A DNA stretch of 64,000 nucleotides from positions 1 through 64,000 of the forward strand of contig NZ_PZKE01000007.1 in the NCBI RefSeq assembly GCF_003034965.1, in the 5' to 3' direction. Source of the stretch: Fuscovulum blasticum DSM 2131. GTDB lineage: Bacteria; Pseudomonadota; Alphaproteobacteria; Rhodobacterales; Rhodobacteraceae. Positions 1 through 64,000 of this stretch are shown here, one piece after another. The notes below the pieces were generated by a model that saw nothing but the letters and a program-made list of their open reading frames with translations, did no database searches and was not told the DNA's origin. The position numbers and the translations under genes were made by a program. Numbering within the stretch: the stretch's first letter is position 1; every line of letters begins with the position of its first letter.

Positions 1-632
1 GAGGGCAATGGGCGCGTCGCCCCCACCCGGGGGCGCGGATCGAAACAAAGACGATGCGCCCGCGACGCTTCCATTGATCGTCGCCCCCACCCGGGGGCGC
101 GGATCGAAACCGCGCGCGCGCAGCCAGTCGGGCACCCAGAACCCCGTCGCCCCCACCCGGGGGCGCGGATCGAAACCTCATGGCCCGCCAGGTAATTCGC
201 CCAGCCCATCGTCGCCCCCACCCGGGGGCGCGGATCGAAACCTCAATCCGCACACAGGCGGTTTGCCCGCCGGCCGGTCGCCCCCACCCGGGGGCGCGGA
301 TCGAAACATGCTGCGCTGCGATTCCGCGCGCCTTCGCGAGTTGTCGCCCCCACCCGGGGGCGCGGATCGAAACATAAGCGGTGCAAAGACCATTCCGAGT
401 AGACCACGTCGCCCCACCCGGGGGCGCGGATCGAAACACCGTCAGCGGCGGCATGCAGCGCACGCCCGAAGGTCGCCCCCACCCGGGGGCGCGGATCGAA
501 ACTCGTCAATCCACTTCCGCCGGTAGACCGACTGCTGTCGCCCCCACCCGGGGGCGCGGATCGAAACCCCGATAGCGGGGCGCTTGCTCATGCGGAATAG
601 AGTCGCCCCCACGCGGGAGCGGCGCGGTGGGC
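1..632 (+). CRISPR. CRISPR array, trailer end, type I-C-like repeat
   Basis: Nine direct repeats start at 16, 80, 146, 211, 277, 343, 408, 472 and 537. Each is 31 nt, beginning GTCGCCCCCACCC and ending GCGGATCGAAAC, except the one at 408-437, which lacks one C (30 nt). Spacers are 33-35 nt (47-79, 111-145, 177-210, 242-276, 308-342, 374-407, 438-471, 503-536, 568-601), plus a 15-nt partial spacer at 1-15. The unit at about 602-632 keeps GTCGCCCCCAC and then degenerates, marking the trailer end. The leader and cas genes therefore lie left of the window and crRNA is read on the plus strand. Repeat length and the GTCGC...GAAAC ends resemble type I-C repeats; the subtype is inferred from the repeat alone. 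Confidence 0.97.
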
Positions 633-739
633 CGGGTATGGCCGTCTTCTCGGTGGCGTGGGGGGCGCTTGGTCTGGCTGTTCAGATTTTCCGAACCTGC
701 TCTATTCACCGCGGGACGGGCAATCTAGAACGGTGGGAA

Positions 740-2266
740 ATGATCAAATCATGGAATCGCTCGATGGCTATCTCAACTCATACCATTCGTTCGAGTGCGG
801 CGACCGCTTGGGAAACTGACGGTGCGGTGGTGATTTTCAGGGCAGGGCATGGTGGTTTCGGTCCGAAGGCCCGGGCCGTGGATCAGGCCATCGGCGGGGC
901 TGCCGGTCGGGCGGCGTCGGCACCGCGGTTCAGCGGCAAGTCGGGCGACTGTATTGATATTCTGGCCCCGGTGGGGCTGAAGGCACGCCGCGTGGTCGTG
1001 CTGGATCTGGGGGACCCGGCGGCGCTGACGGCGCTTTCGGCCAGCAGGGCGGGGTCGTCGCTGGCCCGGCATCTGGAAAACGAAGGGGAACAGACGGCGC
1101 TGGTTCTGTTCGAAACCCCGGCGGGTGCCGCGCTGGCGGGGAATGACCTTCTTGCCCAGATCCTGCTGGGGATACGGCTCAGGAATTATCGCTTTGGCCT
1201 GATGGCCCGAACGGAGAAGGCGTTCGATCTGACCCTGACGCTGGAACATGATGAGTCCGAGGCCAAGCCGCTTGTCCGCAGTGAGGCCGTGGCTGACGGT
1301 GTCGCGCTGGCCAGGACGCTGGTGAACTATCCGGCAAGCCATCTGAACCCGGACAACTTCGCCGATTATCTTGAGCCGCTGCAGGCGGCCGGAATTGCGG
1401 TCGAGGTGCTGGACAAGGCGGAACTGGAGCGCCTTGGCATGGGGGCCATCCTGGCCGTGGGGAACGGGTCGGCGCGGGGCCCCAGGGTGATCGTGCTGCG
1501 CTACAAGGGGGCGGAAGGCCAGCCCCTGGCGCTGGTTGGCAAGGGCATGTGCTTTGACGCGGGCGGGCTTTGCATCAAGACCGGGCCGCAGATGTTCACC
1601 ATGAAGGGGGATATGGGCGGAGCGGCGGCGGTCATCGGCGCGATGCTGGCGCTGGCGCGGCAGAAGGCGGCGGTGCATGTCGTCGGCGTGCTGGGCGTGG
1701 CCGAGAACATGCTTTCGGGCAGTTCCTACAAGCCGGGCGACATTGTCACCACCATGTCCGGCCGCACGGTCGAGGTCTTTGACACCGATTGCGAGGGCCG
1801 GATGGTGCTGGCCGATGTGCTGCATTACACCGCAACCCGGTTCCAGCCGAAAGCCATCGTCGATCTTGCCACGCTGACCTATTCGGTGATGCGCGGCCTT
1901 GGCCATGCCTTTGCCGGCCTTTTCGCCACCCATGACGAGCTGGCCAATGGCCTGCTTGCCGCGGGCGAGGCAACGGGCGAGCGCTTCTGGCGTCTGCCGC
2001 TGGACCCGGCCTATGAGGAAAACCTGATCTCGCCGATTGCCGATCTGCGCCAGCATGGCCGCGATCTGGAAGATGGGGATGCCCCGGTGGCGGCAGCCTT
2101 CCTTAAGACCTTCGCGGAAGGCGTGCCCTATGTGCATCTTGATATTGCCGGAAAAGAGCTGATCGACCAGGATCGCCTTCATGCCCGCGCGGGTGGGGCG
2201 GGCTTTGGTGTCCAGCTTCTTGAGGAATGGATCACCTCGGGCGCGGCGACGAAGTTCCGCGGTTGA
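740..2266 (+). CDS. Leucyl aminopeptidase family protein (M17)
   Basis: Cytosolic M17 metallo-aminopeptidase that removes N-terminal residues from peptides, probably a two-metal hexamer. Counting from the ATG at 740, the metal ligands are K268, D273, D291, D350 and E352, with catalytic K280 and R354. This spacing equals that of the classic bovine enzyme (K250, D255, D273, D332, E334, K262, R336) with a constant offset of 18. The signature NTDAEGR is here DTDCEGR, and MKGDMGGAA is intact. The frame is open from 584, but that start lies beside the degenerate CRISPR repeat; ATG 740 and ATG 764 are more credible. Length is about 508 aa. It is PepA-like, though the altered signature suggests a secondary M17 paralogue. 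It stands alone between the array and a strong terminator. Confidence 0.93.
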   Translation: MIKSWNRSMAISTHTIRSSAATAWETDGAVVIFRAGHGGFGPKARAVDQAIGGAAGRAASAPRFSGKSGDCIDILAPVGLKARRVVVLDLGDPAALTALSASRAGSSLARHLENEGEQTALVLFETPAGAALAGNDLLAQILLGIRLRNYRFGLMARTEKAFDLTLTLEHDESEAKPLVRSEAVADGVALARTLVNYPASHLNPDNFADYLEPLQAAGIAVEVLDKAELERLGMGAILAVGNGSARGPRVIVLRYKGAEGQPLALVGKGMCFDAGGLCIKTGPQMFTMKGDMGGAAAVIGAMLALARQKAAVHVVGVLGVAENMLSGSSYKPGDIVTTMSGRTVEVFDTDCEGRMVLADVLHYTATRFQPKAIVDLATLTYSVMRGLGHAFAGLFATHDELANGLLAAGEATGERFWRLPLDPAYEENLISPIADLRQHGRDLEDGDAPVAAAFLKTFAEGVPYVHLDIAGKELIDQDRLHARAGGAGFGVQLLEEWITSGAATKFRG

Positions 2267-2269
2267 AAC

Positions 2270-2298
2270 AAAAGGGCGGCCCGAAAGGCCGCCCTTTT
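2270..2298. terminator. Bidirectional rho-independent terminator
   Basis: Perfect 12-bp inverted repeat AAAAGGGCGGCC / GGCCGCCCTTTT around a 5-nt loop. The A and T tracts make it work in both directions. It sits between the convergent ends of the aminopeptidase (stop 2266) and the peptide-transport ATPase (stop 2301). Confidence 0.9.
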
Positions 2299-2300
2299 CC

Positions 2301-4129
<1,829 letters not shown>

Positions 4130-4133
<4 letters not shown>

Positions 4134-5101
4134 GCGCGGCGCATCCTTGGGTCGATCAGCAGGCAAAGAAGGTCAACCACGGCATTGGCGATCACCACGA
4201 AGAACGAGGCGTAGAGGACCGTCGCCATGATCATCGGCAGATCAAGCACCTTTAGCGCCTGATAGGTGAGCCGTCCGACCCCGTTGATGCCGAAGACCAC
4301 CTCGGTCAGCACGGCCGCGCCACCGACCAGCACGCCGAAATCCATTCCGAACATGATGACGATGGGGATGATGGCCGAACGGGTGGCGTGTTTCAGCAGC
4401 ACCTTGCGGCCGGTCAGCCCCTTGGCGCGGGCGGTGCGGATGAAATCTTCCTGATAGGTCTCGATGATGCCGGTCCTCAGCATCCGGCCATAAAGCCCGA
4501 TGTAAAGGAAGGCGAGCGTCAGCCACGGAAAGACCATCGAGCGGAACCAGAGGCCGGGGTCTTGCGAGAAGGGCGTATAGCCAAGTGCCGGCACCCATGA
4601 AAAGGCCCAAGTGTCATGCAGCCGGTTCTGCGTGACAAGGTTCACCATCTCGCCCACCCAGAAGACCGGCATCGCGACCGCCATCATCGAAAGACCCATC
4701 AGGATCTTGTCGGGCCAGCGCCCGCGAAAGGCCGCCGCGGTGATGCCGGTCAGGATACCGCCCAGCATCCACAGGACTGCGGCGCCAGAGACCAGCGACA
4801 GCGTGGCAGGGGCGGCGGCCATCACGGTCGGGATGATCTTCTGGCCACGATTGGCGAAAGAGGTCAGGTCCTGGCTGATGAACAGCCGCTGCATCATCAG
4901 CCCGTATTGAACGTAAAGCGGGCGGTCGAGGCCAAAGTCCTTCCTGACCGCCTCGATGGTTTCCTGGGCGGCGTTCTTGCCCGCGATGCGGGCGGCCGGG
5001 TCGGAAGAGGGCGTTGCAAAGAAGATCAGGAAGGTGATGACCGAGATCCCGAACATCACCACGACCATGCGCAAAAGCCGCGAAAGGATGGCTGCCAGCA
5101 T
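4130..5101 (-). CDS. Peptide ABC transporter permease, DppB type
   Basis: Integral membrane permease of about 323 aa starting MLAAILSRLL. It has the DppB/OppB layout: an N-terminal membrane helix with a long periplasmic loop, then a BPD_transp_1 domain with the EAA-like cytoplasmic loop (ARAKGLTGRKVLLKHATRSAIIP) that contacts the ATPase. The start ATG at 5101 lies one base from the stop of the upstream permease (5103-5105), and the stop overlaps the ATPase start. It pairs with the DppC-type permease to form the peptide channel. The substrate range within peptides cannot be read from sequence. Confidence 0.92.
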
Positions 5102-5102
5102 T

Positions 5103-6146
5103 TCAGCGCCCCCGTGCCGATTTCGGGTCAAGCACGTCGCGCAGCACATCCCCGAACAGGTTCAGCAGAAGCACCGTCACCATGATGGCAAGACCCGGCG
5201 CCAGTGACACCCAGGGGCGGGAGTAAAGCAGCGTCTGCCCGTCCTGGAGGATTGTTCCCCAACTGGCATTCGGCGGTTGCACACCGACCGACAGGAACGA
5301 AAGCGAGCTTTCTGTCACGATGTTCAGTGCCATCAGCATGGGCGCGAACACGATCAGCGTGGTCGAGACATTGGGCAGGATATGGCGCAGCAGGATCTTC
5401 CAGCGGCGGATGCCAAGCCCCCGCGCCGCCATGACGAATTCGGACTGGTTGATTGCCATGACGCGCCCGCGGATGGGCCGCGCAACGTAAGGCACATAGA
5501 CGAGGCCGATGATCAGGATCGGCACGATCAGACTGCCCGATGATATTTCGAACGGCCCAAGCGCGAAGCTCTTGCCGATCATCACGATCGAGAGCGAGAT
5601 CGCCAGAAGATAGACCGGGAAGGCCCAGATCATGTCGATCAGGTTGGACAGGACGCCATCCACCATGCCGCCCGAATAGCCGGCGGCGATGCCGATGATC
5701 GCGGCGCAGAACAGGCAGATCAGCGTGGACGCCCCGGCGATCAGCAGCGAATTGCGGCCACCATACAGCATCCTGGCCGCCACATCGCGGCCCTGGCCAT
5801 CGGCGCCCAGCATGTATTGCGGCCCCCAGGTCGGGCCGATCGGCGTGACGCCAAGGCCAAGCCCTTCGGTTGACTGCTGCATCACGGGGGTGGGCTTGCC
5901 GTCGATCTTGATCTTTGCCGAAAGCCCGGACCGGAACGGGTCTGTTCCCGCGACATGTTTAGCATAGACCGGCGCAAGCAGCGTTGCGACCACGATCAGC
6001 ATCAGAAGCCCTGCAGAAATCATTGCAGTCGGGCTGGCGATCAGCCCCTGGAAGACACGCTTCCAGGGGCCGCGCCGCGCGCCCGTCTCCTCCCCGGCGG
6101 GAACCACCGGGGAGAGAGCGCTGTTGTCAGAGTCAGGCGTCATCAC
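5103..6146 (-). CDS. Peptide ABC transporter permease, DppC type
   Basis: 347-aa membrane protein with an N-terminal cytoplasmic tail, one helix, a periplasmic insert and a BPD_transp_1 domain typical of DppC/OppC. The EAA loop is visible as AARGLGIRRWKILLRHILPN. The stretch between the first helix and the transport domain (about residues 75-115) is longer than in many DppC proteins. It begins six bases after the binding-protein stop, consistent with translational coupling. Start ATG 6146; a second ATG follows directly. Confidence 0.92.
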   Translation of the reverse strand: MMTPDSDNSALSPVVPAGEETGARRGPWKRVFQGLIASPTAMISAGLLMLIVVATLLAPVYAKHVAGTDPFRSGLSAKIKIDGKPTPVMQQSTEGLGLGVTPIGPTWGPQYMLGADGQGRDVAARMLYGGRNSLLIAGASTLICLFCAAIIGIAAGYSGGMVDGVLSNLIDMIWAFPVYLLAISLSIVMIGKSFALGPFEISSGSLIVPILIIGLVYVPYVARPIRGRVMAINQSEFVMAARGLGIRRWKILLRHILPNVSTTLIVFAPMLMALNIVTESSLSFLSVGVQPPNASWGTILQDGQTLLYSRPWVSLAPGLAIMVTVLLLNLFGDVLRDVLDPKSARGR

Positions 6147-6152
6147 GTCAGA

Positions 6153-7835
6153 TCACTGAACCCAGGCCGTGCCGACCAGCCAGTGGAACTGGCTCGTGAA
6201 CTCGTAATTGCCGACGCGGGTCGAGATCAGGTCAACGTCCTTCGGCGTGAACATCGGGACAGCGGGGGCCAGCTTCATCATGTCATAGTCGATGTCGCCC
6301 CATTCCTTCAGTGCGGCTTCCGGGTCGGTCGAACCCAGAACCATCGCCGCCTTCATGCGGTCATCAAGGCCCTTGTCGCAGATCCCCGACATGTTCACCG
6401 AGCTGTCAGATCCGGGCGTGAAGCTGTCACAGCCGAACAGGACATTCAGGAAGTTCGAGGGGGCAGGGTAATCCTGATACCATTGCGTCACCGAGATCTG
6501 AACATTGTTGTTGGTGTTCTGGATATAGGTGAACTGGATGTCGCCCGAGATCGACTGGACGGTCGCGTCATAGCCGAGATCGCTGAGCACGGTCTGCAGA
6601 TAGGTGCCAACACCGCGCGAGGTGACGGAATCATCGGTCACGACGGTGACTTTCTGCCCCTTGGTGCCGGAAGCCTCGACCAGCGCCAGTGCCTTGTCCA
6701 TGTCGGGGGCGGACCAAAGCTCGCCCGGATCGGCGGTGTAGTCGCAACGGTCAACATGACCGGGCATGTCGGGCGGCAGGATGGTGCAGACCGGGGTGGC
6801 CAGTGCGGGGCCGCCGAAGATCGACACCAGCGCATCGCGGTCAACCGCGTAGTTCAGTGCCTGGCGCGCCTCAAGGCTGTTGAACGGCGCGATGTTCACG
6901 TTCATCGGCGCATACCACCACGCCACCAGCGGCGAGACGCGCAACTGATCGGGGTTCGAGACGCTGAGTTCGGCCAGACGGTCGGTCGGGACCGGCTCAT
7001 ACATCCAGTCTGCCTGGCCGTTCAGGATCGCATTGACCGCAGCCTCTTCGGTGCCACCGAAGGTGTACTCGATCCGGTCGACATAGCCCTTGGGCTGGGC
7101 TTCCTTGCTCCACTCCTGGAAATGCGGATTGCGCACCATGATGAGCGAGGCGTTCGGGTCATAGCTTTCGAACATGTAGCTGCCGGTGCCGGGGATCGGC
7201 TCATTGCCGGCATCCTTCATCACCGTGTCGGCAGGCACGATCGAGGCGTGCGGCACGGCAAGTTTGTACAGGAATTCGGCATCCGGGGCGACGAGGTTGA
7301 TGGTGATGGTGTTCGTTGCGGCATCGGCCACAATGCCGCCTTCCAGCGTGCAGGTGGCGGCTTCGGCAAGGCATTTGTCCGCGCCGACAATGCCATTATA
7401 GAAGCTGCCAGAGGTCGGGCTGGAAATCTTGAAGATCCGCTGGAAAGACGCGACCACGTCGTCCACGGTCAGATCCTTGCCATTCGAGAACTTGATCCCC
7501 TGGCGCAGCTTGAACGTGTAGGTCTTGCCGTCATTCGACAGCACCGGCATGTCCTCGGCCAGATCCGGCACCACTTCGGCGCTTTCCGGGCCATTGACCT
7601 TTTTGAACGCCATCAGGCCGTCATGCGTCCAGATGAACAGCGGCCAGTAGCGCGCGGTATAGTTGATCTGAGGGTCGAGCGTGCCTTCGGACGAAACGCC
7701 GAGCAGCTTCAGCGTGCCGCCATAGTGGCCGTCATCCGCAAAGGCCGGCTGGAAGGCGGTGCCAAGTGCCAGTGCCGCCGCGCCACACAGGATATGGCCA
7801 CGCAGCCTGGTCATCAGAGACCGTGTTTCACACAT
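6153..7835 (-). CDS. Periplasmic peptide-binding protein (SBP family 5)
   Basis: 560-aa extracellular solute-binding protein of the DppA/OppA family. From ATG 7835 there is a short charged stretch, a hydrophobic segment rich in Ala and Leu, and cleavage expected near AFADDG. Family features include the ARYWPLFIWTHDGLM entrance region and the internal LRQGIKFSNGKDLTVDDV motif. The start is chosen because GGGAG lies at a good distance upstream; the frame is also open to 7958. It captures peptides or related ligands for the two permeases and ATPase downstream. A peptidase gene precedes it by 46 bp on the same strand. Confidence 0.92.
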   Translation of the reverse strand: MCETRSLMTRLRGHILCGAAALALGTAFQPAFADDGHYGGTLKLLGVSSEGTLDPQINYTARYWPLFIWTHDGLMAFKKVNGPESAEVVPDLAEDMPVLSNDGKTYTFKLRQGIKFSNGKDLTVDDVVASFQRIFKISSPTSGSFYNGIVGADKCLAEAATCTLEGGIVADAATNTITINLVAPDAEFLYKLAVPHASIVPADTVMKDAGNEPIPGTGSYMFESYDPNASLIMVRNPHFQEWSKEAQPKGYVDRIEYTFGGTEEAAVNAILNGQADWMYEPVPTDRLAELSVSNPDQLRVSPLVAWWYAPMNVNIAPFNSLEARQALNYAVDRDALVSIFGGPALATPVCTILPPDMPGHVDRCDYTADPGELWSAPDMDKALALVEASGTKGQKVTVVTDDSVTSRGVGTYLQTVLSDLGYDATVQSISGDIQFTYIQNTNNNVQISVTQWYQDYPAPSNFLNVLFGCDSFTPGSDSSVNMSGICDKGLDDRMKAAMVLGSTDPEAALKEWGDIDYDMMKLAPAVPMFTPKDVDLISTRVGNYEFTSQFHWLVGTAWVQ

Positions 7836-7881
7836 TTCTAGGGACTCCCTCAGGATGAGATTGCGGTCTTTGCCGCTGTGG

Positions 7882-8835
7882 TTATTGCCCGGTCCGAACC
7901 GTGGCAAAGCTCTGAACGCACTCGGTACCTGCATCACATTCGGCCAGAAACGCTCCAACCTTTTTCATGCAGTCGTCAAACTCCTCAACATGCGGCATAT
8001 GGCTGGAGTTTGGAAAGATATGCCATCGAACATCTTCGATGTTGTCGGCAAAGGGCTGTATCGTGGCGGGCGTGGCCTCGTCAAATGCGCCCGAGATCAG
8101 CAGGACCGGCACATTGATCCGTGAAAGACGGTCGCTGATGTCCCAGTCTTTCAGCGTGCCCGTGATGTGAAACTCGTTCGGGCCGATCATCAGGTTGTAC
8201 ACATGGGAATCGGCGGCCATGGCGCGGTTGGTGCGCTGCACCCCATCGGGCGCGGGGTTCAGCCTGCACACATGGCGCGCATTGAACACCTTTGTTGCGG
8301 CTTCGTAATCCGGATGGTCGGTGGTTCCCGCCGCCTCATGCAGATCAAGCACCGCGCGGGTTTCTGCGGGCAGGGCGTTGCGCAGCCGGGCGGTTTCCGT
8401 GATCCAGACCGGCATGGACGCGGGGCTGTCCGCCAGAACCAGCGCCCTGAGCCCCGCCGGACGGGTGACGGCGTGTTCCGCGCCCAGCATCCCGCCCCAG
8501 GACTGCCCCAGAAGATGGTAGCCGCCTTCGATGCCAAGATGGGCGATCAGGTTCCGCAGTTCCGCAAGGAACAGGTCGACCGTCCAGAAATCCGCGCCCT
8601 TGTCCGGCAACCGGGTCGAGTTTCCGTTCCCGATCTGATCGTAATGAATTACCGCGCGGCCGTCCCCGGCCAGGGCGGCAAAACTTTCGACATAATCCCA
8701 GGTGCAGCCCGGGCCGCCGTGGGCAACGATCAGGGGCGCGCGCCCGGACGCCATGTCGCCGGTAATGCGATACCATGTCTGATATTCACCAAAAGGTGCA
8801 CGGCCCTCGGTTACCCCTGCCTGAGTCAGAATCAC
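7882..8835 (-). CDS. Proline iminopeptidase-like alpha/beta hydrolase (S33)
   Basis: 317-aa alpha/beta hydrolase. HGGPG (39-43) forms the oxyanion hole, GQSWGG carries the nucleophile S112, and the triad is completed by D252 (GAFDE) and H279 (SSHMPH). This pattern is that of S33 proline-specific peptidases and amino-acid amidases (TIGR01250-like). There is no signal peptide, so it probably acts in the cytoplasm on imported peptides. ATG 8835 follows AGGGGC at a suitable distance. It is the promoter-proximal gene of the peptide-transport operon, a natural partner for uptake. Confidence 0.9.
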   Translation of the reverse strand: MILTQAGVTEGRAPFGEYQTWYRITGDMASGRAPLIVAHGGPGCTWDYVESFAALAGDGRAVIHYDQIGNGNSTRLPDKGADFWTVDLFLAELRNLIAHLGIEGGYHLLGQSWGGMLGAEHAVTRPAGLRALVLADSPASMPVWITETARLRNALPAETRAVLDLHEAAGTTDHPDYEAATKVFNARHVCRLNPAPDGVQRTNRAMAADSHVYNLMIGPNEFHITGTLKDWDISDRLSRINVPVLLISGAFDEATPATIQPFADNIEDVRWHIFPNSSHMPHVEEFDDCMKKVGAFLAECDAGTECVQSFATVRTGQ

Positions 8836-8889
8836 ATTGCGCCCCTGTCGAGAGATTGGTGCCGGGCCCCCAGGTGCCCGGTTCCCGTA

Positions 8890-8988
8890 TCATTGCCGGA
8901 AGCCCAGCAGTTGCAAGGCCTTGATCGCTTTCTCCGAAAATGACACCCGCCGCCGCTGCCCGTCGGCAAGCCGGAAGGCCGGTTTCAT
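8890..8988 (-). CDS. Possible 32-aa small ORF downstream of cobQ
   Basis: A short frame starting MKPAFRLADGQ and ending LLGFRQ, 28 bp after the second cobQ on the same strand. It has an ordinary amphipathic composition rather than shadow-like composition, but no clear ribosome binding site and no family I recognise. The rest of 8836-9016 holds a GC-rich inverted repeat near 8863-8885 (GCCGGGC...GCCCGGT) that could end the cob transcript. Confidence 0.25.
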   Translation of the reverse strand: MKPAFRLADGQRRRVSFSEKAIKALQLLGFRQ

Positions 8989-9016
8989 GCGGTGCAGGCC
9001 GGGGCCGGGCGGCGGA

Positions 9017-10471
9017 TCACCGCGCCAGGGACAGCAGCGCGTCAAGGTCGAGATCGGCCTCGATTTCACTGGCAAGGGTGTCCAGCGCCCGGTCCAGCCG
9101 GGCCGCCTGATCCTGCGCGGGGACGGTGCCCCCCATGGCGGTCAGCCACTGGCCGCGAAAGCCATCCGCCGCGAACAGGCCATGGAGATAGCAGCCCATC
9201 ACCTTGCCATCGGGCGAGACCGCGCCTTCGGCCCGGCCGTTCGGCCGCAGCCAGGGGCGCGACAGGCCTTCGCCGCTGGTCCGGCCCATGTGCATCTCGT
9301 ATCCCCGCAGCGTCGTGCCGGTCAGGGCATCGGTTGCCTCGATCTGCACCAGCCGCTTGTCGGCGGTCAGAACCGTGTCCACCTCCAGCAGCCCCAGGCC
9401 CGCGGTCTTGCCCGCCGGGCCCTCGATCCCGTCCGGGTCGGCGACGCGCCGCCCCAGCATCTGGAACCCGGCGCAGAGGCCCGCCACCCGGCCGCCCCGG
9501 CGCAGATGGGCGGCGATGTCGATGTCCCAACCCTCGGCCCGCAGGCCCGCAAGCGCCGCGCGGGTGGTCTTGGACCCCAGAAGCAGCACCACATCCGTAT
9601 CGCCGGGGATCGGCCGACCGGGCCGGACCCAGCGCAGGTCTACCCCCGGCTCTGCCGCCAGCGGATCAATGTCATCGGCATTGGCCAGCCGGGGCAGTTC
9701 CGGCACGGCAATCACCAGTCCGCGCCCCGAACCCGTCTGGCGGCCATGGCCCAGGGAATCTTCTTCGGGCAGGCTGCGCGCGACCTGCGACCAGCGCAGA
9801 AGGCCCAGCACCGGCCAGCCGGTTTCGTTCCGTATGTCGCGGGCGGCGGGGGCGAACACGCCCGGATCGCCGCGGAACTTGTTGACGATCACGCCCTTGC
9901 AGCGGGCGCGTTCCGAAGCCGTCCACAGGTGGTAATGTCCGATTGCCGCCGCCGTTACCCCGCCGCGTGAATCATCGCCCAGAAGAACCACCGGCAGATC
10001 GGCCGTTTCGGCCAGACCCATGTTGGAAATGTCCTGCGCCCGCAGATAACGCTCGGCCCCGCTGCCCGCGCCCTCGATCAGCACCAGATCGTGACGGTCG
10101 GCCAGACGGGACAGGCTGGCGCAGACGGCGGGCAGAAGCCCGGGCTTCAGCCGCTGATAGGCCGCGGCCGAATAGCGGCCCAGAACCCGGCCCTGCACCA
10201 CCACCTGCGCCTCGACATCGGTTTCCGGTTTCAGAAGCACCGGGTTCATGTCTGACACTGGCGCCAGTCCCGCCGCCCGCGCCTGCAGGGCCTGCGCGCG
10301 GCCGATCTCGCCGCCGTCCGCCGTGACGGCCGCATTGTTCGACATGTTCTGTGCCTTGAACGGCGCCACGCTCAGGCCACGGCGGGAAAAGGCACGGGCC
10401 AGTCCCGCCACCAGCAGGCTTTTCCCCACGTCCGAGCCGGTGCCCAGCACCATGAGCCGCCGCCCGGTCAT
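9017..10471 (-). CDS. cobQ: Cobyric acid synthase, second tandem copy
   Basis: 484-aa glutamine-dependent amidotransferase that amidates adenosylcobyrinate a,c-diamide at b, d, e and g to give adenosylcobyric acid. The N-terminal dethiobiotin-synthetase-like ATPase half has GTGSDVGKS (10-18) and FKAQNMSNN. The C-terminal class I glutaminase half has GLCAGFQMLG with nucleophile C333 and a downstream HGLF histidine. Length and layout match canonical CobQ, including the uninterrupted ADGGEIGRAQ segment. Its ATG at 10471 overlaps the stop of the first copy (ATGA). Having two complete paralogues in a row is unusual; this one is closer to the canonical form. Confidence 0.93.
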   Translation of the reverse strand: MTGRRLMVLGTGSDVGKSLLVAGLARAFSRRGLSVAPFKAQNMSNNAAVTADGGEIGRAQALQARAAGLAPVSDMNPVLLKPETDVEAQVVVQGRVLGRYSAAAYQRLKPGLLPAVCASLSRLADRHDLVLIEGAGSGAERYLRAQDISNMGLAETADLPVVLLGDDSRGGVTAAAIGHYHLWTASERARCKGVIVNKFRGDPGVFAPAARDIRNETGWPVLGLLRWSQVARSLPEEDSLGHGRQTGSGRGLVIAVPELPRLANADDIDPLAAEPGVDLRWVRPGRPIPGDTDVVLLLGSKTTRAALAGLRAEGWDIDIAAHLRRGGRVAGLCAGFQMLGRRVADPDGIEGPAGKTAGLGLLEVDTVLTADKRLVQIEATDALTGTTLRGYEMHMGRTSGEGLSRPWLRPNGRAEGAVSPDGKVMGCYLHGLFAADGFRGQWLTAMGGTVPAQDQAARLDRALDTLASEIEADLDLDALLSLAR

Positions 10472-12042
10472 CGCGCCAGGGCCAGAAGGGCATCAAGGTC
10501 CAGATCGGCTTCCAACTGGTCGGCCAAAGCGTCCAGTGTGCGGTCCACCTGCTCCTCATGGTCAAGTCCGGATGCCCGCCCGCCCATCGCGGCCAGCCAG
10601 TGCCGGCGATAGCCGTCGGCGCCGAAGATGCCGTGGATGTAGCCGCCCATCACCCGCCCATCCGCCGATATGGCACCCTCGGGCACGCCATCCAGCCGCA
10701 GCCAGGGCCGGTCCAGCCCTGCGCCGGTGGTGCGGCCCATGTGCATCTCATATCCGGTGACGCGGGTGCCTGATCGCGCATCGGTCGCCACGACCTCAAC
10801 CAGCTTCTTGTCGCGGGTCATGGTCGTTTCCACCTCAAGCAACCCCAGGCCGGCGGTTTCGCCGGCCGGCCCTTCCAGCCCCTCGGGGTCGCGAACCACG
10901 CGGCCCAGCATCTGGAAGCCGGCACAAATGCCCACCACGCGGCCGCCCCTGCGGTGATGCGCCAGGATGTCGATGTCCCAGCCCTGTTTGCGCAGCGCCT
11001 CCAGCGCCGACCGCGTGGTCTTCGACCCGGGCAGCAGCACCACATCCGCATTGGCCGGGATCGGCTGGCCGGGTTTTACCCAGCGCAGGTCCACCCCCGG
11101 CTCGGCTGACAGCGGATCAAGGTCGTCGAAATTCGCCACCCGGTCGATTTGCGGCACGGCGACGACCAGCCCCCCGCCCGCGCTGCGCCCCGGCCGTTCC
11201 AGCGCCAGCGCATCTTCGGCCGGCAGCAGCGCCGCCGCATCAAACCAGCGCGCGGCACCCAGAAAGGGCCAGCCGGTGACATTTGTCATGGTGCGGCAGG
11301 CCGGTTCGTAAAGCGCAAACTGGCCCCGGAACTTGTTGACCAGAAACCCCCGGATGCGCGCGCGTTCTGCGGGCGTGTGCAGCAGCCAGCTTCCGACCAC
11401 CGCCGCCATGGCGCCGCCGCGGTCATTGTCGGTCAGCAGCACCACCGGCAAGTCGGCAGCCCCGGCGAACAGCATGTTGGCGATGTCGGACCGCCGCAGA
11501 TGGGTTTCGGTGCCCGATCCGGCGCCTTCGACCAGCACCAGATCGGCTTCGGCCGCCACCCGCCGATAGCTGTCCAGCACGGCGGGCAGCAGCAGCGGTT
11601 TCAGCCCGTGGTAATGCCGCGCCGGCCAGTTCCCCAGCGCGCGCCCCCGCAGCACCACCTGAGAGCCGACCATCGCCTGTGGCTTCAGCAACACCGGGTT
11701 CATGTGGACCGAGGGCGCCAGCCCCGCTGCCCGTGCCTGCAACGCCTGCGCCCGGCCGATTTCGCCGCGCTGGGGCGCTCCGTCCGCATCGGGCGGCAGG
11801 TCGCTGTCGGCCGTGACGGCGGCGTTGTTCGACATGTTCTGCGCCTTGAACGGCGCCACCTTCAGCCCGCGCCGGGCATAGGCGCGGCACAGGCCCGCCA
11901 CCAGCAGGCTTTTGCCCACGTCCGAACTGGTGCCCTGGATCATCAGCGCGCGGCCCCGTCGCGGCGGCGGCGGGTCCAGCAGGGGCACCTCGATCTTGGG
12001 CAGCGGCGGCAGGGCATCGTCGGGCGGCTGGGGGGCGGTCAT
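10468..12042 (-). CDS. cobQ: Cobyric acid synthase, first tandem copy
   Basis: 524-aa paralogue of the following gene. It has the same two domains: ATPase with GTSSDVGKS (37-45) and FKAQNMSNN, and glutaminase with GICAGFQMLG (C373) and HGIF. It differs by a proline-rich N-terminal extension of about 30 residues and an insertion of about 12 residues (SDLPPDADGAPQ) just before GEIGRAQ, close to the nucleotide site. All catalytic residues I can identify are kept, so it is probably active, perhaps with altered amidation order or substrate. ATG 12042 overlaps the cobB stop (ATGA). The duplication fits an in-place tandem event followed by divergence. Confidence 0.92.
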   Translation of the reverse strand: MTAPQPPDDALPPLPKIEVPLLDPPPPRRGRALMIQGTSSDVGKSLLVAGLCRAYARRGLKVAPFKAQNMSNNAAVTADSDLPPDADGAPQRGEIGRAQALQARAAGLAPSVHMNPVLLKPQAMVGSQVVLRGRALGNWPARHYHGLKPLLLPAVLDSYRRVAAEADLVLVEGAGSGTETHLRRSDIANMLFAGAADLPVVLLTDNDRGGAMAAVVGSWLLHTPAERARIRGFLVNKFRGQFALYEPACRTMTNVTGWPFLGAARWFDAAALLPAEDALALERPGRSAGGGLVVAVPQIDRVANFDDLDPLSAEPGVDLRWVKPGQPIPANADVVLLPGSKTTRSALEALRKQGWDIDILAHHRRGGRVVGICAGFQMLGRVVRDPEGLEGPAGETAGLGLLEVETTMTRDKKLVEVVATDARSGTRVTGYEMHMGRTTGAGLDRPWLRLDGVPEGAISADGRVMGGYIHGIFGADGYRRHWLAAMGGRASGLDHEEQVDRTLDALADQLEADLDLDALLALAR

Positions 12043-13367
12043 GTGGCGGCGCCTTCGGTGGCGATCAGGTGGAAGAAGCTGCCCGAGACATGGCCCCGCG
12101 TGCTGCCGGTTTCCTGCACCGGGTTTCCCGAGGCATCGGTGGCCCGTGCCAGCGGCGCGTCGGGCTGGGCCAGGATCGAGGAATAGTGGAACTCATGCCC
12201 CCGCAGCGCGGTGCCGGGGGCATGGCCCGGCATCGGGGCCACCAGCGTGGCGCGGCGGTAGCCAAGGTGCAGGCGGCGGACCTGGTAGCTGGTAACCAGC
12301 CCCAGAAGGCCCGCCATCCGGTGACTGGTCCCCGAGGCATCCACCAGCGCCTCGCCCAGCACCATGTAACCGCCACATTCGCCATGGACGGGTTTGGTCT
12401 GCGCATGTCGGCGCAGGCCGGACAGGAAGGTTTCGGCCGCCGCCAGCCGCCCGGTGTGCAACTCGGGGTACCCTCCGGGCAACCAGACCAGATCGGCCGA
12501 GGGATCGGGGGCCTGATCGTCGAGAGGCGAGAACGGCAGCACTTCGGCCCCCGCCCGGCGCCAGCCTTCCAGCAGATGGCGATAGACGAAAGAGAACGCC
12601 ACGTCGCGCGCCAGCGCGATGCGCTGCGCCGGCGGCAGGGGCCAGGCCCCGGCCGGGGGCGGGCCGGCTGACCGGGCGGCACCGATCAGCGCGGCCAGAT
12701 CGGCATGGTCACGCACGAAGGCCCCCAGCCGGGCGATCAGCGCCTCAAGCCGGGGATGTTCGTCTGCCTGCACCAGGCCAAGGTGACGTTCCGGCAGGCT
12801 GAGATCGCTGCGGCGGGGCAGGGCGGCCAGCACGGGAATGTCCAGTCGCGCCATCTCTTCGCGGACCATCACCTCATGCCGGGCACCGGCGACGTTGTTC
12901 AGGATCACGCCCGCCAGCGGCGGCGCATCGGGGTGGCGGGCGAACCCCAGCGCAACGGCCGCGGCCGATTGTGCCTGGCCTTCGACGTTCAGCACCAGAA
13001 CTACAGGCCAACCGCAAATCCGGGCCATTTCGGCGGATGAGCCGCGGCCGCGGCGTCCGGCCTTCGAGGTGCCGTCGTAAAGACCCATAGAGCCTTCGGC
13101 GATCACCAGATCGGCGCCATCGGCCTGATGCCGGACCGCATCCATCAGGCTTTGGTCCATCGCCCAGGAATCAAGGTTGAAGGACGGCCGTCCGGCTGCC
13201 AGGCCGTGAAAGGCGGTGTCGATGTAATCGGGACCGTTCTTGAAGGGTTGCACGACAAGCCCCCGATCACGCAAGGCCCGCAACAGGCCCAACGTCACGG
13301 TTGTCTTGCCTGCGCCCGAATTCGGGGCCGCGATCACCAGCCCCCCGGGCCAATCCGTCATGGCCAA
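12039..13367 (-). CDS. cobB: Cobyrinic/hydrogenobyrinic acid a,c-diamide synthase
   Basis: 442-aa glutamine-dependent amidotransferase acting just before CobQ in corrin synthesis. The N-terminal CbiA-type ATPase has NSGAGKTT (16-23), GPDYID and EGSMGLYDG. The C-terminal GATase1-like domain has GECGGYMVLG (C331) and HEFHYS. ATG 13367 and ATG 13361 are both possible. First gene of a three-gene operon coupled by ATGA overlaps and led by a cobalamin riboswitch about 120 bp upstream. The gene order cobB-cobQ-cobQ puts consecutive amidation steps on one transcript. Confidence 0.93.
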   Translation of the reverse strand: MAMTDWPGGLVIAAPNSGAGKTTVTLGLLRALRDRGLVVQPFKNGPDYIDTAFHGLAAGRPSFNLDSWAMDQSLMDAVRHQADGADLVIAEGSMGLYDGTSKAGRRGRGSSAEMARICGWPVVLVLNVEGQAQSAAAVALGFARHPDAPPLAGVILNNVAGARHEVMVREEMARLDIPVLAALPRRSDLSLPERHLGLVQADEHPRLEALIARLGAFVRDHADLAALIGAARSAGPPPAGAWPLPPAQRIALARDVAFSFVYRHLLEGWRRAGAEVLPFSPLDDQAPDPSADLVWLPGGYPELHTGRLAAAETFLSGLRRHAQTKPVHGECGGYMVLGEALVDASGTSHRMAGLLGLVTSYQVRRLHLGYRRATLVAPMPGHAPGTALRGHEFHYSSILAQPDAPLARATDASGNPVQETGSTRGHVSGSFFHLIATEGAAT

Positions 13368-13489
13368 AGCCCAGGAACCGGCGAAAGAGTTTCAGGCGGC
13401 ATGTCGTCCCTCATGTTCAGGGACAAGGTGGAAGGGCGGGTGCAGCCACGGCCAGACCCGACACCGGAACACCCCGTCCGGTCAGCGTC

Positions 13490-13685
13490 GTTCGGCGCTG
13501 GCAGGTCTCCCGGCTTGCGGATCTCAGGGGGGGCTTGCCCCTGGCGGTAACCCTGCCTTCCCGGCCGGTCAGGCCAGTGGCGGTGGGTGACCTGTCCGGT
13601 CACGGTCGCGGGGGCGGCTGTGTTCTGGGCCAGGCGGCCACGGACACATTCCCTTTTCACCTGTCATGAAGACAGGCACCAGCCG
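13490..13685 (-). promoter_or_regulatory. Cobalamin (B12) riboswitch
   Basis: On the minus strand the region carries the hallmark elements in order: GGTGCC near 13680, GGTGAAAAGGGAA, the GCCCCCGCGACCGTGA junction, GCCACTGG, GGGAAGGC, and the B12 box with GCAAGCCGGGAGACCTGCC (about 13501-13520). It precedes cobB, whose start is about 120 nt downstream, so adenosylcobalamin should repress the operon. A TTGACA hexamer on the minus strand at 13714-13719 is a candidate -35 element. The IS3-like insertion begins only about 150 bp upstream. Confidence 0.95.
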
Positions 13686-13879
13686 GGCGGTGATGCGCCC
13701 GTCGCGTTCAGGTTGTCAAGCCCGCCCCGGATGCCGCAGCAATTGGCCGCAATCCGGCCCGGCTGCAGGCGGCTGATCCTGCGAGAATGGCGACCGCGCG
13801 CGGTCCTGTGCTGAGGTCGCCATGCCGGCTAAGCTTGAGCTCCTCCTCGATCCTTGGACAGTTCTCCGGCTGATTTAAG

Positions 13880-14731
13880 CTACGGCCTGCACCTGCTGAT
13901 CGGTTTCGATTGTGTTGAAGTAGACACGGCGGGCGGCTGTCCGCCATGGGCGGCGTGGGGCCGCTGGTGATTGTAGAAGGTGATCCATCGGCCTACGCCG
14001 GCCTTTGCCTGCGAGCCGGTCTCCCAGGCGTGCAGATAGACGCATTCATCCTTCAGGGACCGCCAGAGACGCTTGATGAAAATGTTGTCGAGGCAGCGCC
14101 CCTTGCCGTCCATCGAGATCCGGGTGCCGACCCGTTTCAGTCGGTCGGTCCAGGCGAAGGACGTGAACTGCGATCCCTGATCGGTGTTCATGATCTCGGG
14201 CGGGCCGAACTTGTGGACTGCCTCGTTCAGCGCCTCGACGCAAAAGTCGGCTTCCAACGTGTTCGAGATGCGCCAGGCCAGAACCTTCCGGGTGTGCCAG
14301 TCCATGATGGCGACCAGATAGAGGAAGCCCCGACGCATGGGCAGGTAGGTGATATCGGCGCACCAGACCTGATTGGGCCGCTCCACCCGCAGACCGCCCG
14401 GAAGATAGGGGTAGGTCTTGTGGTCCTTCGCGGGCTTTCTGGTGTCAGGCCTCTGGTAGATCGGCATCAGGCGCATCAGTCGCCGGATGCGCTTGTCGTT
14501 CACAACATGGCCCTCGTTCTGCAAATGCCATGTCATCTGCTGTACACCGTAGAACGGTTTCTCGAAGAACTGCTTGTCGATCACCACCATGATGTCGAGG
14601 TTCATGGCCGTCTCGCCCATCAGTTCGTAGTAGAACGACGACCGCGAGATCGACAGCAGGCGGCATTGCGCCCCGACTGACAGGCTCGGGTGGTTCTTGT
14701 CGACCATCCCGCGACTCACTTGCCGATCCAA
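13880..14731 (-). CDS. IS3-family transposase OrfB, catalytic residue lost
   Basis: 283-aa DDE transposase with an N-terminal HTH_21-like part and an rve integrase core. The first aspartate is in WCADITYLP and the second in NTDQGSQFTS. Exactly 35 residues later, where the family has Glu in a NIFIERLW context, this protein has Lys (NIFIKRLW; codon at 14072-14074, GAG to AAG). The DD(35)E triad is therefore DD(35)K and strand transfer should be abolished. It is normally made as an OrfAB fusion by -1 frameshifting from orfA, which overlaps here by 16 bp. Confidence 0.92.
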   Translation of the reverse strand: MDRQVSRGMVDKNHPSLSVGAQCRLLSISRSSFYYELMGETAMNLDIMVVIDKQFFEKPFYGVQQMTWHLQNEGHVVNDKRIRRLMRLMPIYQRPDTRKPAKDHKTYPYLPGGLRVERPNQVWCADITYLPMRRGFLYLVAIMDWHTRKVLAWRISNTLEADFCVEALNEAVHKFGPPEIMNTDQGSQFTSFAWTDRLKRVGTRISMDGKGRCLDNIFIKRLWRSLKDECVYLHAWETGSQAKAGVGRWITFYNHQRPHAAHGGQPPAVSTSTQSKPISRCRP

Positions 14732-15008
14732 GGCTTGAGCTTTCGTGACAAAAAATCGTTGGCCACAGCCAGCTCCCCGATCTTCGCGTGCAGCGCTCGC
14801 ACCGTATCTTCGTCGACCTCAGGGGATTTCTTGCCGCCCCGCTCGAAGATGTCCGCCGCGCCGTCCAGCAAAGCTTTCTTCCATTGGTGGATCATCGTCG
14901 GATGCACGCCGTATTCGGCGCCCAGTTCCGACACTGTGCGCTCGCCCTTCACGGCCTCTAGCGCTACGCGGGCCTTGAATCCCGCGCATGGTTCCTGCGT
15001 TTCTTCAT
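14716..15008 (-). pseudogene. IS3-family OrfA, frameshifted
   Basis: Helix-turn-helix protein of IS3 elements. The downstream frame (14716-14952) reads KGERTVSELGAEYGVHPTMIHQWKKALLDG and continues to a Lys-rich end. The natural start MKKRRNH lies at 15008 in another frame that stops at 14964. One base is missing near 14983-14990, where a family-like sequence would read NHxAGFKARVALEAVKGE across the junction. Only a short product from the ATG at 14952 remains possible, lacking the first part of the HTH. Confidence 0.82.
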
Positions 15009-15348
15009 GCCCTGATCTCCTCGTTCTTGGAGACCAGCAGCCGTCAGATCATAGCTTCCGTCACTGTCCGATTTTCGGGGGGAGCTCATGAGGGAAGGGC
15101 TGGCGTACCAGTGCAGCCCATGCGTACGACGATCCGTTCTGCATGTATGGGATAACTCGTCTCCACTGGCTGACCGCGCAAAAGGGTTTTGGTACGCCAA
15201 GAAACATGCTCGACAACTGTATAAAGGCGCCATCACACATATTCAAAGCGAAGGCGGCAAATGGATTTGCTTACGCCTGGTTCGAAGTGGAACTCTCAAA
15301 CGTTCCGATGTAAGTTTGCTGAGAACAATAAAAGAACAGGATAACCCA

Positions 15349-17013
15349 GTGACAGAGGCTGTGAGGTTCACGAAACGCTATGGCGACGTTGGGAAGGCCA
15401 AATCTGACGGGGCAACCTACACACCCAGAGCTCTTGCTGACTTCGTGGCCGCCCGCATCCTAGCAACCGCCGACCTTGCATCTGGACGGGCCATAAGGGT
15501 TCTTGACCCTGCCATAGGACACGGCGAGTTGCTCCTCGCTCTACTGGACCGAATTGATGGGCCTGTCGAAGTCTTCGGATTTGAGACAGACCATTTGGCG
15601 TTGGCTGAGGCTCGCAGGCGCCTGTCTCGCGAACATCCACAGGCTGCCCTAAACCTTCGCCTTGGCAGCTTCTTGGACCATGTGCTTGACGACTTCACGG
15701 ACGGGCTGTTCGGCAGCCCGGAACGTTATCACATCATCATCGCCAACCCACCGTATGTACGTACACAAATCATGGGTGCCGACCGTGCGCAGCAACTCGC
15801 CCAGCAGTTTGGGCTGACCGGGCGCGTCGACCTGTACCACGCCTTTCTGCTTGGCATGGCGACAGTTTTGGCACCCGAAGGTGCGGCGGGGTTCATCGTT
15901 TCAAACCGATTCATGACGACAAAGGGCGGCGCATCCGCGCGCGCCGAGATGATGACTGGCCTCAGGCTGCGCGAAGTTTATGACTTAGGCGACACAAAGC
16001 TGTTCGATGCTGCAGTGCTGCCTGCCGTGCTTATCGCTCGTGGCGCAGGTGTGGAGGCTGCCGCGCCGTCCTTCTTGACAATCTACCAGACAAAAGACGA
16101 GCCTGCGCATACGGCCGCTGACCCGATAGAAGCCCTTGGGAAACAAGGCGCGGTGGCTGTTCCCGATGGCCGGACCTTCCTCGTTCAACACGGGACGCTG
16201 GACACGGGTGGGGATCCCGCCGGGGTGTGGCGTCTGGCGTCGGCAGGCGTGGAAAGCTGGTTGGCAACCGTGGAAAGGCACACTTGGGGCACCTTCCGCG
16301 ACATTGGCAAGATCAGGGTCGGGATCAAGACGTGCGCCGACAAGGTGTTCCTGCCCAAGAAATGGGAACGCGAGCTTGAGCTGCACCGACCTCTGACGAC
16401 GCACCACAACGCGCGGCGCTTTCGGCCCGAGCCACACAACCGGCTGGTCCTGTACCCGCACCACGCGGTTGATGGCAAAAAGCAAGCCGTGGACCTGTCA
16501 CAGTACCCGGCCAGCCTCACATACCTTGAGCAGCACCGGCGGACCCTGGAGGACCGCAGCTATGTAATTGAGGCCGGGCGACAGTGGTATGAAATCTGGG
16601 TACCGCAGAACCCGGCGGATTGGCCCGGGCCGAAGCTGGTGTTCCGAGATATTTCCGAGCAGCCCACCTTCTGGATGGACCTTGAGGGGACGGTTGTGAA
16701 TGGCGACTGCTACTGGCTGACCGGCGATGAGGACCTGTTGTGGCTCGCGGTGGGCGTGGCCAACTCCACCTTCATCGAGCGCTTCTATGACCTCCGCTTC
16801 AATAACAAGCTCTATGCGGGGCGGCGGCGGTTCATCACGCAGTATGTCGAGCAGTTCCCCCTCCCTGACCCCGCCAGCAGCGGCGCACGAGAGATTGTGA
16901 CTGCCTGTCGTGACCTGTACGCCCGGATGGCCGATGGCCCAGACCCAGCGCTTGAGCAGCGTATTGACAGAATGGTGTGGGCAGCGTTCGGACTACCTGT
17001 CGAAGAAGTCTGA
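15349..17013 (+). CDS. Type II N6-adenine DNA methyltransferase
   Basis: 554-aa methyltransferase from GTG 15349, which has AGG eight bases upstream; the frame stays open back to 15088 inside the IS end. Motif I is VLDPAIGHGELL and the catalytic motif is NPPYV (N133-Y136 from this start), typical of gamma-class N6-adenine enzymes with an Eco57I-like catalytic domain. The long C-terminal part (about 250-550) should hold the target recognition region. It overlaps tail-to-tail by 21 bp with the restriction endonuclease. It would protect the cognate site in host DNA. The recognition sequence cannot be read from the protein. The IS3 insertion immediately upstream may have replaced the native promoter. 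Confidence 0.88.
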   Translation: MTEAVRFTKRYGDVGKAKSDGATYTPRALADFVAARILATADLASGRAIRVLDPAIGHGELLLALLDRIDGPVEVFGFETDHLALAEARRRLSREHPQAALNLRLGSFLDHVLDDFTDGLFGSPERYHIIIANPPYVRTQIMGADRAQQLAQQFGLTGRVDLYHAFLLGMATVLAPEGAAGFIVSNRFMTTKGGASARAEMMTGLRLREVYDLGDTKLFDAAVLPAVLIARGAGVEAAAPSFLTIYQTKDEPAHTAADPIEALGKQGAVAVPDGRTFLVQHGTLDTGGDPAGVWRLASAGVESWLATVERHTWGTFRDIGKIRVGIKTCADKVFLPKKWERELELHRPLTTHHNARRFRPEPHNRLVLYPHHAVDGKKQAVDLSQYPASLTYLEQHRRTLEDRSYVIEAGRQWYEIWVPQNPADWPGPKLVFRDISEQPTFWMDLEGTVVNGDCYWLTGDEDLLWLAVGVANSTFIERFYDLRFNNKLYAGRRRFITQYVEQFPLPDPASSGAREIVTACRDLYARMADGPDPALEQRIDRMVWAAFGLPVEEV

Positions 17014-18027
17014 CGGCAGCGGTATCTGGAGCTTCTTGTTGAGGACCTTTCCGCCAAACTGCGGGAAGCGAGAGAAGAAGCTAGCCCCTGTCGTCAGGTA
17101 CAGGTGCGTCAGAGTGACCTCAGCCCCGTTAGTATGGGCATAGAACAGGGCATAGCGAACGTCGCAGTGGCGGACCTGCGTTCCGGCGATCTGCGGAACG
17201 TCCAGAGGCTCCTCACTGGCCGGTCTCACCAAGCCAAGGTCGATGGTTGGTGAGGTCTGTAGCTTGACCTCCAGCAACTGGTTCCGAACATCGGGAAAGC
17301 GCCCATCGTCGCGGTAATCGGCATAGCCCAGAAGCTCGCAGACGATGCGGTGCAGCGCGGCGCCCCTGTTACGCTCCTGATCCCAACCCGCATCAGGGAA
17401 GGACTGGCCAACCGCGCCGCGCAACCTCTCGAAAACTTCGCCAATTGGCAGGAGGAGGCCGTGTGCGGGATGGTGTATCGGGCTCACGGTCTGGGCTAGG
17501 TTCGCCCAGGCCCGGGTGTGGGGCAGGAGGGAGTCGGTGTCGGTCGGGGAGGTCAACTCCTCGGATGCCAACCCCGGGATCAGCCTCGCCTGATATTTCT
17601 GTGTCAGGGTGCCAGTGGTGTCGAGCTGCGCCAGCTCCTCGCCGTTGACGACCTTTACCCGTACGATTTGGTCTGCGTCATCGACACGCAGGATGACATA
17701 GCGGCGCGTCGGGGAGAGCTCCTCGTTCCAGACTTGGAGGTTGTTAGACTTCTGGGCATAGGTGTCGAACATCTGGCCGACAAAGCGGGGTTGGGTCTTC
17801 TTGAAGCTTGGGGGCACAGGGTAGCCCAAAGCGCGACAGACGTTCTCTTTGATCACCTTTGATCGTGTCCGGAGGGCCAAGCCGGCCAGGCTGATACCCC
17901 GTAGCCGCTCGTCCAGCAGCCCCTCAAGTTCGGGTGTGGGTATCCACAGGTCGGGGTCGCCAATTTCAATGGGATCGTAAATCGTAAGAGCACTATCGGC
18001 GATTGCTCGCGCGTAATCCTGACTCAT
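16993..18027 (-). CDS. Probable type II restriction endonuclease
   Basis: 344-aa protein convergent with the methyltransferase. A PD-(D/E)xK nuclease signature is visible as FPD (D246), then EVK (E253, K255) in FPDVRNQLLEVKLQ, preceded by a helix bearing RGAALHRIVCELLGY. This is the arrangement of many type II endonucleases, and the pairing with a DNA methyltransferase makes restriction the most economical function. Family membership is not certain. Start ATG 18027 lies in an AT-richer stretch that may be its promoter. Both genes look intact. Confidence 0.8.
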   Translation of the reverse strand: MSQDYARAIADSALTIYDPIEIGDPDLWIPTPELEGLLDERLRGISLAGLALRTRSKVIKENVCRALGYPVPPSFKKTQPRFVGQMFDTYAQKSNNLQVWNEELSPTRRYVILRVDDADQIVRVKVVNGEELAQLDTTGTLTQKYQARLIPGLASEELTSPTDTDSLLPHTRAWANLAQTVSPIHHPAHGLLLPIGEVFERLRGAVGQSFPDAGWDQERNRGAALHRIVCELLGYADYRDDGRFPDVRNQLLEVKLQTSPTIDLGLVRPASEEPLDVPQIAGTQVRHCDVRYALFYAHTNGAEVTLTHLYLTTGASFFSRFPQFGGKVLNKKLQIPLPSDFFDR

Positions 18028-18099
18028 CGTGCCTCAACATTCTCAAGTTCTTTAGAAGGCTAGCAGTTGGATCAGTGATCCTCTAGGTTCCAGACTCAA

Positions 18100-18854
18100 T
18101 CAAGTCCACCAGATGATGACGGCTGCGATTGCGACGGCTCATGCGAAGTTGATGGCGAGTTTGTCGTATCGGGTGGCGATGCGTCGCCAGTCCTTGAGAC
18201 GGCAGAAGGCCCGTTCGATCAGGTTCCTGTCTCGTTAGGCTTGGGTGTCGTAGGGGATAGGGAGTTTTTGTGACTTGGTCGAGGGGATGACGGCCTCGGT
18301 TTTGGCTGCGGCCAGACGGTCTCGCAGGCTGTTCGCGTCATACCCCTTGTCGGCGAGAAGACGGTTCGGCGCGGGGCATTTGTCCAGAAGCGTCGGAGCT
18401 TCGGAAATGTCGGCGTGGTTTCCGGGGCTGAGGGTGAAGGCCACGGCCCGCCCGCAACCATCTGTCAGGGCATGGATCTTGGTGGTTGGACCGCCACGCG
18501 AGCGCCCGATGGCCTGAACTTTCGCCCCCCTTTTCCGCCGTGTGCGGAGCGATGCGCGCGAACGGCGGTGCTGTAGATGCTGAGATCGCCCGGCAGTTCC
18601 GCCTGCGCCGCAAGGGTTGCGAAGATGCGGCCCCAGAGGCCGCGATGGCTCCATGGGTTGAAACGGTTGTAGATCGTAGTGGAAGGGCCGTAATCGGCCG
18701 GGCAATCCTCCCACCGGCAGCCGACCCGCAGCACATGGATGATGCCGCTGATGACGCGCCGGTCATCCACCCGCCGCGCGCCCGGTTGGTTCGAGGGCAA
18801 CAGCGGCTCAATCGCCGCCCAAGCACGGCCCGATAGCCAAAATCCCGCCGACAT
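18100..18854 (-). pseudogene. IS5-family (IS427 group) transposase, two nonsense codons
   Basis: The first frame (from ATG 18854, preceded by GGGAGGTGAG) reads LSGRAWAAIEPLLP and RVGCRWEDCPADYG. The second continues as AIGRSRGGPTTKIHALTDG, so expression needs the frameshift usual in this group near GGKGG. The C-terminal part is broken by TAA at 18235-18237 (expected Tyr in YDTQAYRDRN) and TGA at 18139-18141, before the natural end at 18100-18102. Sequence beyond each stop still encodes family-like residues (LIERAFCRLKDWRRIATRYDK). The third catalytic residue lies after the first stop, so the protein should be inactive. Ends are probably near 18093 and 18945, with weak inverted repeats. Confidence 0.88.
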
Positions 18855-19008
18855 GACTCACCTCCCTGCGAAACATGGCAACCCGTCCATGTCCATCCGA
18901 AAATCCACCGGCCCAGTCGCAAGCTAAATCCTAAAATTGCCTGAGGGGGATATCATCTTGGGCCCCTTTCCATTGCTCTGCTGAATGCGTGGTATGGCGT
19001 ATCGGTCA

Positions 19009-19497
19009 TCAACATGCCGCGACTTCCATCGCCTTGACGAGCTGGATCAGATTTTTGATGGGATAGTCTGCGAGCAGGACCAGACTACTGACCGCGCCGT
19101 GGACATGAATGCAGCGTATGTCCGCCGAGGATGGTGATCTTGCAGGGGCCGCGTTTCCTATCGGAGCTTCCTCAATACGGACCTGAGCGAAGGAATTGAT
19201 CGGTCGTTCGGCTTCTTCGTCGGAATTGCTCTTTGCCCACCATTTATAGATGAGAGATCGCGCAAGCTGACCCTCCGGTTCGACTTGCTGGACAGCCAAT
19301 TCGCCAGCGTCCAATTTTTCAATGATGAAATTATTGAAACCAGGCGGCCAGATGTGGCGCCCGGTCGAGCTGATGGGAATCGTGAAGCCGAATGGCTGGA
19401 AGGGGGATTGTCTTCGGCCATGCTGTCCTCCGGGTTCGGGGCAGCATAGCACGGGCGCAGACCCGTCTTCAGAGCCTGCGGGCGGGGTCAGATGCAA
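19009..19497 (-). pseudogene. IS66-like TnpA fragment, degraded
   Basis: Reading frame with the architecture of IS66-family OrfA: an HTH-like segment around IIEKLDAGELAVQQV and RSLIYKWWAK, a linker with FAQVRIEEAP, and the C-terminal strand-helix signature DYPIKNLIQLVKAME. The N-terminal part seems to switch frame, because a start-like MAEDNPP occurs at 19421 in another frame. No OrfB or OrfC follows; the IS5 remnant begins about 60 bp away. It is interpreted as the relic of an IS66 element cut by later insertions. Confidence 0.6.
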
Positions 19498-20271
19498 CGC
19501 TTACGGCTCGTAAACCGTTGACCAAGTGTTGACAAGAATTTGGAACGACGAAAGCCGAGCGTTATGATCGGCTTTGAAGTCTTTGATAAGACTTGTAGTT
19601 TTTGCGAGGGCAGGATTTGAACCTGCGGCCTTCAGGTTATGAGAGCTACCCAAGCGTCCGGAATATCCGCGTCTTTTCCGATTTTAGCCGATTTTCAGGT
19701 CAGCAACGTCGGCGTCGTATCGCGTGAAACATCCGTAAGCCGATGAAAGAAAATGGGAATCCAGATCAACCCGTCAGCTACACTGCGCACGTCAAACAGG
19801 CTTCCGGTAACATCTACTGTAAAAGGCGGCACCGCGGTGCCGCCTAGGTTGGTTAACAAAGATTTCGCCTGCCGTGCCGCTAACGCATGGCGCGACAGAC
19901 CACGCTCGCCTTAAGGTTACGTCGGCAAGCTGCGCCAATGGGCGCAGACATGCTCGATGCAACCGAACCGACGGCGCGTATAACGCCTGATCCAGATATG
20001 TCAGGTCATGCCCTTCTCCTTTCTTGGGAAGAGGGTTTCGCTTGATGCGGGCCGAAATTTGTGGAACACTCAAGTTGTTGAATCGAGGATGTCCACGGGC
20101 TTCGGCCCGCTATGATGTTCACCTATATGGGAAGCCAAACCTGCCAGGGTTTAGCTTTTCCTGTTTAAGGTCACCCGCGCCGGGCGGTTTTCAACGCGAC
20201 GGACCCAAGTCTCTTCTCATCGTCACCTCCGTGGCATCTTGGCGGGACTACCCTTGTCGCCTGACAATCCG
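19498..20271. other. Non-coding stretch between the two accessory blocks
   Basis: No credible gene in either strand. It holds the tRNA fragment at 19604-19650 and a perfect palindromic hairpin GGCGGCACC/GGTGCCGCC at 19825-19844 without a T tract. At the right side it ends with an 18-bp transposon-end-like sequence at 20249-20266. The 93-codon minus-strand frame at 19792-20073 has no family resemblance and crosses the hairpin. Confidence 0.6.
19604..19650 (-). other. Fragment of an initiator tRNA (fMet) gene, possible att site
   Basis: On the minus strand the sequence runs GTAGCTC, TCATAACCTGAAGG, then GCAGGTTCAAATCCTGC and CCTCGC. This is the 3' two-thirds of an initiator tRNA-Met: CAT anticodon, variable region, T arm and acceptor 3' strand. 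Relative to the usual tRNA-fMet, seven bases between GTAGCTC and TCATAA are missing and the 5' acceptor strand and most of the D arm are absent. It cannot fold as a tRNA. Such 3' fragments are typical scars of integrase-mediated insertion at tRNA genes. Confidence 0.75.
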
Positions 20272-20289
20272 TGTCAGGCGACAAGGGTA
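20249..20289. repeat. Two abutting transposon ends, inverted, 5-bp spacer
   Basis: Bases 20249-20266 (TACCCTTGTCGCCTGACA) are the exact reverse complement of 20272-20289, separated by ATCCG. The right half is the left end of the element below. The left half matches the element's right end (30356-30373) at 17 of 18 positions. It thus looks like the last 18 bp of a second element copy lying to the left, or a duplicated end. Confidence 0.8.
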
Positions 20290-20395
20290 AGTATCTCAAT
20301 CAAAGTTGCATGGCATTAATTTAAAATAGATTTGTTTCGTTTTTTGACATGAAGGGTTATCTCAAACGACATCTGAATTTATCTCACTTCACGTC
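20272..20395 (+). repeat. Left-end repeat array of the Tn7-like element
   Basis: Terminal repeat followed by three related motifs: AAGTATCTCAATCAAAG (about 20287-20303), GGTTATCTCAAACGACATCTGA (about 20356-20377), and TTTATCTCACTTCACGTC (about 20379-20396). Spacing is uneven, with an AT-rich gap. Candidate transposase binding sites. Confidence 0.65.
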
Positions 20396-20569
20396 ATCTT
20401 CACCTTTATTACAGATTTGGCGCCTTTCGGTTCGTATGAGAAATTCCGGACAATGAGGGGTTCCCTTGGTGCAGAGTGCGTGGTCTGATGGACGTTAGGC
20501 CCCAAAGAACGACCCAGCGGCGGTGTGTGGCCGTCCCGCCAGAAGGCAGGCCTAGGCCTGATGTGATTG

Positions 20570-21127
20570 ATGGCCCATTGGTACACTGCCGACCTGCATT
20601 TTGGTTGTGGCAGCATCGTCGCGAACGCGCAGCGCCCGTTCCGTGACACCAGCCATATGGACTCTGTGCTGGTCGAGCGGCTTTGGGAGAAAGTCGGCCC
20701 CGGGTATGACCTCTGGATCGTGGGCGACTTCGCGTTTGGACCGAAGGCGAAGGACGAAGACTGGCTGCTGAACCTCTTCAGCCAGTTGCCCGGCGCGCGG
20801 CGGCATCTGATCGTCGGCAACCATGACGGCCGGCTGACGCAGGCGCTGCCCTAGGACAGCGCAGCATGGCTCGCTGAGCTGAATGATCCGGCGGCCGACA
20901 AACCTGTCACGCTCTGCCACTACCCGATGATGACCTGGAACCACGCACGTAAGGGGGCTCTGCATCTGTTCGGCCATGTGCATTGCAACTGGCAGGGCAC
21001 CGCCAACAGCGTGAATGTCGGTGTCGATGTCTGGGGCTTTTACCCTGTCACCCTGATTGACGCCGCTCGCCGCGCAAAATCCTTGCCGCAGCACAGGCAC
21101 TGGAAGGATGTGGAGCCGCGCGCCTAG
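20570..21127 (+). pseudogene. Metallophosphoesterase with internal amber codon
   Basis: Calcineurin-like phosphoesterase of about 185 codons. Metal-ligand motifs are TADLHFG, VGDFAFG, VGNHD, LCHYP and LFGHVH, in the right order. An in-frame TAG at 20852-20854, between GNHDGRLTQALP and DSAAWLAELND, interrupts it; a Trp codon is the likely ancestor. Both halves stay open and family-like, so the lesion looks recent. The product would stop after the GNHD motif and lack the last two metal-binding blocks. First gene inside the element's left end. The substrate is unknown. Confidence 0.85.
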
Positions 21128-21459
21128 GCAGATATGGCCGGGCACAGGCCTTTCCTACACGCAGGGGCTTCTTCGAAGGGCGGTAATGCCCCAGCTTCCC
21201 AGACGTCCGCCTCGGTCGGTTTCAGCTGCTTGTTTCCACACCAACGTGCGACGCCAAGCCACTGTAGTGAAGACGGCCCTTTGCCGTCGGTCGAGTTCTT
21301 CGGGTGCAGCACTGCAGCATTCCCGAAGCAGCCGTTCGCAGCATCTTGAGATGCCTAGGCAGCAGCAGTATCTGGCCATCGGTCCATTTGTGGGCAAGAC
21401 ACTTCAGCAAATTCCTTGTAGGATTCACCGAAGCAGCGCGAACTCTGATTGATTGAACA
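21128..21459 (+). other. Non-coding stretch upstream of ietA
   Basis: 332 bp without a supported gene. Short frames here have no family resemblance. It probably contains the ietAS promoter, but I see no convincing -35/-10 pair or repeat. Confidence 0.4.
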
Positions 21460-22512
21460 ATGGCGAGAAGTGACCTCCTGATAGCTCTTGTGCGCGCCGG
21501 TGCAGTCGGTGATCGGGACATGCTGCGGTCAACGACCGAGGCCTTGGTGGCCGAGGAGCGCGCTCAGAACCATCACATCGTTGCTGATCGGCTCGAGAGG
21601 GCGATGTCGAATGTCCCGGTCTCACCACCAACGCTGACCTCGGCTTCTTTGCAGTCCGGGGCGGGCAAAGACGCCATTCTGGAAATCGAACCGCAGACCA
21701 GGATGGAGCAGCTACTTCTGCCGCTCCCTGTCCAGGAAAATGGCCGTCAGCTGGTGCAGGAGCATGTCAGAGCCGATGTGCTGCGCGCTCATGGATATGA
21801 GCCTCGTCACCGTGTTCTCCTGTCTGGACCTCCCGGCAACGGAAAGACGTCTTTTGCCGAATCCGTGGCCGAAGCTCTCGGCCTTCCGTTCCTCATGGTA
21901 CGCTACGATGCGTTGATCGGAAGCTATCTGGGTGAGACAAATACGCGCCTGCGCAAACTGTTCGACTATGTCCGAACCCGGCCAAGCGTCCTTTTTTTTG
22001 ATGAGTTCGACTCAATTGGCAAAGAGCGGGGCGATACGCATGAAACCGGAGAAATAAAGCGGGTTGTTTCGTTCCTACTGATGCAGCTCGATCAATTGCC
22101 GAGCTATGTGATTGTTATCGCTGCGACTAACCACGGCGAACTGCTGGACAAAGCAGTGTGGCGACGATTCCAGCTGCGTCTCGATTTTCCAGCGCCGGAC
22201 AGGGCCCGAGTCGAAGAATATCTTGACCGCGTGATCGCTCATTGGCCAGATAGACCAAGCCTCACGATCCGCTCCATTGCCGGAAAGCTTGGGGCGGTAA
22301 GCTATGCCGAAGCGCTCGATTTCTGTCAGAGCGTGCGTCGAAGGCAGATATTGGGACTGGGAGAGGTGTCTGTCGACACGGCGCTGAAGATCGAACTCGA
22401 TCTCTGGACCTCCCGAGTGAGGCCGGAGGCACTACTGGATGGTCAGCGACCCGAGAAAACCACTTCTTCGGCTCGAGCCCGGAAAACCGCAGGGACGTCT
22501 GACAAGGGATAA
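21460..22512 (+). CDS. ietA: IetA-like AAA ATPase (antitoxin/defence partner)
   Basis: 350-aa single-domain AAA+ ATPase. Walker A GPPGNGKT, Walker B VLFFDEFDS, sensor 1 VIAATNH, an arginine-finger region (VWRRFQLRLDFP) and the pore-type loop GSYLGETNTRLRKLF resemble FtsH/Vps4-type ATPases. It is followed with overlap by a subtilisin-like protease. That pair is the ietAS module, described as a toxin-antitoxin stability system of the Agrobacterium plasmid pTiC58, with IetA as the antitoxin, and later recovered as an anti-phage system. The start ATG 21460 has only a weak ribosome binding site. Both genes look intact inside an otherwise decaying element. Confidence 0.88.
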   Translation: MARSDLLIALVRAGAVGDRDMLRSTTEALVAEERAQNHHIVADRLERAMSNVPVSPPTLTSASLQSGAGKDAILEIEPQTRMEQLLLPLPVQENGRQLVQEHVRADVLRAHGYEPRHRVLLSGPPGNGKTSFAESVAEALGLPFLMVRYDALIGSYLGETNTRLRKLFDYVRTRPSVLFFDEFDSIGKERGDTHETGEIKRVVSFLLMQLDQLPSYVIVIAATNHGELLDKAVWRRFQLRLDFPAPDRARVEEYLDRVIAHWPDRPSLTIRSIAGKLGAVSYAEALDFCQSVRRRQILGLGEVSVDTALKIELDLWTSRVRPEALLDGQRPEKTTSSARARKTAGTSDKG

Positions 22513-24979
22513 TCCCGGCTTCCCGCAGGGGCCCGAGAAGTTCGAGCGGCAGGCGCAGGGACAGAGACACGGACCCAAGTTCCAGCGTTTGGCCGATGTG
22601 CTTGCTCGGGATCCTGCTGGACTTGAACTCAAGCAAGATCCCACAGCACTCGCGCCGGAACGGTTACTCGTCTTCGAAGTGCGTGGAAGCATTCAAGACT
22701 TTGCCCGCGCGATCACGAAGGTGGTGGGCCTTGAGCTGATCGATGAGGAAGATCTGCCCTCCGACGAGGACAAGCAGCCTGTTGCCTATCTGCTGATACC
22801 CGACGCCAAGGCCTTGGAGCAAATACTACGTCTTTGGTCTATCTGGTTGGAAACCGGGGAAGTTCCTACGGGCTTCACCCCATGGCGCAACGTGTTTGAC
22901 TGCCTGCGCGATCTACGGCCATGGGGACCGTCCGACAGGGTTCAGGGCACTGATCGTGACATCCTGAGTGCGCAGATCGCCGAGCGCGCTGATGACGAAC
23001 TGATCACACTTGAAATTGAGCTGGTCTTCCGCGCGCAGGCCAAAGCCGGAAGGTCGAACGAAACTGAGGTTGAAACGGCAATCCAGTCGCGCGGCGGAAA
23101 TATCATCAGCCGGGCAAGGCTCGACGACATCGCTTATCACGCCCTTCTGGCGCGCCTGCCCGTAAACGCAATCCGCGCGATCATAGATCGCGCTCAGTCA
23201 AGCGTCGCGGGTCTCGATCCTGTTATGCATATCCGCCCGCAAAGCGTGGCGACAGCGTTGGATGTGGAAGATATGCTGCCCATTGGGGCAGTCGCACAGA
23301 GCGAAGAGCTTTCGCCCGATGCCATCCTGGCCTTGCTCGACGGAGTTCCTGTCGCGGCTCATCCGCTCTTGCGACAGCACTTGATCGTCGAAGACCTCTT
23401 TGGTTTGGAACCCGAAGCAATGGTGAACCAGCGTGTGCATGGCACCGCGATGGCCTCCCTTATCATTCATGGTGACCGCAATCGGCCTGAGGCACCGTTG
23501 CCCCGCCGTATTCACTGCATCCCAGTTCTCGGAGCCGCTGACGCGTTTCCGGAAGACAGGCTGATTGTCGATGTCATTTATCAGGCAATCCTACATATGC
23601 GGGAATCGGCGGAACCTACCGCTCGCCACGTCATCATCGTCAATTTGTCACTGGGAAATCGACATCGACAGTTTCAGGGCCAGATGTCGCCCTGGGCGAG
23701 GCTCCTTGATCGGCTTGCGTATAGGTTCGGGATTCTCTTTCTGGTCAGCGCAGGAAATATCATCAGGGATTTTGAAATCCCAGGTTACACGACAAGCGTA
23801 GATCTTGAGGGAGCAACGCCGGATGCCCGGTCGTCGGCGCTTATACAGGCGCTCGCGAATATTCAGGCAGATCGCCGATTGCTGGCTCCAGGGGAGACCG
23901 TCAACGGACTAACTATCGGTGCCAAGAATTCAGACTGCGTCTCGGCTGCGGATCGTGTGTTCGCGCGGACAAATGTTGATCCCTATCCCTGGCTGGATAC
24001 ATCAAATCCTTCCAGCGCACTGGGACCCGGCTTCGCTGGTTCCGTAAAGCCCGACATTCTAATGCCCGGTGCGCGAGAACATCTGCGCGTTACAGCCAGC
24101 GGCAGTGGAGCGGCGATCCGGGTTGCACCGGGTCGTCCGGGTCGGGGAGCCGGACTTAAGGTTGCCGCACCTCCGTCCAGTCAAGGATTGGAAGGCGCCG
24201 AGAGCTACACCAATGGCACGAGCGCTGCGACCTCTGTAGCATCGAGAACCGCACATCGGATCCATGATGCACTGGAAGCAGCATATGGCGAAGCATTTCT
24301 GTATCTGCCCCCACGAAACCGCGCGGTATTGCTAAAGGCGCTCCTGGTACACCCGGCCAGATGGCCGGACGCCACGGCGTCCTTCGTACGTCGACTCCTC
24401 GGGCCGCATGGCAGGGGGCAGGCCCCGAGGCAAAAAGACAATATTCGTCGGTTCGTCGGATATGGATCCGTCGACCCCGATGAGGCCGTCACATGTGCTG
24501 CGGATCGGGCGACGTTCTGGGCAACGGGTGAATTGGGCCCGGAGCAACGCTTGGCAGTTTCAGTGCCGATACCGGCTGCCTATGGAGGTAAAGCCATGCC
24601 GCATTCCTTGTCCGCAACCCTAGCATGGTTCACGCCGGTCCTCGCCGGGCGCCGATCCTATCGAACGGTAAGGATGAAGATCCTTGATCCTGACGACATC
24701 GACCGCCTTAGCGTAAAAGCGCATGGCGATCAGCCCGATCTAAACCAAACCAATCGCGGCAGCGTCTATACTCGCTCTTGGCGCGGCGATGGGGCCGCCG
24801 TTGTGGCGGCCGACATGAGTTTGCCCTTGTGGGTTCAGCGTGAGCCAGATCAAGGAACCCGCCTAGACGAGGCGGTCACCTTTGGCTTGGCCGTTACGAT
24901 CACAATGCCCGGCGTGAACGAAATTTACGACCAAGTGCGTGATCGCTTGCGTGATCCGCAGCGCACACATGTCAGATAG
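22439..24979 (+). CDS. ietS: IetS-like subtilisin-family serine protease (toxin/effector)
   Basis: 846-aa S8 family peptidase. The triad is visible as D301 (LLDGVP), H334 (VHGTAMAS) and S595 (NGTSAATS). The N-terminal ~280 residues carry no signal peptide and probably form a regulatory or target-sensing domain; about 240 residues follow the catalytic Ser. It is cytoplasmic by inference. It overlaps ietA by 74 bp in another frame, consistent with coupled synthesis so that the ATPase restrains the protease. In the known system IetS is the toxic component. No lesion seen; the insertion between His and Ser is longer than in secreted subtilisins. Confidence 0.88.
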   Translation: MVSDPRKPLLRLEPGKPQGRLTRDNPGFPQGPEKFERQAQGQRHGPKFQRLADVLARDPAGLELKQDPTALAPERLLVFEVRGSIQDFARAITKVVGLELIDEEDLPSDEDKQPVAYLLIPDAKALEQILRLWSIWLETGEVPTGFTPWRNVFDCLRDLRPWGPSDRVQGTDRDILSAQIAERADDELITLEIELVFRAQAKAGRSNETEVETAIQSRGGNIISRARLDDIAYHALLARLPVNAIRAIIDRAQSSVAGLDPVMHIRPQSVATALDVEDMLPIGAVAQSEELSPDAILALLDGVPVAAHPLLRQHLIVEDLFGLEPEAMVNQRVHGTAMASLIIHGDRNRPEAPLPRRIHCIPVLGAADAFPEDRLIVDVIYQAILHMRESAEPTARHVIIVNLSLGNRHRQFQGQMSPWARLLDRLAYRFGILFLVSAGNIIRDFEIPGYTTSVDLEGATPDARSSALIQALANIQADRRLLAPGETVNGLTIGAKNSDCVSAADRVFARTNVDPYPWLDTSNPSSALGPGFAGSVKPDILMPGAREHLRVTASGSGAAIRVAPGRPGRGAGLKVAAPPSSQGLEGAESYTNGTSAATSVASRTAHRIHDALEAAYGEAFLYLPPRNRAVLLKALLVHPARWPDATASFVRRLLGPHGRGQAPRQKDNIRRFVGYGSVDPDEAVTCAADRATFWATGELGPEQRLAVSVPIPAAYGGKAMPHSLSATLAWFTPVLAGRRSYRTVRMKILDPDDIDRLSVKAHGDQPDLNQTNRGSVYTRSWRGDGAAVVAADMSLPLWVQREPDQGTRLDEAVTFGLAVTITMPGVNEIYDQVRDRLRDPQRTHVR

Positions 24980-25103
24980 CAGCGGAATATTGATGGCAGG
25001 TCCAGTGCCTTGAGCGCCACGCGTTGAGTAATTAACGACCTTTGCGAGACGCTGCGGGCGCCATGCCGCGCTGCAGCCTTCCAGTTCTTCGCGCATTATG
25101 TGT

Positions 25104-25172
25104 GTGTTTCGGCGTACAAAATTGACCCCTTAAGGAGGGTTATTGGCGTCCAATTTTGACCCCCCTGAAGTT
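25104..25172. mobile_element. IS21-family end remnant
   Basis: The run TTTCGGCGTACAAAATTGACC followed by a second, related block (CCAATTTTGACCCCCCTGAAG) is typical of IS21-element termini with repeated terminal motifs. No istA or istB sequence adjoins it, so this is a scar. It lies between ietS and the 3' part of a disrupted minus-strand gene. Confidence 0.6.
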
Positions 25173-25208
25173 CTATCCGCCCGTTCGCTTCGAGGCTGCA
25201 GCGCCGAT

Positions 25209-25477
25209 CTAATGGCGTTCCATGTTCGCCATGGCGAGCAATTCCATCGCTCTGACCCGAAGTTCAGGTGGGCCGGACGCCGCGATTTCTGCCAGCCGCT
25301 TCATGACAGATTCGAAGTCCAAGAAGGTACCGACGTTTTCGCGCTTGAGGACGAAGTAGCGACCTCGGTCACTACTATCGACAGATGACACAAACATGCC
25401 TAGGGCACTGACTAGACCATCGTCAGTTTTGGTAACCAGGGCAAGGACGCTAGTAGGTCCGTCCTCATAGCCTGCCT
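25209..25477 (-). pseudogene. 3' part of a gene split by IS256
   Basis: Minus-strand frame with natural-looking sequence (YEDGPTSVLALVTKTDDG, GRYFVLKRENVGTFLDF) ending at 25209. It has no start of its own and begins at the IS256 left boundary. It appears to be the C-terminal part of the gene whose 5' part is at 26851-27214. Joining the two after removing the IS and one duplication copy still needs a one-base shift near the junction, so the gene carries more than one lesion. I do not recognise the family. Confidence 0.55.
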
Positions 25478-26850
25478 GATGCTGTCCCTGACCGTGGTGT
25501 AGGTTCTGGCTGAGGTGGTCACCGGGGATGTTCGGTTAGGGTCTGGTTGCTTACGCCAACCCAGGACCGAGAGGACCACCGATGACCACCGACATGATGA
25601 ACCTGCGCGACCTCGTCGAGAAGACCCCTGATGCCGATCTGCTACGCGAGATGATCGGCTTTGCCGCCGAACGGCTGATGGAGCTGGAGGTCGGCGCCGT
25701 GACTGGCGCGGCCTATGGCGAGAAGGATCCGGCGCGACGGGCGCAGCGCAACGGATACCGCGACAGGGATTGGGAGACGCGCGCCGGAACCGTCGAGCTG
25801 CGCATCCCGAAGCTTCGGAAAGGCAGCTACTTCCCCGGCTTCCTCGAGCCCCGGCGGATGGCCGAGAAGGCGCTGACCGCGGTGATCCAGGAGGCCTATG
25901 TCCAGGGCATCTCCACCCGCTCCGTCGACGATCTGGTCAAGGCCATGGGCATGTCGGGGATCAGCAAGAGCCAGGTCTCGCGGCTCTGCGAAGAGATCGA
26001 TGGCAAGGTGAAGGCGTTCCTCACCCGCCCGCTCGAAGGCGATTGGCCCTACCTCTGGATCGATGCCACCTACCTCAAGGTTCGGCGCGGCGGGCGGATC
26101 GTCTCGGTGGCCGTCATCATCGCCATCGGTGTGAACACGGACGGACGGCGCGAGGTTCTGGGCCTGGAGATCGGCACATCCGAGGCCGAACCGATCTGGA
26201 CGGAGTTCCTGCGCAAGCTGACCCGCCGGGGGCTGCGCGGGGTCAAGCTGGTCATCAGCGACGCCCATGAAGACATCAAGGCCGCCGTCGCGAAGGTTCT
26301 CAGCGCCACCTGGCAGCGCTGCCGCGTCCACTTCCAGCGCAACGCCTTGGCACATGCCGGAAAGAGCGGGCGCAGGGTGGTCTCCGCCTTTATCGCCACA
26401 GCCTTCGCCCAGGACACCGCCGAGGCCGCCAGCACCCAGTGGCGTGCCGTGGCCGACCAGATCCGGCCCAAGGTGCCCAAGCTGGCCGCGCTGATGGATG
26501 ACGCCGAGCACGACGTGCTGGCCTACATGTCCTTCCCGAAGGAACATCGGGCCAAGCTGCACTCGACGAACCCGATCGAGCGGCTGAACGGCGAGATCAA
26601 GCGTCGCACAGACGTCGTCGGCATCTTTCCGAACGACGACGCCATCGTCCGCCTCGTCGGTGCCTTGCTTCTCGAACAGAATGATGAGTGGGCCGTCCAG
26701 CGCGCCCGCTACATGACACTGGAAACCATCGCACCGATGGGCGAAAATACCGTCATCAGTCTGCCCGCTGCGGCATCCTGATCAACCTGGCCCGCGCCGA
26801 GCATCACGGTGACGATCAGCGCCAGCTACACCACTCCACAGGACAGCATC
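25478..26850 (+). mobile_element. IS256-family insertion sequence with 8-bp duplication
   Basis: 1373 bp with terminal inverted repeats starting GATGCTGTCC at both ends and one transposase gene. It is flanked by direct 8-bp copies GCCTGCCT at 25470-25477 and 26851-26858, the duplication length expected for IS256. Complete ends, an intact transposase and an intact duplication indicate a recent insertion. Confidence 0.93.
25582..26781 (+). CDS. IS256-family (mutator) transposase
   Basis: 399-aa DDE transposase. Catalytic D in [11 protein letters not shown] in [10 protein letters not shown] and E in [15 protein letters not shown] are all present. The C-x2-H stretch (RCRVHFQRN) typical of the family follows the second Asp. 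Full length and intact, so it should be active. It starts 104 bp from the IS left end at an ATG preceded by GAGAGGACC. Confidence 0.95.
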
Positions 26851-27214
26851 GCCTGCCTGACGCCAAGCGAAAAAGACTTATCGGACGAGGCGTATCTATC
26901 ATCGTCGTGAGGTCGGTCGAGCGATAGTGGTCGATCATGATCTGGTACGCGGCCTCGAACTCATTTTCGGATAACCACCAATCTTCGCGTCGCTTCTCCT
27001 ATTCCCCGTACTTACCGTGCGCGAACGTTTCTCGGCGCAAAATGGAGGTCAACCAGCCAAGCGCCCGCCCTTCTGCGAAGAACTGCTTGTTGATGACTTC
27101 GCGTTCATCCTTGGCCATATGGGCGTAAAGGATGGGAACCAAACGATCCACGCGATCCCAACTATCTACGATAAAACTCTCTTCGCCGGGGTTCAGGCAA
27201 TAGGCATCGTTCAT
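26851..27214 (-). pseudogene. 5' part of a gene split by IS256, with nonsense codon
   Basis: Starts at ATG 27214, overlapping the upstream metallophosphoesterase stop (ATGA), and reads MNDAYCLNPGEESFIVDSW. It contains TAG at 26999-27001, after which coding-like sequence continues (KRREDWWLSENEFEAAYQ) to the IS256 boundary. The missing C-terminus is probably at 25209-25477. Family not recognised. It was the last gene of a small minus-strand operon. Confidence 0.6.
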
Positions 27215-28218
27215 GACGTGCCCAAGGCCGAGTAGAAGATTTCGGGCTCTTTGGCTGGTCCAAAGCCTTCCTCGAGCTCTCGAAGTCGCTCAAGTAAGAT
27301 TTCCGTTTTCCGCAGCGATCCAAGCGCCTTTTGGTGATGGAGGTCCAAGAGAAACTGAGCCGTTGGGTCCGGGCCAGCATCGACCACTGCCCAGAAAATA
27401 TCGAATTCCGACTGGGTAATCGCATGAGTAGGCCTAATAAGACTGAAATACAGCCGGTAATGGTCTGGGTTGGCTAAGCGATGGCCATCGACCTCCCGCT
27501 GGCGGGTCGACCGATCCACCTTCTGGTAGATTTCTATGTGCCCCCAGATCCAGCTGTGGATGTGATGCGCCTTGATCTCTTCCCAGAGGTCGCTGGCAAA
27601 TCCGGCGCTAAGAGCGCGATCCTGATCGCGGCCAATCTCGCGGGCCGGGTGAATAAGTTGCCGCACCGGCAGGTGCTGGGTCATCACGATCGTTGCGCTG
27701 GGATAGAGCTGCGCCAAGGCCTCGAACACCGCCGCCTTCTGTTCCGCGTGCAAGGCCAACATATCGGCCCCGGTAAAGCGTCGACCGGGCGCGGTGCGTA
27801 TGGCGTGATAGTCGTTGAGCAGGCGCGGCACCACGGTCCGGGCGAGAGCCTCCAGCCCGGGATAAAGCCGGAAGTCGGTCCACAGCGTGGCGCCGATGAT
27901 CCGCACTCCGGCAAGTTCCGTCACCGCCCCATGCAGGACGCGAATGTCGAGCCCCTCGGCCTTCAGGGCCGCGAGTTGGTGGGCCTCCTCGGCGAGGAGG
28001 TCTGACCAGACGGAGCCAGAGGCCTCATGATTGCCCCAGATCAGGACGACCGGGCAGTCATACTTGCGGGCGGATGCCGCCAGAATGTCGAGATGGCGTC
28101 CGCGCGTATGGGTGTCGCCACCGATCAGCACGCCGTCGACAGGTGCGCTCGGGTCCGGAAGGTCAAAGCCCTCCCATAATTCGTCATGCAGATCGCTCCA
28201 GACCAGAAACCGCGCCAT
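27211..28218 (-). CDS. Metallophosphoesterase
   Basis: 335-aa calcineurin-like phosphoesterase with the metal-binding set in order: SDLH (8-11), GGDTH (34-38), WGNHE (61-65), TQHLP (about 187-191) and WGHIE (about 230-234). No signal peptide, so cytoplasmic. Substrate unknown; relatives cleave cyclic nucleotides, nucleic acids or phosphoproteins. The last ~90 residues are helical and lie outside the core fold. It belongs to a minus-strand operon with two small genes upstream and the IS-split gene downstream (ATGA overlap). It is the second phosphoesterase in the element; the left one is broken and belongs to a different, shorter subfamily. Confidence 0.85.
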   Translation of the reverse strand: MARFLVWSDLHDELWEGFDLPDPSAPVDGVLIGGDTHTRGRHLDILAASARKYDCPVVLIWGNHEASGSVWSDLLAEEAHQLAALKAEGLDIRVLHGAVTELAGVRIIGATLWTDFRLYPGLEALARTVVPRLLNDYHAIRTAPGRRFTGADMLALHAEQKAAVFEALAQLYPSATIVMTQHLPVRQLIHPAREIGRDQDRALSAGFASDLWEEIKAHHIHSWIWGHIEIYQKVDRSTRQREVDGHRLANPDHYRLYFSLIRPTHAITQSEFDIFWAVVDAGPDPTAQFLLDLHHQKALGSLRKTEILLERLRELEEGFGPAKEPEIFYSALGTS

Positions 28219-28227
28219 GCCATCCGT

Positions 28228-28446
28228 TCACAGGGCAAGTTCTGTGACGATGCCGGACGTCGCCAGCGCGGACAACATCACATCGACCCGGGTCACGCCC
28301 AGCTCTTCGGCCCGGCGCATGACCTCAATCTGCACGCTCATCGGGACATGCAGCTCCATCACCGACTCGAAGTCACTCTCCGGGTTCGCCCACAGGAATT
28401 CCAGCCAGGTGGTCATGCTCTGAGTCCGGTCTGGCGCTGTATTCAT
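28228..28446 (-). CDS. Small protein, possible ribbon-helix-helix DNA binder
   Basis: 72-aa protein starting MNTAPDRTQS. The second half reads as a strand (VMELHVP) then two helices (VQIEVMRRAEELG and RVDVMLSALATSG), which matches the ribbon-helix-helix layout of antitoxin-like repressors. This is a by-eye fold guess. Its ATG at 28446 overlaps the stop of the upstream 33-aa frame (ATGA), and the phosphoesterase follows after 9 bp, so the three are probably co-translated. Confidence 0.55.
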   Translation of the reverse strand: MNTAPDRTQSMTTWLEFLWANPESDFESVMELHVPMSVQIEVMRRAEELGVTRVDVMLSALATSGIVTELAL

Positions 28447-28544
28447 AGCTTGATGTCCGAGGCTTGGGGCTGGGCGTTCAGCTTTTCATCGATCTGGGCA
28501 TTCGCGGCGCTGCGGTCCTGCTCGACCAGATTGTAATCGGTCAT
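28443..28544 (-). CDS. 33-aa small ORF, first gene of the cargo operon
   Basis: Starts MTDYNLVEQDRSAANAQ and ends in ASDIKL. It is too short to assign. Support comes from the ATGA overlap with the next gene and a GGACAG element upstream. Its start codon shares the palindrome CATG with the plus-strand tniQ frame, so the two frames diverge from the same bases. It may be a genuine leader or the end of a lost gene. Confidence 0.4.
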   Translation of the reverse strand: MTDYNLVEQDRSAANAQIDEKLNAQPQASDIKL

Positions 28545-30210
28545 GGGGCTGTCCTGGCGCCGCATCTTGCAACTTGAGCCCGAGGCCCTGCAGGATCTGG
28601 CCGATCTCACCGGGGCGGATCCGGACGACTTCGCAGCACACAGCTGCATGCCAACGGGCGCGGGCGGCTTCCAGTTCAGAGGCCGCGATCTCCCCCGAGC
28701 CTTTCTCGACCGCTCCACACTGAAGCTCTGCCCGCGCTGCGTGCAGGCTGACATTGTGGATCATCGTCGAACCGGCGGTCGGGCAGAATGGCAGATTGAT
28801 CTGCTCAATGTCTGTCCGGTCCATGGCGTTCTGTTCCAAGCGCTGACACTGCCGGACTATCCGCGCTGCCCGCATGACTTTGCGGGCAGGATGGCCGAGG
28901 GGGCATTGTTGGTGCAAGCAGGGCCACAGGCTTGGCGCTTTGCGCGTTACCTGTCTGATCGTCTCCTTCGGCCTTCCCATGGTGAAACCTCCGCGTGGCT
29001 GGATGCCCTGCCGATCGATGTCGCCGCGCGGCTGTGCGAGAATGCCGGCATTCTGATGCTGCACGGCCCAGCCGCGCAACTGAAGGCCTTGGATCGCGAA
29101 GCCCGCGTCCAAGCTAATGCCACAGGCTTTGCCATCTGTGCCAACGGCCCGGAGGCACTGAGAGACGCCTATGACGGCATCCGCCACCAGTCCTCCAGCG
29201 ACAGAGGGGGTTCTACACCGACTTCGGCTTCTATACCCGCTGGCTGCAACGCCTGTCGCAGCCGGACCGTCACCGTCCGGTCCTCGATCACTTCCGGACC
29301 TTCGTGCTGGAGAGCTACCCTCTCACGCCGGGGCAGGAGGTGTTGGGGAAGCCCCGCACCGAGCAGCGCTGGTTCTCTTGGGCCGATTTGGGGCGCAGGC
29401 ACGGGCTGAGCACCGGGCGCATTGCCCGCTTCCAGAATGCCAAGGGCCTGAGAGGGAACGATCTACGGCGGGTGGCGCCCGGTCAGCATGAAGACGAGTT
29501 GACCGCCCTGGCATCGGGTCTTGATCGCAAGCAGGCCGCTCGGCGCCTGAACCTTCATCCCTCGGCCATCGACCGTTTTGCCGAGGTCGGGGTCCTGCGG
29601 CATGCCATCGCCCTGCCGCAGATGGACAGGCTGTTCCTAGGGCGCGATCTCGACCGGTTCATGGCTTCGATCTTCGACAGGGCGATGGTTGTGGACTACG
29701 AGCAAGAGGGGGGCGTTTCCCCTGCACAGCATCGCCAACAAGGCCAAGTTGCAACATGCTGATCTGCTGCGTGCCGTCCAGAACGGCCGATTGAAAGCTG
29801 CCTGGCGGCTGCGCCACCTCGACGGCCTGCCTGCCCTCAGACTGGATCTGGCTGAGGTCAAGTCGGCCTTCGAGGCGCCGCCGCTCACTGGCCTCACACG
29901 AACCGATCTGAACAAACGACTGCATATCAACTGCTCGACCGTCAGCCTTTTACTATCCCGGCGCATGATCGACAGCACGCGGGCCACCAATCCCCGCACC
30001 CGCCAGAGCCTGTCGCTGATCGCCCCCGAGGCGGTGGATCGCTTCATCGCGACCTACCTGCCGCTCGGCCTAATGGCCCATGATCTTGGCACGCAGGCAA
30101 AACATGTCTCCGCCCGGCTCGACAAGGCCGAGGTCCGGCCCATTCCTTTGCCGGACCGCTGTAGCATGATCTATATTCGCGCAGAGGCCGCGCCCGTCAT
30201 CGCGATCTAA
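28543..30210 (+). pseudogene. tniQ: TniQ-family targeting protein, 5'-truncated and frameshifted
   Basis: TniQ/TnsD-family protein, the target-site selector of Tn7/Tn5053-type transposons. The zinc-binding pairs CPRC (63-66) and CPVH (91-94) are intact. The reading changes frame twice: one base is missing in the G run at 29206-29210, before FYTDFGFYTRWL, and one is extra in the G run near 29694-29699, before FPLHSIANKAKL. Across the shifts it encodes about 555 residues with HTH-like segments near the C-terminus. The usual N-terminal start (ES...SWL region) is missing; an in-frame stop lies at 28534. Both shifts are in G homopolymers, so sequencing error is possible. Position at the element end next to tRNA-Lys suggests tRNA targeting. 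Confidence 0.8.
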
Positions 30211-30232
30211 AACCGAAGCATCGCAGAACTGC

Positions 30233-30257
30233 GCCCCGTCGATCCCATCGGCGGGGC
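30233..30257 (+). terminator. Terminator after tniQ
   Basis: Stem GCCCCGTCGAT / ATCGGCGGGGC with a 3-nt loop, followed by TTTCT. It is 23 bp beyond the tniQ stop. Confidence 0.7.
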
Positions 30258-30296
30258 TTTCTCATGACCGCAAAACGCTCTCAACGCCCCGACAAA

Positions 30297-30373
30297 AGAG
30301 GGTTGAGTTAATCTCGCATGCGGTTTGAGATAATCTCAGCGTCGTTTGCGATACTTACCCGTGTCGCCTGACA
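30297..30373 (-). repeat. Right-end repeat array of the Tn7-like element
   Basis: Reading inward from 30373: TGTCAGGCGACACGGGTAAG, then AAGTATCGCAAACGACGCTG, then GATTATCTCAAACCGCATGC, then GATTAACTCAACCC. The closely spaced motif copies, about 22 bp apart, match those at the left end in the opposite orientation. Confidence 0.7.
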
Positions 30374-30383
30374 ATCTGAAAAG

Positions 30384-30459
30384 TGGTGAGCCCGACAGGA
30401 TTCGAACCTGTGACCCACTGATTAAAAGTCAGTTGCTCTACCAACTGAGCTACGGGCCC
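30384..30459 (-). tRNA. tRNA-Lys (TTT)
   Basis: Complete cloverleaf. Acceptor GGGCCCG pairs with CGGGCTC, the D arm is TAGCTCAGTTGGTAGAGC, the anticodon loop is CTTTTAA (TTT), the T arm is CACAGGTTCGAATCCTGT, and CCA is encoded. The transposon's right end lies 10 bp beyond its 3' end. Confidence 0.98.
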
Positions 30460-30530
30460 ACGCCGCGGCTGGCTAAGGCAAGGCGCCTTTGGCGTCAAGC
30501 CCTTAATGCCGCGGTTTCTTAAGGGATGTG

Positions 30531-30606
30531 TGGTGAGCCGTGGAGGGTTCGAACCTCCGACAAGCTGATTAAGAGTCAGCTGCTCTACCAACTGAGCTAA
30601 CGGCCC
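30531..30606 (-). tRNA. tRNA-Lys (CTT)
   Basis: Complete cloverleaf. Acceptor GGGCCGT pairs with ACGGCTC, anticodon loop CTCTTAA (CTT), T arm CGGAGGTTCGAACCCTCC, CCA encoded. It lies 71 bp upstream of the other tRNA-Lys on the same strand, probably co-transcribed. Confidence 0.98.
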
Positions 30607-30698
30607 ACACACGGGTGCCTTTAAGGGGGCTTGCGGCGGGGGTCAAGGGCTATCGACACCGGCTGGAAATCTGCAGGGTCCAGGCGTATATGCGGGGG

Positions 30699-31535
30699 AT
30701 GACGCACGCATCCCCCACAGATCTGCCCTTTCTCAAGATGCACGGGGCCGGAAACGACTTTGTCGTGATTGATTCGCGCGGCCGGGCGGCGGTGACGACG
30801 GCAGCGCTGGCACGCGCGGTGGGGGACAGGAACCGCGGCGTCGGCTTTGACCAGCTTGCCGAGATTCGCGACGCGGACGATGCCGATTTCGCGCTGGACT
30901 TCTGGAACAACGATGGCAGCCGCGCGGGGGCCTGTGGCAATGCCACCCGCTGCGTGGCCGATCATGTGATGCGCGGGCTGGGCAAGGGTGCCGTCACCTT
31001 GCGCACCAGCCGTGGCCTGCTGCGCGCCGAGCGGCTGGCCGACGGGCGGGTGAATGTGAACATGGGCCATCCGCAGCGCCTGTGGCAGGCGGTGCCGCTG
31101 GCGCAGGTGGCGGATATGCTGCACCTGCCCCTGCCCGGTGATCCGGTGGCCCTTGGCATGGGTAATCCGCATTGCGTGATGTTCGTCGCGGATGCCGAGG
31201 TGGTGGATCTTGCGGCAAAGGGCCCGGTCTACGAACACGATCCGCTGTTCCCCCAGCGGACGAATGTCGAATTTGCCAGCGTGATCGGGCCTGACCGGCT
31301 GCGGATGCGGGTCTGGGAGCGCGGGGCCGGCATCACGCTGGCCTGCGGGTCTGGCGCCTGTGCCACGGCGGTGGCGGCGCATCTGCGGGGTCTGACCGGA
31401 CGGCGGGTGGTGCTGGAACTGGATGGCGGCACGCTGGTGGTTGACTGGCGCGAGGATGGCGTCTGGCTGACCGGGCCTGTGACCTATGTCTTCGAAGGCC
31501 GGTTTTCGGCCGGTTTTCTTGCGGCGCTGTCATGA
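30699..31535 (+). CDS. dapF: Diaminopimelate epimerase
   Basis: 278-aa PLP-independent epimerase converting LL- to meso-diaminopimelate for lysine and peptidoglycan. Catalytic cysteines C79 (ACGNATRC) and C216 (ACGSGACA) are present, with the N-terminal [12 protein letters not shown] motif. ATG 30699 gives normal family length; ATG 30690 is nine bases upstream in frame and also possible. It overlaps mtaB as ATGA. Confidence 0.96.
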
Positions 31536-32797
31536 AGCCGCCGGTTTTCGCCACGCTGGGCTGCCGTCTGAATGCCTATGAGACGGAGGCGATGAAGGAA
31601 CTTGCCATGGCGGCGGGGCTGGATGGGGCGGTGGTGGTGAACACCTGTGCCGTGACATCCGAGGCGGTGCGCAAGGCCAAGCAGGAAATCCGCCGTCTGG
31701 CGCGCGAAAACCCCGGTGCGGCGGTCATCGTCACCGGATGCGCGGCGCAGACCGAGCCTGAGACCTTTGCGGCGATGCCCGAGGTGACGCGGGTCATCGG
31801 CAACCACGAAAAGATGCAGGCGGAAACCTGGACCGGGCTGGCCGCGCCGGTTGATCTGATTGGCGTGACCGAGAAGGTTCAGGTCAACGACATCATGTCG
31901 GTCAGGGAAACCGCCGGCCACCTGATTGACGGGTTCGGCCGGGTGCGGGCCTATGTCCAGGTACAGAACGGCTGCGACCACCGCTGCACCTTCTGCATCA
32001 TTCCCTATGGCCGCGGCAATTCCCGCTCGGTGCCGGCAGGGGTTGTGGTCGAACAGATCCGGCGGCTGGTGGACAAGGGGTTTCTTGAAGTTGTCCTGAC
32101 CGGGGTGGATCTGACAAGCTGGGGCGCCGATCTGCCCGGAACACCACGGCTGGGTGATCTGGTGATGCGCATCCTGCGGCTGGTGCCGGATCTGGCGCGG
32201 CTGCGGATCAGCTCGATCGACAGCATCGAGGCGGACGAGAATCTGATGCTTGCCATCGCCACCGAACCGAGGCTGATGCCGCATCTGCATCTGAGCCTGC
32301 AATCGGGCGATGACATGATCCTGAAACGGATGAAGCGCCGCCATCTGCGCGACGACGCGATCCGGTTCTGCGAAGAGGCCCGCCGCCTGCGCCCTGACAT
32401 GGTTTTCGGGGCCGACATCATTGCCGGTTTCCCGACCGAAACCGAGGCGATGTTCGACAATTCATTGAAACTGGTCGAAGACTGCGACCTGACCTTCCTG
32501 CACGTCTTTCCCTACAGCGCCCGCAAGGGCACCCCGGCGGCACGGATGCCGGCGGTGAAGGGGCCGGAGGTGCGCGAGCGGGCGGCACGGTTGCGGGGGG
32601 CGGGCGATCTGGCGCTGGCCCGGCATCTGGCGGCACAGGTCGGGCAGGTGCATCGGGTGCTGACCGAGACGCCGTGGATGGGCCGGACCGAACAGTTCAC
32701 CGAAGTCAGCTTTGCCGAAGATCAGCCCGAGGGCCGGATCGTGACGGCGCGGATGACGGGGGTGAAAGACGGGCGGCTGACTGCAGTGCCGGTCTGA
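31532..32797 (+). CDS. mtaB: tRNA t6A37 methylthiotransferase
   Basis: 421-aa radical-SAM enzyme that converts t6A to ms2t6A at position 37 of ANN-decoding tRNAs. The N-terminal UPF0004 domain has cluster ligands C11, C39 and C70; the radical SAM cluster is C148-x3-C152-x2-C155 (CDHRCTFC); a C-terminal TRAM-like stretch follows. The [10 protein letters not shown] start is characteristic of MtaB rather than MiaB or RimO. Translationally coupled to dapF. Confidence 0.95.
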
Positions 32798-32867
32798 TGG
32801 TGATCTTGCCGGTGCGCCGCCCCTCTGCCAGCCTGAGCGGAGCGGTTCAGCGGCGGAGACCACGACC

Positions 32868-33302
32868 ATGAACGGAGAGATGACGCAAAAGGTGCATGAC
32901 GCGGCTTGTCACTGTGGAACCGTGCGCTTCCGGGTCCGGCTGGCTGATGGGTTCGACAGCCGGCGCCGTTGCACCTGTTCGTATTGCCGAATGCGGGGGG
33001 CCGTCGCGGTTTCGGCGCGGCTGGACGACATCGAGTTTCTGGCCGGCGCGGAAAACCTGACGCTTTACCAGTTCAACACCCGCACGGCGAAGCACTACTT
33101 CTGCAAGACCTGCGGTATCTACACCCACCACCAGCGGCGGTCCGACCCCAGCCAGTTCGGCATCAACGCTGCCTGTCTGGCCGGGGTCAGCCCGTTCGAT
33201 TTTGCCGAGGTGCCGGTGATGGATGGCGTGTCGCACCCGGCCGACTCTGGCGGCAGCGCCAGGGTGGCCGGCATCCTGCGCTATGAACCGCAGCCCGACT
33301 GA
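32868..33302 (+). CDS. GFA-family (Mss4-like fold) zinc protein
   Basis: 144-aa protein of the glutathione-dependent formaldehyde-activating enzyme family. Zinc ligands are C14/C16 (CHC), C35, C37 and C40 (CTCSYC), and C79/C82 (CKTC). The family name does not establish formaldehyde activity and many members are uncharacterised. It stands 70 bp after mtaB, perhaps read through from it. Confidence 0.88.
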   Translation: MNGEMTQKVHDAACHCGTVRFRVRLADGFDSRRRCTCSYCRMRGAVAVSARLDDIEFLAGAENLTLYQFNTRTAKHYFCKTCGIYTHHQRRSDPSQFGINAACLAGVSPFDFAEVPVMDGVSHPADSGGSARVAGILRYEPQPD

Positions 33303-33310
33303 CGGACGGA

Positions 33311-34360
33311 TCAGCGACGAATGGTGTCGCCAAGGTCCAGCGTCGGCTCCAGCTCGATGATCTCGGGCGCGCCCGGTGACCGCTTGCCGGCAATGATCTC
33401 GGCCGCGCGGCGGCCGATTTCCAGCCGGCAGGCATCCATCGTGGCCAACTTGCGCGGCAGGCCGTCCAGCAGTTCCATCCCGTTGAAGCCCGCAAGGCCC
33501 AGTTTGCCGGGCACGTCGATGCCATGGTCAAGGCACCACAGCAGGCCGCCGGCGCCGATCATGTCATTCGAGTAGTAGAGGAAATCGACATCCGGGCTGC
33601 GTTTCAGCAGCGCCTCGGTCATTTCGCGGCCCTTCAGCAGCGATGACCCGCCGGTGTAATATTCGCGGTCAACGATCGACAGGCCGGCGCGGGACAGCAC
33701 CTCCTGGAACCCGTCCAGCCGTTTGCGGGCGCGGTGGTCGGCCACGGGCATATGGGTGCCCAGAAAAGCGATGCGGCGATAACCGGCGCCGATGATCGCC
33801 TCGGCCATCTTGCGGCCGGCGCGGTAATGCGAAATGCCCACGGCCGAGACGACCGGCGTGCCGTCGGTATCCATGATCTCGACCACCGGAATTCCGGCCT
33901 GGGCCAGCATCGCGCGCGAGGCGTCGGAATGTTCCACCCCGGCCAGGATGATGCCCGAAGGCCGCCAGGACAGCATTTCGTAGATCACCCGCTCTTCCCG
34001 GTCGGCGTCATAGTTCGACACGCCGACCACGGGCTGCAGGCCGGTGTCTTCCAGCACCTCGGAGATACCGGTCATCACCTCGGGGAAAACCATGTTCGAC
34101 AGCGAGGGGATGATCACGCCGACAAGGTTGACCCGCTGGCTGGCCAGCGCGCCGGCAATCTTGTTCGGCACATAGCCAAGCGAACGCGCCGCTTCCAGCA
34201 CCCGTTCGCGCGTGGTGTCGGACACGTCACCGCGGTTGCGAAGAACCCGGCTGACGGTCATCTCGCTGACGCCCGAGGCTTCTGAAACATCGCGTAGCGT
34301 CAGCGGACGGCGGGGATCTGGCGGCGGCTTTGACACTGGACCTGGCTTCCGAAAGGGCAC
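33311..34360 (-). CDS. LacI-family transcriptional regulator (GntR-like)
   Basis: 349-aa repressor. The N-terminal HTH is LTLRDVSEASGVSEMTVSRVLRN, the hinge helix is PNKIAGALASQR, and a periplasmic-binding-protein-like sugar domain follows. It resembles gluconate-operon repressors. The start is GTG at 34360. Palindromic sites upstream suggest autoregulation. No sugar catabolic genes adjoin, so the regulated pathway is unknown. Confidence 0.92.
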   Translation of the reverse strand: MPFRKPGPVSKPPPDPRRPLTLRDVSEASGVSEMTVSRVLRNRGDVSDTTRERVLEAARSLGYVPNKIAGALASQRVNLVGVIIPSLSNMVFPEVMTGISEVLEDTGLQPVVGVSNYDADREERVIYEMLSWRPSGIILAGVEHSDASRAMLAQAGIPVVEIMDTDGTPVVSAVGISHYRAGRKMAEAIIGAGYRRIAFLGTHMPVADHRARKRLDGFQEVLSRAGLSIVDREYYTGGSSLLKGREMTEALLKRSPDVDFLYYSNDMIGAGGLLWCLDHGIDVPGKLGLAGFNGMELLDGLPRKLATMDACRLEIGRRAAEIIAGKRSPGAPEIIELEPTLDLGDTIRR

Positions 34361-34367
34361 TGGAATC

Positions 34368-34430
34368 TTGTTAGCGCCAAAGGAAGGCCTTGTCCAAGGT
34401 GCAATCCTTTGCTACCGATAGCGCTAACGG
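34368..34430. promoter_or_regulatory. LacI-type operator pair
   Basis: TTGTTAGCGCCAA (34368-34380) and CCGATAGCGCTAACGG (34415-34430) both resemble the palindrome TGTTAGCGCTAACA used by LacI-family repressors. They are about 50 bp apart, directly upstream of the GTG start. They probably bind the adjacent LacI protein; inference from motif shape. Confidence 0.65.
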
Positions 34431-34606
34431 CACCCGCGCCGGCGATACCCCTGCGTCCGCAAGCTCTCAGACGGTGGCGCAAGGGAAAAATGAGGGGGAG
34501 TGGTGGGCCAAAAATCGCTCCCCCTTACCATTTCAGGCAAAATTCATCGCGGGCCAATGCGGCAGAGTTGCCTTGCCGTGGCAGTTTGTGCATTGAAGGC
34601 GGCGGC

Positions 34607-34682
34607 GGCCCCGTAGCTCAACGGATAGAGCGTCCCCCTCCTAAGGGGAAGGTTGCAGGTTCAAGTCCTGCCGGGGTCACCA
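34607..34682 (+). tRNA. tRNA-Arg (CCT)
   Basis: Complete cloverleaf. Acceptor GGCCCCG pairs with CGGGGTC, D arm TAGCTCAACGGATAGAGC, anticodon loop CTCCTAA (CCT), T arm GCAGGTTCAAGTCCTGC, CCA encoded. Confidence 0.97.
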
Positions 34683-34780
34683 GATAGCCTGTCAGTGCTG
34701 GTGTGGGGGAAGGGTCTGCCGGGCAAGGGGCCACCTTCCGCCAGACCTGGACACGGCCCTGGCAAGAAAAGGACGCCTGA

Positions 34781-36166
34781 ATGCACCTGGTCAACCGCAC
34801 CTTCGACGAACTTGCCCCGGGCGATGTGGCCGAGATGCGGCGGCTGATCACGGCGGATGATGCCTATATCTTCGCCGTCGCCTCGGGCAATCACAACCCG
34901 ATGCACTTGACCGACAGCGATCTGGACGGCGATGGCCAGACCGAGCGTGTCGTGCCGGGCATGTTGGTGGCCTCGCTGATCTCGGCGGTTCTGGGGATGA
35001 AACTGCCCGGCCCGGGAACGCTGTATCGCCGGCAGGTGCTGGATTTCCATGCCCGCGTTCATGCCGGTGAAGAGATGATTACCCGGGTCGAGGTGCTGGA
35101 GAAACTGGCGGATGGCGCGGTTCGGCTGGCCACATCGGTCAGGCGCGCGGGCGATGGCGTGCCCGTGCTGACTGGCGAAGCCGTGGTTCAGGCCCCGTCC
35201 GAAAAGTTTGACCATGACGGGATCGAGGTTCCGGGCCTGATCGTGGAACGCCACCGTCATTTCGAGGCGCTTCTGGCCCGTGCCCGCCCCTTGCCTGCGC
35301 TGCCAACCGCCGTGGTCTGTCCGGACGATCCGAATTCGTTGCAGGGGGCGTTGCTGGCGGCTGAGGAGGGGATCATCACCCCGGTGCTGATTGGCCGGGC
35401 CGCGGCAATTCAGGCCGTGGCGCAGGAGACGGGCGCCGATCTGACCGGGGTCGAGATCGTGGATGTTGCCGAAGACACGGCCGCGGCGGCAATGGCCTGC
35501 GCGATGGTGCGCGAAGGGCGCGTGGCGGCGGTGATGAAGGGGCACCTGCACACCGACGATCTGCTGCGCCCCATGCTGGACAAGGATCTTGGGCTGCGGG
35601 TCGGACGCAGGTTTACCCATGTCTTCGTGATGGATGTTCCCGGCCAGCCCGAACCCGTGATGGTGACCGATGCGGCGATCAACATCGCCCCCGATCTGAC
35701 AACCAAGGTCGACATCTGCCAGAACGCCATTGATCTGGCACTTTCGCTGGGGATGGAGCCGCGCGTTGGTGTGCTGTCGGCGGTTGAGACGGTGAACCCG
35801 GCGATCCAGTCCTCGATCGACGCGGCGCTGCTGTCCAAGATGGCGGATCGCGGCCAGATCACCGGCGGGCTGGTCGAAGGGCCACTGGCCATGGACAACG
35901 CGGTGGACATCGGGGCGGCGCGGACCAAGGGGCTGAAGGGGGGCGTCGCCGGCCGGGCGAACATCCTGGTGGTGCCGGGCCTGGATGCGGGCAACATGCT
36001 GGCCAAGCAACTGGCCTTCATGAGCCATGCCGAAGGCGCCGGTCTGGTCCTGGGCGCGCGCGTGCCGGTTATCCTGAACTCGCGCTCGGACAGCCCGATG
36101 TCTCGGCTGGCCTCCTGCGCGGTGGCGGCCATCCATCACTTTGCGCAGCAGGGCAAGCGGCGGTGA
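34781..36166 (+). CDS. MaoC hydratase - phosphate acetyl/butyryltransferase fusion
   Basis: 461-aa bifunctional protein. Residues about 5-145 form a MaoC-like hot-dog domain with the hydratase motif around NHNPMHLTD. Residues about 165-455 form a phosphate acetyl/butyryltransferase domain (VMKGHLHTDDLLRPML, TDAAINIAPDL, GLVEGPLAMDNA). It is annotated in many genomes as bifunctional enoyl-CoA hydratase/phosphate acetyltransferase and likely interconverts acyl-CoA and acyl-phosphate. It has no acetate kinase neighbour here and follows tRNA-Arg by 98 bp. Confidence 0.92.
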   Translation: MHLVNRTFDELAPGDVAEMRRLITADDAYIFAVASGNHNPMHLTDSDLDGDGQTERVVPGMLVASLISAVLGMKLPGPGTLYRRQVLDFHARVHAGEEMITRVEVLEKLADGAVRLATSVRRAGDGVPVLTGEAVVQAPSEKFDHDGIEVPGLIVERHRHFEALLARARPLPALPTAVVCPDDPNSLQGALLAAEEGIITPVLIGRAAAIQAVAQETGADLTGVEIVDVAEDTAAAAMACAMVREGRVAAVMKGHLHTDDLLRPMLDKDLGLRVGRRFTHVFVMDVPGQPEPVMVTDAAINIAPDLTTKVDICQNAIDLALSLGMEPRVGVLSAVETVNPAIQSSIDAALLSKMADRGQITGGLVEGPLAMDNAVDIGAARTKGLKGGVAGRANILVVPGLDAGNMLAKQLAFMSHAEGAGLVLGARVPVILNSRSDSPMSRLASCAVAAIHHFAQQGKRR

Positions 36167-36187
36167 TCGGGCAGCGCGCGCTGAACC

Positions 36188-37323
36188 TCAGGATGCGGCT
36201 TGCAGGGCGGCAACCAGGTCTGTGACCGGCAGAACGACCGGATTGCCCCGCATTGAGGAACTGGCGCGGGCCGCTTCGGCCACTTCCAAGTGCCGGGCGG
36301 GGGCAAGGCCCTGTGCGGCAAGCCCCGGCAGGCCGGCGGCCCGCACCCATGCGCCAAGGGTTTCGGGCGCGGCATCCGCCGCCCCGACAAGGGCGTCGGC
36401 AATCCAGCCAAAAACCAGATCAAGCCGGCGGGCGGTGTCGCCGGTCGCATGGCGGCGGTTGAGCCGCATGATCGCCGGCAGCAGCGCCCCGCAGATGGCG
36501 CCATGCGGGGCAGGGGTGAACCCTCCGATCACGCCCGCCAGCCCGTGAACCGCGCCAAGACCGGCGTTGGTCAAGGCAAGCCCCCCGGTCAGGCTGACCC
36601 AGGCCAGCGCGTCCCGCGCCTGCGGATCTTCGGTTTCCATCAGCCGGACCAAGGCGGCCACCCCCTGACCAATGGCAGGGGCCGTGATGGCATCGGTAAA
36701 GGCATTGGCCTTGCAGGACACATAGGGTTCAATGACCTGCGTGATCGCATCCAGCCCCGAGGCCAGCGTGATGCTGCGCGGGGTGTGGTCCGTCAGGCCC
36801 GGGTCAATGATTGCCAGCCGGGCCAGCATCCGGTCATCGCGCAGCGAAACCTTCCGGCCATGGTCAGGCAGGCCGATAACCGCGTTGCGCGTTACCTCGG
36901 CCCCCGTTCCGGCGGTGGTGGGCAGGGCGATGAACGGCAGCGGCGGCGCGGCAAGCGGCAGCGCCTGCCCGACGATTTCAAGATGCGGCACCGGGCCGCC
37001 CGGCGCGGGAACAAGGGCGGCCAGAGCCTTGCCCAGATCCAGCGCCGCCCCGCCGCCGATGGCGGCCACCCACAGCGGCCGGAACGGGCGGCTTGCTTGC
37101 AGGGCGTCCTCAAGCAGGGCAAGTGTGGGTTCCTGTCCGCAGGGCAGGGCAAGGATCTCGGCCCCCTCGGCCCGAAGCCCGTCCATCAGCCAGGCCGCGC
37201 GGGCGGGGTTCGCGCCATGCACGATCAGCCCGCGCCCGCCAAAGGCGCGAATGGCGGCGGGTGCCTTGGCGGCCTCGCCCCGGCCGAACAGGATGCGGCC
37301 CGGGGCGATGATCGAAAAGGGTG

Positions 37324-37327
<4 letters not shown>
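36188..37327 (-). CDS. Iron-containing alcohol dehydrogenase
   Basis: 379-aa group III dehydrogenase. The NAD-binding [11 protein letters not shown] segment, [12 protein letters not shown], and metal-binding residues in [19 protein letters not shown] and [12 protein letters not shown] are visible. ATG 37327 overlaps the glpK stop (ATGA); a longer frame to 37456 would run through glpK. Position as the last gene of the glycerol operon suggests oxidation of glycerol or a related alcohol, but substrate assignment is inference. Confidence 0.88.
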
Positions 37328-38809
<1,482 letters not shown>

Positions 38810-38851
38810 TGCGGCAGGCCTTTGCAGCGGGTGCCCGGTGCGGGGCAAGGG

Positions 38852-38877
38852 GCGGGCGGCCCGATTGGGCCGCCCGT
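38852..38877 (-). terminator. Intercistronic stem-loop between glpV and glpK
   Basis: Perfect 9-bp stem GGGCGGCCC / GGGCCGCCC with a 4-nt loop and no U tract, 11 bp after the glpV stop. It is more likely a stability or attenuation structure that lowers glpK expression relative to the transporter than a full terminator. Confidence 0.6.
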
Positions 38878-38887
38878 CCGGTTCGGT

Positions 38888-40609
<1,722 letters not shown>

Positions 40610-40693
40610 CGTGTTCCTCCCATTGAACAGATTTGGTTCGTGTCGGACCGGCGGCAGGCTCCTCATCCCGCCGCCCGCCAGCGTTGTTCCTTG

Positions 40694-41097
40694 CTACACC
40701 AGCCAGAACACCACTATGGCATAGCCAAGGCAGATCAGCATCGGCGGCCAGCCCAGGCTGCCGATGAAGTAAAGCCAGATCAGATGGATCAAGGCCGACC
40801 CGAGCAGCGTGATGAACAGCCGGTCGCCCCGGGTGGTTTCGATCCGCAGAATCCCGACACGGGGCGTTTCGGGCCAGCGGATGGCAAGCAATGTCATCAC
40901 GATCAGCAGGCAGGCAATCACCCAGAAAAACAGGGCAATCGGAAAGGTCCAGGCCATCCAGCCGCCGGGGATCAGTGGGGCAACCCAGTCTTTCGCGCCG
41001 TCCTTGACCGGCACGGCCCAGCACAGGGCGGCCAGAACCGCGCCCATCACGGCGGCAAGGGCGGCGTAGATCGTGGCCCAGCGGGATGCGGTCATCA

Positions 41098-41098
<1 letters not shown>
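40694..41098 (-). CDS. glpU: Small membrane protein of the glycerol ABC transporter (DUF2160)
   Basis: 134-aa protein with about four predicted membrane segments (for example AALAAVMGAVLAALCWAV, WTFPIALFFWVIACLLIVM and the C-terminal ICLGYAIVVFWLV). It is conserved between the permease and binding-protein genes of this transporter class and called GlpU; its precise role is unknown. ATG 41098 shares a base with the glpQ stop. Confidence 0.88.
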
Positions 41099-42772
<1,674 letters not shown>

Positions 42773-42773
<1 letters not shown>

Positions 42774-43849
42774 CAGGCGGCCCCCCCTTCGACGCGCCAG
42801 TCGTCGGCATAGACATTGATGCGGTCCGGCGTGAACCGGACATGGGTCAGCGTGGTATCGACGGCCATGCCTTCCGGCGCGATCACGTTGACCGAAGTGC
42901 CGGCCACCTCGCCTCTGATGATGCGGTGGCGGCCCACGTCCTCGACCCGGCGGATGGTGATGGGCAGCCCGTCGCCCCGGGTCAGAACGGCGTATTCGGG
43001 CCGGATGCCGATCTGCGACTTGCCCGCAATCGGCGCATAGCTGGCGCCCAGCGGGACAGGTGCGCCCTGCACATAGGCGGTGTCGCCGCGGATGTCGGCC
43101 GGCAGCAGGTTCATCCCAGGCGATCCGATGAAGTAACCCACGAAGGTATGGGCGGGCCGTTCGAACAGATCTTCGGGTGTGCCCATCTGCACCACACGGC
43201 CATCATACATGACGACAACCTTGTCGGCGAAGGTCAGCGCCTCGGTCTGGTCATGGGTGACGTAAATCATCGTATGGCCGAACTCGCGGTGAAGCTGCTT
43301 CAACTGGGTGCGCAGCTCCCACTTCATATGCGGGTCGATCACCGTCAGCGGTTCGTCGAACAGGATGGCATTCACATCCTCGCGCACCATGCCGCGGCCA
43401 AGGCTGATCTTCTGCTTGGCATCGGCGGTCAGGCCACGCGCCTTGCGGTCAAGCATGGCGTCCATGCCGATCATGGCGGCGATCTGGTTCACGCGCGCCT
43501 TGATATAGGCCGCATCCATTCCCCGGTTCCGCAAGGGGAAAGCCAGGTTGTCGCGCACGGTCATCGTGTCGTAGACGACCGGAAACTGGAACACCTGCGC
43601 GATGTTGCGTTCCGACGTTTCGGCATCGGTCACATCGCGGTCACCAAACAGGACGCGGCCTTGGCTGGGCTTCAGCAGGCCCGAGATGATGTTGAGAAGC
43701 GTGGTCTTGCCGCAGCCCGACGATCCAAGCAGGGCATAGGCGCCGCCGTCCTGCCAGACGTGATCCATTTCCTTCAGGGCGAAATCCTGTTCGCCGCGCG
43801 GTTTCGGAAAGTAGCTGTGGGCCAGTTTGCTGAGGGTGATCTGTGCCAT
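42773..43849 (-). CDS. glpT: Glycerol ABC transporter ATPase GlpT
   Basis: 358-aa MalK-type ATPase with a C-terminal TOBE-like domain. Walker A is GSSGCGKTT and Walker B region is ILFDEPLTVID. The signature is shifted from LSGGQ to ISLGRGMV, a deviation seen in GlpT proteins of this transporter. It works with the more canonical GlpS as an asymmetric ATPase pair. Confidence 0.92.
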
Positions 43850-43851
43850 GG

Positions 43852-44940
43852 TCAGGCCGCCGCCGCATAGGCCGCCGGCGCGGCAAGCCGCCCCTCGGCA
43901 TCGAAGATATAGACATGCGCCGGGTCAAGCCAGACGCTGACCTCGGTTCCCGGTTGCAGGTCATGCACGCCATGCACCAGACCCACCCAGCGATCATTTC
44001 CGTGGGTCAGGTGAAGGAAGGTTTCCGATCCGGTGATCTCGGTCACGCCCAGCAGGCAGCGGAATTCGACGGTCTGGCCGGAATGTGTGTTGAGATGCAG
44101 GTGATTGGCGCGGAAGCCGGCGGTATAGCGCCCGTCTGGCAAGGCCGCGAAGGCGCCGTCGGCGGGGCTGTTGGCAAGGCCGCCGAAATTCATGCGATGG
44201 CCTTCCTTGAAGCAGGACACAAAGTTCATCGGCGGATCGCTGAAGACGCGCGCGGTCGTGGCGTCGGCGGGCTGGCGATAGACGGTTGGTGTGGGGCCGA
44301 ACTGGGTAACGCGGCCCTCCCAAAGCGTTGCCGTATTGCCGCCCAAGAGAAGCGCCTCTTCGGGTTCCGTGGTGGCGTAGACGAAGATGGCGCCGGATTC
44401 CTCGAAGATGCGTGGGATTTCGGCGCGCAGCTCCTCGCGCAGCTTGTAGTCAAGGTTGGCAAGCGGCTCGTCCAGCAGCACCAGCCCGGCTTCCTTGACC
44501 AGCGCGCGCGCCAGCGCGCAGCGCTGCTGCTGGCCGCCCGAAAGCTCAAGTGGCTTGCGGTCCAGCATCGCGGTGATCTTCAGCATCTCGGCGGTGGCCC
44601 GGACCGCCCGGTCGATTTCCGCCTTGTCCTTGCCCAGCAGACGCAGCGGAGAGGCGATGTTGTCATAGACCGACATGGCCGGGTAGTTGATGAACTGCTG
44701 GTAAACCATGGCAACCTTGCGGTCCTGAACGCGGACGCCGGTCACGTCGGCACCGTCCCATTTCAGGCGGCCCGCGCTTGGCACATCCAGCCCGGCCATC
44801 AGCCGCATCAGGGATGTCTTGCCTGACAGCGTGGGGCCGAGAAGCACGTTCATCGTGCCCTTTTCCAGCGTCAGTGTCGTGGGGCTGATCTGCATCTGCC
44901 CCTTCACGATCCGGCTGACGGCTTGCAGTTCCAGTGCCAT
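43852..44940 (-). CDS. glpS: Glycerol ABC transporter ATPase GlpS
   Basis: 362-aa MalK-type ATPase with signature LSGGQQQR and Walker B VLLDEPLANLD. The Walker A is GPTLSGKTS, lacking the usual Gly-rich SGCGKS spelling, a feature of GlpS. A TOBE-like C-terminus follows. ATG 44940 is preceded by AGGGGGAAGG; the longer frame to 45069 lies inside glpD. Confidence 0.92.
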   Translation of the reverse strand: MALELQAVSRIVKGQMQISPTTLTLEKGTMNVLLGPTLSGKTSLMRLMAGLDVPSAGRLKWDGADVTGVRVQDRKVAMVYQQFINYPAMSVYDNIASPLRLLGKDKAEIDRAVRATAEMLKITAMLDRKPLELSGGQQQRCALARALVKEAGLVLLDEPLANLDYKLREELRAEIPRIFEESGAIFVYATTEPEEALLLGGNTATLWEGRVTQFGPTPTVYRQPADATTARVFSDPPMNFVSCFKEGHRMNFGGLANSPADGAFAALPDGRYTAGFRANHLHLNTHSGQTVEFRCLLGVTEITGSETFLHLTHGNDRWVGLVHGVHDLQPGTEVSVWLDPAHVYIFDAEGRLAAPAAYAAAA

Positions 44941-44950
44941 CCTTCCCCCT

Positions 44951-46546
44951 TCACTCCGCCGCGGGGCTGATCGCCCCGTGGTTCGCCGCCTCGGCCATGA
45001 AGGCATCCAGCGTGGCAACCTGTTCTTTTGACATGCGAAGGCCCAGCTTCGTGCGCCGCCAGACCACATCTGCGGCGGCCCGCGCGAATTCGCGCGCCAT
45101 CAGCCAGCGCACCTCGGCCTCGGTCAGGGTGGCGCCGAAATCGCGGCCAAGGTCCGCGGCACTGGTGGCCTTGCCCAGAAGCGTTTCCGCTTCGGACCCG
45201 TAGGCGCGGATCAGGCGACCGGCCCAGTAATCGGTCAGGAAGGGGAAGCGGTCCTTCAGGCGTCGGGTCAGGGCGGCCACGCCATCATGCGGAAAATCGC
45301 CACCGGGCAGCGGAACCCGGGCCGTCCAGGCGCCCTTGGCCTGCGGAAAGAACGGGTGCAGCTTTTCCAGCGCGCTTTCGGCAAGGCGGCGGTAGGTGGT
45401 GATCTTGCCGCCAAAGACATTCAGCAGCGGCGCGCCGTTGCCATCCAGCGAAAGCACATAGTCGCGGGTGGCGGCCGTCGCGGATTTCGCACCGTCGTTA
45501 TACAGCGGGCGGACGCCGGAATACGTCCAGACCACATCCTTCAGGGTGACGGGGCGCGCAAAATACTGGCTGGCGAATTTCAGCAGATAGTCCCGCTCTT
45601 CATCGGTGCAGACCGCATCCTTCGCCGCGCCCTTGTGGTCCTTGTCGGTGGTGCCGATCAGGGTGAAGTCCTGCTCATAGGGGATGGCGAAGATGATCCG
45701 CCCGTCCGACCCTTGCAGAAAATAGCAGCGGTCATGGTCGTAAAGCTTCCGCGTCACGATATGCGATCCGCGGACAAGCCGCACGCCTTCGGTCGAATTG
45801 ATGTGCACCACGTTGCGGATCACATCTTCCACCCAGGGGCCGCTCGCATTGACCAGGGCATGTGCGTGATGTGTCCGAATCCCGTCCGGGCCTTCGGTGA
45901 TGATTTCCCAAAGTGCGCCTGCGCGGCTGGCCTGGGTCACGCGGGTGCGGGTCAGCACCGTTGCCCCGCGCTGTGGGGCATCGCGGGCGTTCAGGGAAAC
46001 CAGCCGGGAATCCTCGACCCAGCAGTCCGAGTATTCATAGGCATGACGGAAGCGCGATTGCAGCGGCTTGCCGGCCGGATCGCGCGTAAGATCCAGTGTG
46101 CGGGTGGGCGGCAGGATCTTGCGGCCACCAAGCGTGTCATAAAGGAAAAGACCCAGCCGGATCAGCCAGGCCGGACGGCGCCCCTTCATCCAGGGCATCA
46201 GGCGGCCAAGGGTTCGCCCGATGGGCGTGTCCCCCTCGAACCGGATGTCGGGGTGATAGGGCAGCACGAAGCGCATCGGCCAGGCGATATGCGGCATCGC
46301 CACCAGAAGCGTCTCACGCTCTTCCAGCGCCTCGCGGACAAGGCGGAATTCGAAATACTCCAGATAGCGAAGGCCGCCATGGAACAGTTTGGTCGATGCA
46401 GAGGAGGTTGCCTGCGCAAGGTCGCCCTGTTCGGCGAGCACCACCGAAAGACCACGGCCCGCGGCATCGCGGGCAATGCCGCAGCCGTTGATGCCGCCAC
46501 CGATAATGAACAGATCGGCCACATCGGGCCGCGTCGTCTGAGTCAC
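44951..46546 (-). CDS. glpD: Aerobic glycerol-3-phosphate dehydrogenase
   Basis: 531-aa FAD enzyme that oxidises sn-glycerol 3-phosphate to dihydroxyacetone phosphate at the membrane, feeding electrons to quinone. The N-terminal Rossmann motif is GGGINGCGIARDAAGRG, followed by SSASTKLFHGGLRYLE. First gene of the glycerol operon, divergent from glpR, with GlpR-type operators in the shared intergenic region. Confidence 0.95.
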   Translation of the reverse strand: MTQTTRPDVADLFIIGGGINGCGIARDAAGRGLSVVLAEQGDLAQATSSASTKLFHGGLRYLEYFEFRLVREALEERETLLVAMPHIAWPMRFVLPYHPDIRFEGDTPIGRTLGRLMPWMKGRRPAWLIRLGLFLYDTLGGRKILPPTRTLDLTRDPAGKPLQSRFRHAYEYSDCWVEDSRLVSLNARDAPQRGATVLTRTRVTQASRAGALWEIITEGPDGIRTHHAHALVNASGPWVEDVIRNVVHINSTEGVRLVRGSHIVTRKLYDHDRCYFLQGSDGRIIFAIPYEQDFTLIGTTDKDHKGAAKDAVCTDEERDYLLKFASQYFARPVTLKDVVWTYSGVRPLYNDGAKSATAATRDYVLSLDGNGAPLLNVFGGKITTYRRLAESALEKLHPFFPQAKGAWTARVPLPGGDFPHDGVAALTRRLKDRFPFLTDYWAGRLIRAYGSEAETLLGKATSAADLGRDFGATLTEAEVRWLMAREFARAAADVVWRRTKLGLRMSKEQVATLDAFMAEAANHGAISPAAE

Positions 46547-46604
46547 GCCAATCTCCTCCCAGTGGGGAGAGGTTGAAGCGAATCCGGGCAGCCGGTCAAT
46601 CCAT

Positions 46605-46642
46605 TTCTTTCGTTTATGCGCGAAATGAAATAAAACGAATTA
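46605..46642. promoter_or_regulatory. Candidate GlpR operator between glpD and glpR
   Basis: TTTCGTTT (46608-46615) and its complement-like AAAACGAA (46632-46639) form an inverted repeat, with GCGCGAAATGAAAT between them. DeoR-family GlpR proteins bind TTTCG-containing repeats. This is the only AT-rich stretch of the 271-bp divergent region, so it probably also holds the glpD promoter. Confidence 0.65.
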
Positions 46643-46817
46643 TGACGCGCCGCTGCCTTCTGGTTGGGCCGGCCCCGGAGAGGGGCCATGGGGCACAGGA
46701 CCAGATGCCGCGCTGCGGCATGTTTTCCAAGGGGATGGGCAGGCCATTTTCTGCCTTGAACCAGCGGTCCGCGCGGCCGAAGGTAAGCCACCAGAAACGA
46801 AGCAAAAGGAACGCACC

Positions 46818-47579
46818 ATGGCGCTCAGCTTCCGCCAGAGCGAAATCCTTGAAATCGCCCGCGCCGAGGGGCGCGTGGTCGTCGAGGATCTTGCCCACCG
46901 TTTCGACGTGACGCTTCAGACCATCCGGCGCGATCTGTCGGAACTGGCGGATCTGGGGCATCTGGACCGGGTGCACGGCGGCGCGGTGGCGCGCACGGGG
47001 GTTGCGAACCTTGGCTATGAACAACGCCGCCGCATGAACGAAGGGGCCAAGGCCGCCATCGCGCGGGCCTGCGCGGCGGCGATCCCGGAAAACTGTTCGC
47101 TGATCCTGAACCTTGGCACCACGACCGAAGCGGTGGCGCAGGAACTGCTGACCCATCGCAACATCACGGTGGTCACCAACAACATGAACGTGGCCAATTC
47201 TCTGGCCGTCAACCCGGGCTGCGAGATCATGGTGGCCGGGGGCGCGCTGCGGCGGTCGGACGGCGGCCTTGTGGGCGAACTGACCACGCAGTTCTTTGAA
47301 CAGTTCAAGGTCGATATTGCCGTCATCGGCACCTCGGCGCTGGACCGGGATGGCGATCTTCTGGATTTCGACCTTGCGGAAGTGCGGGTGTCGAAGGCCA
47401 TCATCCGGCAGGCGCGGAAGGTGTTCCTGGTCTGCGACCATTCAAAACTTGACCGCTCCGCCCCGGCGCGGCTGGCGTCGCTGTCGGAAATCACGGTCCT
47501 GTTTACCGATCAGCCGCTGCCGCCGGATCTGGCGCAGAAATGTGCCGATTGGGGCACGCAGGTGGTGGTCGCCGGTTAG
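46818..47579 (+). CDS. glpR: DeoR-family glycerol regulon repressor
   Basis: 253-aa regulator. The N-terminal DeoR HTH is RQSEILEIARAEGRVVVEDLAHRFDVTLQTIRRDLSEL, split by its recognition helix around TLQTIRRDL. A sugar-phosphate sensing DeoRC domain follows, with NLGTTTEAVA and VCDHSKLDR. Divergent from the glycerol operon it presumably represses, with glycerol 3-phosphate as the expected inducer. Confidence 0.93.
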   Translation: MALSFRQSEILEIARAEGRVVVEDLAHRFDVTLQTIRRDLSELADLGHLDRVHGGAVARTGVANLGYEQRRRMNEGAKAAIARACAAAIPENCSLILNLGTTTEAVAQELLTHRNITVVTNNMNVANSLAVNPGCEIMVAGGALRRSDGGLVGELTTQFFEQFKVDIAVIGTSALDRDGDLLDFDLAEVRVSKAIIRQARKVFLVCDHSKLDRSAPARLASLSEITVLFTDQPLPPDLAQKCADWGTQVVVAG

Positions 47580-47731
47580 AACCGGACGGCGCGCATGTCG
47601 CTGGCCGGGATGCCCAGGCGGGCAAGGGCGGCCTCGTCGGGCATCCGGTGCTGGCGCAGCGCGGCGCTGGCTTCGCCGGCGGCGGCAAGGGTCGAGGCGG
47701 CGTTCCCGAGGAAGCGGAACAGGCGGAGCAT
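47576..47731 (-). CDS. DUF1127-like small protein
   Basis: 51-aa protein starting MLRLFRFLGNAAST and ending ARLGIPASDMRAVRF. The tail matches the DUF1127 pattern (LxRLGIxxxDI). Its stop overlaps the glpR stop tail-to-tail. AGAAGG lies about 12 bp upstream. Small DUF1127 proteins of this group often act in RNA or metabolic regulation; function here unknown. Confidence 0.55.
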   Translation of the reverse strand: MLRLFRFLGNAASTLAAAGEASAALRQHRMPDEAALARLGIPASDMRAVRF

Positions 47732-47845
47732 TTTCAAGGGCCTTCTGGTTGCAGATCGTTCTGCCTGCAACATGGGGGGCTGACCGTCATGCTGCAACGC
47801 AGCAACGCGAATGTCCGCCATGACACCGACGCATGGCCCGCACAA

Positions 47846-47886
47846 GAAAAGACCCGGCGCGCGGCAGTCGCGGGCCGGGTCTTTCC
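47846..47886 (-). terminator. Terminator of the tctCBA operon
   Basis: Long stem GGAAAGACCCGG / CCGGGTCTTTTC with GC-rich inner pairing, followed on the minus strand by a short T tract. It lies 17 bp after the tctA stop. Confidence 0.88.
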
Positions 47887-47902
47887 GCAGCATGTCGGGC
47901 GG

Positions 47903-49426
47903 TCAGTCCTCGTCGCCCCCGAACTGTGACAGCGCCTTGCCCCGGCCGATGGCGCGCAGGACCAGCGGCAGAAGCAGCGCAATCGCCGACAGGGCCAGCA
48001 GCGTGGCCGAAACGCCGGATTGGAACAGTGTCGTCCAGTCGCCCTGGCTGATCGACAGCGCCCGACGCAACTGCTGTTCGGCCATCGGGCCAAGGATCAG
48101 GCCTACCACGACCGGCGCGATCGGATAGCCGAAGAGCCGCATCGCATAGCCCATGATGCCGAAGACCAGCAGCAGGCCCAGTTCGAAGGCCGACGGGTTG
48201 GCGCCGATGGTGCCCAGCGTGGCGAACATCAGGATGCCGGCATAAAGCCAGGGCCGCGGGATGCTGAGCAGTTTGACCCACAGCCCGATCAGCGGCAGAT
48301 TCAACACCAGAAGCATCAGGTTTGCGATCAGAAGCGAGGCGATCAGCGACCACACCAGACCGGGATTGGTGGCAAAGAGCAGCGGCCCCGGTTGCAGCCC
48401 GAACTGCTGGAAGCCTGCCAGCATGATTGCGGCGGTGGCCGTGGTCGGCAGGCCCAGCGTCAGAAGCGGCACCAGCGTGCCCGCTGCGGCGGCATTGTTC
48501 GCCGCCTCGGGGCCGGCCACGCCTTCGATGGCGCCATGGCCGAACTCTTCCTTGCCCGGCGATTTGGCCAGCTTGCGTTCGGTCGAATAGCTGAGGAACG
48601 AGGCGATGTCGGCCCCGCCCGCCGGCATCGAGCCGATGGGAAAGCCGATGAAGGTGCCGCGCAGCCAGGGCACCCAGCTCCGCTTCCAGTCGCTGCGGTT
48701 CATCCAGACCGATCCCTTGACGGCAATCACCTCGTCATCGGTGCCGGCATGGTTGCCGGCAATGGCCAGCGCCTCGCCCACGGCAAACATGGCAACGGCC
48801 AGGGTGGTGACCTCGATCCCGTCCAGCAGATCGGGCACGCCCCAGGCCAGGCGGGCCTGTCCGGTCAACTGGTCGATCCCGATGCAGGCCAGCGCAAGCC
48901 CGACGAACAGCGAGGTCAGCCCCCGCAGGGTGGAATCGCCGAAGGCGGCCGAAACCGTCACGAAGGCCAGCACCATCAGCGCGAAATAGTCGCGCGGGCC
49001 GAAGACCAGCGCCAGCTTCACCACATGCGGCGCAAGGAAGGCCAGCAGCAGCGTGGCAATCAGCCCCGCCACGAAAGAGCCGATGGCCGCGGTGGCCAAC
49101 GCCGGGCCGCCCCGGCCGCGGCGGGCCATCTTGTTGCCTTCCAGCGCGGTGACGATCGACGCACTTTCCCCCGGCGTGTTGAGCAGGATCGAGGTGGTCG
49201 ATCCGCCATACATGCCGCCGTAATAGATGCCGGCGAACATGATCAGCGAACCGGCCGGGTCCAGCCCGTAGGTCACGGGCAGCAAAAGCGCGACCGTCAG
49301 CGCCGGGCCGATGCCCGGCAGAACGCCGACCATGGTGCCCAGCGTGACGCCGATCAGCGCATAAAGCAGCAGCATCGGGTCCAGCGCGGCGCCGAGGCCC
49401 TGCATCAGGAAATCGAAGGAACTCAT
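47903..49426 (-). CDS. tctA: Tripartite tricarboxylate transporter, large membrane subunit
   Basis: 507-aa TctA with about 11-12 membrane helices and the family repeats [17 protein letters not shown] and [16 protein letters not shown], the two PG-type motifs at the translocation site. It imports a carboxylate using ion gradients together with TctB and TctC. ATG 49426 overlaps the tctB stop (ATGA). Confidence 0.95.
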
Positions 49427-49923
49427 TTCACCCCCGGAAAGAACAGATGTTCAAGCGGGCCGGCGGGCAGGCTGAGCATCAGGAGCTGCGCGAAGACCAG
49501 CCAGACAAGGAATGAGGCGGCGATGCCGACCGGAATCGAGAAGGCAAGGTTGCGCTTGCCGAAGGCGCGGGCGGTGAAGGCGAACATGACGCCGGTTGCA
49601 ATCGAGAAACCGGCGATCTTGAGGGTGACAAGCTGGAACGCCAGACCGCCGACGATCCAGAACAGGGGCACCGGGTCTTGCCGCGGGCGGGCGGGAAACT
49701 TGCCCAGCACCGCCTCGACCGCCGTCCAGATGGCAAGCAGGACAAGACCGATGCCCACCACGCGCGGCGCACTGGCCGGGCCAACACCGGAATAACCGCC
49801 GCCGACATCGGCCAGACGGGCCGCATCGAACAGCAGCACACCGCCCAGACCGGCCAGAATCAGGGCGATGACCAGCGCCGCCCGGTCGGGGCGGCGCTGG
49901 AAGCGGAGATCATCCCCGTTCAT
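49423..49923 (-). CDS. tctB: Tripartite tricarboxylate transporter, small membrane subunit
   Basis: 166-aa TctB with four predicted helices and low sequence conservation, as usual. Overlaps both neighbours with ATGA junctions. Confidence 0.92.
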
Positions 49924-50861
49924 TTCACGAGGCCGATGTCCTTGAGGACAGCCGCGGTTGCGGCGATGTCGGCCTGAAGCTGGGCATCGAACTCGGGGCC
50001 GGACAGGTAGGTGTCGGCCCAGCCCTTCTGGGCAAGCTGGTCCTGCCAGCCCTTCGACTTCACCAGCTTCTCGATGTCGGCCGAAACCTTGGCCTTCTGT
50101 TCGTCGCTCAGGCCCGGCGCGGCCGCAACCATGCGCCAGTTCTGCAGCACCACATCAAGACCGGCTTCCTTGAGCGTCGGCGCCTCGACGCCCGGAATCC
50201 GCTCGGCCGAGGAAACAGCCAGCAGGCGCAGGGTGCCCGCTTCGACCTGGGCCTGGAATTCGCCCAGCGACGAGACGCCGGCCGTGACCTGGGCGCCGAG
50301 AATGGCGGCAAGGGCCTCACCACCGCCCGAGAAGGCGATGTAGTTGATCTTGGTCGGGTCAACGCCGGCCGCCTTGGCGATCAGGCCCACGGCGATGTGG
50401 TCGGTGCCACCGGCCGAGCCGCCGCCCCAGGACACGGCGCCGGGATCGGCCTTCAGCGCGGCAACCAGATCCTCGATCGTCTGTATCGGCGACGAGGCGG
50501 GAACCACGATGGCCTCATATTCACCCGTCAGGCGGGCGATGGGGGTCACGTCGGCCAGCGTCACCGGCGAGGCGTTGGTCAGGATGGCGCCCACCATGAC
50601 ATAGCCGCCGACGATCAGCGCATCCGGGTTTCCGGCGTTCTGGCTGGCGAATTGCGCCAGGCCGATGGTGCCGCCCGCGCCGGGCACGTTCACCACCTGC
50701 ACGGTGGGCGAGATGCCTTCGGCCTGCATCACCTCTTGCATGGTGCGGGCGGTCTGGTCCCAGCCGCCGCCCGGATTGGCCGGCGCCATGATGGTGTAAT
50801 CAGCCGCCGCCGGCAACGCCATGGCGCCCAGCATCAGCGCCCCGAGTGCGAAATTCCGCAT
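49920..50861 (-). CDS. tctC: Tripartite tricarboxylate transporter, binding protein
   Basis: 313-aa Bug-family periplasmic receptor. Signal peptide [20 protein letters not shown], then the ligand-loop motif [13 protein letters not shown] and [11 protein letters not shown], typical of TctC. The ligand is citrate or another di/tricarboxylate, not resolvable from sequence. First gene of tctCBA, 157 bp downstream of the SBP gene's stop. Confidence 0.94.
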
Positions 50862-51001
50862 TGCATCCTCCCCTGGACCGGCGCCGTGTCGGGGCCGTGT
50901 CCTGTGTCTTGCCTTTGTGTGAAGGGGTGCCGGCCTCTCCCAAAGCCGTCCCCGTGCCGCCCCTCCTCCGGGGCTGCATGAGGCACATCAGCACAGAAAG
51001 C

Positions 51002-51017
51002 TGTCACGAACCTGTCA
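51002..51017 (-). promoter_or_regulatory. Candidate TctD-type direct repeat
   Basis: Two TGTCA copies at 51002-51006 and 51013-51017, an 11-bp period typical of OmpR/PhoB-family regulators. It lies about 140 bp upstream of tctC, at the SBP gene's end. Inferred from spacing only. Confidence 0.35.
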
Positions 51018-52097
51018 TCAGGGCGAAAGGGCCTGTTGCCAGCGTTCGATCAGGCGGGCGCGGGTGGCCTGGTCAAGATAGGCCAGCAGCCCCGGCCCCA
51101 CCGGAACCGGCTTCAGCCGCAGCCCGGTCAGATCATCCAGCGCGCCCGATGGGGTTTGCCCGCCGGCAACCTCAAGGCTGACTGCGGGCAGACGCAGGCT
51201 GTGTGACAGCTCGGCCTGGCCGTCGGGTGACATTAGCCAGGCCAGCAGCGCTTCGCCCAGATCGGGGTGTGCGGCGGCGCGCGGCACCAGCGCGACGCGC
51301 GACACCACCACGGTGAAATCGCGCGGCAGCGTCATGCCCACGGTATCGGGGTGCTGGCGGGCCCATTCGGCGACATATGAGCCGAGGAGGTTGTAGCCAA
51401 CCGCGATTTCTCCGGTCGAGATGCGGCTGAGGAGGTCGCCCGAAGTGGGATATTGCTGCACGCCAGAGGCCCCCATGGCGGCGATCACCTGCCAGATGCC
51501 GGGGAACAGATCCTGATCCCGCGCCAGGAACAGATAGCCCACACCCGACCGGGTGATGTCATAGGTGCCGATGCGCCCCCGCGCCTCATCCGGGTGGTCG
51601 GCCATCCAGCGCATCAGATCGGCGCGGGTGGCGGGCGGCGGGTGGTTGGCAAAGCTGGGGCGGTGCCAGGCAAAGACCGCCGGTTCATAGGTCAGCGCAT
51701 AAGCCGTTTCGCGCCACATGGCCCAATCGGGCCAGTCGGCGGTGTCGGGTGTTACCGTGCGGCGACCGTAGCCGTCATTCACCAGCTTGACCTGAAGGTC
51801 CATGGCCGAAGAGAACACGAAATCGGCCGTGCGCCCTGGGCCATCGCTTTCGGCAACGATGCGGTCATGGATTTCGCCGGTCAGCAGATCCTCGTATCGG
51901 ATCGAAAGGCCGGGGTGCGCTTTCTGGAAGGCCGCCAGCAACGGCGCTGCCAGCGCGGTATCAAGCGAGGAATAGACCACCATCTCGGTCGGCGGCGCCG
52001 CTGGGTCGGCGGCGGGAAACAGCGTGACCTCTGCCCGCAGGGCTGGGGCGACCAGCAGCAGGACCGGCAGCAGGACATGGGTAAGGCGCGCGCGCAT
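51018..52097 (-). CDS. Periplasmic ABC-type solute-binding protein
   Basis: 359-aa protein with a signal peptide (LTHVLLPVLLLVAPALRA) and the family-1/8 (iron, thiamine, phosphonate-like) binding fold: VVYSSLDTALAAPLLAAFQKAHPGL near the start. No ABC permease or ATPase adjoins. Genes of this type commonly sit next to TctDE-like two-component systems, where they may act as ligand sensors for the kinase. Divergent from the response regulator, 109 bp apart. Confidence 0.85.
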   Translation of the reverse strand: MRARLTHVLLPVLLLVAPALRAEVTLFPAADPAAPPTEMVVYSSLDTALAAPLLAAFQKAHPGLSIRYEDLLTGEIHDRIVAESDGPGRTADFVFSSAMDLQVKLVNDGYGRRTVTPDTADWPDWAMWRETAYALTYEPAVFAWHRPSFANHPPPATRADLMRWMADHPDEARGRIGTYDITRSGVGYLFLARDQDLFPGIWQVIAAMGASGVQQYPTSGDLLSRISTGEIAVGYNLLGSYVAEWARQHPDTVGMTLPRDFTVVVSRVALVPRAAAHPDLGEALLAWLMSPDGQAELSHSLRLPAVSLEVAGGQTPSGALDDLTGLRLKPVPVGPGLLAYLDQATRARLIERWQQALSP

Positions 52098-52206
52098 GGC
52101 CCAAGACTGCGGTCAATCCCCCGCCCGGCACAAGCGCGATGTTCACAAGCCGGTCCGCGCCCTCTAGTCTTTGGCCGGCACGGGGCACCACGAGGGGGGA
52201 AAGGCC

Positions 52207-52896
52207 ATGCGCATCCTTCTGGTCGAGGATGACCGGTCGCTGGCCGAAGGGCTGATGACGCTGCTGCGCCAGTCGGGCTATGCGGTCGATCTGGTGCATG
52301 ACGGCGCCTCGGCCGAGGCCGTCGCGGCGGCGGAAAATTTCGATCTGGTGATCCTTGATCTGAATCTGCCGCAAATGGACGGGCTTTCGGTGTTGCGCGC
52401 CATGCGCAGCCGGCGAAACACGGCGGCGGTCATGATCCTGACCGCCCGCGGCGCCCCCGAAGACCGGGTGCGCGGCTTGGACCTCGGGGCCGACGACTAT
52501 CTGATCAAGCCCTTCGACGTGGGCGAGTTCGAGGCGCGGGTGCGGTCGCTGTTGCGCCGGCAGGCCGGGCTGAAAAGCGCGACCGTCAGCTTCGGCCCGC
52601 TGGTGCTGGACCTGACCACCCGCAGCTTCACGCTGGACGGTGCGCTGCTGGACCTGCCCGCCCGCGAACGGGGCCTTCTGGAACTGCTGATCCGCAAGGC
52701 GGGCAAGGTCGTCGCGCGCGAGGTGATCGTGCAATCGCTGACCTCGCTTGAGGACGAACTGTCGGCCAATGCGATCGAGCAATATGTCTCGCGGCTGCGC
52801 AAGCGGCTGGCGCCGGCGGGGCTGACCCTGCGCACCGCGCGTGGCATCGGCTATTATCTGGACCACCTGCCGCCGGGGGCCGCCGATGCCGGCTGA
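52207..52896 (+). CDS. tctD: TctD-like response regulator (OmpR family)
   Basis: 229-aa regulator. The receiver has phospho-acceptor D51 (ILDLNLPQMDG) and the IKPFD lysine; a winged-helix DNA-binding domain ends in RGIGYYLD. ATG 52207 is preferred (MRILLVEDD start). It overlaps the kinase gene by 11 bp. Expected to activate tctCBA in response to tricarboxylate. Confidence 0.9.
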   Translation: MRILLVEDDRSLAEGLMTLLRQSGYAVDLVHDGASAEAVAAAENFDLVILDLNLPQMDGLSVLRAMRSRRNTAAVMILTARGAPEDRVRGLDLGADDYLIKPFDVGEFEARVRSLLRRQAGLKSATVSFGPLVLDLTTRSFTLDGALLDLPARERGLLELLIRKAGKVVAREVIVQSLTSLEDELSANAIEQYVSRLRKRLAPAGLTLRTARGIGYYLDHLPPGAADAG

Positions 52897-54325
52897 TCCG
52901 CAGGCGGCGGTTACGGCGGGGCGGGTCTGGTCGATCCGGCGGCGGCTTCTGGCCTGGCTGCTGATCGCGACGCTGCTGATGGGGGCGCTGGCGCTGGCCG
53001 ACACCTGGGCCGAGGCACAGCGCACCGCCGACGAACTGGCAGATCGGGTGCTGGCCGGGTCTGCGATGGTGATTGCGGAACGCGCGGCGCTGAACGGGCA
53101 GGGCGTGCTGGAAATCGCCATTCCCTATGGCGCGCTGGAAATGCTGACCTCGGCCGCGCAGGACCGGGTGTTCTATCGCATCGACAGCCCGGCGGCGGGC
53201 GGCCGGCTGGTCACCGGCTATGGCGATCTGCCGGTCGCCCCTGCAACGCCCGGCGGCGGGCCGGCCTTTGCCGATGTGGTCTATCGCGGCGTTCCCGTGC
53301 GGATCGCCAGTCTGGCCCGCGCGGTTTCGACCGGCATCGACGAGGTGCCCTTCACCGTGACCATGGCCGAAACCACGCTGGCGCGTGAGGTGCTGGCGCG
53401 CGACATCCTGCTGCGGTCGGCGCTGCGGCTGGCGGGCATGATCCTGGGCGCGGCGCTGATCGTCTGGATCTCGGTGACGGTTTCCCTGCGCCCGCTGGCC
53501 CGGTTGGGCGAAGCCATCGCCAGCCGCAATCCGGGCGACCTGCGCCCGGTGGAAACTGCGGTTCCGGCCGAGGTGCGGGCGCCGGTGCGGGCGGTCAACT
53601 CGCTGATGGGCCGGTTGGAGGGGGCACTGGCCGGATTGCGCAACTTTACCGGCAATGCCGCGCATCAGTTGCGCACACCGATGACGGTGATCCGCACCCA
53701 ACTGGCGCTGGCCGGGCGGGCCGAGGATACCGCGACCGCCCGCGCCGCCGTGCAGCGCGCCGATGCCGCGCTGACCCGGGCTGAACGGGTGCTGGCGCAA
53801 CTGCTGGCGCTGGCGCGGGTGGATGCGGCGCAGGGCCATGGGGTGACGCAGGCAGAGGTGATGGATCTGGCCCCCCTGGTGCGCGATCTGGTGGCCGGGC
53901 ACATTCCGGCCGCTGCCGAGGCGGGCGTGGATCTGGGGCTTGAGATTGCCGGCCCCGCGGACGCCCGGTTTTCCGTGCTGCTGGAACCGATGCTGTTCGG
54001 CGAAGCCCTGCACAACCTTGTGTCGAACGCGGTGATCCATGCCGGGTCCGGCGCCGTGGTCACCGTTCGGCTGGAACGGGCCGAAGGCGGCATCCGCCTG
54101 TCGGTGGAAGATGACGGGCCGGGTATCCCCCCGGCGGCGCGGGCGCGGGTTCTGTCGCGCTTTGACCGGGGCGCGGCGGATGCAAACGCCCCGGGCATGG
54201 GGCTTGGCCTGCCCGTGGTGCAGGAAATCGCGCATCTGTTCGGCGGTCGGCTGGACCTTGCGGCCGGGCCGTCGGACCGGGGCCTGTCCGCCCGGATCTG
54301 GCTGCCCGAGGTCGGGGCGGCATAG
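52886..54325 (+). CDS. tctE: TctE-like sensor histidine kinase
   Basis: 479-aa membrane kinase. Helix 1 is about 20-40, the periplasmic 2CSK_N sensor about 41-180, helix 2 about 188-207, then HAMP-like linker, HisKA with H260 (NAAHQLRTP) and HATPase with NLVSNAVIHAG and DDGPGIPP. ATG 52886 overlaps the regulator's end. Pairs with TctD. Confidence 0.9.
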   Translation: MPADPQAAVTAGRVWSIRRRLLAWLLIATLLMGALALADTWAEAQRTADELADRVLAGSAMVIAERAALNGQGVLEIAIPYGALEMLTSAAQDRVFYRIDSPAAGGRLVTGYGDLPVAPATPGGGPAFADVVYRGVPVRIASLARAVSTGIDEVPFTVTMAETTLAREVLARDILLRSALRLAGMILGAALIVWISVTVSLRPLARLGEAIASRNPGDLRPVETAVPAEVRAPVRAVNSLMGRLEGALAGLRNFTGNAAHQLRTPMTVIRTQLALAGRAEDTATARAAVQRADAALTRAERVLAQLLALARVDAAQGHGVTQAEVMDLAPLVRDLVAGHIPAAAEAGVDLGLEIAGPADARFSVLLEPMLFGEALHNLVSNAVIHAGSGAVVTVRLERAEGGIRLSVEDDGPGIPPAARARVLSRFDRGAADANAPGMGLGLPVVQEIAHLFGGRLDLAAGPSDRGLSARIWLPEVGAA

Positions 54326-54385
54326 GCACAGGTCCTGCCGCGCCCCCTGTCGCCCCGGTCAGGCCCGTGCTACCCAGCCGGCACC

Positions 54386-55267
54386 ATGACCGGCTCGCGC
54401 AATCCCCGTCTCGGCATCTTCCTGATGATCGCCTCGGTCGCCGCTTTTGCGGCGCAGGACGGGTTTTCCCGCGGGCTGGCCGGGGAATACAACACGCTGA
54501 TGGTGGTGATGATCCGCTACTGGGCCTTCGCGGCCTTTGTCCTGGTTGCCGCCCTGCGCCGCCCCGAAGGCCTGCGTGCCGCCACCCGCACCCGCCGCCT
54601 GCCGGCCCATCTGCTGCGCGGCACCTTGCTGGTGGCCGAAATCTGCCTGATCGTCTGGGGCTACACGCTGATCGGGCTGATCGAAAGCCATGCCCTGTTC
54701 GCCATCTGCCCGCTGCTGGTGGTTGCGTTGTCCGGCCCTGTTCTGGGCGAAAGGATCGGCCCCGCCCGCTGGATGGCGGTGGCGGCGGGGATGGTCGGGG
54801 TGCTGGTCCTGCTGCGCCCCGGCGCCGGCGTTTTCTCCTGGGCCGCGCTGTTGCCGCTGTCTTCGGCCCTTCTCTTCGCGCTGTTTTCGGTCCTGACCCG
54901 GCTAACCACGCGGGACGAGCCAACCTTCCCGGCCTTCTTCTGGCCCGCCATCGCCGGCGCTGTGCTGATGACCGTGATCGGCCTGCCGAACCTTGAACCC
55001 GTCCACCCTGACGACATCGCCCCGCTGGCGGCCTATTGCGCCATCGCGATCCTGTCGAACTGGCTGATCCTCAAGACCTATGAACAGATCGAGGCGGCGC
55101 GGGTGCAGCCCTATGCCTATCTGCAGATCGTTTTTGTCGCCGGCATCGGCATTTCGGTTTATGACGAGGTGCTGACGCTTCCTGTCGCGCTTGGAGCGGC
55201 TATCGTGATCGCGGCGGGGCTTTTCGCCCTGTCGCTGGAAAGACGCCCGGAAGGCCGCGCCCCATGA
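54386..55267 (+). CDS. EamA-family (DMT) transporter, copy 1
   Basis: 293-aa drug/metabolite transporter with ten predicted helices in two EamA repeats. It is paralogous to the next gene (shared GLIESHA and GPVLGE motifs). Substrate unknown. The stop overlaps the next start as ATGA. Confidence 0.9.
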   Translation: MTGSRNPRLGIFLMIASVAAFAAQDGFSRGLAGEYNTLMVVMIRYWAFAAFVLVAALRRPEGLRAATRTRRLPAHLLRGTLLVAEICLIVWGYTLIGLIESHALFAICPLLVVALSGPVLGERIGPARWMAVAAGMVGVLVLLRPGAGVFSWAALLPLSSALLFALFSVLTRLTTRDEPTFPAFFWPAIAGAVLMTVIGLPNLEPVHPDDIAPLAAYCAIAILSNWLILKTYEQIEAARVQPYAYLQIVFVAGIGISVYDEVLTLPVALGAAIVIAAGLFALSLERRPEGRAP

Positions 55268-56151
55268 CCACCCCGCAGAACACCCGCCTTGGAATCTGGC
55301 TGATGATCGCATCGGCGGCGGTCTTTGCCGCGCAGGATGGCGTCTCGCGCCATCTGGCCGAGGCGACGAACGTCTACATGGTGGTGACGATCCGCTTCTG
55401 GTTCTTCGCGGTCTTCGTGATGCTGCTGGCCGCCCGCGCGCCGGGCGGGCTGCGGGCGGCCACCCGCAGCGCCTATCCGCTGTTGCAGATCGCGCGCGGG
55501 GTGATCCTGGTGGCCGAGGTCTGCCTGATGGTGCTGTCCTTCGTGGCGCTTGGGCTGATCGAAAGCCACGCGGTCTTTATCTGCTATCCGCTGCTGGTGG
55601 CCGCCCTGTCCGGCCCGGTGCTGGGGGAAAAGGTCGGCTGGCGGCGCTGGCTGGCCATTCTGGTGGGCTTTGTCGGGGTGCTGATCATCCTGAACCCCGG
55701 GGCGGGCGTGTTCTCACCCTGGGCGCTGGTGCCCTTCATCTCGGCGCTGATGTTCGCGCTTTACGGCCTGTTCACCCGCTATGTCGCCCGCAAGGATGCG
55801 GCCTCGGTCAGCTTTTTCTGGACGGGAATCGTCGGCGCGGTGGTGATGACGCCCATCGGGCTGTGGCACTGGCAGACCATGCTGCCGATGGACTGGCTGT
55901 GGATGGCAACGCTGTGCTGTTCGGCGGCACTGGGGCATTGGCTGATGATCAAGGCCTATGCGGTGGCCGAAGCCTCGGCCATCCAGCCCTTCGCCTATTT
56001 CCAACTGCCAATCGTGTCAGTCCTGGGGCTGTTCCTGTTCAACGAAACGCTGCGCCCGAACGTGCCGGTCGGCGCGGCCATCGTGGTGGCGGCGGGGCTG
56101 TTCACGCTGTGGCGGCAGCGGGTGCGCGAAAAGCAGACGGCCGGGGGTTAG
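55264..56151 (+). CDS. EamA-family (DMT) transporter, copy 2
   Basis: 295-aa ten-helix transporter closely resembling the preceding gene over its full length, with the same N-terminal RLGIxLMIAS and AAQDG motifs. Tandem duplication; the two could form a heterodimer or handle related substrates. Confidence 0.9.
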   Translation: MTTPQNTRLGIWLMIASAAVFAAQDGVSRHLAEATNVYMVVTIRFWFFAVFVMLLAARAPGGLRAATRSAYPLLQIARGVILVAEVCLMVLSFVALGLIESHAVFICYPLLVAALSGPVLGEKVGWRRWLAILVGFVGVLIILNPGAGVFSPWALVPFISALMFALYGLFTRYVARKDAASVSFFWTGIVGAVVMTPIGLWHWQTMLPMDWLWMATLCCSAALGHWLMIKAYAVAEASAIQPFAYFQLPIVSVLGLFLFNETLRPNVPVGAAIVVAAGLFTLWRQRVREKQTAGG

Positions 56152-56211
56152 GGCGTTGCCCCGCCCGGTGGCCGGGCGTAAAACCGCGGCGTCACCCTGA
56201 GGAGATTTCCC

Positions 56212-57735
56212 ATGCCTGTGCCCAAGCCTGTTGTCCTGTGCATTCTTGATGGCTGGGGTCTCGGGAAATATCCCGAATATTCGGCCCCGGCGCAGGCGAA
56301 GGTGCCCACCTTCAACCGCCTGATGGCGACCTGCCCGAATTCCACGCTGGTGACCTTCGGTCCCGATGTGGGCCTGCCGACCGGGCAGATGGGCAATTCC
56401 GAAGTGGGCCATACCAACATCGGCGCGGGCCGGGTGGTGGCCATGGACCTGGGGATGATCGACCTTGCCATCGAACGCGGCACCTTTGCCCGCGAACCGG
56501 CGTTGCAGGATTTCATCGCGCGGGTAAAGGCGGCGGGCGGCACGGCGCATATCGCGGGCCTTGCCTCGCCCGGCGGGGTTCATTCCCACCAGGCTCATAT
56601 TGTCGAGGCGGCGCGGGTAATTGCCGCCGCCGGCGTGCCGGTGCTGATCCATGCGCTGACCGACGGGCGCGATGTGCCGCCCCGGTCGGGCGGGGAACAG
56701 GTGGCGGCGCTGGAGGCGGCCTTGCCGCCGCAGGCGAAGATCGCCACCGTCACCGGCCGCTATTACGCGATGGACCGAGACAACCGCTGGGAACGGGTCG
56801 AGCAGGCGTTCCGCGCCATCGTGCAGGGCAAGGGCATTGCCACCGCCGCCAGCGCGGCCGAAGCCATTGCCAAAGGCTATGCGCGGGATGTGACCGATGA
56901 ATTCCTGCCCGCCACGGTGATTGACGGCTACACCGGCATGAAGGACGGCGACGGCCTGTTCTTCATCAACTTCCGCGCCGACCGCGCGCGCGAGATTCTG
57001 GCCGCCATTGGCGACCCGGATTTCACCGCCTTTGAAACCGGACCGCGGCCGCATTTTTCAGCGATGCTGGGGATGGTGGATTATTCGACCGCCCATAACG
57101 CCTATATGACCACCGTCTTCCCCAAGCAGGATATCGTGAACACGCTGGGGGAATGGGTGGCGAAGCAGGGGCTGACGCAGTTCCGGCTGGCGGAAACCGA
57201 GAAGTATCCGCATGTCACCTTTTTCCTGAACGGCGGGCGCGAGGTGCCCTTCGCGGGCGAAGATCGCTTCATGCCGAAATCGCCCAAGGTCGCCACCTAT
57301 GACCTGCAACCCGAGATGAGCGCGCCCGAGGTTTCCGACCAGTTCGTGGCTGCCATCGAAAAGGGCTATGACCTGATCGTGGTCAACTATGCCAACCCCG
57401 ACATGGTGGGCCACACCGGCAGCCTGCCCGCGGCCATCAAGGCCTGCGAGGCGGTGGATCAGGGGCTTGGCCGCGCCGTGGCCGCGCTGGAAAAGGCGGG
57501 CGGCGCGATGATCGTCTGCGCCGACCATGGCAATTGCGAGCTGATGGTCGATCCGGTGACCGGCGGTCCGCACACCGCCCATACCACCAACCCGGTGCCG
57601 GTCATCCTGTTTGGCGGGCCGAAGGGGGCAACCCTGCGCAGCGGCGGGCGGCTGGCGGATCTGGCGCCCACCATCCTGCAGCTGATGGGCCTGCCGAAGC
57701 CGCCGGAAATGACCGGGGAAAGCCTGATCGCATGA
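56212..57735 (+). CDS. gpmI: 2,3-bisphosphoglycerate-independent phosphoglycerate mutase
   Basis: 507-aa Mn-dependent enzyme interconverting 3- and 2-phosphoglycerate. The catalytic serine is in GQMGNSEVGHTNIGAG; metal residues include VLCILDGWG at the start and CADHGNCE near the end. GAGGAGA gives a strong ribosome binding site for ATG 56212. Overlaps envC by ATGA. Confidence 0.96.
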   Translation: MPVPKPVVLCILDGWGLGKYPEYSAPAQAKVPTFNRLMATCPNSTLVTFGPDVGLPTGQMGNSEVGHTNIGAGRVVAMDLGMIDLAIERGTFAREPALQDFIARVKAAGGTAHIAGLASPGGVHSHQAHIVEAARVIAAAGVPVLIHALTDGRDVPPRSGGEQVAALEAALPPQAKIATVTGRYYAMDRDNRWERVEQAFRAIVQGKGIATAASAAEAIAKGYARDVTDEFLPATVIDGYTGMKDGDGLFFINFRADRAREILAAIGDPDFTAFETGPRPHFSAMLGMVDYSTAHNAYMTTVFPKQDIVNTLGEWVAKQGLTQFRLAETEKYPHVTFFLNGGREVPFAGEDRFMPKSPKVATYDLQPEMSAPEVSDQFVAAIEKGYDLIVVNYANPDMVGHTGSLPAAIKACEAVDQGLGRAVAALEKAGGAMIVCADHGNCELMVDPVTGGPHTAHTTNPVPVILFGGPKGATLRSGGRLADLAPTILQLMGLPKPPEMTGESLIA

Positions 57736-58859
57736 TCCTGCGCACGGCGGCCCTTGTCCTGTGCCTGACGGCGGCGCCCCTGGCGGCGGCGACGGTGGCC
57801 GAACAGGCGGCCAAGGCTTCGGCCGATCTCAATTCCGCGATCGAGGCCCTGCAGACCGCCGACACCTCGCGCGACAGGGTGGCGGCGTTGACCCAGACCA
57901 TCCGCGCCTATGAGACGGGCCTTGCCGCCCTGCGCGAGGCGCTGCGTCAGGGCGAATTGCGGCAGACCACGCTGATGTTGCAGTTCAACGCCAAGCGGGA
58001 ACGCATCGCCCAGCTTCTGGTGGTGCTGGAGCGGATGGAGAAATCGCCCGGCCCGATGCTGCTGCTGCACCCCTCGGGGCCGGTGGGCACCGCGCGGTCG
58101 GGCATGATGCTGGCCGATGTCACCCCCGCCCTTCAGGCCGAAGTCGAAACCCTGAAGGCGGAATTGCAGGAACTGTCCGAACTGCGCGCCTTGCAGGCGG
58201 CTTCGGCGGGGATGCTGTCGCGCGGGCTGGCCGAGGCGCAGGCCGCGCGCACCGCGCTTTCGAAGGCGATCTCGGACCGCACCGACCTGCCCAAACGCTT
58301 TGCCGAGGATGCTGATGAGCTGAACCGGCTGATCGAATCCTCGGACACGCTTGAGGCCTTTGCCGCCGGCTTGGCGCTGCGCACGGCGGAAAGCGGCAAC
58401 AACACCTTTGCCAGTTCGATGGGCACGCTGCCCTTGCCGGCGATGGGAACGCTGATCCGCCGCCCGGACGAACCCGATGCCGCCGGGGTGCGCCGGCCCG
58501 GCATGGCGCTGGCCACCCGCCCGCGGGCGCTGGTCACCGCGCCCTGGCCTGCGACGATCCGCTATCTTGGCCCGCTGCTCGACTACGGAAATGTGATCGT
58601 GCTGGAACCCGGTGACGGCTATCTCATGGTGTTGGCAGGTTTGGGAACACTATACGGAGAAGTGGGGGAAGTCGTCGCTGCCGGGGCACCGCTGGGGCTG
58701 ATGGGGGGCGATGCGGCGATCACCGCCGAACTGGCTGGCGAGCAACCCAAGGGCACTGGCGCGCGTGACACGGAAACGCTTTACTTGGAACTGAGATTGG
58801 GGGCCGCGCCGGTGGACCCGACAGAATGGTTCGCCGCAACCGCGGCAACGGGAGACTGA
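57732..58859 (+). CDS. envC: Murein hydrolase activator EnvC
   Basis: 375-aa periplasmic protein. Signal peptide (ILRTAALVLCLTAAPLAAA), long coiled coil (about 25-225), and a C-terminal LytM/M23-like domain. The M23 zinc ligands are absent (EPGDGYLMVLAGLG where active enzymes have His), as in EnvC, which activates amidases instead of cutting murein. Followed after 7 bp by ctpA, a common arrangement. Confidence 0.92.
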   Translation: MILRTAALVLCLTAAPLAAATVAEQAAKASADLNSAIEALQTADTSRDRVAALTQTIRAYETGLAALREALRQGELRQTTLMLQFNAKRERIAQLLVVLERMEKSPGPMLLLHPSGPVGTARSGMMLADVTPALQAEVETLKAELQELSELRALQAASAGMLSRGLAEAQAARTALSKAISDRTDLPKRFAEDADELNRLIESSDTLEAFAAGLALRTAESGNNTFASSMGTLPLPAMGTLIRRPDEPDAAGVRRPGMALATRPRALVTAPWPATIRYLGPLLDYGNVIVLEPGDGYLMVLAGLGTLYGEVGEVVAAGAPLGLMGGDAAITAELAGEQPKGTGARDTETLYLELRLGAAPVDPTEWFAATAATGD

Positions 58860-58866
58860 GAGACCG

Positions 58867-60219
58867 ATGAAGAAACTCGTGATGGCCGCCGCGGGCGGGA
58901 CACTGGCCGGCGTTATTCTGACCAGTCAGGTCGGGCCGCTGATCGCGCAGGAAGCGTCGAAGGAAAGCTCGGTCTATGAACAGCTTGATCTGTTCGGCGA
59001 CATCTTCGACCGTATCCGCGCCCAGTATGTTGAGCCGGTCGAGACGGACAAGCTGGTCGAGGCCGCGATCAACGGGATGCTCACCTCGCTTGACCCCCAT
59101 TCCAGCTATCTGTCCGCCAAGGATTTTGCGGACATGCAGGTGCAGACCAAGGGCGAGTTCGGCGGCCTTGGCATCGAGGTCACCCAGCAGGAAGGCTTCG
59201 TCAAGGTCATCTCGCCGATGGATGGCACCCCGGCCGACAAGGCCGGCATCAAGGCCGGCGACTACATCACCCATGTGAACGGGGAATCGATCCTGGGCCT
59301 GACGCTCGACCAGGCGGTTGACATGATGCGCGGCCCGGTCGGCAGCGAGATCATCATCACCGTGGTGCGCGAAGGCACCAAAGACCCGTTCGACGTGTCG
59401 ATCCTGCGCGACACCATCAAGCTGACGGCGGTCAAGGGCCGTGTTGTCGGCAAGGCGGTGGTGCTGCGGATCACCACCTTCAACGACCAGACCACCTCTG
59501 GCGTGCAAGAGGCGCTGAAGAAGGGCATCGAGGAACTGGGCGGCATCGAGAATGTCGAGGGCGTGGTCATCGACCTGCGCAACAACCCCGGCGGCCTGCT
59601 GAACGAGGCGATCAGTGTCTCGGACGCCTTCCTTGAAAAAGGGGAAATCGTCTCGACCCGCGGCCGCAACCCGCAGGATGGTGAACGCTTCAACGCCACT
59701 CCGGGCGATCTGATCGCCGGCAAGCCGATCGTGGTACTGATCAACGGCGGCTCGGCCTCGGCGTCGGAAATCGTCACCGGCGCGTTGCAGGACCATCACC
59801 GCGCCATCGTCGTGGGCACCAAGAGCTTTGGCAAAGGCTCGGTCCAGACCCTGATCCCGCTGAAGGGTGACGGCGCGATGCGGCTGACCACGGCGCGGTA
59901 TTACACGCCGTCGGGCCGGTCGATCCAGGCCCTGGGAATTTCGCCCGACATCGTGGTCAAGCAGCCCGAACCGCCCACCCCGGGCTCGGCTGAAACCGAA
60001 GCGAAGGCAGAAGAATCGGCCGCGATGAAGGAGCGGTCCGAGGCCGATCTGCGCGGCGCGATCTCGAACGACTCGATGACCGAGGACGAGAAGCGCGTCT
60101 ATCAGGAAGAACAGGCCCGGGCCGTGGAATCGGCCAAGCTGCGCGATGAGGATTACCAACTGGCCTATGCCGTGGACATTCTGACCGGGCTGTCGACCAT
60201 TGCCCATGCCAAGCCCTGA
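58867..60219 (+). CDS. ctpA: Carboxy-terminal processing protease (S41)
   Basis: 450-aa periplasmic serine protease. Signal or anchor segment at 5-28, PDZ domain about 85-170 ([10 protein letters not shown]), S41 core with the Ser in [12 protein letters not shown] and the Lys in [10 protein letters not shown]. Trims C-termini of envelope proteins, often linked to cell-wall enzymes. The tail is rich in Glu and Ala. Confidence 0.94.
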
Positions 60220-60226
60220 GGCGGCC

Positions 60227-60706
60227 ATGTCGCAGGACAAGGATCTGCCTTACCGGCCCTGTGTGGGTGTTGTGCTGGTGAACCGCGAAGGCCTGGTCTT
60301 CGCGGGCCAGCGCATCGACAGCCCGTCGCCCGCCTGGCAGATGCCGCAGGGTGGGATCGACGGCGATGAAAAGCCGAAGGCGGCCGCGCTGCGCGAGCTG
60401 TGGGAAGAAACCGGGGTAACGGCCGATCTGGTCGAATTCGTCGCCAAGACCCATGGCTGGGTAACCTATGACCTGCCGCCCGAGCTATTGGGCAAGGTCT
60501 GGGGTGGCAAGTATCGCGGCCAGCGACAGAAGTGGTTTCTGTTCCGCTTTCTGGGCAGCGACGACCAGATCCGCATCCAGACCGAACACCCCGAGTTTTC
60601 GACCTGGCGCTGGATCGACGTGGACCGGATGATCACCGAGATCGTGCCCTTCAAGCGCGCGGTCTATGAAGAAGTGGTCCGCAGCTTCCGGGCCTATCTC
60701 GCCTGA
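60227..60706 (+). CDS. rppH: RNA 5' pyrophosphohydrolase
   Basis: 159-aa Nudix hydrolase that removes pyrophosphate from 5' triphosphate RNA to start decay. Nudix box [22 protein letters not shown] begins at about residue 43; [14 protein letters not shown] and KWFLFRF are RppH signatures. ATG 60227 gives the conserved start; the frame is open back to 60200, inside ctpA. Confidence 0.94.
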
Positions 60707-60726
60707 CCCTGCCGTTCAGGGCAGGG
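60707..60726. terminator. Short hairpin between convergent rppH and GH13 genes
   Basis: 7-bp stem CCCTGCC / GGCAGGG with a short loop, overlapping both stops. No T tract, so a weak terminator at best. Confidence 0.4.
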
Positions 60727-62308
60727 GCAGGAAGATCACCGCGTTCGGGCCAAGTGTCAGCACCCCGTCGGCCAGCGTGGCGTTCTGCTGCGGCCCTGCC
60801 GGCACCAGCGGGGCCTCGAAAGCCAGCGCCACGGTTTCCGGTGACAGGTTGAACAGGCACAGCACCGCCCCCGACCCTTCGCCGCGCTGGAAGGCCAGAA
60901 CCGGCGCGGGGGTGTCCAGGAACTGCGTCCTGCCCTGGCGCAGCGCCGGGGTGGCGCGGCGGAAGGCAAGCATCGCGCGATAGAACTCCAGCACTGACCC
61001 GGCCTTGCCGGCTTGCCCCGCCACATTGCGCGCCGCCTGTGGCGGTTTGACCGGCAGCCAGGGTGTGCCGGTGGTGAACCCGCCCTGCGGCCCGCTGTCC
61101 CAGACCATCGGGGTGCGGGTGTTGTCGCGCCCCACCGGCGCCGGCCAGAAGGCAATGCCCTGCGGATCGGTCAGTTCCTCGAATGCCAGTTCGGTATCGG
61201 TCTGGCCCAGTTCCTCGCCCTGCCACAGGCAGATCGAGCCTTCAAAGGACAGAAGCAGCGCCGCCGCCTGCTTCGCCAGCGTGTCGGTATCAACGCCGAA
61301 CCCCGCCCAGCGGGAGGCCTGCCGTGGCACGTCATGGTTGGAAAAGGCCCACATCGGCCAGCCGTCGGGGGCGCCCTTGAAGAAGCCTTCGATCCGGTCG
61401 CGGAACACGGCGGGGGAATAATCGCGCCCCAGCATTTCGAAGCTGTAGCACTGGTGCAGGCGACCGGGGGCCGAATAGTCGCCCATCATCTGAATGGCAT
61501 GGTGGCTTTCGCCCACCTCGCCCACCGAGGCGGCGCCGTAATCATCCAGCAGCGCCCGGATGCGCCCCAGCCAGGCCAGGTTCTCGGGGCGGTTCTTGTC
61601 GAACAGGTGATACTGCATCCCGTAGGGGCTGCTTTCCGGTTCGGTCTTGTCGCGGTAATCGGCCGGGTTGTCGCGCAGCAGCGGGTCGTGGAAGAAGTAG
61701 TTGACCGTATCGAAGCGGAACCCGTCCACCCCCCGTTCCAGCCAGAACCGCAGCACCGAAAGCGCCCAGTCCTGCACCGCCGGGTTGTGATAGTTGAAAT
61801 CCGGCTGCTCGGTCAGGAAGTTGTGCAGGTAATACTGCCGCCGGCGTCCGTCCCATGTCCAGGCCGGGCCGCCGAAGACCGACAGCCAGTTGTTGGGCGG
61901 CGTGCCGTCATGGCGCGGGTCGGCCCAGACATACCAGTCCGCCCGCGGCCCGCTGCGGCTGGCGCGGCTTTCGGCAAAGAACGGGTGCTGATCCGACGAA
62001 TGCGACAGCACCTGGTCGATGACCACGCGCAGGCCCAGGCCATGCGCGCGGGCGACCAGCGCGTCGAAATCGGCCAGGGTGCCGAACACCGGATCGACAT
62101 CGGTATAGTCGGACACGTCATAGCCCATGTCCTTCATCGGGCTGCGGAAGAACGGCGATAGCCAGACCGCGTCGACCCCAAGGTCGGCCAGATAGGGCAG
62201 GCGGGCGGTGATCCCCTTCAGGTCGCCAACCCCGTCTCCATCGGAATCCTGGAATGACCGGGGATAGACCTGATAGGTCACCGCGCCTTTCCACCAGTCG
62301 TTACCCAT
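60716..62308 (-). CDS. GH13 alpha-glucosidase
   Basis: 530-aa cytoplasmic glycoside hydrolase of the oligo-1,6-glucosidase/alpha-glucosidase type. The nucleophile Asp is in DGFRFDTVNYFF, the acid Glu in SVGEVGE, the third Asp in FSNHDVPR; VYQVYPRSFQDSDGDGVGD opens the barrel. ATG 62308 (MGNDWW) is preferred over 62320. No sugar transporter adjoins. Releases glucose from alpha-linked oligosaccharides. Confidence 0.93.
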   Translation of the reverse strand: MGNDWWKGAVTYQVYPRSFQDSDGDGVGDLKGITARLPYLADLGVDAVWLSPFFRSPMKDMGYDVSDYTDVDPVFGTLADFDALVARAHGLGLRVVIDQVLSHSSDQHPFFAESRASRSGPRADWYVWADPRHDGTPPNNWLSVFGGPAWTWDGRRRQYYLHNFLTEQPDFNYHNPAVQDWALSVLRFWLERGVDGFRFDTVNYFFHDPLLRDNPADYRDKTEPESSPYGMQYHLFDKNRPENLAWLGRIRALLDDYGAASVGEVGESHHAIQMMGDYSAPGRLHQCYSFEMLGRDYSPAVFRDRIEGFFKGAPDGWPMWAFSNHDVPRQASRWAGFGVDTDTLAKQAAALLLSFEGSICLWQGEELGQTDTELAFEELTDPQGIAFWPAPVGRDNTRTPMVWDSGPQGGFTTGTPWLPVKPPQAARNVAGQAGKAGSVLEFYRAMLAFRRATPALRQGRTQFLDTPAPVLAFQRGEGSGAVLCLFNLSPETVALAFEAPLVPAGPQQNATLADGVLTLGPNAVIFLPLP

Positions 62309-62453
62309 TCCCGCCCTCACATGAATTCAACTTGCTCCGGTTCCGGCCCTTGCGCCGCGAAGACGGCAGGGACCAGCCCGGTTGCGCGGCCGATCATCCC
62401 GGCCGGATTCACCGGGCGCAAGCCCCTATCGCCGCTGGCCCCTGCCGCCGCGA

Positions 62454-62468
62454 TTGTGTGCATCACAA
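62454..62468. promoter_or_regulatory. CRP/FNR-like palindrome upstream of the MFS gene
   Basis: TTGTG-TGCAT-CACAA, a perfect 5+5 inverted repeat around a symmetric 5-nt centre, 68 bp before the MFS start. Rest of 62309-62535 holds no gene. Confidence 0.35.
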
Positions 62469-62535
62469 AACGGCATTTGACCTATGTCGCGGGGCATCGC
62501 AATTTGGCCGCCTTGCGTAAAACCCGGAGTCCCTG

Positions 62536-63774
62536 ATGCAGGCCAAGGCCCCTCTGATTACGCCCGTGCTGATTGCCGGGTCGATCATCCTGATGCTGGG
62601 CTTTGCCATCCGCGCCTCGTTCGGGGTGTTCCAGATTCCGGTGGCGCAGGAATTTGGCTGGGCCCGGTCGGAATTCAGCCTGGCCATCGCGATCCAGAAC
62701 CTGGCCTGGGGCATCGGCCAGCCGCTGTTCGGGATGCTGGCCGAGAAGTTCGGCGACCGGAAGGCGATTGTCGCAGGCGCGCTGATGTATGCGGCGGGGC
62801 TGGTGCTTTCGGCCTTTGCGGTGACGCCGGGGCAGCATCAACTGCTTGCGATCCTGGTCGGCTTCGGCATCGCGGGCACCGGCTTTGGCGTGATCCTGGC
62901 CATCGTGGGCCGGGCCGCCGCGCCCGAACACCGCAGCATGGCGCTTGGTATCGGCACGGCGGCCGGGTCGGCCGGGCAGGTGTTCGGCGCCCCCGCGGCC
63001 GAATTCCTGATGCAGTTCATGCCCTGGCAATCGGTGTTCATCGTCTTTGCCGGGGTGATCCTCGCCTCGCTGTTCGCGCTGCCCTTCATCCGCTCGCCCC
63101 GCGTGGCAACCCGGGCCGAGCTTGAGGAAACGCTGGGTCAGGTGCTGGTGCGGGCGTTCCGCGATCCGTCCTATACGCTGATCTTCCTGGGCTTCTTTTC
63201 CTGCGGCTATCAACTGGCCTTCATCACCGCCCATTTCCCGGCCTTCGTGACCGAACTGTGCGGACCGATCGACCCCGGCGGAATGCTGTCGATGATCGGC
63301 ATCACCACCACATCCGCGCTTGGGGCGCTGTCGATTGCAACCATCGGGCTGTTCAACATCGTGGGCACCGTCACGGCGGGCTGGTTGGGCAAGCGATACA
63401 CCAAGAAATACCTGCTGGCCGGCATCTATACCGCCCGCACCATTGCCGCGGCGGCCTTCATCCTGCTGCCGATCACGCCGACCTCGGTTCTGGTGTTCTC
63501 GGCGGTGATGGGGGCGCTGTGGCTGGCCACGGTGCCGCTGACCTCGGGCCTTGTCGCGCATATCTACGGGCTGCGCTACATGGGCACGCTTTATGGCTTT
63601 GTCTTCCTTTCGCACCAGATCGGCGGTTTCCTGGGCGTCTGGCTGGGCGGCAAGATGTATGACCTGAACGGCGATTACACCCTGGTCTGGTGGATCGGTG
63701 TCGGCGTCGGGGCCTTCTCGGCGCTGGTGCACCTGCCCGTGCGCGAACGCCCGATGCAGGTGCAGCCGGCCTGA
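62536..63774 (+). CDS. MFS transporter (OxlT/MCT-like)
   Basis: 412-aa protein with 12 predicted helices. MFS loop motif between helices 2 and 3 reads GMLAEKFGDRKAIVAG. Overall similarity is to the oxalate/monocarboxylate branch, suggesting an organic anion substrate; not certain. Divergent from the GH13 gene. Confidence 0.9.
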   Translation: MQAKAPLITPVLIAGSIILMLGFAIRASFGVFQIPVAQEFGWARSEFSLAIAIQNLAWGIGQPLFGMLAEKFGDRKAIVAGALMYAAGLVLSAFAVTPGQHQLLAILVGFGIAGTGFGVILAIVGRAAAPEHRSMALGIGTAAGSAGQVFGAPAAEFLMQFMPWQSVFIVFAGVILASLFALPFIRSPRVATRAELEETLGQVLVRAFRDPSYTLIFLGFFSCGYQLAFITAHFPAFVTELCGPIDPGGMLSMIGITTTSALGALSIATIGLFNIVGTVTAGWLGKRYTKKYLLAGIYTARTIAAAAFILLPITPTSVLVFSAVMGALWLATVPLTSGLVAHIYGLRYMGTLYGFVFLSHQIGGFLGVWLGGKMYDLNGDYTLVWWIGVGVGAFSALVHLPVRERPMQVQPA

Positions 63775-63778
63775 GCCG

Positions 63779-64000
63779 TCAGTCCGTCATCGGCATGACC
63801 AGCAGAACCGCCAGATCCTTGTCCGGGGTGTAATTGGTCTTTTCGATGACAAAGGTCGTCGGGCCGGTCTTCTTCACCCCGTCGGCACAAAGCGAGATGA
63901 CGTTCCGCGAGTCGCCCTTGTCCAGCGTCAGGCGGAACTTGCCGACCGGGCCGGCCCAACTGTTGGCGGTGCGCAGCACATAGTCGATGTTGAAAGCCGT
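63779..64000 (-). CDS. DUF4424-like protein, C-terminal part (runs off the edge)
   Basis: 73 codons in frame from the right edge to a stop at 63779, with no start in the window. It reads FNIDYVLRTANSWAGPVG, then FRLTLDKGD and LCADGVKKTG, as in DUF4424 exported proteins. Convergent with the MFS gene, 4 bp apart. Function unknown. Confidence 0.75.
   Translation of the reverse strand, partial: TAFNIDYVLRTANSWAGPVGKFRLTLDKGDSRNVISLCADGVKKTGPTTFVIEKTNYTPDKDLAVLLVMPMTD

Follow-up and report, generated by a model that had tools for sequence, protein, structure and literature searches.

What is a segment of DNA that carries the paired ends of a Tn7-like transposon, lies 10 bp from a tRNA gene and encodes none of the core transposition proteins? 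The question is raised by positions 20272–30373 of the window, by which we mean the whole 64,000-nucleotide stretch of Fuscovulum blasticum DSM 2131 DNA analysed here (contig NZ_PZKE01000007.1, positions 1–64,000). A preliminary description of the locus had called it a Tn7/Tn5053-like element and had offered two readings, a helper-dependent cargo carrier or a decayed relative of tRNA-targeting Tn7-like transposons. We find it very probable that the segment is a decayed member of a Tn7-like lineage seated at tRNA-Lys; its ends are intact, and a complete element resident in the same genome might mobilise them in trans.

Borders of the element and its position beside tRNA-Lys

The features that delimit the element are as follows.

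20249–20266, minus strand: inverted copy of the left end, perfect over 18 bp
20267–20271, no strand: left 5-bp flank, ATCCG
20272–30373, no strand: Tn7-like element without tnsABC (10,102 bp), defined by paired ends, repeats and flanks
20272–20389, plus strand: left (far) end, with terminal 24 nt and subterminal repeats
30299–30373, minus strand: right (TniQ-side) end, placed by comparison of ends and repeats
30374–30378, no strand: right 5-bp flank, ATCTG, identical to the left flank at 4/5 bases
30384–30459, minus strand: tRNA-Lys (UUU), the proposed attachment site, with its 3' end 10 bp from the element

The two ends are inverted, with TGTCAGGCGACAAGGGTAAGTATC at 20272 and TGTCAGGCGACACGGGTAAGTATC read in reverse from 30373 identical at 23 of 24 terminal bases, and both contain subterminal repeats (TATCTCAAACGACAT and variants), a combination typical of Tn7-like elements. 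With up to three mismatches allowed, the 18-base core of the end is matched three times in the window (0.09 expected; none of 100 shuffles gave three). The third of these is the inverted copy at 20249–20266, which adjoins the element across ATCCG and is possibly the relic of a neighbouring element; the preliminary description does not include it. Genome-wide, four copies of the 23-base end are present, all without a mismatch, and control sequences gave no match. The matching ends, internal repeats, near-matching flanks and tRNA-Lys 10 bp away that had been described beforehand were thus all borne out.

Because tRNA genes are common integrase sites, we considered an island of the integrase type whose resemblance to transposon ends would be fortuitous; next to the element, at 13.7–20.2 kb, lie a restriction-modification pair and IS relics, as might be found around such an island. 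However, no tyrosine integrase is present among the 12 window ORFs that were searched for family, and complete elements in this genome and in another agree with the segment in ends, repeats, spacing and tniQ, so that this reading has next to no probability. A duplicate of the tRNA 3' end, the mark of an integrase island, was also sought: the window contains no further copy of the 25-bp 3' end when up to three mismatches are allowed.

A complete element with matching ends on the same contig

The preliminary description had proposed a search for full copies with transposition genes, and one was found on the same contig, 47 kb away, at positions 77149–112548. This resident element (35.4 kb) encodes tnsA-tnsB-tnsC-tniQ and has a perfect 5-bp duplication, GTGAA/GTGAA. 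Its TnsA-like ORF has no Pfam match, and a PDB search with the protein returned nothing relevant; it is 30% identical over 220 residues (2e-32) to TnsA of a relative in another genome, G300, described below.

The repeat layout at both ends is the same in the two elements. Between the left end of the tnsABC-less element and the far end of the resident element, identity is 79% over 118 nt. On the TniQ side, the first 50 nt of the two ends agree at 50/50 positions, and a longer, 78-nt match that takes in 3 flanking bases has 91% identity. When the resident TnsC, TnsB and TnsA were compared with the window by tblastn, the best E values (0.42, 0.90 and 5.3, respectively) were those of noise, in agreement with the earlier statement that no TniA/TniB (TnsB/TnsC) gene is present. 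As tnsABC is absent here but is encoded by relatives whose ends are the same or related, the element is a derivative rather than an autonomous Tn7-like member. It is the only copy without tnsABC in the genome.

A defence cargo and a broken tniQ gene

The interior of the element contains the following features.

20569–21129, plus strand: metallophosphatase-like gene with one in-frame stop (Pfam Metallophos 0.013, first half, below cut-off)
21460–22512, plus strand: ietA (AAA ATPase), defence cargo (PADLOC IetA, 2e-141)
22439–24979, plus strand: ietS (S8 protease), defence cargo (PADLOC IetS, 1e-272)
25478–26850, plus strand: IS256-family insertion with an 8-bp duplication, GCCTGCCT
27211–28218, minus strand: metallophosphatase-like cargo gene (Pfam Metallophos, 1.4e-5)
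28543–29211, plus strand: tniQ relic piece 1, with TniQ domain (residues 38–264 of the resident TniQ, 52%)
29196–29714, plus strand: tniQ relic piece 2, in the other frame (residues 260–432, 51%)
29710–30207, plus strand: tniQ relic piece 3 (residues 431–595, 52%)

The strong PADLOC matches confirm ietAS as cargo, and the region 20467–21127 resembles cargo of the resident element, with 88% identity over 663 nt. That the element has no visible transposase, as first described, holds for TnsA, TnsB and TnsC, but a transposase gene does lie inside it, within the IS256-family insertion. We rejected this gene as the element's own transposase because the IS256 has its own inverted ends and its own 8-bp duplication. 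In a plasmid search with the element (141 records), the 15 best of the 141 match the IS256 stretch alone.

A TniQ domain does occur beside tRNA-Lys, with piece 1 matching PF06527 at 1.8e-13 as expected of a TniQ/TnsD-family selector, but the gene is a relic in three pieces and two frames. The frame changes twice, and homology begins at residue 38 of the resident TniQ; DNA identity to the resident tniQ is 64% over 813 nt, and protein identity 51–52%. Given the truncation and frame breaks, we rejected an intact gene of about 555 residues, and the suggestion that the window copy encodes a reader of the tRNA site is not supported. Judged by its reading frames, tniQ is a pseudogene in the present assembly; both frame changes fall in runs of G and may reflect errors of assembly. 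Upstream, at 28363–28407, a 15-residue match to residues 2–16 of the resident TniQ lies in the frame of piece 1 (as good a match arose in 5/1000 shuffles within 28200–28545 and in 65/1000 across six frames of 1.6 kb). It is followed by a stop codon, and residues 17–37 have no match. This upstream match suggests that the 5' break of tniQ may be a disruption and not a clean deletion.

The start of tniQ overlaps the stop of tnsC by 4 bases in both the resident element and the first element of G300, so a single deletion could have taken both tnsABC and the beginning of tniQ. The lack of tnsA, tnsB or tnsC traces in the window would also suit an element that never had these genes, in which a tniQ fragment and ends were captured round cargo and moved once in trans. 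However, tniQ is damaged on the very side where tnsC sits in the complete relatives, which argues for loss rather than original absence and leaves such a capture highly improbable.

Related ends behind tRNA-Lys in other genomes

Three further genomes of the same family (G300, G433 and G002) have related ends at the same place. The distance behind tRNA-Lys is 10 bp in the window, 10 bp in G433, 10 bp in G002 (an end-like stretch only) and 11 bp in G300, and the window, G300 and G433 all have the TniQ side facing the tRNA. In G300 (CANMUM010000008.1, uncultured Rhodobacteraceae), two TnsABC-TniQ elements stand in tandem: tRNA-Lys is followed by 11 bp, a complete element (37679–64364), 5 bp and a second element, which has the same starting sequence as the first, its own tnsABC and a two-part tniQ. 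The flanks of the first element, CCAAA/TCAAT, differ at two bases. Of the two TnsA copies in G300, one matches PF08722 above the cut-off (1.5e-7) and the other falls below it (1.5e-4). In G433 a solo TniQ-side end is present, and no element was detected next to it; identity to the window is 90% across the 236 bp that lead from the sequence following tniQ to within the tRNA, and 47/50 in the end itself. The absence of the same ends from any other genome had been named beforehand as grounds for refutation, and in G433 they were found at the same tRNA. The G002 stretch is the best of 27 tRNA-Lys flanks, and 0/300 shuffles were as good. Together, these three genomes support well the proposal of a decayed relative of tRNA-targeting Tn7-like transposons. 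Ends of the exact type occur at tRNA-Lys in only one other genome among 393.

Matches elsewhere were weaker. In G161, G279, G133 and G235, ends with three mismatches (from a search with one control match) lie in 3-kb loci without tRNA-Lys or matches to the resident Tns/TniQ proteins; the G279 locus contains tRNA-Met. Single two-mismatch ends occur in G022 and G048 (two control matches in that search), G002 has two three-mismatch ends elsewhere in its genome (one control match), and G429, G277, G224, G104 and G020 gave weak DNA matches (E 2e-4 to 0.009). A genome-contig scan with the resident TniQ returned 28 stretches, none confirmed, and in a second scan 1/64 stretches was confirmed, the G300 contig. 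Of two viral-contig scans, one gave 0 matches and the other 30 stretches, none confirmed. Plasmids searched with the resident TniQ yielded 44 records, all with best places below 60% identity (21–26% for the 20 best of 44).

G433 also bears on whether the element is a living carrier, lacking its own transposase and actively moved by a resident TnsABC that recognises the same ends. A candidate helper is indeed present on the contig, as the preliminary description would require. The shared repeat layout, the 88% cargo stretch and the identity of all 50 TniQ-side terminal bases, despite an adjoining tniQ that is far more diverged, would suit such a carrier. However, the tnsABC-less copy is single, its flanks now differ, and the solo end of G433 is about as conserved as that of the window, so that end conservation alone does not prove selection for mobility; recency or slow evolution of the ends also accounts for the identity. 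On balance we regard active carriage as unlikely.

Seating at a tRNA is not a fixed trait

The resident element interrupts a protein-coding gene. No tRNA is present in its loci (L005–L007), so it does not share the fixed position behind a tRNA, and a tRNA-like sequence at its insertion site was rejected because 43% of 1000 shuffles scored equally high. In a TniQ tree of 27 rows, piece 1 of the window, whose row fills only 34% of the columns, groups with the resident TniQ at 100/99, and G300 joins them at 99/97. Being beside a tRNA is unclustered on this tree (3 changes, equalled by 500/500 shuffles), and for the three tips one gain plus one loss is as short as two gains. With the nearest relative in a protein-coding gene that lacks a tRNA-like flank, tRNA seating is not a fixed trait. 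This placement might be explained if the defence-carrying element were a satellite moved in trans, through its matched ends, by the resident transposon, closing the tRNA-Lys site by target immunity and so diverting the complete element into a protein-coding gene; we consider this very unlikely.

Under the favoured reading of decay at tRNA-Lys, a Tn7-like transposon would have entered the site 10 bp downstream of tRNA-Lys(UUU), oriented with its tniQ end nearest the tRNA. Its TnsD-like TniQ would presumably have recognised the conserved 3' portion of the tRNA gene, recruiting TnsABC, as G300 suggests. A later rearrangement would have deleted tnsA-B-C and the start of tniQ, after which the remaining tniQ would have broken and the cargo would have acquired an IS256 element. 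The remnant would be an IetAS defence island, immobile alone, with both ends kept; as these match a complete TnsABC-TniQ element, trans movement might still occur. The intact TniQ of G300 is a candidate tRNA-Lys reader, if the lineage reads tRNA-Lys; its predicted structure (four-row alignment; mean pLDDT 40.4) was not used as evidence.

Comparison with known Tn7-like systems

Of the two family names first proposed, Tn7-like fits better. The Tn5053/Tn402 family, which has a 5-bp duplication and TGT... ends, is alike in its TniA/TniB/TniQ-like proteins. Tn5053 is named as one of the elements that have no TnsA and rely on a site-specific recombinase (PMC11406308), whereas a TnsA-like protein is encoded by the complete relatives described here, and we therefore rejected membership.

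The closest likeness is to tRNA-targeting TnsD/TniQ Tn7-like elements (type I-B2 and I-D CAST), which share the TniQ-family selector, a site downstream of a tRNA gene, repeat-bearing ends and TnsA, TnsB and TnsC, the last three found in the complete relatives and lost from the window copy. The best PDB match of a two-row TniQ profile was, weakly, TnsD (8v32/9bw1; E 0.0033 over a 64-position stretch), a chain that we take to come from a tRNA-targeting I-B2 element. Two differences stand out. CyCAST insertion is reported about 30–33 nt behind the tRNA (PMC10293859), in contrast to 10–11 bp in the present lineage, and TnsA and TnsB are described as fused in the I-B2/I-D branch (PMC11406308), whereas they are separate ORFs in the complete relatives. 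Defence genes as cargo are likewise reported for surveyed Tn7-like elements, for which integration downstream of tRNAs is held to be a safe site (PMC8649781). As that survey describes a required TnsB match, a tnsB-less element such as this one would probably go uncounted. Our search of the open-access literature with narrow terms found no paper linking Tn7-like elements to tRNA-Lys or ietAS, which leaves absence from print unproven.

Although tRNA-targeting Tn7-like elements are already known, the present element is a useful test case by virtue of its short spacing and matched helper. It suggests that a Tn7-like lineage in Rhodobacteraceae has its attachment site at tRNA-Lys, with the 10–11 bp spacing seen in four genomes (in one, as an end-like stretch only). 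The natural pair of a complete and a tnsABC-less element with matching ends in one genome suits tests of trans-mobilisation and target immunity, and the locus shows the defence pair IetAS remaining at a tRNA once its transposon decays.

Results

The window element (20272-30373) has matching ends with repeats, a tRNA-Lys-proximal position and cargo (ietAS), lacks tnsABC and carries a broken tniQ. Its terminal bases at 20272 and 30373 are identical at 23 of 24 positions, and TATCTCAAACGACAT-type subterminal repeats are present at the left and right ends alike. The core end pattern matches three times in the window, against 0.09 expected and 0 of 100 shuffles, and the 23-base end occurs four times in the whole genome (0 mismatches, 0 control matches), two copies being the window element's own ends and the other two lying elsewhere on the same contig. 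The paired ends of the preliminary description thus stand well above chance, and its placement of the element near tRNA-Lys holds, with 10 bp separating the right end from the 3' end of tRNA-Lys(UUU). The 5-bp flanks read ATCCG and ATCTG.

The third core-pattern match, at 20249-20266, repeats 18 bp of the left end perfectly in inverted orientation and is separated from the element only by ATCCG; the similarity ends after those 18 bases. This arrangement is like that in genome G300 (below), where a second element begins 5 bases beyond the first. The core-pattern search detected no partner end for the copy anywhere else in the window. Because the copy has the variant base of the left end, we retain a hairpin-type duplication as an origin that it may have had.

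Several other features lie to the left of the element. A Cobalamin riboswitch (13497-13683, minus strand; Rfam, 87.5 bits) beside cob-like genes marks the chromosomal side, left of an accessory stretch at 13.7-20.2 kb. Between IS relics lies a restriction-modification pair (15088-18027), identified as an Eco57I-type methylase by Pfam and as a type II methyltransferase with a restriction enzyme by PADLOC, which could be cargo of an older neighbouring element. At the contig start (16-632) is a CRISPR-like array of about 10 copies of a repeat with GTCGCCCCCACCCGGGGGCGCGGATCGAAAC, spaced 64-66 bp, one copy being slightly shifted and the last diverged.

A complete relative with matching ends resides on the same contig. 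From its TniQ-side end inward the gene order is TniQ, TniB/TnsC, TnsB-type, TnsA-like.

Features of the complete resident element
77149-112548, same contig: resident element, 35,400 bp, flanks GTGAA/GTGAA
First gene from the TniQ-side end: TniQ, 595 aa (PF06527, 2.4e-20)
TniB/TnsC, 346 aa (PF05621, 4.8e-20)
TnsB-type transposase, 780-aa ORF (weak Pfam matches; best PDB match Tn6677 TnsB, 1.3e-19)
TnsA-like protein, 231 aa (similarity to the TnsA of G300)

Pfam and PDB searches gave the TnsA-like protein no match of its own; it is 30% identical to the G300 TnsA over 220 residues (2e-32), and PF08722 matches the two TnsA copies of G300 at 1.5e-4 (below cut-off) and 1.5e-7 (above cut-off). Compared with the first G300 element, the resident's TnsB shows 32% identity and its TnsC 46%. 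When the resident's flanks are rejoined with a single 5-base copy, one frame stays open through all 300 codons examined, and therefore the insertion broke a protein-coding gene, the end of whose product looks OmpA-like (domain read by eye). No tRNA gene was found in 76500-114500, the 38 kb around the resident element, or in 64001-82000. PADLOC identified BilA, BilD, type I restriction subunits and a dGTPase among its cargo; further ORFs, by eye, are putatively ImuB/DnaE2-like and an IS66-type transposase.

Between the window and resident elements, the TniQ-side ends are identical at 50 of 50 bases (69 of 75 over a longer stretch) and the far ends at 38 of 50, and a 663-nt cargo stretch near both far ends is 88% identical. 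The tniQ genes share 64% of their DNA over 813 nt and 51-52% of their protein sequence. The resident TnsA, TnsB and TnsC, used as tblastn queries against the window, gave no credible match (best E 5.3, 0.90 and 0.42, respectively), in agreement with the reported lack of TniA/TniB (TnsB/TnsC). The TniQ gene of about 555 residues described previously is not upheld: similarity to the resident TniQ starts only at residue 38, and the relic spans two frames, with frame changes near 29.2 and 29.7 kb. Upstream of its first piece (28543-29211, the TniQ domain), in the same frame and separated from it by a stop codon, 28363-28407 encodes a 15-residue match to TniQ residues 2-16. This match was equalled by 5 of 1000 shuffled queries within the 345 bases adjoining tniQ and by 65 of 1000 over 1.6 kb in six frames, and may be a remnant of the former N terminus or chance. 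Whichever it is, tnsABC and a functional tniQ start are gone from the window copy, and the remainder of tniQ is either broken or misassembled at G-runs.

The tRNA-Lys site is used also in G300 and G433, and in G002, from the window's genus, an end-like stretch lies there. A family-wide TniQ search matched 77 of 393 genomes (E up to 1e-10, own genome counted), the best match outside the own genome being on G300 contig C8 (CANMUM010000008.1, 'uncultured Rhodobacteraceae bacterium isolate 2B2-46-3Z'). We scanned for tRNA genes around TniQ matches at 35 different places, all outside the window element: 30 fetched loci from that search's listing and five from other searches (up to 1.5 kb each side, shorter at contig ends). 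Two of these loci contain a tRNA, tRNA-Lys(UUU) in G300 and tRNA-Arg in G005. In G300, tRNA-Lys ends at 37667 and the first element (37679-64364) follows after 11 bp; five bases, TCAAT, then precede a second element, which starts at 64370 with an identical sequence. Both carry tnsA, tnsB and tnsC, and tniQ is intact in the first and split into two ORFs in the second.

The G005 locus (L082, contig C102, 1429-2514), also from the window's genus, has a decayed TniQ beside tRNA-Arg(ACG); by eye, an end-like TGTCAGATATTTCTGG... lies roughly 19 bp away from this tRNA. The tniQ start faces the tRNA, opposite to the window's arrangement. On a Paracoccus seriniphilus plasmid (NZ_CP067132.1), two face-to-face TniQ genes adjoin a TniB gene.

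Searching 393 genomes, one per genus, for the end pattern yielded six with a match, own genome counted. In G433 the match and tRNA-Lys(UUU) are 10 bp apart, oriented as in the window, and the G433 and window sequences are 90% identical over 236 bp, from behind tniQ across the end into the tRNA; the terminal sequence thus recurs outside its own genome at the same tRNA. Across 16000-39412 of that contig, the best E for tniQ, tnsA, tnsB or tnsC was no lower than 0.19, and every candidate for a second end had at least 8 mismatches in 23; at up to 3 mismatches the whole genome had no second end either. G433 has distant TniQ genes too, on different contigs. A DNA search of the 393 genomes with the 116-bp end gave strong matches only in G433 and the own genome (seven at E up to 0.01), so this exact end type is rare, and its sole strong instance outside the own genome is this one at tRNA-Lys. 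Outside the element, in the neighbourhood of each tRNA-Lys gene, a 90-bp stretch is 81% identical between window 15004-15090 and G433:C91:31908-31997.

The end-like stretch of G002 lies exactly 10 bp from tRNA-Lys. We compared 27 tRNA-Lys flanks from 26 loci among the best DNA matches of 60 genomes: that of G002 scores 29 (reached by 0 of 300 shuffles), the next-best 20, and none of the remaining 26 has an end of this kind. TniQ was not found in G002 at E up to 1e-30.

In a TniQ tree of 27 rows, in which the window's first piece fills 34% of columns, this piece groups with the resident TniQ (100/99) and G300 joins them (99/97); the G005 tRNA-Arg relic falls apart from this group. The label 'beside a tRNA' is unclustered, its 3 changes being equally low in 500 of 500 shuffles.

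Discussion

We conclude that the window element is probably a decayed member of a tRNA-Lys-seated Tn7-like lineage; the 15-residue match upstream of tniQ and the lack of clustering of the 'beside a tRNA' label slightly lower the confidence in this reading. Excerpts of three papers describe tRNA genes as sites for Tn7-like elements (PMC10293859, PMC11406308, PMC8649781). According to these excerpts, CyCAST inserts approximately 30-33 nt behind tRNA-Leu (PMC10293859), whereas the spacing in the present lineage is 10-11 bp, and TnsAB is fused in the I-B2/I-D branch (PMC11406308), whereas TnsA and TnsB are separate ORFs here. Our open-access literature search, with narrow terms, found no paper joining Tn7-like elements with tRNA-Lys or with ietAS.

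As Tn7 is described, in an excerpt, as inhibiting repeat insertion into regions that already contain it (PMC11406308), immunity is a possible reason for the resident's location; we speculate that target immunity from the window element's ends may have diverted the resident from tRNA-Lys. That G300 has two elements in tandem argues against strict immunity at tRNA-Lys, at least between those two.

In this lineage, TniQ would read the tRNA gene, and a single deletion could have removed both tnsABC and the tniQ start. The tRNA-Lys site may be ancestral to the three-member clade of window, resident and G300, for which the tree tips alone are insufficient, and the window element's ends may be competent for the resident transposase.
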